A DNA stretch of 32,529 bases, from positions 1-32,529 of the forward strand of contig JAKABC010000002.1 of NCBI GenBank assembly GCA_021802025.1, read 5' to 3'. Positions 1 to 32,529 of the stretch are shown here, one piece after another (the stretch's first letter is position 1; the number at the start of each line of letters is the position of its first letter). This stretch comes from Actinomycetes bacterium (GTDB lineage: Bacteria; Actinomycetota; Acidimicrobiia; Acidimicrobiales; RAAP-2). A model generated the notes under the pieces. The model was not told where the DNA came from, searched no databases, and saw only the letters and a program-made list of their open reading frames with translations. The position numbers and the translations under genes were made by a program.

Positions 1-392
1 ATCCGGCGCTGGTCGACCAGGTCGCGGGTCACCTCGCGCCGACGCTCGTCGCCCGAGGCCTCGGCCTGCTCGAGGAGCCCCTCGAGCCTCGTCGCCTCGA
101 GGGACTCGACGTGCTCGAGCCACTCCCGGTAGCGCTCCAGCTCGCCCGACGGGTCGGCCTGGGCCTCGAGCTCGCGCCGGCGCCGGCGGGACCGGTCGAG
201 CAGCTCGGTCAGCCCCTCGACGTGCTCGCCGTCGTCGGTCTCGAAGCCCTCGCGCAGCAGCCGGTCGAGGGCCGCCTCGAGGTCGCCGTCCTCCAAGAGG
301 TCGTCGACCAGTCGGCCGAGGAGGTCCTCGGCGTCGACGTCGTCGAAGTCGTCGCCCTCGCCGAAGCGGCGGAACCGGTACCGGACGGCCAC
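1..392 (-). CDS. Partial N-terminus of the MoxR partner protein (probable VWA-domain protein)
   Basis: This is my own translation, not in the ORF track. A GTG at 390-392 opens a frame with no stop to the window edge, giving about 130 residues beginning VAVRYRFRRFGEGDDFDDV. The visible part is very acidic and charged, with probable helical segments (LLGRLVDDLLEDGDLEAAL) and an Arg-rich stretch (RSRRRRRELEAQ). No VWA or MIDAS motif is visible because the C-terminal part lies outside the window. The start overlaps the upstream ATPase stop by one base (TAGTG), which suggests translational coupling. MoxR-type AAA+ ATPases are commonly followed by a von Willebrand factor A protein, and the N-terminus resembles actinobacterial members of that group. 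The VWA assignment rests on context and resemblance rather than a seen domain. Confidence 0.7.
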   Translation of the reverse strand, partial: MAVRYRFRRFGEGDDFDDVDAEDLLGRLVDDLLEDGDLEAALDRLLREGFETDDGEHVEGLTELLDRSRRRRRELEAQADPSGELERYREWLEHVESLEATRLEGLLEQAEASGDERRREVTRDLVDQRR

Positions 393-1816
393 TAGCGCGC
401 CCGGGAGCGGTAGAGCGCCCGGGCCCCGGAGGCGTCCTTGGCGAGGCGCTTGGTCAGGTAGAGCCCCTCGAGGAGGAACTCCAGGGCCGCGGCCCGCTCC
501 CCCGGGCCGGCGCCGGGCCCGGCCAGGCGCTCGACCGGACCGGCGAGCACCGGCAGCGCCTCGAGGGCGCTGGTGTACTGCGCGTCGGGCAGGTCGTCAC
601 CGGTGTGCACCACGACCTCGCCGTTGAAGGCGGCCACGATCTCGGGCGCCTCCTCGAGCAGGACCGTCTCGGCGAAGCACTGGCGCACCGCCAGCGCGAC
701 CAGGGCCGACACGACCTGGTCGGCCTCGGCGTCGTCGAGGGTGTCGAGCTCGATCTTGCCCTGGGTCGACTGGACGAGGGCGCTCAGGTCACTCACCCGC
801 GGCACCACCGCCGCGTCCCCGGTGCGCAGGGTGCGGCGCAGGGCGCTCGCCACCACCACCTCGTAGTTGGCGATCGAGAGGCGCACCGAGACCCCGGACT
901 TCTGGTTGATGGCGTTGGAGCGACGCGCCACGTGGCTCACGCGCGCGACGATCTCCTCGATGAACCAGGGCACGACGAGGGGCACGGGCGTGGCCGGCAC
1001 GTGAGCCTCCTGGTGCACGATGGCGATCTCGGTGGAGAGGTCCTCGGGGTAGTGGGTGCGAATCTGACTGCCGAAGCGGTCCTTCAACGGCGTGATGAGC
1101 CGGCCCCGGTTGGTGTAGTCCTCGGGGTTCGCCGTCGCCACGACCATCACGTCGAGGTCCAGACGCACCAGGTGACCGCGGATCTGAACGTCGCGCTCCT
1201 CGAGCACGTTCAACAGGCCCACCTGGATCCGCTCGGCCAGGTCGGGCAGCTCGTTGATGGCGAAGATCCCGCGGTTCGACTTGGGCACCAGGCCGTAGCT
1301 CAGTGCCCGCGGGTCGTCGAGGTAGAGCCCACCCGCGACCTTGATCGGGTCGACCTCGCCGATGAGGTCGGCCATCGAGGTGTCGGGCGAGGCCAACTTC
1401 TCGGCGAAGCGACGGCTGCGGTGCACCCACTCGAGCGGTGTGTCGTCCCCGTGTTCGGCCACCGCCGCGATCCCGTGGGCCGATATCGGGTGGAAGGGGT
1501 CGTCGCGCACGTCCGAGCCGGCGACGATCGGCAGCCACTCGTCGAGGAGTTCGACGAGCGAACGGATGATGCGGGTCTTGGCCTGGCCCCGCTCCCCGAG
1601 CAGGATGACGTCGTGTCCGGCCAGCAGGGCCGTCTCGAGCTGGGGCAGGACCGAGTCCTCGTAGCCGAGCACACTGGCCGTGAGCGGCTGGCCGGCGGCC
1701 AGGCGCGTCTCGAGGTTCTCGCGCATCTCGACGCGCACGGGGCGCGATACGTAGCCCGACGCGCGCAGGGCGCCGAGCGTGGTGGGTAGGTCGCGGGGGG
1801 CCACGGGAGTCGTCAT
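392..1816 (-). CDS. MoxR/ChlI-type AAA+ ATPase
   Basis: A 474-residue AAA+ ATPase of the MoxR / magnesium-chelatase subunit I type. The Walker A loop is GERGQAKT (residues 74-81) and the Walker B region is FAINELPDL, followed by the sensor/arginine-finger stretch TANPEDYTNRGRLITPLKDRFG. These proteins form hexameric rings that, with a VWA partner, help mature or insert cofactors into client complexes; the client here is unknown. It is followed with a one-base overlap by the probable VWA partner. It need not belong to the upstream hut/ABC transcript: 37 bases separate it from the permease, and TAGGGT lies exactly six bases before its ATG, as expected for its own leaderless promoter. It is not a bacteriochlorophyll magnesium chelatase in any obvious sense, since no pigment genes are nearby. 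Confidence 0.88.
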   Translation of the reverse strand: MTTPVAPRDLPTTLGALRASGYVSRPVRVEMRENLETRLAAGQPLTASVLGYEDSVLPQLETALLAGHDVILLGERGQAKTRIIRSLVELLDEWLPIVAGSDVRDDPFHPISAHGIAAVAEHGDDTPLEWVHRSRRFAEKLASPDTSMADLIGEVDPIKVAGGLYLDDPRALSYGLVPKSNRGIFAINELPDLAERIQVGLLNVLEERDVQIRGHLVRLDLDVMVVATANPEDYTNRGRLITPLKDRFGSQIRTHYPEDLSTEIAIVHQEAHVPATPVPLVVPWFIEEIVARVSHVARRSNAINQKSGVSVRLSIANYEVVVASALRRTLRTGDAAVVPRVSDLSALVQSTQGKIELDTLDDAEADQVVSALVALAVRQCFAETVLLEEAPEIVAAFNGEVVVHTGDDLPDAQYTSALEALPVLAGPVERLAGPGAGPGERAAALEFLLEGLYLTKRLAKDASGARALYRSRAR

Positions 1817-1822
1817 ACGTGC

Positions 1823-1828
1823 ACCCTA
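1823..1828 (-). promoter_or_regulatory. -10 promoter element for the MoxR ATPase (probable leaderless start)
   Basis: On the minus strand CCTAGGGT places a TANNNT hexamer (TAGGGT) six bases before the ATG at 1816. The same eight bases with the same spacing precede the MFS gene at 24198. The spacing puts the expected transcription start at or next to the A of ATG. No clear -35 box is visible. The surrounding sequence also contains short GC palindromes (CCCTAGGG, GGGGTGACCCC). Confidence 0.6.
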
Positions 1829-1853
1829 GGGGTGACCCCCCGTCGGGCGGGTC

Positions 1854-2601
1854 TCAGGCGCTCTGCCAGCGGAACCAGCGCACCCCGAGCGCACCCGCCA
1901 CCGCGACGTAGCCGGCGCAGGCGAGCACCGCGAGCCACTGGGTCGACCCCCACGCCGACAGGTCGAGCACGCCGGCGTAGACGCTCATCACGCACCCGAC
2001 CGGACTCCAGCGCGAAATCGACTCCCAGGTCGCGCCGAGCACGCCGCTCGCCCCGAACAGCCCGAGGAAGATCAGCGCCACGAGCAAGAGGCGTCCCACC
2101 GCGTTCACGGCGTCGGCCGAACGCACGAGGCCGACCACGGCCTGACCGAGGGCGAGGAAGACGGCCCCGCCGAGGGTCGAGGCGAGCAGGACGAGCAGGT
2201 ACTGCCCGAGGCTGGGGTGGAGGTGGTGCATCGCCGCCCCGACCACCACCACCACCAGGGAGACCACCAGGTTGGCGACGCCCTGGGCCAGCAGGCGGCT
2301 GCCCATCACCACCCACGCGGGCGCCGGGCTGACCCGCAGGCGCTGGAGCACCCCGGTGTCGCGGTCGCGCGCGACCCGGGTCGCATAACCCATGAGCCCG
2401 AAGGTCGCCAGCCCGTAGGCCACCGCGATCCCGATGATGTAGTAGGCGCCGCCCATCGTCCGGGTGCCCTTGTGGCCGTTGGTGATGAAGAGGATCCACA
2501 GCGGCAACAAGAGCCCGACCACGATCGAACGGCGAGCCTTTATCAGCACGAGCAGGTCGGCGCGCACAAGCGCACCGAGCATCACGCGGGTCGCGGGCGC
2601 C

Positions 2602-2609
<8 letters not shown>
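1854..2609 (-). CDS. ABC-2 type exporter permease
   Basis: A 251-residue membrane protein with about six hydrophobic segments, for example IVVGLLLPLWILFI, LVVSLVVVVVGAAM and LLLVALIFLGLFGASGVL. The cytoplasmic loop RVARDRDTGVLQRLRVSP matches the conserved loop of ABC-2 permeases of the DrrB/NodJ kind. With the preceding ATPase module it would form an ATP-driven exporter; the substrate cannot be deduced. The chosen GTG at 2609 overlaps the ATPase stop (2602-2604) by eight bases, consistent with coupled translation. It is the last gene of the hut transcript before the MoxR promoter. An exporter at the end of a histidine-degradation operon is unexpected, and nothing ties it to histidine directly. 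Confidence 0.88.
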
Positions 2610-4613
<2,004 letters not shown>

Positions 4614-4617
<4 letters not shown>

Positions 4618-6269
4618 GTCTCGCGCACCGGGACCCGCAGGCCGGTGCGCTCGGCCGTCGCCTCGGCTAGCTCGTAGCCGGCGTCGACGTGGCGCAACAC
4701 CCCCATCGCGGGGTCGTTCGTGAGGACCCGCTCGAGCTTCTCGCGCGCGAGGTCGGTACCGTCGGCCACGCAGACCTGTCCGGCGTGGATCGAGCGTCCG
4801 ATGCCGACCCCGCCCCCGTGGTGGATCGAGACCCACGACGCCCCCGACGCCGTGGCGACCAGGGCGTTGAGCAGCGGCCAGTCGGCGATCGCGTCGGAGC
4901 CATCGAGCATCCCCTCGGTCTCGCGGTACGGCGAGGCCACCGAGCCGCTGTCGAGGTGGTCGCGTCCGATCACCACCGGCGCGCTGACCTCGCCCCGGCT
5001 CACCAGGTCGTTGAAGGCGACCCCGGCCCGGTCGCGTTCGCCGTAGCCGAGCCAGCAGATCCGCGCCGGGAGGCCCTGGAAGGCGACGCGCTCCTCGGCC
5101 TTGGTGATCCAGCGCCGGAGCTTGTCGTTCTCGGGAAAGAGCTCGAGCACGGCGCGGTCGGTGACGGCGATGTCGCGCGGGTCGCCCGAGAGCGCGGCCC
5201 AGCGGAAGGGGCCCTGCCCCTCGCAAAAGAGCGGTCGGATGTAGGCCGGCACGAAGCCGGGGTAGTCGAAGGCGCGCGGGTAGCCTCCGGCCAACGCCTC
5301 GCCGCGCAGCGAGTTGCCGTAGTCGAAGACCTCGGCGCCCGCGTCCATGAACCCGACCATCGCCTCGACGTGGCGAACCATCGCCTGACGGGCCCGGTCG
5401 GTGAACTCCTCGGGCTTCTTCTCGGCGTAGTCGTGCCAGTCCGCGAGGTCGATCCCCTCGGGCAGGTAGCTCAACGGGTCGTGCGCCGAGGTCTGGTCGG
5501 TGACGATGTCCACCTCGACCCCGCGACGCAATATCTCGGGCAGGAGCGTGGCGGCGTTGCCGACCAGTCCCACACTCAGTGCCCGGCGCTGGGCCTTGGC
5601 GACCAGGACCCGCTCGAGGGCGTCGTCGAGGTCGGCCGTCCACTCGTCGAGGTAGCGCTGCTCGACCCGACGGGCGAGCCGCGTGGGGTCGACGTCGATG
5701 ACCAAACAGACGCCGTCGTTCATCGTCACCGCGAGCGGCTGGGCGCCGCCCATACCCCCGGCCCCGGCGGTGAGGGTCAGCGTGCCCGCGAGGGTCCCGT
5801 TGAAGCGCCGATCGGCGACGGCGGCGAAGGTCTCGTAGGTGCCCTGGAGGATCCCCTGGGTCCCGATGTAGATCCACGACCCCGCCGTCATCTGGCCGTA
5901 CATCGTGAGCCCGAGGGCCTCGAGGCGGCGGAACTCGGGCCAGGTGGCCCAGTCCGGGACGAGGTTGGCGTTGGCGATCACGACCCGGGGGGCCCACTCG
6001 TGGGTGCGCAGGACCCCGACCGGCCGGCCCGACTGGACGACCATCGTCTCGTCGTCCCCGAGGGTCCCCAGGGTGCGCACGAGGGCCTCGAAGCTCGGCC
6101 AGTCCCGGGCCGCCCGTCCCGTCCCGCCGTAGACGACGAGGTCGTCGGGACGCTCGGCGACCTCGGGGTCGAGGTTGTTCTGGAGCATGCGCAGGGCCGC
6201 TTCTTGGGGCCAGCCCCGTGCGCTGAGGGTCGTCCCGCGCGCCGCGCGGACCGGACGAGCGCCTTCCAT
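4614..6269 (-). CDS. hutU: Urocanate hydratase
   Basis: A 551-residue urocanase, the normal length. It converts urocanate to 4-imidazolone-5-propionate with tightly bound NAD+ as electrophile, the second step of histidine breakdown, in the cytoplasm. Diagnostic stretches are [63 protein letters not shown] and the nucleotide-binding [15 protein letters not shown]. The near-C-terminal [14 protein letters not shown] is also typical. The ATG at 6269 is supported by a strong Shine-Dalgarno, AGGAGG, whose first two bases are the last two of the hutH stop codon (CTAGGAGGACCATG). The stop overlaps the hutI GTG by four bases. Confidence 0.97.
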
Positions 6270-6272
6270 GGT

Positions 6273-6278
6273 CCTCCT
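6273..6278 (-). promoter_or_regulatory. Shine-Dalgarno of hutU overlapping the hutH stop
   Basis: AGGAGG is followed by ACC and then ATG on the minus strand, and its first AG is part of the hutH TAG stop. It is one of the few full-length Shine-Dalgarno sequences in the window; most other operon-internal genes use GTGA overlaps instead. Confidence 0.85.
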
Positions 6279-7806
6279 AGCTCAGGGTGACGAACCGGGC
6301 CGCGAGCTCGAGTAGTTCGCGGCTCTCGACCAGTCCGACGACGCCGGCGATCTCCGGCGACAGCCAGCGGTCGTGGCCCGGGCCGCCGGTGACCGCGTTG
6401 ACCCGCTCGCTGAGCGCGGCGCCGACCGGCGAGGGGGCGAGCGGGGCGCGCAGGGCGAGGGCGCGCGAGGCGGCCAACAGTTCGATCGCCACGACCGAGG
6501 TGAGGGCCGCGACGGAGCGGCGCAGCTTGCGCGCCGCGTGCCAGCCCATCGAGACGTGGTCCTCTTGCATCGCCGAGGAGGGAATCGAGTCCACGCTCGC
6601 CGGCGCGGCCAGCCGCTTCATCTCGCTGACCAGGGCCGCCTGGGCGTACTGGGCGATCATGAGCCCCGAGTCCACCCCGGGCGAGCCGGCGAGGAAGGCC
6701 GGCAGGCCGTAGCTGCGCGACTCGTCCATCAGTCGGTCGGTGCGTCGCTCGGCCATCGAGGCCACGTCGGCCAGGGCGATGGCGAGGAAGTCGAGGACGT
6801 AGCCGACCGGCGCCCCGTGGAAGTTCCCGTTGGAGGCGATCGTCCCGTCGGGCAGGACCGAGGGGTTGTCGATCGCCGAGGCCAGCTCGACGTCGGCGAC
6901 GGCGGCCGCGTGGCGCCACGTGTCGCGCGCCGCCCCGTGCACCTGGGGCGCGCAGCGTAACGAGTAGGCGTCTTGGACCTGGGAGGCGTCCTCGAGGTGG
7001 GACGCGACGATTCCCGAGCCCTCGAGCAGGGCCATCAGGTTGCGCGCACTCGTGCGCTGGCCCGGGTGGGGTCGCAGGGCCATCAGCTCCTCGACGAAGG
7101 CCCGGTCCGTGCCGCGTAGCGCCTGGACCGAGAGCGCCGCCGCGAGGTCGAGGTGAGTGAGCAGAGCGGCCACGTCGTCCAGGGCGAGCACGAGCTGGCC
7201 GAGCATGCCGTCGGTGCCGTTGATGAGCGCGAGACCCTCCTTCTCGGCGAGCTCGATCGGGGCGACCCCCACGTCGGCGAGCACGTCGGCCGCGCGACGG
7301 CGCTCGCCCCCCGCGTCGAGGACGTCGCCCTCGCCCATGAGGGCTAGCGCCACGTGCGCGAGCGGCGCTAAGTCCCCCGAGCAGCCGAGCGACCCGAACT
7401 CGTGCACGATCGGGGTCACCGCGTGGTTGAGCAGAGCGGCGTAGGCGTCCACCACGACCGGGCGCACCCCGGCGACGCCGCTGCACAGGGTGGCGAGGCG
7501 CGAGACCATCATGGCGCGCACCACCTCGACCTCGACCCGCTCGCCGACCCCGGCGGCGTGGCTGCGCACGAGCGAACGCTGCAGGTCTCGGCGTTCGTCG
7601 GGCGAGATGAAGGTGGTCGCGAGCGAACCGAAGCCCGTCGACAGCCCGTAGACGGGCTCGCCGGAGGCCACGCGCCGGTCGATGGCGGTGCGCTGGTGGG
7701 CCAGGCGTCGACGGACGTCGTCGGAGATCACCACGGCCTCGAAGCCCCTCGCCACCGCGACCACCTCCGCGCGGGTGAGAGGACGGTCCCCGACCGCGAC
7801 GCTCAC
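6277..7806 (-). CDS. hutH: Histidine ammonia-lyase
   Basis: A 509-residue histidase, the usual length, that deaminates L-histidine to urocanate and ammonia. The ORF track shows it inside a 714-residue frame, but the GTG at 7806 ([20 protein letters not shown]) is the right start because it forms a GTGA overlap with the hutG stop. [11 protein letters not shown] (about residues 53-63) is the conserved N-terminal motif. The MIO cofactor tripeptide lies in [14 protein letters not shown], with Cys-Ser-Gly at 142-144 in place of the textbook Ala-Ser-Gly. Other landmarks are [25 protein letters not shown] and [13 protein letters not shown]. Aromatic ammonia-lyases share the fold, but the hut context fixes the assignment. 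Confidence 0.96.
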
Positions 7807-8705
7807 GCGGCCCGCCTGGTCACGGCGGCGATCGCCTCGAGGACCACCAGGGCGCCGAGGCGGACCGTGCGCCCGTCGGGCGCGTCGCGCTCCACGTCGA
7901 TCTCGGTGACGTCGAGCGCGACCACCTGGGGCGACGCCGCCACCTCGCGCACGAAGCGGCGCACCTCGGCCGCGCTCAGCCCCCCCGGGGCCGCCCCGGG
8001 ACAGCCCGGGACGACCGCGCGGTCGGCCACGTCGAGGTCGACGTCCACGTAGACCGGCCCGCCGTGGGCGCCCGCTCGCGCGAGCGCCTCGCGAGCGAGG
8101 TCCTCGGGGCGCTCGTCGTAGAAACGCGCGCGCGCGATCGCGTGCAGCCCCGCCGCGCGGGCGTCGGCCGCGTAGGGCGCGGAGTTCGAGAAGTCGGCGA
8201 GACCCACCTGGCACACGCGGGCGCCGACCAGGCCCGCCTCGACCAGCTGGCGTACCGGGGACCCGTTGGAGCGACCCTCGCGGAAGTCGAGGTGGGCGTC
8301 GAGGGTCACCAGGCCGAACTCCCCGAGCCGCTCGCCCGCGAGGGCTGAGAGCGCCAACCAGGTGGCGGCGTTGTCGCCGCCGAGCACCACCGTGAGGTCG
8401 CACGCCGGCAGGCTCGCGCACCGGGCGCGCGTGCGCTCGACGCCCCCCTCGCCGTCGGGGTCGTCGACGTCGCCCGCGTCGAGAACGCTCACCAGTTCGG
8501 CGAGGTCGCGCCCGTCGCTCGTCGTCCAGGTCGAGTAACGCGCGAGGGCCTCGCGCAGCGCCGCCGGGGTCGAGCGCGCCGACTTGGGCGTGACCGACGT
8601 GGCGTAGGTGGGCACGCCCACCACGGCCACCGAGGCTCGACTCTCAGACCCGGGGCCCACGAGTGAGGTCGCCGGGGGCCACTTCGGGTCGGGGGAGGCC
8701 GGCAC
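7803..8705 (-). CDS. hutG: Arginase-family hydrolase, probable formimidoylglutamase
   Basis: A 300-residue ureohydrolase-fold protein and first gene of the hut operon, so most likely the enzyme that cleaves N-formimino-glutamate to glutamate and formamide. Arginase-family motifs appear in order: VVLGGDNAAT (residues 107-115), TLDAHLDFREG (134-144), SNGSPVR and VDVDLDVADRAVVPGCPGAAPGGLS. The two Asp-rich Mn-binding motifs are intact, but the first metal-ligand His of the usual GGDHS is Asn112, and SNGSP replaces the common SHGTP. Catalysis with an altered metal site, or a different substrate such as agmatine or formyl-aspartate-type compounds, cannot be excluded. The GTG at 8705 is supported by a TAACAT box exactly six bases upstream. 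The stop overlaps the hutH GTG by four bases. Confidence 0.82.
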   Translation of the reverse strand: MPASPDPKWPPATSLVGPGSESRASVAVVGVPTYATSVTPKSARSTPAALREALARYSTWTTSDGRDLAELVSVLDAGDVDDPDGEGGVERTRARCASLPACDLTVVLGGDNAATWLALSALAGERLGEFGLVTLDAHLDFREGRSNGSPVRQLVEAGLVGARVCQVGLADFSNSAPYAADARAAGLHAIARARFYDERPEDLAREALARAGAHGGPVYVDVDLDVADRAVVPGCPGAAPGGLSAAEVRRFVREVAASPQVVALDVTEIDVERDAPDGRTVRLGALVVLEAIAAVTRRAA

Positions 8706-8711
8706 GGGCCC

Positions 8712-8717
8712 ATGTTA
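8712..8717 (-). promoter_or_regulatory. -10 promoter element of the hut operon (probable leaderless start)
   Basis: On the minus strand CCTAACAT is followed by six bases (GGGCCC) and the hutG GTG. TAACAT fits TANNNT, and the CCTA prefix and N6 spacing match the boxes at 1823 and 24186. There is no Shine-Dalgarno before hutG, consistent with a leaderless transcript. No regulator gene of the HutC or HutP type is in the window. Confidence 0.55.
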
Positions 8718-8746
8718 GGCACCGACCACGCGCCGGCGCGTCGCCG

Positions 8747-8766
8747 GGCGTCACGGACGTGACGCC
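8747..8766. promoter_or_regulatory. Perfect 9-bp inverted repeat between qcrB and hutG
   Basis: GGCGTCACG GA CGTGACGCC, nine perfectly complementary bases on each side of a two-base centre. It lies 12 bases after the qcrB stop and about 30 bases upstream of the hut -10 box. It could be an operator for a dimeric repressor of the hut operon. Alternatively, as an eight-bp stem with a four-base loop, it could act as a transcription terminator for qcrB, but no T-run follows. The rest of this 73-base gap holds only the hut promoter. Confidence 0.6.
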
Positions 8767-8778
8767 GCGACGGACGGG

Positions 8779-10323
8779 CTAGCGCTCGACGACGCGCACG
8801 CCCGGCGCGGTCGACTCGGCTTCGGGCTGCTCGATGTAGGTCGGCACCGGGGTCGGCTCGAGCTCGTCGAGGACGTCCTCGGGGTAGGCGGGGGTGGGTT
8901 CGGCGACGTACTCACCCTCGTCGGTGCGCACCACCAGGTTCGGCGTCTTGCGCTTGCCCGCACCGTGGACGCCCTGGAGCTCCTTGCAGATCTTGTAGGT
9001 GATGGGGTAGGCGACGAAGGGCGAGAGGATCACGATGACGCGCATCGCCCACAGCACCGTGTTGAGCGAGAGGTGGAAGAAGTTCGCGATCACGTCGGTC
9101 GAACTCGCGATGAACAGCGCACTCAACAGGGCCAGGACCGCTACCCCGGCCGCGGTGCGCTTGGGCCGCCAGCTCGGCCGGTCCAAGAGGTGATGGATGG
9201 CGTGGTCCCCGGTGACCCGGCGTTCCAGCGCCGGCCAGGCGTAGGCCAGCCCGAAGACGATCCCCGGGAAGATCACCGCCGGGATGGTCACCTCGAAGGG
9301 GATCGTGTGGCCAAAGCCCATGAACGACCAACTGGGGAAGATGCGCAGGGCCCCGTCGAGGAAGCCCATGTACCAGTCGGGCTGGACCGCGTAGGAGATG
9401 CGCGCCGCGTCGTAGGGACCGAACTGCCAGATCGGGTTGATCTGGGCGAACGCGCCCAGCAGGGCGATCACCCCCGACACCGCGAAGAGGTAGCCCGTGG
9501 TCTTGGCCATGAAGACCGGGAACATCGGGGAGCCGACGACGTTGTTCTCCTCACGACCGGGTCCGGGGAACTGGGTGTGCTTCTGGCGCACCAGCAGGGT
9601 GAGGTGGGCGCCCACGAGGCCCAGGATTACGAGCGGGATGATCAAGACGTGCAGGATGAAAAAGCGCGGGATGATCGCGGTGCCCGGGAAGTTCCCGCCG
9701 AAGACGAAGAACGCGAGGTAGGTGCCCACGACCGGGATCGACAGCATGATCGAGTAGGCGATGCGGATGCCGGTCCCCGAGACGAGGTCGTCGGGCAGGG
9801 AGTAGCCCAAGAACCCGTTGGCGATCGCGAGGGTCAAGAGCGTGACCCCGATCGTCCAGTTGAGCTCGCGCGGCTTGCGGAAGGCGCCGGTGAAAAAGAC
9901 CCGCGCCATGTGCACGACCAGGGCACCGACGAAGATGTCGCACGCCCAGTGGTGCATCTGGCGCATCAAGAGTCCGGCGCGCACGCTGAACGACAGGTTG
10001 ACCGTCGAGGCGTAGGCCTGGGTCACGCGCTGGCCGTCGAGCGGCAGGTACGGACCGTGGTAGGTCACCAGGGCCGAGCTCGGGATGTAGTAGAAGGTCA
10101 AGAAGACCCCGGTGACGAGCAGCACCAAGAACGAGTAGAGCGCGATCTCACCGAGCATGAACGACCAGTGGTCCGGGAAGATCTTGTCGAGGAAGGTCCG
10201 CCCACCCTTGGCGACGCCCAGGCGGTCGTCGAGTTCGTTGACGACCTGTCCGAGCCGTCCGTAGCGGCCGGCGCCCTGTCGGCGCGCCCGCTTGGTGGTC
10301 GTGGCCCCCGCGACGTCGCTCAC
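8779..10323 (-). CDS. qcrB: Cytochrome bc1 complex cytochrome b subunit
   Basis: A 514-residue cytochrome b of the actinobacterial bc1 menaquinol:cytochrome c oxidoreductase, in the cell membrane. The GTG at 10323 forms a GTGA overlap with the qcrA stop and removes a spurious 89-codon extension seen in the ORF track. Histidines for the two b hemes are in RQMHHWACDIFVGALVVHMARVF and in RFFILHVLIIPLVILGLVGAHLTLLVR. The Qo-site motif is PDWY (QPDWYMGFLDGALRIFP), the form common in Gram-positive bacteria, where mitochondria have PEWY. About eight to nine hydrophobic helices are present. The C-terminal tail is polar and acidic (VLDELEPTPVPTYIEQPE). It is the last gene of ctaE-qcrC-qcrA-qcrB. Confidence 0.96.
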   Translation of the reverse strand: MSDVAGATTTKRARRQGAGRYGRLGQVVNELDDRLGVAKGGRTFLDKIFPDHWSFMLGEIALYSFLVLLVTGVFLTFYYIPSSALVTYHGPYLPLDGQRVTQAYASTVNLSFSVRAGLLMRQMHHWACDIFVGALVVHMARVFFTGAFRKPRELNWTIGVTLLTLAIANGFLGYSLPDDLVSGTGIRIAYSIMLSIPVVGTYLAFFVFGGNFPGTAIIPRFFILHVLIIPLVILGLVGAHLTLLVRQKHTQFPGPGREENNVVGSPMFPVFMAKTTGYLFAVSGVIALLGAFAQINPIWQFGPYDAARISYAVQPDWYMGFLDGALRIFPSWSFMGFGHTIPFEVTIPAVIFPGIVFGLAYAWPALERRVTGDHAIHHLLDRPSWRPKRTAAGVAVLALLSALFIASSTDVIANFFHLSLNTVLWAMRVIVILSPFVAYPITYKICKELQGVHGAGKRKTPNLVVRTDEGEYVAEPTPAYPEDVLDELEPTPVPTYIEQPEAESTAPGVRVVER

Positions 10324-11258
10324 GAGCGCCCCCGTTCCCAGAAGCCCGGGCCCACGGGCTGGTCGTAGTCCGCCTGGGCGCGCAGGTAGCCCTGCGCGTC
10401 GATGTACAGCGGTAGCTGGGGCAGGGGGCGCGGGGCCGGCCCGAAGGTGGGGATCGCGCCGTCGGTGACGTTGAACATCGACTGGTGGCAGGGGCACACG
10501 AGCAACTGGAGTTGCTGCTCGTAGAGACCCACTGGGCACCCCAGGTGCGTGCACAGCTTGGAGTAGGCGACGTACCCCTTCGGGCCCCAAGTCGCGCGAC
10601 CCTTCTGGGTGACGTAGTTGAAGTTGGACAGACGGATCAGCACGGTCTGGTCGACGGCCTGGCCCCGGTCGGTGTTCTCGGTCCCCTCGGGGAAGACCGT
10701 CACGATCGAGCCCACCGCGAGGTCACCCTCGTGGATGCGCCGACCGGTCTGGTCGACGAGGTACGACCCCTTGCGCCAGTCGGTGTGAAAGAGCGTCCCC
10801 TTGGGCAGCGGTCCGAGGCTGCGCAAGAGGGGGAACAGCGCGACGATCCCGAAGATCCCCATCCCGCCCCCGAGCAGTCCGCCCAGCAGCGGGCGGCGCT
10901 TGACGACCGAGGCGCCGCGGTCCACGAGCACCGCGGCGAGGGCCTCGCGCTCGGCGGCGTCGTTGGCCAGGGGGTGGCGCTCCTCGACGAACGGTCCGCG
11001 GGGCATGAGGTACTTGCCCCAGGCGATGAGCCCGAGCCCGAGGAACAGCAGGCCACCGCCGAGGGTCGCACCGAGGATCCACGGCTTGGCGTTCACCCAG
11101 TAGGCGGCGCCGAAGCCCGCGACGCACGCCATGCCCACGACGAACAGTGCCGCGATGACCGCTTCGACGACGTGGGGGTTGCGCGCCGAGGGCTCGAGGT
11201 GCGGGTCGTCGGCGCGCAGGCCCGCGAGAGCGACCGGGGTACGAGACTCGTCGCTCAC
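10320..11258 (-). CDS. qcrA: Rieske iron-sulfur subunit of the bc1 complex
   Basis: A 312-residue Rieske protein that passes electrons from menaquinol to the diheme cytochrome QcrC. The 2Fe-2S ligands are in CTHLGCP (near residue 236) and CPCHQS (near 255). As in other actinobacteria, it has a long N-terminal membrane part with three hydrophobic helices: VIAALFVVGMACVAGFGAAY, WILGATLGGGLLFLGLGLIAW and LGGLLGGGMGIFGIVALFPLL. The Rieske fold follows on the outer face. It starts at a GTG overlapping the qcrC stop (11255-11258), and its own stop overlaps the qcrB start, so the three genes are translationally coupled. Confidence 0.96.
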   Translation of the reverse strand: MSDESRTPVALAGLRADDPHLEPSARNPHVVEAVIAALFVVGMACVAGFGAAYWVNAKPWILGATLGGGLLFLGLGLIAWGKYLMPRGPFVEERHPLANDAAEREALAAVLVDRGASVVKRRPLLGGLLGGGMGIFGIVALFPLLRSLGPLPKGTLFHTDWRKGSYLVDQTGRRIHEGDLAVGSIVTVFPEGTENTDRGQAVDQTVLIRLSNFNYVTQKGRATWGPKGYVAYSKLCTHLGCPVGLYEQQLQLLVCPCHQSMFNVTDGAIPTFGPAPRPLPQLPLYIDAQGYLRAQADYDQPVGPGFWERGRS

Positions 11259-12145
11259 GCGCGCTCCCCGATCCAGTAGGCGATGAGGGCGAGCAGGCCC
11301 ACGCCGATCACCAGGGCGACGAAGCCCTCGGCCACCGGGCCGAGCTGGCCGAGCCCGAACCCGCCCGGGTTCTCCGGGTGCTGGATGTACTTCGTGACGT
11401 AGGCCACGATGTCGTCGACCTGCTGGTCCGAGAGGTTGCCGGTGAAGCGCGGCATGTTGCCCGGACCGGTGCGGATCGCCTCGGCCACCTGGTAGGCGGG
11501 GATGTGGCGCAGCGACGGCGCGAAGGTCGCGTAGGCCAGTGCGTCGCCGTCGCCCTCAATGGTGTGACACGCCGCGCAGTTGAGCGCGAACAGGGCCATG
11601 CCGGTGGCCACGTTCGCCCGCTTCACGTGGGGGTCCGGGATGTAGGGGTAGCTCGGCAGGATCGAGTTGATCCACGCGGCGATGGCCTCGGCCTGGGCCG
11701 GGGTCAGGCGAGGCTGACGCCGGGGCGCCTGCACCGCCGTGGGGTCGGCCGCGGGCATGCGTCCCGAGACGATCCAGAAGTCGATGGTGGCCGGCCCGAG
11801 TCCCACCAGGTTCGGGTAGGCGCCCACGGTGCCGGGGGCCGGCACGCCGTCGGCCATGGTGCCGTGGCACGACGCGCAGTTCTCCATGTAGAGAGCCTGA
11901 CCGAGCTGGGTGAGCGCCGAGGAGGGCGCCCGGTAGGTGATCCACTTGTCGCCGTAGGAGACGATCTGGCCGCTGGCGTTCCTCGTCACCTGGCTCGAGT
12001 TGGGCGTGCCCGCGTCGCGGCGGGTGGTCTGGAACGGCCCCGGGGCGGCCCCGGCCGCCCCGGCGAGCAGCGCGAGCGGTCCCAGCGCGAGCGTGGCCGC
12101 GACGGCGGCCAGGCTCACTCGGGCGAGAGGGGGGCGACGCACCAC
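11255..12145 (-). CDS. qcrC: Diheme cytochrome c subunit of the bc1 complex
   Basis: A 296-residue protein with an N-terminal signal sequence or anchor (VSLAAVAATLALGPLALLAGAAGA), two CXXCH heme-binding motifs, CASCH (90-94) and CAACH (190-194), and a C-terminal transmembrane helix (FVALVIGVGLLALIAYWIG). This is the actinobacterial QcrC layout, in which two fused cytochrome c domains carry electrons directly to the aa3 oxidase so no soluble cytochrome c is needed. Likely axial Met ligands lie in SGRMPAAD and GPGNMPRFTG. The start is the first of two tandem GTG codons at 12145; the second would shorten it by one residue. Four bases separate it from ctaE upstream. Confidence 0.95.
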   Translation of the reverse strand: MVRRPPLARVSLAAVAATLALGPLALLAGAAGAAPGPFQTTRRDAGTPNSSQVTRNASGQIVSYGDKWITYRAPSSALTQLGQALYMENCASCHGTMADGVPAPGTVGAYPNLVGLGPATIDFWIVSGRMPAADPTAVQAPRRQPRLTPAQAEAIAAWINSILPSYPYIPDPHVKRANVATGMALFALNCAACHTIEGDGDALAYATFAPSLRHIPAYQVAEAIRTGPGNMPRFTGNLSDQQVDDIVAYVTKYIQHPENPGGFGLGQLGPVAEGFVALVIGVGLLALIAYWIGERA

Positions 12146-12149
12146 GGAC

Positions 12150-12743
12150 CTACTTCAGTAAGAACAGGGACGAGTACAGCCCGATCCAGACCACGTCCAC
12201 GAAGTGCCAGTAGTAACTGACGGCCTGGAACGTCGACAGCTCACCGGGGTCGCCCTGTCGACCGCGCATGCGAAAGAGCAGGAAACCCATCGCCACCAGG
12301 CCCAAGAACACGTGCAGGCCGTGCAGGCCGGTCGTGATGAAAAAGATCGAGCCGTAGGAGTTCGTGTACCACCGGGTCGCCAGGTGGGTCCACTCGTAGG
12401 CCTGGTTGCCGAGGAAGAGCGTCCCCATCACGATCGTCACGATGATCCAGTTGCGGGCCTTGCCGCGCTGACGGTGCTCGATCAGCCACACCGCCCACTG
12501 CATCGTGAACGACGAGGCGACCAGGATGATCGTGAAGATTCCGGCCTGGAGGGTGTCGACCTTGGTGCCCACGGGGGGCCACGACGCGAGGTGCGCTCGA
12601 ATCGTGAAAAGTGCGGCGAACAGGCCGGAGAAGAACATCAGCTCAGAGCCGAGCCAGATCATCACGCCGATGGCGAGCATCGGCGGACGGTCGTGAACGA
12701 TCTTCCCCGCGTTCGCCAGGCTTGTGGGGGCGGCCTGACTCAC
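12150..12743 (-). CDS. ctaE: Cytochrome c oxidase subunit III
   Basis: Subunit III of the aa3 oxidase, 197 residues with five hydrophobic helices. Typical motifs are IWLGSELMFFSGLFAALFTIRA, GNQAYEWTHL, ITTGLHGLHVFLGL and YYWHFVDVVWIGLYSSLFLL. The ORF track starts at 12797, but that would overlap the helicase gene by 44 bases. I prefer the GTG at 12743 (VSQAAPTSLANAGKIV), ten bases after the helD stop and preceded by a weak purine stretch, AGAAAAGAAG. It forms the usual actinobacterial ctaE-qcrCAB cluster. No separate promoter box is visible in the ten-base gap, so the operon may be transcribed from inside helD or together with it. The catalytic subunits ctaC and ctaD are not in the window. 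Confidence 0.94.
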   Translation of the reverse strand: MSQAAPTSLANAGKIVHDRPPMLAIGVMIWLGSELMFFSGLFAALFTIRAHLASWPPVGTKVDTLQAGIFTIILVASSFTMQWAVWLIEHRQRGKARNWIIVTIVMGTLFLGNQAYEWTHLATRWYTNSYGSIFFITTGLHGLHVFLGLVAMGFLLFRMRGRQGDPGELSTFQAVSYYWHFVDVVWIGLYSSLFLLK

Positions 12744-12753
12744 GGCTTCTTTT

Positions 12754-15102
12754 CTAGCCGATTTCGACGACCCGTTCGACGCGCCGGCGCTCATCAAGGG
12801 CCGCGCGCACGCTCTCCGGCAGCGCCTCGCCCGCGACGACGCTCAGTCGGCGGGTCGGACGAGTGAGGGCAACGTAGAGCGTGCGCAGTCCCCGAGCCGA
12901 GGTCGCCCACCCCGGGGCCGCCCCCCGAGCGGCGATCCGGCCGGGGCCGACGACGACCACGGCGTCGAACTCGAGCCCGTGGGCCCCTTCGGCCGGTACG
13001 ACGACGAGATCGGCCGACAGTCCCCGGCCCCCCGCGACGCGCGGGTCGACCGCGACGAGGCCGGCGGCGTCGAGTGCGTCGAGGGTCTCGCGGACGCTTC
13101 CGTCGGGCACGATCACGGCGACCCGACCCGGGGCCACGTCGGCGAGCGCGCGACGGGCGGCGACGGCGACCGCGGCGGCGGCGGCCTCGGGCTCGACCTC
13201 GATCACGTCGGGCACCACGCCCACGCGGCGCACCGGGCGCGGCGCCACCAGGTCGGGCGTGGCCGCCGCGAGGGTCGGGGCCGCGAAGTCGAGCACCTCG
13301 GCCGGGGTGCGGTAACTGACCGTCAGGTCGACCCGGCGCGGCGGCCGACGCGGCTCGAGGACCGCGAGCAGGGCGTCCCACGAGGCCGGGGAGCTGGCGC
13401 TCGTCGCCTGGCCCATGTCCCCCACGATCGTCATCGAGCCGGACAGGTCGCGCCGCTTCAGCACGCGCAGCTCCATGGGCGAGAGGTCCTGAGCCTCGTC
13501 GACCACGATGTGGCCGTAGGTGGCGAACTCGGCCTCGTCGAGCTCGGTCACCACTGAACTGGCCTGTCGCTGGGCCTCCCGCAGGGCGGCCGCACGCACG
13601 TCACCGGCGTACGCGTCGAGGTCCACCCCGAGGCTCGCGACGCCGTCGACCTTGGCGGCCGAGCGGGGACGACGGCGGGGCCCGACGAGCACCCGGGCCT
13701 CGTCGATGAGGGCCGCGTCGGCCTTGGTCCAGGTGACGTCGTCGACCGAGGCCGACCGGGGCCGGAACAGTGAGGCGATCTCCTCGTCGCTGAGCACGCC
13801 CTGGCCGGCCGCGCGCAACAGGGCCGGCGCGCCGAAGAGGTCGTGGAGCAGCTCCTGGCCCGACAGGCGCGGCCAGATCCGCTGGAGGGCCTCTTTGAAC
13901 TGCGGCGTGAGGCGGATCTGCTCGGCGAGCTCCTCGAGCGACCCGCCCTCGTCGGGCTCGCGACGCGCGCGCGCGAGGTACCCCTGGGCCAGTCGGGCCG
14001 CCAGCTCGCGGCCCACCGCCGAGCGGCGCTGGTTGTGGGTCCCCGGACGGCGACGCGCCCGCTCGACGGCGTCGCGCGTGTGGCGGGCCCGCAGCACCAG
14101 GACCGCCCGGCCGAGGGGGATCTCCACGTCGTTCTTGAGCGGCCGCTCGCGGGTCCGCAGCGCTTGCGCGAGCACCTCGACCATGCGCAGGTCGCCCTTG
14201 AGCCGGGCGACCTCCTCGGGCTCCTCGGCGCGCACCTCGACGTTGGTGACGAGCCCCGACACCGTGGAGAGCGTCACGCCCGACTCACCGAGCGACGGCA
14301 GCACGTTCTCGATGTAGTCGAGAAAGAGCGGGTTGGGCCCGACCACGAGCACGCCCTGGCGCTCCAGGGTCGCCCGGTGGGTGAACAGCAGGTAGGCGGC
14401 CCGGTGCAGGGCGACGGCCGTCTTGCCCGTGCCCGGCCCACCCTGGACGAGCAGGATGCCCGCGAGGGGGCTGCGGATGATCTCGTCCTGCTCGCCCTGG
14501 ATCGTCGCCACGATGTCGCCCATGCGCCCGGTGCGCGCTCGTCCGAGGGCCGCCAGCAGCGCCCCCGGACCGCCGAGCGCCAGCCCTCCCTCGATGAGGC
14601 CCTCGTCGGTCGCCGCGCGGACCTCGTCCTCGGGCAGGTCGAGCTCGCCGCGCTCGTCGGCGAAGTACTCGTCCTCCACCCCGACCACGGCGTTGGAGCG
14701 GATCGCGACGTGACGACGTCGCGACAGGCCGAGGGGCTCGACGCCGGTGGCGCGGTAGAAGGCCTCGGCGACCGGCGCGCGCCAGTCGACGACGAGCGGG
14801 TTCAGGCCCTCGTCGGACACCGCCAGGCGCCCGACGTGGTAGGTCTCGGCGCGGCCGTCCTCGCGGGGGTGGTAGTCGATGCGCCCGAAGAAGAGGGCCT
14901 GGTCACCGATGGAGAGTTGATCGAGGCGGTGCAGGGCCGTCCCCATCACGACGTCACGCTCGACGAGGTCCCCCGCCCCGCGCATGGTCGCCACCGCGAC
15001 GCTGTCGCGCATCGAGGTGGCCTCGCGGCGCATGTGGTCCAGTGCTCCCAGGGCGCGGTCGAGGAACGCCTGCTCCTCGGCGATCTCACGCTCGTGGGCC
15101 AT
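12754..15102 (-). CDS. HelD-like superfamily I helicase acting on RNA polymerase
   Basis: A 782-residue protein of the UvrD/Rep-like HelD group. These bind RNA polymerase through an N-terminal coiled coil and use ATP to strip it from stalled or hibernating complexes. Visible features are the N-terminal coiled coil (REIAEEQAFLDRALGALDHMRRE), Walker A GGPGTGKTAVALHRAAYL (near residue 222), VVGPNPLFLDYIENVLPSLGE, Walker B VVDEAQDLSPMELRVLKRR (near 533), the SYRTPAEVLDFA motif and the C-terminal helicase motif YVALTRPTRRLSVV. Length and order fit HelD rather than DNA-repair UvrD or PcrA. The ATG at 15102 is preferred, with AAGGA about ten bases upstream; an in-frame GTG two codons earlier is possible. 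The 1154-residue ORF-track version wrongly extends into antisense hemE. Confidence 0.88.
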   Translation of the reverse strand: MAHEREIAEEQAFLDRALGALDHMRREATSMRDSVAVATMRGAGDLVERDVVMGTALHRLDQLSIGDQALFFGRIDYHPREDGRAETYHVGRLAVSDEGLNPLVVDWRAPVAEAFYRATGVEPLGLSRRRHVAIRSNAVVGVEDEYFADERGELDLPEDEVRAATDEGLIEGGLALGGPGALLAALGRARTGRMGDIVATIQGEQDEIIRSPLAGILLVQGGPGTGKTAVALHRAAYLLFTHRATLERQGVLVVGPNPLFLDYIENVLPSLGESGVTLSTVSGLVTNVEVRAEEPEEVARLKGDLRMVEVLAQALRTRERPLKNDVEIPLGRAVLVLRARHTRDAVERARRRPGTHNQRRSAVGRELAARLAQGYLARARREPDEGGSLEELAEQIRLTPQFKEALQRIWPRLSGQELLHDLFGAPALLRAAGQGVLSDEEIASLFRPRSASVDDVTWTKADAALIDEARVLVGPRRRPRSAAKVDGVASLGVDLDAYAGDVRAAALREAQRQASSVVTELDEAEFATYGHIVVDEAQDLSPMELRVLKRRDLSGSMTIVGDMGQATSASSPASWDALLAVLEPRRPPRRVDLTVSYRTPAEVLDFAAPTLAAATPDLVAPRPVRRVGVVPDVIEVEPEAAAAAVAVAARRALADVAPGRVAVIVPDGSVRETLDALDAAGLVAVDPRVAGGRGLSADLVVVPAEGAHGLEFDAVVVVGPGRIAARGAAPGWATSARGLRTLYVALTRPTRRLSVVAGEALPESVRAALDERRRVERVVEIG

Positions 15103-15134
15103 CGGCACACCGTCCTTGGAATAGGGAAGGAACG

Positions 15135-15140
15135 ATTCTA
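15135..15140 (-). promoter_or_regulatory. -10 promoter element for the HelD-like gene
   Basis: The minus strand reads CCTAGAAT, with TAGAAT fitting TANNNT, 32 bases upstream of the ATG at 15102. It faces a near-identical CCTAGATT box on the plus strand for hemE, so this 108-base intergenic region looks like a bidirectional promoter. Confidence 0.5.
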
Positions 15141-15170
15141 GGCGAGGTCGACCCCGCCAGAGTCGGGTCC

Positions 15171-15183
15171 GGCGGGACCCGCC
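15171..15183. promoter_or_regulatory. Inverted repeat GGCGGG-A-CCCGCC abutting the hemE -10 box
   Basis: A perfect six-base inverted repeat with a one-base centre, ending directly at TAGATT of the hemE promoter. A further CCCGCC copy lies at 15153-15158, so three half-sites are spread over the divergent helD/hemE region. The position in the -10/-35 spacer is where a repressor would act. GC-rich chance palindromes are common in this genome, so this is tentative. Confidence 0.4.
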
Positions 15184-15189
15184 TAGATT
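15184..15189 (+). promoter_or_regulatory. -10 promoter element of the hem operon
   Basis: CCTAGATT, with TAGATT fitting TANNNT, is followed 21 bases later by the hemE GTG. A purine-rich AAAGGGG at 15200-15206 serves as a probable ribosome binding site, so this transcript has a short leader, unlike hutG and the MoxR gene. Confidence 0.55.
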
Positions 15190-15210
15190 GGGCCGGTCGA
15201 AAGGGGCGCG

Positions 15211-16245
15211 GTGAGCGAATCGGCCTTCCTCAGGGCCTGCCGGGGCGAGTCGGTGGACCACGTGCCCGTCTGGTTCATGCGCCAGGCGGGCCGCTCGCTG
15301 CCCGAGTACCGGGCGCTGCGCTCGAGCGGCTCGATCCTCGAGGCCATCGCCCAGCCCGACGTGGCCTGTGAGGTGACCCTCCAGCCGGTGCGCCGTTACG
15401 GGGTGGACGCGGCCATCTTGTTCTCCGATATCGTCGTGCCCTACCACGCGATCGGCTTCGGCATCGACGTGGTGCCCGGGCGCGGGCCGGTCGTCGAGGA
15501 CCCCTTCCGACACGAGCGCGACCTCGAGCGCCTGCGCGATCTCACCGAGGACGACGTGGCCCACGTCACCGCCACGGTGGAGAAGGTCGTCGCCGCGCTC
15601 GACCCCTCGGTGCCCCTTATTGGCTTCGCCGGTGCGCCCTTCACCGTGGCGAGCTACCTCGTCGAGGGGGCGCCGACCCGCGAGTTCGGCGTGATCAAGA
15701 CCCTCATGCACGCCGACCCGGGACTGTTCGAGCGATTGTGCGACCGGCTCGTCGCGATCACCGTCGCCTTCTTGCGCGCCCAGGTCGCCCACGGGGCTCG
15801 GGCCCTCCAGCTCTTCGACTCCTGGGCCGGGGCGCTCTCGCGCGACGAGTACGTGCGCTTCGCCCTCGAGCCGACCCGGCGCGTCCTCGAGGGCGTGGCC
15901 GACCTCGACGTGCCCACGATCGTCTTCGGCGTGGGCACCGGCGAGATCCTCGACCTCATGGCCGAGTGCGGGTCCTCGGTGGTGGGTGTCGACTGGCACG
16001 TCGACCTCGACCGGGCGCGCGCGCGCGTGGGCGATCGCGCCGTCCAGGGCAACCTCGACCCGGCGCGCTGCCTGGGCGCGGCGCCCCTCGCGATCGAGGC
16101 CGCCCGTGAGGTGCTCGCCAAGGCGGGCGCGACGCCCGGGCACGTCTTTAACCTGGGCCACGGCGTGCTGCCCTCGACCGACCCCAGCGTCCTCGAGGCG
16201 GTGGTCCGCGTGGTGCACGACGAGGGCAAGGCGGGGGTGCGATGA
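15211..16245 (+). CDS. hemE: Uroporphyrinogen decarboxylase
   Basis: A 344-residue cytoplasmic enzyme that removes four acetate carboxyls from uroporphyrinogen III to give coproporphyrinogen III. The signature WFMRQAGRSLPEYRALR is near the N-terminus (the common form is GRYLPEYR). It is followed by AAILFSDIVVPYHAIGFGIDV, FAGAPFTVASYLVEG, LFDSWAGALS and the C-terminal FNLGHGVLPSTDP. The GTG start has AAAGGGG just upstream and matches the family N-terminus. The stop overlaps the hemH ATG by four bases (ATGA). It is the first gene of a three-gene heme operon divergent from the HelD-like gene. Confidence 0.97.
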   Translation: MSESAFLRACRGESVDHVPVWFMRQAGRSLPEYRALRSSGSILEAIAQPDVACEVTLQPVRRYGVDAAILFSDIVVPYHAIGFGIDVVPGRGPVVEDPFRHERDLERLRDLTEDDVAHVTATVEKVVAALDPSVPLIGFAGAPFTVASYLVEGAPTREFGVIKTLMHADPGLFERLCDRLVAITVAFLRAQVAHGARALQLFDSWAGALSRDEYVRFALEPTRRVLEGVADLDVPTIVFGVGTGEILDLMAECGSSVVGVDWHVDLDRARARVGDRAVQGNLDPARCLGAAPLAIEAAREVLAKAGATPGHVFNLGHGVLPSTDPSVLEAVVRVVHDEGKAGVR

Positions 16246-17147
16246 CGACGGGGGTCCTGGTCATGGCGTACGGGACGCCCACCACCCGCAACGACGTCGA
16301 GGCGTACTACACCCGCATCCGCCACGGGCGGGCGCCGACCCCGGAGTTGCTGGCCGACCTCACGCGACGCTACGACGCGATCGGGGGCACCTCGCCGCTC
16401 GCCCAGCGCACGGCCGCCCAGGTGGCGGGGCTGCGCGCCGAACTCGAACGCAGGGCCCCGGGCGCCTTCGACGTGCGCTTCGGCTCGAAGTACGAGCCGC
16501 CCCTGCTCGAAGAGGCCGCCTCGGCCTTCCGCGACGAGGGATTCGACGAGGTCGTCGGGCTGGCGCTGGCCCCCCACTCCTCGTCGATGTCGACCGACCA
16601 GTACATGGAGCGCGCCAAAGGGGCCCTGGGGCCGGCGGTGCGCTTCACGCCGATCGGCCGCTGGTACGACGCGCCCGGCTTCTTAGAGCTGATCGCCCGG
16701 AGGGTCACCGACGCCCTGGCCAGCGTGGACCCGGCGCGCGCCGAGTCCACCGTGGTCGTCTTTAGCGCCCACTCGCTCCCCGAGCGGATCCTCGAGCGCG
16801 GCGACGACTACCCGGACCAGCTCCTCGACTCCGCCACGCGGGCGGCGGCGCTCGCCGGCGTCAGCCGCTTCACGACGGCCTGGCAGTCCGCGGGGCGCAC
16901 GGCCGATCCCTGGATCGGCCCCGACATCCTCGCGGTGTTGCGCGACCTGCGCGCCTCGGGGGTGACCGACGTGGTGTCGTGTCCCATCGGGTTCGTCGCC
17001 GACCACCTCGAGGTCCTCTACGACATCGACGTGGAGGCCCAGGGCGTCGCGCGCGAGATCGGCCTCCACCTGGTGCGCACGGCCTCACTCAACGACGACC
17101 CCGCGTTCACCTCGATCCTGGCCGACGTGGTCCTCGCGGCGGTCTAG
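16242..17147 (+). CDS. hemH: Coproporphyrin ferrochelatase
   Basis: A 301-residue ferrochelatase (also called CpfC) that inserts Fe(II) into the porphyrin. In actinobacteria the substrate is coproporphyrin III in the coproporphyrin-dependent route. Motifs are VLVMAYGTPTTRNDVEAYY at the N-terminus, RYDAIGGTSPLAQRT, the active-site region VVFSAHSLPERIL, TTAWQSAGRTADPWIGPDI and VSCPIGFVADHLEVLYDID. The gene overlaps hemE by four bases and abuts the next gene, where TAG is directly followed by GTG. A coproheme decarboxylase gene (hemQ/chdC) needed to finish this route is not in the window. No Cys-rich 2Fe-2S motif stands out near the C-terminus. Confidence 0.95.
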   Translation: MTTGVLVMAYGTPTTRNDVEAYYTRIRHGRAPTPELLADLTRRYDAIGGTSPLAQRTAAQVAGLRAELERRAPGAFDVRFGSKYEPPLLEEAASAFRDEGFDEVVGLALAPHSSSMSTDQYMERAKGALGPAVRFTPIGRWYDAPGFLELIARRVTDALASVDPARAESTVVVFSAHSLPERILERGDDYPDQLLDSATRAAALAGVSRFTTAWQSAGRTADPWIGPDILAVLRDLRASGVTDVVSCPIGFVADHLEVLYDIDVEAQGVAREIGLHLVRTASLNDDPAFTSILADVVLAAV

Positions 17148-18590
17148 GTGGCCCGTCGCTCGGTCGTCGTCGTCGGCGGCGGCGTCGCCGGCCTGGCCGC
17201 CGCCTACGAGCTGAGCGGGCCGGGTGCGAGCCGCGACGCCACGACCCCGCGGGTCGAGCTCATTGAGCTCGGCGAGCGCCTCGGCGGCGCGCTCGCCACG
17301 ATCGAGTTCGCCGGGCGCGTCCTCGACGTCGGGCCCGACGGCGTGCTCGCCCGACGACCCGAGGCGCTCGCGCTCGTCGACGAGCTCGAGCTCGGCGATC
17401 GGCTCGAGCCGATTGCCGCGTCGGGCGCGTGGATCTGGCTGCGCGGGGCGGCCCGGGAGATGCCGGACGGACTCACCCTCGGGGTGCCCACCGACGCGGC
17501 GGCGCTGCGCCGCTGGCCCGGGCTCAGCCGCCGGGCTCGCTGGGCCCTCGCCCGGGACCGGCGCTGGCCGGTGCGTCTGAGCGTCGGCGACGACGCCACG
17601 ATCGGGGCGATCGTGCGCGCGAAGCTCGGCGACGAGGTCGCCCGCGGCCTCGTCGAGCCCCTCATCGGGGGGATCCAGGCCGGACGCATCGACGAGCTCT
17701 CGGCGCGCTCGGTCTTCCCGGCGCTGCTCGAGGCCGCCCGGCGCGGCGGGTCGCTCGCCGCCGCCCTGGGCGCGGGCGGGCCCGCCTCGCCCGGTCCGCG
17801 ACACGGGGCCGGCTCGGGTGGGCCGGCCTTCGTCTCGCTCACCAGCGGGCTCGGCTCCCTGGTCGGGGCGCTCGAGGGGGCGCTCGCCGCGCGCGGGGTC
17901 GTCCTGCGCCGCGCCACCGCGGTGACCGCCCTGCGGCGCACGCCCTCGGGGCCGTACCCCTGGGAGGTCGACACGGCCAGCACGACCACGCCGGCCGACG
18001 CGATCGTGCTGGCCACGCCGGCCCCGGTCACGGCGGCCCTGGCCGGGCGTCACGACGCCGCGCTCGCCGCCCTGTCGAGGGTGCGCAGCGCCGGGGTCGC
18101 CGTCGTGAGCCTCAGCCTCGAACGCGCGACCACCACCCTGCCCCCCACGGGCACCGGCCTGCTCGTCCCGCTCGCCACGGCGTGGTCCGGCCCCGACACG
18201 ATGCTCGTCACCGCGCTCACCTTCCTCGACCGCAAGTGGCCCCACCTGCGTCGCGACGACGACGTGCTGGTGCGCGCCCACGTCGGACGGAGCGACGACG
18301 CGCGCTGGCGCGACCTCGACGACGACGCACTCGTCACGCGCGTTCTCGACGAGGTTCGACACCTACTCGGTCGTGTCGGCCCGGTGCGCGCCGCCCACGT
18401 CGCGCGCTGGCCCGCGGCGCTGGCCCAGTACGAGCTCGGCCACGCACCCCTGGTCGAGGCGGCCCGCACCAGGGCGCGCGACCTCGGGCTCGCCCTCGCG
18501 GGCGCCGCCTACGACGGGGTGGGCGTGCCGGCCACGATCGGCTCGGGACGGCGCGCCGCGCGCGAGGTGCGCGACCACTTCGCTAACTAG
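17148..18590 (+). CDS. hemY: Coproporphyrinogen III (protoporphyrinogen-type) oxidase
   Basis: A 480-residue FAD-dependent oxidase of the HemY/CgoX type, which oxidises coproporphyrinogen III to coproporphyrin III with oxygen. The N-terminal dinucleotide-binding fold is VVVVGGGVAGLAAAYEL, followed by ELIELGERLGGALATIEFAGRVLDVGPDG, a central LIGGIQAGRIDELSARSVFP and the C-terminal FAD contact GAAYDGVGVPATIGSGRRAA, all typical. It starts at the GTG directly after the hemH stop. It ends head to head with the HAD phosphatase gene: both stops share the palindrome CTAG (18587-18590), leaving no room for a terminator between them. The ORF-track frames overlapping it are GC-rich shadows. Confidence 0.94.
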   Translation: MARRSVVVVGGGVAGLAAAYELSGPGASRDATTPRVELIELGERLGGALATIEFAGRVLDVGPDGVLARRPEALALVDELELGDRLEPIAASGAWIWLRGAAREMPDGLTLGVPTDAAALRRWPGLSRRARWALARDRRWPVRLSVGDDATIGAIVRAKLGDEVARGLVEPLIGGIQAGRIDELSARSVFPALLEAARRGGSLAAALGAGGPASPGPRHGAGSGGPAFVSLTSGLGSLVGALEGALAARGVVLRRATAVTALRRTPSGPYPWEVDTASTTTPADAIVLATPAPVTAALAGRHDAALAALSRVRSAGVAVVSLSLERATTTLPPTGTGLLVPLATAWSGPDTMLVTALTFLDRKWPHLRRDDDVLVRAHVGRSDDARWRDLDDDALVTRVLDEVRHLLGRVGPVRAAHVARWPAALAQYELGHAPLVEAARTRARDLGLALAGAAYDGVGVPATIGSGRRAAREVRDHFAN

Positions 18591-19087
18591 AGGTAGTAGC
18601 CGGAGTGGACGTAGAGGCAGGGCACGCCTTCGTCGAGGTACATCGCGTGGTTGCGCGGGTCGTCGTCGAGGGCGAGGCGCACGTCGTAGCCGCGAGCGCG
18701 CAGGTCGTGCAGCGTCGCGCGCTTGTAGCGCTCGACGCCGGCGTAGTCCCCGTGGTCGCGCATCACCAGCAGGTCCCAGCGCAGCCCGTGGCGCTCCAGC
18801 CACTCGACGGTGGCCGTCTGGACCCGGCGGGGCCGACCCGTCACCAGCACGACGACGAGGTCGGCGACCAGCAGCTCGGCCAGGCGCGCCACCTCCTCGA
18901 CCGGCGGGTCGCCACCCACCTCGTCGAAGAAGCGGCGCCAGTCCCCGCGGTCGAGGTGGTGCTGGCGCCCGGCGGCGTCCGCGAGGACCCCGTCCACGTC
19001 GAAGATCACCGTGGCCCCCGCGGGACGGGGGCCGCTGCGCCAGAGCCAGTTCTCGGGGATGGGGGCGGCGTTCTCCACGGTCGTCAC
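18587..19087 (-). CDS. HAD-superfamily phosphatase, polynucleotide-kinase phosphatase-like
   Basis: A 166-residue single-domain haloacid dehalogenase-like protein. Motif I is FDVDGVLADA, with the nucleophile Asp and general-acid Asp; motif II is VLVTGRP; the motif III Lys is in VERYKRATL; motif IV is LALDDDPRNHAMYL. The small helical cap region (RQHHLDRGDWRRFFDEV) is typical of the phosphatase domain related to T4 polynucleotide kinase and of acid-phosphatase-like HADs. The substrate is unknown; phosphorylated nucleic-acid ends or small phosphates are possible. The start is taken as GTG at 19087, although the GTG nine bases downstream is also possible. A divergent 53-base gap separates it from the MprF-like gene, where TAGTCT (19129-19134, minus strand) might be its -10 box. 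Confidence 0.85.
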   Translation of the reverse strand: MTTVENAAPIPENWLWRSGPRPAGATVIFDVDGVLADAAGRQHHLDRGDWRRFFDEVGGDPPVEEVARLAELLVADLVVVLVTGRPRRVQTATVEWLERHGLRWDLLVMRDHGDYAGVERYKRATLHDLRARGYDVRLALDDDPRNHAMYLDEGVPCLYVHSGYYL

Positions 19088-19140
19088 GGTCCCGCCCGGT
19101 CAGTGGGCGGCCGACGGCGGTGTCTGCGAGACTAGACGCC

Positions 19141-22122
19141 GTGGCAGTCCCCGGCCGACGCACCCTCCCGGTCCCATACGGCCACCACGTCTACGTCGTC
19201 AGCGACCTGGCCCTCTCACCCGGGAGCGACCCGAGCGGCCGGGCGCTGCGCGAGCTCGCCGAGCTCTTGAACGGCCTGGACGACCCCGCGATCGTGATCG
19301 TCGCCGGCGGCCTCTTCGCGCCCCCCGAGGGGGCCCGACCCGGACCATTCGTGACCGAGACGCTCACGACCCTGTCGCCGTTGGCGAGCGCGCTGCGCGC
19401 CTTCACCGAGCGCGCGGGCCGCCAGCTGATCGTCCTGCCCGGGGCGAGCGACCGCGACCTCTTGAACGACCCGGCGGCCCAGGGCGAGCTCGCCGCTCAC
19501 GGCGTGGCCGTCGCGCGCGACGTGGTCCTCCAGGTCGCCACCGCCGACGACGTGCGCGACGTGGTGGTGGCCGCGGGCGCGACCGACCTCGACGACGCCG
19601 TCGTGGACGCCCGCGACCGCGCCGACGCCCGACGGGTCGAGGACCCCTCCGCGCTCGCGCGCTTCGCCGCGAGCCGGCTGCTCTACCGGCGTCTCGCGGC
19701 CTGGGTGTGGCTGCCCGTGGTCGCCTTCGTGCTGCTCGACCTGTGGAGCCTCTTCTCGGTGGTGGCCGACCATCTCGTCCACCACCACTACCGGATCCAC
19801 CTGCTCACCACGCGCAGCTTCTGGGCCAACCTCGCGGCCGCCCTGGTGGTGGTGGCGGCGGCCGAGACGGCGCTGGCCGCCCTCGCCGGGTGGGTGGTGC
19901 GCCGGCGCTTCGCCCGGCGCGCGAGCGCGCCCGGCGGACCGCCCGACCCCCTCGCCCTCACCCGGGTGGACGGGGTCGACGCCCTGGAGTTCGCTCGCCG
20001 GGTCGTCGAGCGCGGGGGCGCCGGCGCCGTCGTCGGTGGCGCCCCCGGCCCGGCCCTCGCCTACCTCGACCAGGGCGTGAGCGCCTCGCCCGGGCCGTCG
20101 CGCCGGGTGCTCGTCGAGCGCCGGGGTCGCTTCGGTCTGCCCCCGGTCTTCGTGGCGGTCGAACGCCTGGGGGTGGTCGAGATCGAGGCGGCGAGCACCC
20201 TGCGGGTGCGCCTGCTCGCGGGCGAGTCGAACCGGGTCTGGGGCACCCCGCTCGAGCGGATCGTCGCCGGCGCGCCCACCGGGCCCGCCCCGGCGCCGGC
20301 GACCTCGGTGGTGGGTGCGTGGCCCCGCGGCCGGCCCTACCCGGTCTCGGCCGAGCGGCTCGACGAGCAACGCCGCCATCGGGTGATCCGTCGGTGGGTC
20401 TCGTGGTCCATCCTCGCCGACGGCCTGCTCAACGTGGCCGTGACGACCGTGCGGCCCCTGCACAGCCACCTCCACCTCGTCTTGTCGGTGCTGCCGGTCG
20501 CGGTCGCCAAGTCGGCGGCGGCGCTGACCGCGGTCGCCGGGGTGGCCCTGGTGATGCTGGCCCGCGGACTCCACCGGGGTCAGCGACGGGCCTGGTTCCT
20601 CTCGGCGGCCGTCCTCGCGGTGACCCTCGTCGCGCACGCGCTGCGCGGCGGGACGATCGTGGCGATCGCCGTGGCGGCCGCCCTGCTCGCCACCTTGGTG
20701 ATCGAGCGCGACGCCTTCCGGGCCGTCTCGGACCGCACGAGCGCCGCCGAGGCCGCGCCGCGCCTCGTCCTGGCGGCCTCCGTGGCGGTCCTCGCCGCCA
20801 CCTTCGGGACCGAGGCCGTGGCCGAGGACCGACTGCCGAGCCTCGGGGTGGTGGTGCTCGCGTGCGCCGAGCGGCTCGTCGGGATCACCTCGATCGCCCT
20901 GCCCGAGGGTCCGAGCGACTTCCTCGATCCGGTGATGCTCGCCGTGGGCGTCGCGCTCGTGGTCGCCACCCTCTACTTCGTCACCCGACCGGTCGTCGAC
21001 CGGCGACTCTCGAGCGCGGCGCTCAGCGCCGAGCGGCGCCTGGCCGAGCGGCGCGCGCGCGACATCGTGGCCCGCCACGGCGCCGGCACGCTCGACTACT
21101 TCGCGCTGCGCGACGACAAGCAGTTCTTCTTCTTCCGCGACTCGCTGGTGGCCTACGCCGTCTACGGCGGGGTCGCCCTCGTCTCGCCCGACCCCATCGG
21201 CCCGGTCGCCGAGCGCGCCGGGGTGCTGGGCGCCTTCCGCGAGTTCGCCCAGTCCCACGGCTGGACCGTGGGCGTGATGGGCGCGGGGGCGACCTGGCTG
21301 CCCGTCTACCACGCCCACGGCTTCCACGCGATCTACCTCGGCGACGAGGCCGTCGTCGACTGCCCGAGCTTCTCGCTCGCGGGCCAGAAGATGAAGGGGC
21401 TGCGCCAGGCCTGCACGCGCCTCGAGCGCCACGGCTACACCGTGGAGTTCCTCGACCCGGCCCACGTCGAGCCCGGGCGGGTGGCCGCGGTGCTCGAGCT
21501 CACGGCGCGGCTGCGCCGCGGGGAGGGCGAGCGGGGCTTCTCGATGATGCTGGGTCGGCTCTTCGACCCCAAGGACCGCGGACTGCTGCTCACGGTCGTC
21601 AACGGCCCCGACGGCGTCCCGGCCGCGGCCTGCCAGTTCGTGCCGGCCCCGGGGATCAACGGCTACTCGCTCGACCTCATGCGCCGCGACCCCGGCGATC
21701 ACCCCAACGGGCTGATCGACTACGCGCTCTGCTCGACGATCTTCCACCTGGCCCGTCGGGGCGCCCAGGGGCTCAGCCTCAACTTCGCCGCCTTCCGCTC
21801 GGTCCTCGAGGACGAGTCGGGCACGGTCGTCACCCGGATGGAGCGCTGGGCGCTGCGCCGGCTCTCGGGGATCTTGCCCATCGAGTCGCTGTGGAGCTTC
21901 AACGCGAAGTACCAGCCCGACTGGCAGCCCCGCTACCTCGTCTACCCCGCGGCCGAGAGTTTCGTGCCCGTGGCGGCGGCGACGCTGCGCGCCGAGAGCC
22001 TCACCGAGCTCCCTCTGCTGGGGCGGCTCCTCGTCCACGACCCCCTCAACCGACCGGCCACGGTCACTCCCGAGGCGGTCCTCGCGGCCGCGCGCGACGC
22101 CGGACGCGGCTCGGCCGCCTGA
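19141..22122 (+). CDS. Membrane protein: degenerate metallophosphoesterase fused to an MprF-like phospholipid aminoacyltransferase
   Basis: A 993-residue protein. Its C-terminal ~320 residues (about 640-960) match the DUF2156 / phosphatidylglycerol lysyltransferase domain: GTLDYFALRDDKQFFFFRDS, AYAVYGGVALVSPDPIGP, GATWLPVYHAHGFHAIYLGDEAV and SLNFAAFRSVLEDE. That domain moves an amino acid from aminoacyl-tRNA to a membrane lipid, lowering surface negative charge. Before it lie several hydrophobic helices (about 415-615). The N-terminal ~390 residues read like a calcineurin-type phosphoesterase interrupted by two helices (186-206, 228-252), but the expected metal motifs are lost: SDLALS (21-26) where SDLHLS is usual, AGGLF (55-59) for AGD-F, PGASD (100-104) for PGNHD, and GGAP (299-302) for GHTH. 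The GTG start at 19141 lacks a Shine-Dalgarno. The longer ORF-track version runs antisense through the HAD gene and is rejected. Confidence 0.82.
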   Translation: MAVPGRRTLPVPYGHHVYVVSDLALSPGSDPSGRALRELAELLNGLDDPAIVIVAGGLFAPPEGARPGPFVTETLTTLSPLASALRAFTERAGRQLIVLPGASDRDLLNDPAAQGELAAHGVAVARDVVLQVATADDVRDVVVAAGATDLDDAVVDARDRADARRVEDPSALARFAASRLLYRRLAAWVWLPVVAFVLLDLWSLFSVVADHLVHHHYRIHLLTTRSFWANLAAALVVVAAAETALAALAGWVVRRRFARRASAPGGPPDPLALTRVDGVDALEFARRVVERGGAGAVVGGAPGPALAYLDQGVSASPGPSRRVLVERRGRFGLPPVFVAVERLGVVEIEAASTLRVRLLAGESNRVWGTPLERIVAGAPTGPAPAPATSVVGAWPRGRPYPVSAERLDEQRRHRVIRRWVSWSILADGLLNVAVTTVRPLHSHLHLVLSVLPVAVAKSAAALTAVAGVALVMLARGLHRGQRRAWFLSAAVLAVTLVAHALRGGTIVAIAVAAALLATLVIERDAFRAVSDRTSAAEAAPRLVLAASVAVLAATFGTEAVAEDRLPSLGVVVLACAERLVGITSIALPEGPSDFLDPVMLAVGVALVVATLYFVTRPVVDRRLSSAALSAERRLAERRARDIVARHGAGTLDYFALRDDKQFFFFRDSLVAYAVYGGVALVSPDPIGPVAERAGVLGAFREFAQSHGWTVGVMGAGATWLPVYHAHGFHAIYLGDEAVVDCPSFSLAGQKMKGLRQACTRLERHGYTVEFLDPAHVEPGRVAAVLELTARLRRGEGERGFSMMLGRLFDPKDRGLLLTVVNGPDGVPAAACQFVPAPGINGYSLDLMRRDPGDHPNGLIDYALCSTIFHLARRGAQGLSLNFAAFRSVLEDESGTVVTRMERWALRRLSGILPIESLWSFNAKYQPDWQPRYLVYPAAESFVPVAAATLRAESLTELPLLGRLLVHDPLNRPATVTPEAVLAAARDAGRGSAA

Positions 22123-22166
22123 GGTCCGCGCCCCCTGGAGTCACCGCGGCATCACGACGCGACACA

Positions 22167-22172
22167 TAGGCT
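22167..22172 (+). promoter_or_regulatory. Possible -10 element for the secreted GH25-like gene
   Basis: TAGGCT fits TANNNT and ends nine bases before the ATG at 22182, close enough for a transcript with almost no leader. It lacks the CC prefix seen at the other boxes. Nothing else is visible in the 59-base gap after the MprF-like gene, and no terminator hairpin is obvious. Confidence 0.4.
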
Positions 22173-22181
22173 TAGTCGGTC

Positions 22182-24041
22182 ATGGCTAGAAACGTCACGC
22201 GCGTCGTCGTCGTCGTCGCGATGGCCTTGATCGCGGTTCTCGGGGCTAGCGCCGCGGCGGCTTCCTCCACAACTCCGCCCCCCTCGTCCCTCGGCTACGA
22301 CGTGAGCTTTCCCCAGTGCAACACCCCCCTACCCCCCACGCCAGGATTCGGCGTCGTGGGCGTCAACAACGGATATCCCTTCTCGATCAACCCCTGCCTC
22401 AACACGGAGCTGCAGTGGGCTATGTCCAGTGCCGGCGGTAAACCGCAGTTCTACGCCAATACCGCTAACCCCGGGCCGTCGAGCAATGCGGACTGGCCCA
22501 AAGGGCAACAGACGCCCGACGTATGTGACGGCACCGACTCGACGGGCTGCTCGTACGACTACGGCTGGAACGCGGCTCAGGGGTCGTTCGAGAATGCCGT
22601 CAACGCCGAGACCGCGGTGGGCGCGGCCTCCCCGCAGAGTTCCGCGACCAGCGCAACGTGGTGGCTCGACGTGGAGACGGGCAACTCGTGGGAGAGCCTC
22701 GGGACGACCTCCCCCACGGCCACCCAGCTGGGCAACGACCAGGCCGACCTCCAAGGCGAACTCGCCTATTTCGCCAGCGTTGGTGTGGCCAACGTGGGCG
22801 TGTACTCGACGGGCTACCAGTTCGGCCAAATCGTAGGCACCCCGGGGACCGTCTTCCCGGCGATCCCGGTTTGGCTGCCGGGCTACGCCACCCAAGCCGC
22901 CGCCCAGGCGGCCTGCGCTAACACCTCCTTCACGGGTGGGCGCGTCACGATGATCCAGTACGCGCTGAACGGGCTGGACGGTGACTATCTCTGCGGCCTC
23001 GTCAGCGTCCCGGCCACCGTCAGCGTCCCCGTGACCCAGGCCGGCTCCTTCTCCCAGCAGCTCACCGTGACGGGCGAAGGTTCGCCCGTGACCTACGTCC
23101 AGAACAGCGGTGCGCCGTATCTCGTCGTCTCAAGCACCGGCCTCGTCTCCGCGAACGGGGCGCTGGCCGCGGGCGTCTACGTCGCGAGCGGATACTCGAG
23201 CACCCCAACGGGTCTCACGGGGGAGTTCTCCCTCACAGTGACCGTGGGACAGATGACCCAGACCTCACCCGCGACGGTGCTCGTTCCAATCTCCCAGTCC
23301 TCGACGTTCGTCACCCAGGTGAGCGCCACCGGCGGCGTCGGGCCACTGACCTACACCCAGACGACGGGTCCGCCCAACCTCATCGTCTCATCGTCGGGCC
23401 AGGTCCGCACGAGCGGCACCCTCGCGAATGGCTCGTACGTCGTGCGCGGCGCGGTAAGCGACGCCACCGGCGACCACGGTGTCTACTTCTTCAACCTCCT
23501 CGTCGAGCCGGGACTCATCACCCAGTCGTCGCCCACGACAATCGACGTCGCTCCCACGGCCCTGAGCAACTTCACCGCGCAGATCACGGTGAGCGGCGCT
23601 ATCGGCACGTTGGACTTCGCCCAGACATCGGGCTCACCGGACGTAACGGTCTCGTCCACCGGCCTCGTCACCGTCAGCCCCTCCCTCGCCCTCGGAACAT
23701 ACGAGGCGGCGGGAACGGTGAACGACCCCAGCGGAGATCACGGCACGTTTGGGGTGAGTATCCAAGTCGCGACACCCCCCATCGTCTTACCCATCGCCAC
23801 GCGCGTCGTCGGCCACGCCGTGGCCGGTCGGGCAGTGACGCTGCAGATCAGGGGTCGCGGGTTTTTCGGTCGACCCCGAATCGTGGCGCACGCGGGGACG
23901 ACGGTAGTCGTCACGAAGGACTCTGGGACCTCACTCACTGTGCGCGTCACGGTCGCGGTGCGCTCGAGGCCCGGCGTCTATCGCCTCGTCATCACCTTGC
24001 CCAACGGCAAGAGCACGAGCGTGCGCTACGTGCTGCGCTAG
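22182..24041 (+). CDS. Secreted GH25-like protein with three extracellular repeats
   Basis: A 619-residue exported protein. The signal peptide is VTRVVVVVAMALIAVLGASAAAA. Residues ~35-270 resemble the TIM-barrel-like GH25 / Rv2525c-type domain of actinobacteria: GYDVSFPQCNT, FGVVGVNNGYPFSINPCL, WWLDVETGNSWES with the DxE acid pair (near 162-164), and VGVYSTGYQFGQI. Several Cys residues (NPCLNTE, DVCDGTDSTGCSY, AACANTSF, YLCGL) could form disulfides outside the cell. Three Ig/cadherin-like repeats of ~85 residues follow (about 274-357, 360-443, 448-531), each with SPATV...VSSTGLV...G-Y cores. A final IPT/TIG-like beta domain (about 537-619; VTLQIRGRGFFGRPRIVAHAG) ends the protein. Codon third positions are visibly less GC-rich than in all neighbours (AAT, GGA, TAT, GCT appear). 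A peptidoglycan or cell-wall role is likely; activity is unproven. Confidence 0.82.
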   Translation: MARNVTRVVVVVAMALIAVLGASAAAASSTTPPPSSLGYDVSFPQCNTPLPPTPGFGVVGVNNGYPFSINPCLNTELQWAMSSAGGKPQFYANTANPGPSSNADWPKGQQTPDVCDGTDSTGCSYDYGWNAAQGSFENAVNAETAVGAASPQSSATSATWWLDVETGNSWESLGTTSPTATQLGNDQADLQGELAYFASVGVANVGVYSTGYQFGQIVGTPGTVFPAIPVWLPGYATQAAAQAACANTSFTGGRVTMIQYALNGLDGDYLCGLVSVPATVSVPVTQAGSFSQQLTVTGEGSPVTYVQNSGAPYLVVSSTGLVSANGALAAGVYVASGYSSTPTGLTGEFSLTVTVGQMTQTSPATVLVPISQSSTFVTQVSATGGVGPLTYTQTTGPPNLIVSSSGQVRTSGTLANGSYVVRGAVSDATGDHGVYFFNLLVEPGLITQSSPTTIDVAPTALSNFTAQITVSGAIGTLDFAQTSGSPDVTVSSTGLVTVSPSLALGTYEAAGTVNDPSGDHGTFGVSIQVATPPIVLPIATRVVGHAVAGRAVTLQIRGRGFFGRPRIVAHAGTTVVVTKDSGTSLTVRVTVAVRSRPGVYRLVITLPNGKSTSVRYVLR

Positions 24042-24197
24042 CCGTACCTAGGACGCGTGCCGAGGCGACGCTCGACGAACGACCCTTCGGGGGATCCCCG
24101 AGGCCCGCACGCCGCCCGGTCCCAGAATCCGCGACGACCGGAATCGCCAAGCCGGGCGTAACCACATCGTCACGCGATGGGGCCCTAGGGTCGTCCG
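24042..24197. other. Intergenic region with two short inverted repeats
   Basis: 156 bases without a gene. It holds TCGGGG-GAT-CCCCGA (24087-24101), whose core is the ten-base palindrome GGGGATCCCC. This may be a weak terminator of the secreted-protein gene, although no T-run follows. A second inverted repeat, CATCG-TCACG-CGATG (24165-24179), sits just upstream of the MFS -10 box and could be an operator. No open frame or RNA gene is recognisable. Confidence 0.5.
24186..24191 (+). promoter_or_regulatory. -10 promoter element of the MFS gene (probable leaderless start)
   Basis: CCTAGGGT is followed by six bases (CGTCCG) and the GTG start. It matches the MoxR-gene promoter base for base over eight positions and in spacing. 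No Shine-Dalgarno is present, consistent with a leaderless transcript. Confidence 0.6.
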
Positions 24198-25466
24198 GTG
24201 CAACGAAGGCTCGCCGTCGCCCGGCTCATCCAGCACCGCGAGCCCACGCTCTTGCTCGCGGGCCAGGCCGTCTCCAACCTCGGCGACGGCGTGGCCCTGG
24301 TGGCCCTCACGCTGCTGGTGCTCGACACGACCCACAGCGCGTCGATGCTCGCGTGGTTCGCGGCCGCGCGCATGGCCCCGACCGTCGCCTTCTTGCTCGT
24401 GGGCGGGGCCGTCGTCGACCGGTTCGGTCGCCGCACCCTCTTGCTGATCTCGGACGGGTCGCGCTGCGTGCTGACCGCGGCGCTGACCACGATGATCGCC
24501 CTGCACGCCCTGCACTACGTCGAGCTCATCGTCTTCGCCCTCGTCTTTGGGGTCTTCGACGCCCTGTTCATGCCGGCCTACGCGGCCCTCACCCCCCAGA
24601 TCGTGCCCACCGAGCTGCTGCCGGCGATGAACTCGATCCGCCCCCTCTCGTCGAACCTCATGGGCACGATGATCGGCCCGGCGCTCGGCGGCCTGCTCTC
24701 GGCCTACTCCACCGCCTGGGCCATCGCGATCGACGCCGCGACCTTCGCGGTGAGCGCGGGCTTCTTGTTCGCGATGCGGCCGGTGCCCGCCCCGGAGCGC
24801 ACCGAGACCACCTCGATGCTCCACGACGTGCGCGAGGGCCTCGCCTACGTGCGGCGCACGACGTGGTTCTGGACCTGCCTGTCGGCGGTCGCGCTGGTCA
24901 ACGCCCTCGTCCTCGTGCCCCAGGGCGTGCTCGTCCCCTACTTCTTGCGCCACGTCCTGCACGCGCCCAAGGTCGAGGTCGGGCTCATCTTCACCGTCGG
25001 CGGGGTGGCCGGCGTCCTGATGAGCCTGGTCGCGGGGAACCTCGCGATGCCGCGTCGACGGATCCGCACGATGTTCAGCGTCTGGGGCATCGGGACCACC
25101 GCGGGTCTCGTCATGGGCTTCGCCACCAACTTCTGGGAGGTGGCGCTCTTCCCGGTCCTCGTCTCGGCCGCGATCGTGCTGGGCAACGTCTTTTGGGAGT
25201 CGATGGTCCAAGAGGAGGTCCCGGCCGAGATGATGGGGCGGGCGAGCTCGGTCGACTGGTTCGTCTCGCTCGGGCTCTCGCCGATCGGCCTGGTCGTGGC
25301 CGGCGCCCTCGCCGGGGCCATCGGGGTGCGCACGTACTACGTCGTGATGACCCTCGTCTGCCTGGTGCCCACCGGGCTCATCCTCCTCTCGCGCCGGGTG
25401 AACGCCGTCGACGCCGGCCGGGTCCGCGCCCGGGTCGTCGACCCGGCCGCGGGCGCCGCGCCCTAG
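24198..25466 (+). CDS. Major facilitator superfamily exporter
   Basis: A 422-residue membrane transporter with about twelve hydrophobic helices. The loop between helices 2 and 3, GGAVVDRFGRRTLLLISDG, is the MFS signature. The N-terminus LLLAGQAVSNLGDGVALVALTLLVLD and VFDALFMPAYAALTPQIVP are typical of the DHA3 drug-efflux / EntS-like group, which export antibiotics or siderophores by proton antiport. The substrate is unknown. The GTG start is supported by a TAGGGT box six bases upstream. A short inverted repeat upstream might bind a regulator, but no regulator gene is adjacent. Its stop shares a CTAG palindrome with the stop of the convergent ATP-grasp gene. Confidence 0.88.
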   Translation: MQRRLAVARLIQHREPTLLLAGQAVSNLGDGVALVALTLLVLDTTHSASMLAWFAAARMAPTVAFLLVGGAVVDRFGRRTLLLISDGSRCVLTAALTTMIALHALHYVELIVFALVFGVFDALFMPAYAALTPQIVPTELLPAMNSIRPLSSNLMGTMIGPALGGLLSAYSTAWAIAIDAATFAVSAGFLFAMRPVPAPERTETTSMLHDVREGLAYVRRTTWFWTCLSAVALVNALVLVPQGVLVPYFLRHVLHAPKVEVGLIFTVGGVAGVLMSLVAGNLAMPRRRIRTMFSVWGIGTTAGLVMGFATNFWEVALFPVLVSAAIVLGNVFWESMVQEEVPAEMMGRASSVDWFVSLGLSPIGLVVAGALAGAIGVRTYYVVMTLVCLVPTGLILLSRRVNAVDAGRVRARVVDPAAGAAP

Positions 25467-26305
25467 AGGCGGGCCCGCACCGCCGCCGCGAGGCGGCGCG
25501 CGGCCGGGGGGTGGAAGCCCAGGAAGAGGGAGGGCTCGACGAGCTCGAGCTCGAGCACCGCCCAGCCGACCTCGGTGCGCACGAGGTCGACCCGCGCGTA
25601 GAGGAGGGGCTCCTCGGACAGGTCGGCGACCGCCGCGAGGACGTCGCGGGCCAGTCCCTCCAGGGCGGCGTCGCGCGCGGCGAGCGACATCTGCTCCAGG
25701 CGGAAGTGCGCGCTGCGCCGGCGCTCGTCGGTGTTGAGCATCGCGCCCTTGCGCATGAGGTGGGTGACCTCGCCGTCGACGAGGACGACGGCCGTCTCGC
25801 CCTCGACGTCGACCGAGGCGACGTAGGGCTGGACGAGGGCGGCCCGTCCGGCGCGCGTCAGGCGCGCCACGTGGGCGAGGGCCGCCTCACGCTCCCCGGC
25901 GCGGTAGCGGGCGGCGTCGATCGAGCCCACCCCCACCACGGGCTTGACCACGAGGTCGCCCTCGGGCAGGACCGGGGTGTCGTCGACCTCGACGACGTGG
26001 CTCTCGACGACCGGAACCGCCCGTCGGGCCAGGTCCAGCAGGTAGTGCTTGTCCGAGGAGTAGGCCACCACGGGATAGGGGTTGAGCAGGCGCGGCACGC
26101 CCTTCGCCCAGGCGAGGAAGGCCTCGGGCCGGGCCGGGTAGTCCCACGTCGAGCGGATGACGACCAGGGCGTCGTCCCAGGTCTCGGTCGGGTCGTCCCA
26201 GACAGCGAGGCGGGCCTCCAGACCCTCGGCCGCGAGCGCCTCGAGCAAGAGCGGGCCGTCGGGGTCGGTACGCTCCCCGGCGCAGGTGGCGACGAGGACC
26301 CTCAC
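25463..26305 (-). CDS. ATP-grasp ligase-like protein coupled to nuoN
   Basis: A 280-residue ATP-grasp protein resembling the glutathione-synthetase/RimK/DcsG-like group. Features are N-terminal VRVLVATCAG, the family motif VVIRSTWDYPARPEAFLAWA, the ATP-binding Lys region DLVVKPVVGVGSIDAARY, ALVQPYVASVDVEGETAVVLVDG, and the metal-binding acidic region LLYARVDLVRTEVGWAVLELELVEPSLFLG. Such enzymes join a carboxylate to an amine or thiol through an acyl-phosphate; the substrates are not deducible here. The GTG at 26305 overlaps the nuoN stop by four bases, so it is probably translated from the nuo transcript, an unexpected partner for complex I. The ORF track hides it in a frame that continues upstream into antisense-free shadow sequence within nuoN. 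Confidence 0.85.
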   Translation of the reverse strand: MRVLVATCAGERTDPDGPLLLEALAAEGLEARLAVWDDPTETWDDALVVIRSTWDYPARPEAFLAWAKGVPRLLNPYPVVAYSSDKHYLLDLARRAVPVVESHVVEVDDTPVLPEGDLVVKPVVGVGSIDAARYRAGEREAALAHVARLTRAGRAALVQPYVASVDVEGETAVVLVDGEVTHLMRKGAMLNTDERRRSAHFRLEQMSLAARDAALEGLARDVLAAVADLSEEPLLYARVDLVRTEVGWAVLELELVEPSLFLGFHPPAARRLAAAVRARL

Positions 26306-27777
26306 GGGAGGAAGAGCAAGGTGGCGTGCTGGGCCCAGGCGGCGACCGGACCCGGCCACACCCCGAAGACCACCGCCACGGCCACCCCGACGAGGATGGC
26401 GAGGCCCGTCGCGCGCGGCACCGCCACGCGCTCGGCGCCGTCCTCGGTCTCCTCGGCCACGAGCACCATCACCCAGCGCAGGTAGAAGGCCGCGGCGATG
26501 GCCGCCGAGAGCAGCGCGACCAGGGCCAGCGCCCCGCCCCCCGAGCGGAGGGTCGCCGACAGCACGGCGTACTTCGCGTAGAAGCCGACCGTGAGCGGCG
26601 CCCCGAGCTGGCTGAGCAGGAGCACGACCAGCGCCCCGCCGAGCCACGGCTGGCGCCGCGCGAGGCCCCGGTAGCCGTCGATCGCGTGGCGGGTGTCGCC
26701 CACCCCGCCGACCAGGGTCACCACGGCGAAGGTCGCCACCACCACCGGGGCGTAGGTGAGCACGTAGAAGAGCGTCCCGGCCGCGCCCGCGGCGCTGCCG
26801 GTCCAGACCCCGAGCAGCATGAAGCCGGCCTGGTTGATCGAGGAGTAGGCCAGCAGCCGCTTCACGTCGCGCTGGGCCAGGCCGAGCACGGCCCCGACCA
26901 CGCAGGTCGCGATCACCAGGGCGTAGAGGATCGGCCGCCAGGTGTCGAGCTGGGTGCCCAGGGCCGAGACGAGCACGCGCACCAGGGCCAAGAAGGCGCC
27001 GACCTTGACGATCGAGGCCATCATGCCGGTGACCGGCGTGGGCGAGCCCTGGTAGACGTCGGGCGACCACTGGTGGAACGGCACCGCCGCCACCTTGAAG
27101 CCGAAGCCCACGAGCAGCAGCGCCCCGCCGGCGTAGAGCAGCCCGGGACGCAGCACGACGTTCGTGCCCAGGAAGTAGGCGATCGAGCTCAGGTTCGTCG
27201 AGCCGGTGGCGCCGTAGACGAGGGCCACCCCGTAGATGAAGATCGCCGAGGCGAAACTGCCGAGCAGGAAGTACTTGAGCGCCGCCTCGGACGACCCGGT
27301 GCGGTGGCGGTCGACGCCGGCGAGCACGTAGAGCCCGAGCGAGAGCGTCTCGAGACCCAAGAAGACGACGATGAGGTCGTTCGCCTGGACCATGAGCAGG
27401 GCCCCGGCGCTCGAGGCGAGCGCGAGGACGGGCACCTCGGCGCCGAACACGCGGGCCCGCTCCCCCCAGTCGTAGACGACCAGGGCGCTCAGGGCGAGGG
27501 CGAGGGCGACCGCGACCGTCCCCACGACGGCGAAGCCGTCGAGCACGACCGCGTGGGCGACGGTGGTCGTGGCCCCGTGGTCGGCGACGTACGACCACTG
27601 GACGAACCCCTCGACGAGGACGGCGACGCACGCGGCGAGCACCACCGCGAGCGACGCCGCGGGCCGCAGGGGCCGACGCGCCAGGGCGCTCAGCACCGTG
27701 AGCACGACGGCGGCGCCGAAGATCGTGAGCACCGGGAGCAGGGCCAGGTAGTGGATCGAGGGGATGGTGAGGCTCAC
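26302..27777 (-). CDS. nuoN: NADH-quinone oxidoreductase subunit N
   Basis: A 491-residue antiporter-like proton-pumping subunit of complex I with about fourteen hydrophobic helices. Conserved parts are ANDLIVVFLGLETLSLGLYVLAG (with the functional Glu), SSEAALKYFLLGSFASAIFIYG, AVPFHQWSPDVYQGSPTPVTG, AQRDVKRLLAYSSINQAGFML and QLGAPLTVGFYAKY. The true start is the GTG at 27777, overlapping the nuoM stop by four bases; the ORF-track version runs 494 codons upstream in a shadow frame. Its stop overlaps the ATP-grasp gene start. Confidence 0.96.
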   Translation of the reverse strand: MSLTIPSIHYLALLPVLTIFGAAVVLTVLSALARRPLRPAASLAVVLAACVAVLVEGFVQWSYVADHGATTTVAHAVVLDGFAVVGTVAVALALALSALVVYDWGERARVFGAEVPVLALASSAGALLMVQANDLIVVFLGLETLSLGLYVLAGVDRHRTGSSEAALKYFLLGSFASAIFIYGVALVYGATGSTNLSSIAYFLGTNVVLRPGLLYAGGALLLVGFGFKVAAVPFHQWSPDVYQGSPTPVTGMMASIVKVGAFLALVRVLVSALGTQLDTWRPILYALVIATCVVGAVLGLAQRDVKRLLAYSSINQAGFMLLGVWTGSAAGAAGTLFYVLTYAPVVVATFAVVTLVGGVGDTRHAIDGYRGLARRQPWLGGALVVLLLSQLGAPLTVGFYAKYAVLSATLRSGGGALALVALLSAAIAAAFYLRWVMVLVAEETEDGAERVAVPRATGLAILVGVAVAVVFGVWPGPVAAWAQHATLLFLP

Positions 27778-29270
27778 GGGCGCACCGCCGCGATCTCGTG
27801 GGCCACCAGCTGGTGCACCGAGGGCGCGATCCGGTTCAGCACCGGCTGGGGGAAGACGCCCAGGGCCACCACCAGCACCACGACCGGGACCATGACCCAG
27901 CGCTCGGCACGGCGGGCGTCCTCGAGGTGCTCGTTGGGGCCCTGCGCGCGGCCGTGGAAGACGCGCTGGAAGGCCCAGAGCAGGTACGCCGCCGAGGCCA
28001 GCACCCCGAGCGTGGCGAACGCGGCCCACCAGGCGTGGGTGGTGAAGGTGCCGATGAGGATGAGGTACTCGCTCACGAAGCCCGAGAGGCCGGGCAGGCC
28101 GATCGAGGCCATCATCACCACGGTGAAGAGGGCCGCGAGGACCGGGGCCGGCCCCTGGAGGCCGGCGAGGTCGCGGATCTGGTAGCTGGCGCGTCGGCGC
28201 TCGACGAAGCCGATCAGCAAGAAGAAGCCCGCGGTGATCACGCCGTGGTTGAACATCAACAGCAGCGCCCCCTCGGTGGCTATCGCCGAGCCGCTCATCA
28301 CCCCCAGGGTGATGAAGCCCATCTGGGCCAGCGAGGAGTAGGCGACGAGGCGCTTGAGGTCGGGCGTGGCGCAGGCGACGAGCGAGCCGTAGAGGATGCC
28401 CACGACCGCCAGGGTCAGCACCACCGGGCGCACGTCGACAAGCGCCAGCGGCACGAGCCCGACCGCCACGCGCAACAGTCCGTACGAACCGAGCTTGGCC
28501 AGCAGCGCCGAGAGCTCGATCGACCCCCCCGTCGGGGCCTCGGCGTAGGCCAGGGGCGACCAGGTGTGCAGCGGCCAGATCGGGCTCTTCACCGCGAAGG
28601 CCACCGCGAAGGCGACGAAGAGCCACACGGCCGTCCCGTGGCTCAGGGTCGTGGCGGCCAGGGCGCCGAAAGCGAAGGTCAGCGGGCCCCCGACCTGGTT
28701 CTGGTGGGCGACGGCGAGGTAGATCAGCCCAACGAGCAGCGCCGCCGAGCCGGTGAAGGTGTAGACGAAGAACTTGAGCGCGGCGCGGGCCCGCTCGGCC
28801 CCACCCCACTCGGCCACGATGAAGTAGCTCGGCACGAGGGTGAGCTCGAAGAAGACGAAGAACTCCAGTCCGTCCTGGGCGAGGAAGCTGCCCATCGTGC
28901 AGGCGGTGAGCACGAGCAGCCAGGCCACGAAGGCCGGCTCGCGGCGCCGGTCGCGCGCGCCGAGCAGCGCGAGGCAGAGCACCAGGCTCGTCAAGACGAC
29001 CAGCAACAGGCTGATCCCGTCCAGCCCGACGTCGTAGGCCAGGCCGAAGGGCGCGGCCAGCACGTGACGGGTGGCGAAGTCGAGCGTGTGGGCGCCCGCC
29101 ACGTGCGGGTCGTAGAGGAAGGCCACGACGAGGGTGAGGGCGAGCTCGACGATCGAGGCGCCCACGGCGACCCGGTAGGCGCCGTCGCGGGTGCGCGCGG
29201 CCAGAAGTGCGCCGAGCGCCCCGAGCAGGGGCACGACGAGCAAGGCGGCGAGGTACCAAGACGAGTGCAC
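27774..29270 (-). CDS. nuoM: NADH-quinone oxidoreductase subunit M
   Basis: A 498-residue proton-pumping membrane subunit of complex I. Motifs are AQDGLEFFVFFELTLVPSYFIVAEWG (with the conserved Glu), ARAALKFFVYTFTGSAALLVG, VKSPIWPLHTWSPLAYAEAPTGGSI, PDLKRLVAYSSLAQMGFI and MASIGLPGLSGFVSEYL. The GTG at 29270 (VHSSWYLAALLVVPLLGALG) follows the nuoL stop after two bases and gives the normal length. The ORF track shows a longer 743-residue version that reads out of frame through the end of nuoL. Confidence 0.96.
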   Translation of the reverse strand: MHSSWYLAALLVVPLLGALGALLAARTRDGAYRVAVGASIVELALTLVVAFLYDPHVAGAHTLDFATRHVLAAPFGLAYDVGLDGISLLLVVLTSLVLCLALLGARDRRREPAFVAWLLVLTACTMGSFLAQDGLEFFVFFELTLVPSYFIVAEWGGAERARAALKFFVYTFTGSAALLVGLIYLAVAHQNQVGGPLTFAFGALAATTLSHGTAVWLFVAFAVAFAVKSPIWPLHTWSPLAYAEAPTGGSIELSALLAKLGSYGLLRVAVGLVPLALVDVRPVVLTLAVVGILYGSLVACATPDLKRLVAYSSLAQMGFITLGVMSGSAIATEGALLLMFNHGVITAGFFLLIGFVERRRASYQIRDLAGLQGPAPVLAALFTVVMMASIGLPGLSGFVSEYLILIGTFTTHAWWAAFATLGVLASAAYLLWAFQRVFHGRAQGPNEHLEDARRAERWVMVPVVVLVVALGVFPQPVLNRIAPSVHQLVAHEIAAVRP

Positions 29271-29272
29271 GG

Positions 29273-31144
29273 CTAACCGACCCTCGCCACCAGGTAGACG
29301 ACCACCACGCACAGCCCGAGGGCCGTGGCCAGCGCGTAGTGGCGCACGAAGCCCGACTGGGCCTTGCGCAGGCCGAGCGCGCCGTGGCGGGCGGCCCCGG
29401 CGACCGCGGCCACCGCGCCGTCGATCACGCGCGGCTCGACAACGGCCTCGGCCACCCCCGCGACGCGGGTGAGGGGTCGGCCGATCACCGTGTCGTAGGC
29501 GTCGTCCCAGTGCCAGACGCGCGCGAGGAACGGCCACTCGTAGCGCGAATCGCTCGAGCGCGAGCTCCAGACGCTGTAGGCCGCCGCCAGCCCCACCACC
29601 GCCGCGGCGACGTCGACGGCGGCGAGCGTCCACTGGGTCGCGGTCGTCGCCCCGACCACCGGGGCGACGTAGCCGAGCACCGGGTGCAAGAAGGTCGCGA
29701 GCGACCGGCCGTGGGCCCACGGCAGGTCGATGACCCCGCCGAGCGCGGCGAGCACCGCGAGGACGACGAGCGGCAGGGTCATCACCCAGGGCGACTCGTG
29801 GGGGTCGGCGCCGTGGGTCACCCCGCGGAAGCGCTCCTCTCCGCGGAAGCACAGGACGAACAGCCGGCTCATGTAGTAGGCCGTCAGCACCGCGGTCACG
29901 ACCCCGAGGGCCCACAGGAACTTGTCGTGCAGGTAGGCGTTCGTGAGGACGTCCCCCTTGGCGAAGAAGCCGGCGAACGGGGGGATGCCGGCGATGGCGA
30001 GCCACGCCACGAGGAACGTCGGGTAGGTCAGGGGGAGGTACCGCGCGAGCCCGCCCATGCGCCCCAGGTCCTGCTCGCCGTGGAGCGAGTGGATGACCGA
30101 CCCCGCGCCCAAGAAGAGCAGGGCCTTGTAGAAGGCGTGGGCGACCATGAGGAAGATCGCCGCGCCGTAGGCGCCCACTCCGACGGCGAGCACCATGTAG
30201 CCGATCTGGGAGACCGTGGAGAAGGCCAGGACCTTCTTGATGTCGCGCTGGGCGGTGGCGACGGTCGCCGCCACGAAGGCCGTGACCCCGCCGATCACGG
30301 CGATGGTGAGCCGGCCCGACGACGAGAGGGCCAGCACCGGCGACATGCGCACGAGTAGGTAGACCCCGGCCGTCACCATGGTCGCGGCGTGGATGAGCGC
30401 CGACACCGGGGTCGGGCCCTCCATCGCGTCGGGCAGCCAGTTAAAGAGCGGGATCTGGGCGCTCTTGCCGGTCGCGGCGAGCAGGAGGGCCAGCACGACC
30501 AGGGTGGCGACGGTGGGCGAGAGCTGGCCGGCGCGCGAGAAGACGCTCAGGTAGCTGAGCGTGTGGAGACGGCTGAAGAGCAGGAACATCGCGAGCAGCA
30601 GCCCGACGTCGCCCACCCGGTTGTAGAGGAAGGCCTTCTTGCCGGCGCTGGCCGCGCTGTCGCGGTCGAAGTAGTAGCTGACCAGCCAGTACGAGCACGC
30701 GCCGACCCCCTCCCACCCGACGAAGGTCATCACCAGCGTGCCCGAGAGCACCAGCACCAGCATCGAGAAGACGAAGAGGTTCAGGTAGACGAAGAACTTG
30801 CGGAAGTCGCGCTCGCCGTGCATGTAGCCGGTCGAGTAGAGGTGGATCAGCGCGGAGATCCCCGTGACAAAGAGCGCCATGGTGATCGAGAGAGGATCGA
30901 CCAGCAGTGAGGCCGGCACGTGGAGGCTCCCCACCGAGATCCACGTGAAGAGGTGCACGCTGAACTCGCGGTGCTGGTGGTGGAGCAGGACCAGAAAGGC
31001 CGCGACGGCCAGGACGAAGCTGGCCCCGACCACGCCGGTGGTGAGCGACCCGACGGCCCGCTCCGACGCGCGACGGGGCACGCTCATCGCCAGGAGCGCC
31101 CCCGCCAGGGGCAGCAGGAGGATCAAGGTCGCCAGCGCCGCCAT
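29273..31144 (-). CDS. nuoL: NADH-quinone oxidoreductase subunit L
   Basis: A 623-residue subunit, the normal length, and the distal proton pump of complex I that also carries the long lateral helix. Motifs are LVDPLSITMALFVTGISALIHLYSTGYM, VGWEGVGACSYWLVSYYFDRDSAA, LFNWLPDAMEGPTPVSALIHAATMV, QRDIKKVLAFSTVSQIGYMV and AGIPPFAGFFAKGDVL. The C-terminal helix VRHYALATALGLCVVVVYLVARVG closes the protein. The ATG start at 31144 follows the nuoK stop after one base. Confidence 0.97.
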   Translation of the reverse strand: MAALATLILLLPLAGALLAMSVPRRASERAVGSLTTGVVGASFVLAVAAFLVLLHHQHREFSVHLFTWISVGSLHVPASLLVDPLSITMALFVTGISALIHLYSTGYMHGERDFRKFFVYLNLFVFSMLVLVLSGTLVMTFVGWEGVGACSYWLVSYYFDRDSAASAGKKAFLYNRVGDVGLLLAMFLLFSRLHTLSYLSVFSRAGQLSPTVATLVVLALLLAATGKSAQIPLFNWLPDAMEGPTPVSALIHAATMVTAGVYLLVRMSPVLALSSSGRLTIAVIGGVTAFVAATVATAQRDIKKVLAFSTVSQIGYMVLAVGVGAYGAAIFLMVAHAFYKALLFLGAGSVIHSLHGEQDLGRMGGLARYLPLTYPTFLVAWLAIAGIPPFAGFFAKGDVLTNAYLHDKFLWALGVVTAVLTAYYMSRLFVLCFRGEERFRGVTHGADPHESPWVMTLPLVVLAVLAALGGVIDLPWAHGRSLATFLHPVLGYVAPVVGATTATQWTLAAVDVAAAVVGLAAAYSVWSSRSSDSRYEWPFLARVWHWDDAYDTVIGRPLTRVAGVAEAVVEPRVIDGAVAAVAGAARHGALGLRKAQSGFVRHYALATALGLCVVVVYLVARVG

Positions 31145-31145
31145 C

Positions 31146-31451
31146 TCAGCCCTTCATCTCGGTCAGCTCGTCGACCGAGGTCGAGTGGCGCCGCCTAAAG
31201 ACGGCGACCACGATCCCCAGCCCCACGGTCACCTCGGCCGCGGCGACCACCATCACGAAGAAGACGCTGGCCTGGCCCCCGATGTCCGAGAGCGTGCGCG
31301 CGAAGGTCACGAAGGTCAGGTTGACGGCGTTGAGCATCAGCTCGACGCACATGAACATGATGAGCGCGCTGCGCCGGGTCAAGAGGCCGTAGGCGCCGAT
31401 GCCGAAGAGCACCGCCGCGAGCACCAGGTACCAGGCCGCCGGGACGTTCAC
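31146..31451 (-). CDS. nuoK: NADH-quinone oxidoreductase subunit K
   Basis: A 101-residue three-helix membrane subunit of complex I. The conserved segment [26 protein letters not shown] contains the membrane Glu used in proton transfer, and [25 protein letters not shown] contains the second. Length is normal. The GTG start overlaps the nuoJ stop by four bases (GTGA at 31448-31451). Confidence 0.96.
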
Positions 31452-32005
31452 TCGGCCTCCTCGGTGGCGCGCTCACGTCGGGCGAGGATGACGGCCCCCA
31501 CGACGGCGATCACCAGCAGCGCGGCGGTGGCCTCGAAGGCGTAGAGGTAGGTCGTGAAGACCGCCGTTCCCAGCTGGTGAACGTTGCCGGTACCGGTAGC
31601 GAGCGACGAGCCCGACGCCGAGGTCGCCCCGGTCACCCAGTGCGAGCTCGCGAGCAGGGCGATGATCCCCCCGACGGTGACCGCCACGCCGAGGGCGGCC
31701 AGCGGCCGCTGGCCCACCAGGGGCTCGACGTGGTCGTGGCGGCTGAATCCGACCCCGAGGAACATGATGACGAAGAGGAAGAGGACGACGATCGCCCCGG
31801 CGTAGACGATCACCTGCACGGCGGCGAGGAAGTCGGCCGACTGGGCGATGAAGGCCACGGCCACCCCGAAGAGGGTGAGGATGAGGCTGAGCGCCGCGTG
31901 GACCGGGTTGCGCACCGCCAGCACGCCGAGCGCGCCCACCACGATGAGCACGGCCGCCGTCACGAAGACGAGGATCGAGGGCACGGCGTACGCGGTGGCG
32001 ATCAC
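31448..32005 (-). CDS. nuoJ: NADH-quinone oxidoreductase subunit J
   Basis: A 185-residue membrane subunit of complex I with five hydrophobic helices. Conserved stretches are [55 protein letters not shown], which includes the flexible pi-bulge helix. The GTG at 32005 ([14 protein letters not shown]) overlaps the nuoI stop by four bases; the ORF-track 330-residue version wrongly extends into nuoI in another frame. Confidence 0.95.
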
Positions 32006-32529
32006 GCGCCCCTCTTTCGTCTCGGGAGCCGCTCGCGCAGCCGCTCGAGCGCGGCCACCGGGCCGCTGAGGTCGGCCGGGACGTCGTCGGGCTGGAGGTG
32101 GCGCACGAAGGCCCGCCGCAGCGACTTGGTGCCCGTCGCGGCGTCGTCGCGCCGGCCCGACTGGCCGCCCTCGGGCGCGCGCTGGCCGTAGCCGAGCTCG
32201 CCCGACCACTGCACCACGCCCTCGAACGCGGCGTCGCCGGCGGGGGACGTCGCGCGCATCCAGCCACCCGTCATCGCCGCCTCCCCCTCGCGCCAGTCCT
32301 CCCAGGGCAGGCGCTGGGGGTTGCCGTCGTCGTCCACCACCAGCTCGGCCTTGGTGTAGATCGCGTCGGCCCGGTTGGTGAAGGAGAACTCGAACAGCTT
32401 GGACTCGGTGATCGCCTGGGTGGGGCAGGCTTCGACGCACAGGTCGCAGTGGATGCAGCGCAGGTAGTTGATCTCGTAGATGTAGCCGTAGCGCTCCCCC
32501 GGGCTCACCGGGTGATCGGGCGGGTTGTC
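32002..32529 (-). CDS. nuoI: Partial NADH-quinone oxidoreductase subunit I
   Basis: The C-terminal ~175 residues of the 8Fe ferredoxin-like subunit that carries clusters N6a and N6b toward the quinone site. The frame is open to the window edge; upstream of the track start it reads DNPPDHP before VSPGERYGYIYEINYLRC. Only the second cysteine motif, CIHCDLCVEACP, is inside the window; the first would lie upstream. The long polar C-terminal tail (GGWMRATSPAGDAAFEG... ending PRRKRGA) is typical of actinobacterial NuoI. It is followed by nuoJKLMN in the standard order. Confidence 0.94.
   Translation of the reverse strand, partial: DNPPDHPVSPGERYGYIYEINYLRCIHCDLCVEACPTQAITESKLFEFSFTNRADAIYTKAELVVDDDGNPQRLPWEDWREGEAAMTGGWMRATSPAGDAAFEGVVQWSGELGYGQRAPEGGQSGRRDDAATGTKSLRRAFVRHLQPDDVPADLSGPVAALERLRERLPRRKRGA

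Follow-up and report, generated by a model that had tools for sequence, protein, structure and literature searches.

A phosphoesterase-fold module with a lost metal site fused to an MprF-like aminoacyl-lipid synthase in Acidimicrobiia

MprF is a bifunctional lysyl-PG flippase/synthetase for which cryo-EM structures are available (7duw, 9j8q), and MprF-type proteins set the charge of the bacterial surface and how well the cell tolerates cationic peptides. LysX is the mycobacterial lysyl-PG synthase, in which the synthase is fused to LysRS. LpxH, in turn, is the UDP-2,3-diacylglucosamine hydrolase. The gene described here brings parts related to these enzymes together in a single protein, an MprF-like synthase preceded by a phosphoesterase-fold module that has lost nearly all of its metal ligands. 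It lies in a stretch of 32,529 nucleotides (the window; positions 1 to 32,529 of contig JAKABC010000002.1, assembly GCA_021802025.1) from a 1.7 Mb genome of the Acidimicrobiales, which is about 81% complete.

The fused gene and the two halves of its product

The original prediction described an open reading frame with altered phosphoesterase motifs, two inserted membrane helices and a DUF2156 domain, and all of these were found where it had placed them (Table 1). An assembly or gene-calling artefact is ruled out, as the same fusion is present in many independent genomes. The named relatives of the N-terminal half come chiefly from metagenome-assembled genomes of Acidimicrobiaceae.

Table 1. 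Features of the fused gene and of the adjacent phosphatase gene, in window coordinates
Feature	Position	Strand	Basis or remark
HAD phosphatase (PNKP-like, intact DxDG)	18587..19087	-	Head-to-head with the fused gene; Pfam PF25109
Fused gene, whole ORF	19120..22122	+	GTG start at 19120 or 19138; ORF and translation; ~995-1001 aa
Calcineurin/LpxH-like phosphoesterase module, degenerate metal site	19156..20427	+	AlphaFold; PDB best match LpxH; homology to intact PF00149 proteins
Ex-motif I, SDLALS	19201..19218	+	D kept, H to A; aligned to DxH of intact homologues
Ex-motif II, AGGLF	19303..19317	+	GD to GG; alignment to intact homologues
Ex-motif III, PGASD	19438..19452	+	GNHD to GASD; alignment to intact homologues
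Ex-motif IV, VVAAG	19564..19578	+	EHG to AAG; alignment to intact homologues
Two-helix transmembrane hairpin between motifs III/IV and V	19645..19923	+	Model helices 164-208 and 222-256; hydropathy peaks, Arg-rich flanks
Ex-motif V, GGAP	20035..20046	+	GHTH to GGAP; alignment to intact homologues
Multi-helix membrane region, equivalent of MprF subdomain 2	20350..21015	+	NCBIfam MprF alignment; full-length model helices; MprF cryo-EM matches
LPG_synthase_C (DUF2156, tandem GNAT) aminoacyl-lipid synthase domain	21061..21945	+	Pfam PF09924, E 8.7e-66; PDB relatives 4v34, 7duw, 9goe

The continuation of the protein into a multi-helix region and a DUF2156 synthase had been read as MprF-like, and Pfam, NCBIfam and the structural models all agree. 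LPG_synthase_C is the sole Pfam match of the fused protein (residues 648-942; 222 bits against a cut-off of 27.5), all nine family-conserved motif positions of the synthase are kept (9/9), and this half is apparently intact. With NCBIfam, the C-terminal part aligns with positions 10-577 of the LysX profile (of 1102) and with positions 313-836 of the MprF profile (of 841). The flippase part of MprF, approximately the first 312 positions, is absent, and about 430 other residues, which form the phosphoesterase half, are in its place. Moreover, the full-length model is a confident one (pLDDT 87, pTM 0.82), and it matches cryo-EM structures of MprF along some 550 columns. The same genome encodes a second, shorter DUF2156 protein (G000:C63:17574-18422). 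Downstream of the fused gene lie two long open reading frames with no Pfam match (22182-24041, + strand; 24048-25211, - strand); the region of the latter has an open frame on the other strand too, where relatives match better (24198-25466, +).

By sequence, the N-terminal half alone has no match in the PDB, Pfam or NCBIfam, and it stays below the PF00149 gathering cut-off, which the intact fused and stand-alone relatives mostly exceed. Its AlphaFold model, for which an alignment of 36 homologues was the input, is of high confidence (pLDDT 91, pTM 0.86) and has the phosphoesterase fold that had been proposed: the top Foldseek match in the PDB is the complex of LpxH with lipid X (5k8k; E 3.7e-6, probability 1.00), later matches are inactive polymerase B-subunits, Mre11, Rv0805 and GpdQ, and those of high probability are nearly all of the phosphoesterase fold. 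As the domain is interrupted by the membrane hairpin, the global TM-scores are modest (0.32/0.53). In addition, a family profile of the N-terminal half picks up stand-alone proteins in which all motifs are intact, with E-values as low as 7e-77, and four family members match PF04042 weakly. A chance likeness of the motifs is ruled out by the predicted fold together with the homology to intact proteins.

A single one of the eight metal or catalytic ligands, the Asp of motif I, is present in this half. The original claim that the metal-site motifs are altered holds for SDLALS, AGGLF, PGASD and GGAP alike, with the correction that motif I retains its Asp, so that seven of the eight ligands are lost; a fifth altered motif, VVAAG in the place of EHG, had been missed. 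The N-terminal half is of the PF00149 type by fold and homology and lacks all but one of the metal ligands that characterize the enzymes, and it is a pseudoenzyme in the sense of metal-site loss on a phosphoesterase fold. The two membrane helices foreseen ahead of motif V are recovered in the model as well. The same hairpin is present in intact stand-alone relatives and is thus ancestral; helix insertion as part of the decay is thereby ruled out. Hydropathy and the Arg-rich flanks put both hairpin ends on the cytosolic side, and with this topology the phosphoesterase part and the synthase would probably share one, cytosolic, face.

Distribution of the fusion and loss of the metal ligands

The sample comprised 88 non-redundant fused proteins, 21 stand-alone phosphoesterases and eight synthases lacking the N-terminal half. 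A profile search for the fusion, combined with a check of the ligands, found it to be widespread, as the same full-length fusion, in Acidimicrobiia and two other classes, with some members intact and most degenerate. The fused proteins are bimodal by the number of ligands kept (seven with eight, one with seven, three with four or five, and 77 with none to three), and every one of the 21 stand-alone homologues has all eight; intact members of both kinds rule out that all homologues are degenerate. Both halves are intact in the fused proteins L090, L091, L158 and L134, in which Pfam detects both domains, L091 being just below the PF00149 cut-off. In the tree of the synthase part, which excludes the phosphoesterase columns, the intact fused proteins are nested among the dead ones. 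If ligand losses are irreversible, 13 are required on the tree as drawn and at least four when only branches with support of at least 95 are used. One genome (G853) carries two fused paralogues, L134 and L100; one has a dead phosphoesterase beside a HAD gene, and the divergent other, located elsewhere, has all ligands intact.

The stand-alone relatives found by the family profile search are 450-500 aa long and occur in other classes and, in one case, in the same order. Their motifs are intact (SDxH, GD, GNHD, EHG and GHTH), the PF00149 cut-off was passed by all five of the proteins checked, and the LpxH-family hits of the intact relatives are weak. Those from other classes of the phylum (L055-L068, L070-L084) make up an uncharacterised stand-alone metallophosphoesterase family with the two-helix membrane insertion. 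Judging by the likeness to LpxH and by the hairpin, the ancestral intact phosphoesterase may have cut a lipid phosphoester. In the tree of the N-terminal half, which excludes the ligand columns, stand-alone proteins of families f77 and f79 fall outside the fused group, and one intact stand-alone protein from a single-contig genome (L054 / L069; genome G002) falls inside it, adjoining a fused intact protein, and looks like a secondary fission in which the synthase was dropped. No DUF2156 gene was found beside the stand-alone phosphoesterases, and an unfused gene pair is therefore unsupported.

Essentially every protein whose phosphoesterase is dead, the window protein included, retains the synthase motifs. 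The exception to one-sided loss in this direction is family f99 (L045 and L047, from another class), in which the phosphoesterase has 8/8 ligands and the synthase 4/9 and 6/9 motif positions. The f99 synthase is changed at 16 of 52 positions that are invariant across the other aligned fused proteins; as controls at the same 52 positions, six single sequences had zero or one change and one from yet another class had six. Fused proteins with both halves broken were not found in the sample. As f99 is a single clade of two genomes, the reciprocity comes down to one reverse event and the L054 fission.

Possible roles of the degenerate half

Purifying selection acts on the dead half. Compared with two close relatives, dN/dS is 0.18 in the globular phosphoesterase part, 0.17 in the synthase and 0.03-0.05 in the membrane hairpin, and pseudogene-like decay of the N-terminal half is ruled out by a value level with that of the synthase. 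Within the window's clade (n = 25), the loops of the former active site have a conservation of 0.70 versus 0.59 for the rest of the globular module (permutation p < 0.0002), a conservation that is partly of Gly and Pro and may be purely structural. Moreover, the former motif V has turned into a clade-typical GGAxRPAL.

Overall, we favour the reading that the protein is an aminoacyl-PG synthase equipped with a non-catalytic pseudo-phosphoesterase as a docking or regulatory module, and consider it probable, if by no means certain. The N-terminal module would descend from a membrane-anchored LpxH-like enzyme, and its two-helix hairpin may seat it on the cytosolic membrane surface, where it could dock on the synthase and its helices at the position of the MprF flippase subdomain. 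Once docked, it might hold the synthase at the membrane and present or gate the lipid substrate. In MprF, the membrane domain is reported to keep the synthase at the membrane via specific contacts, and residues 1-320 of the S. aureus protein constitute flippase subdomain 1 (PMC8131360). Alternatively, the module may respond, without hydrolysis, to a phosphorylated ligand in the pocket of the former active site. Loss of catalysis would have been tolerated or favoured in many lineages, since an architectural or regulatory role needs no metal. As originally proposed, the dead half may also sense or bind a lipid or nucleotide that is phosphorylated, or control aminoacylation, a conjecture backed by the purifying selection, the conserved loop positions and the placement where MprF has its flippase subdomain.

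A broader version can be offered tentatively: these proteins may be two-headed lipid enzymes, a membrane phosphoesterase joined to an aminoacyl-lipid synthase, in which evolution repeatedly silenced one of the heads while preserving its shape for the sake of its partner. The silenced head would be the phosphoesterase in many lineages and the synthase in a single one, and never both. If true, the dead head is a ligand-gated regulator of lipid aminoacylation that replaces the MprF flippase.

It is somewhat more doubtful that the N-terminal half is just inert, an anchor in the membrane or a scaffold for folding: a relic with no pocket function, retained only because its removal would destabilise the synthase. 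Gly, Pro and Arg residues near the module boundary are numerous among the most conserved positions, and between close relatives dN/dS is lowest in the transmembrane hairpin, both in line with such a role. However, the same order and class also contain motif-intact synthases without any phosphoesterase half (f61 and others), and this half is thus dispensable in principle; the above-average conservation of the former active-site loops in dead clades also speaks against an inert anchor.

Another explanation, which we regard as improbable, starts from an ancestral two-step lipid enzyme, in which the phosphoesterase trimmed a headgroup and the synthase aminoacylated the product, and supposes that in the window's lineage the first step has moved to another protein, perhaps the HAD phosphatase, with the dead half left as a scaffold. 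In its favour, fused proteins with both halves intact exist, and the top fold match, LpxH, is itself a lipid phosphoesterase. The HAD gene is a direct neighbour of the fusion in at least eight families of the order (f1, f9, f16, f22, f28, f31, f32 and f45). Counted by hand, the two genes are no more than about 3 kb apart in 32 genomes whose phosphoesterase is dead; seven genomes contain both genes and have a phosphoesterase that is wholly or partly intact, and the genes are that close in none of these. Genomes with such a phosphoesterase sit in one clade, however, so that the contrast is phylogenetically confounded. Furthermore, the HAD gene is also found in genomes without the fusion, and its product is PNKP-like and no known lipid phosphatase. 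The pairing of the two genes is an association and serves as a lead only; the mechanism favoured here does not rest on this neighbour, because the contrast between intact and dead follows one clade. In the window's genus, heme genes (ferrochelatase and an amine-oxidase-family protein) precede the fused gene, and the HAD gene is head-to-head with it.

Finally, it is very improbable that the N-terminal half still hydrolyses something in a metal-independent or differently liganded manner: the motif-I Asp and the Asp of the former GNHD are retained in most of the window's clade and the peptide epimerase MslH is among the weak Foldseek matches, but seven of the eight ligands are lost and the residues now at III-N and III-H differ freely among members of the genus, unlike those of a new active site.

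Comparison with described systems

Both parent families are known. A literature search that had most subscription journals outside its reach found no published description of the fusion, of the repeated decay of one of its halves or of the phosphoesterases with two inserted helices, and within that literature the suspicion of an undescribed arrangement was borne out. A whole bacterial group would have swapped the flippase for a phosphoesterase-fold module and then repeatedly lost its chemistry with the structure kept. Proteins with both halves active and with one active provide a natural comparison series for asking what the partner module does for the synthase, be it positioning, feeding or regulation. 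In addition, the window protein represents a bacterial membrane example of a pseudo-phosphoesterase, and draws attention to a family of uncharacterised membrane phosphoesterases that carry the two-helix insertion and probably act on a lipid.

Polytopic YkuE-type metallophosphoesterases are likewise membrane-associated, but carry four transmembrane helices ahead of an exported, Tat-dependent catalytic domain (PMC5449189), whereas the helices of the window protein interrupt a domain predicted to be cytosolic. The B-subunits of DNA polymerases resemble the N-terminal half in being an inactive, metal-free calcineurin-like fold kept as a scaffold, to which the weak PF04042 matches also relate, although their partner enzyme and process are unrelated. 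LpxH is the closest fold match of this half, with weak family hits among the intact relatives, and differs in having its metal ligands, no inserted hairpin and no fused synthase. LysX, the top NCBIfam match of the C-terminal part, shares the short transmembrane region and the synthase, but the window protein ends soon after the synthase, without the C-terminal LysRS, and has the extra N-terminal module. MprF shares transmembrane subdomain 2 and the tandem-GNAT synthase with its motifs kept, while the window protein has, instead of flippase subdomain 1, a phosphoesterase-fold module with a two-helix hairpin.
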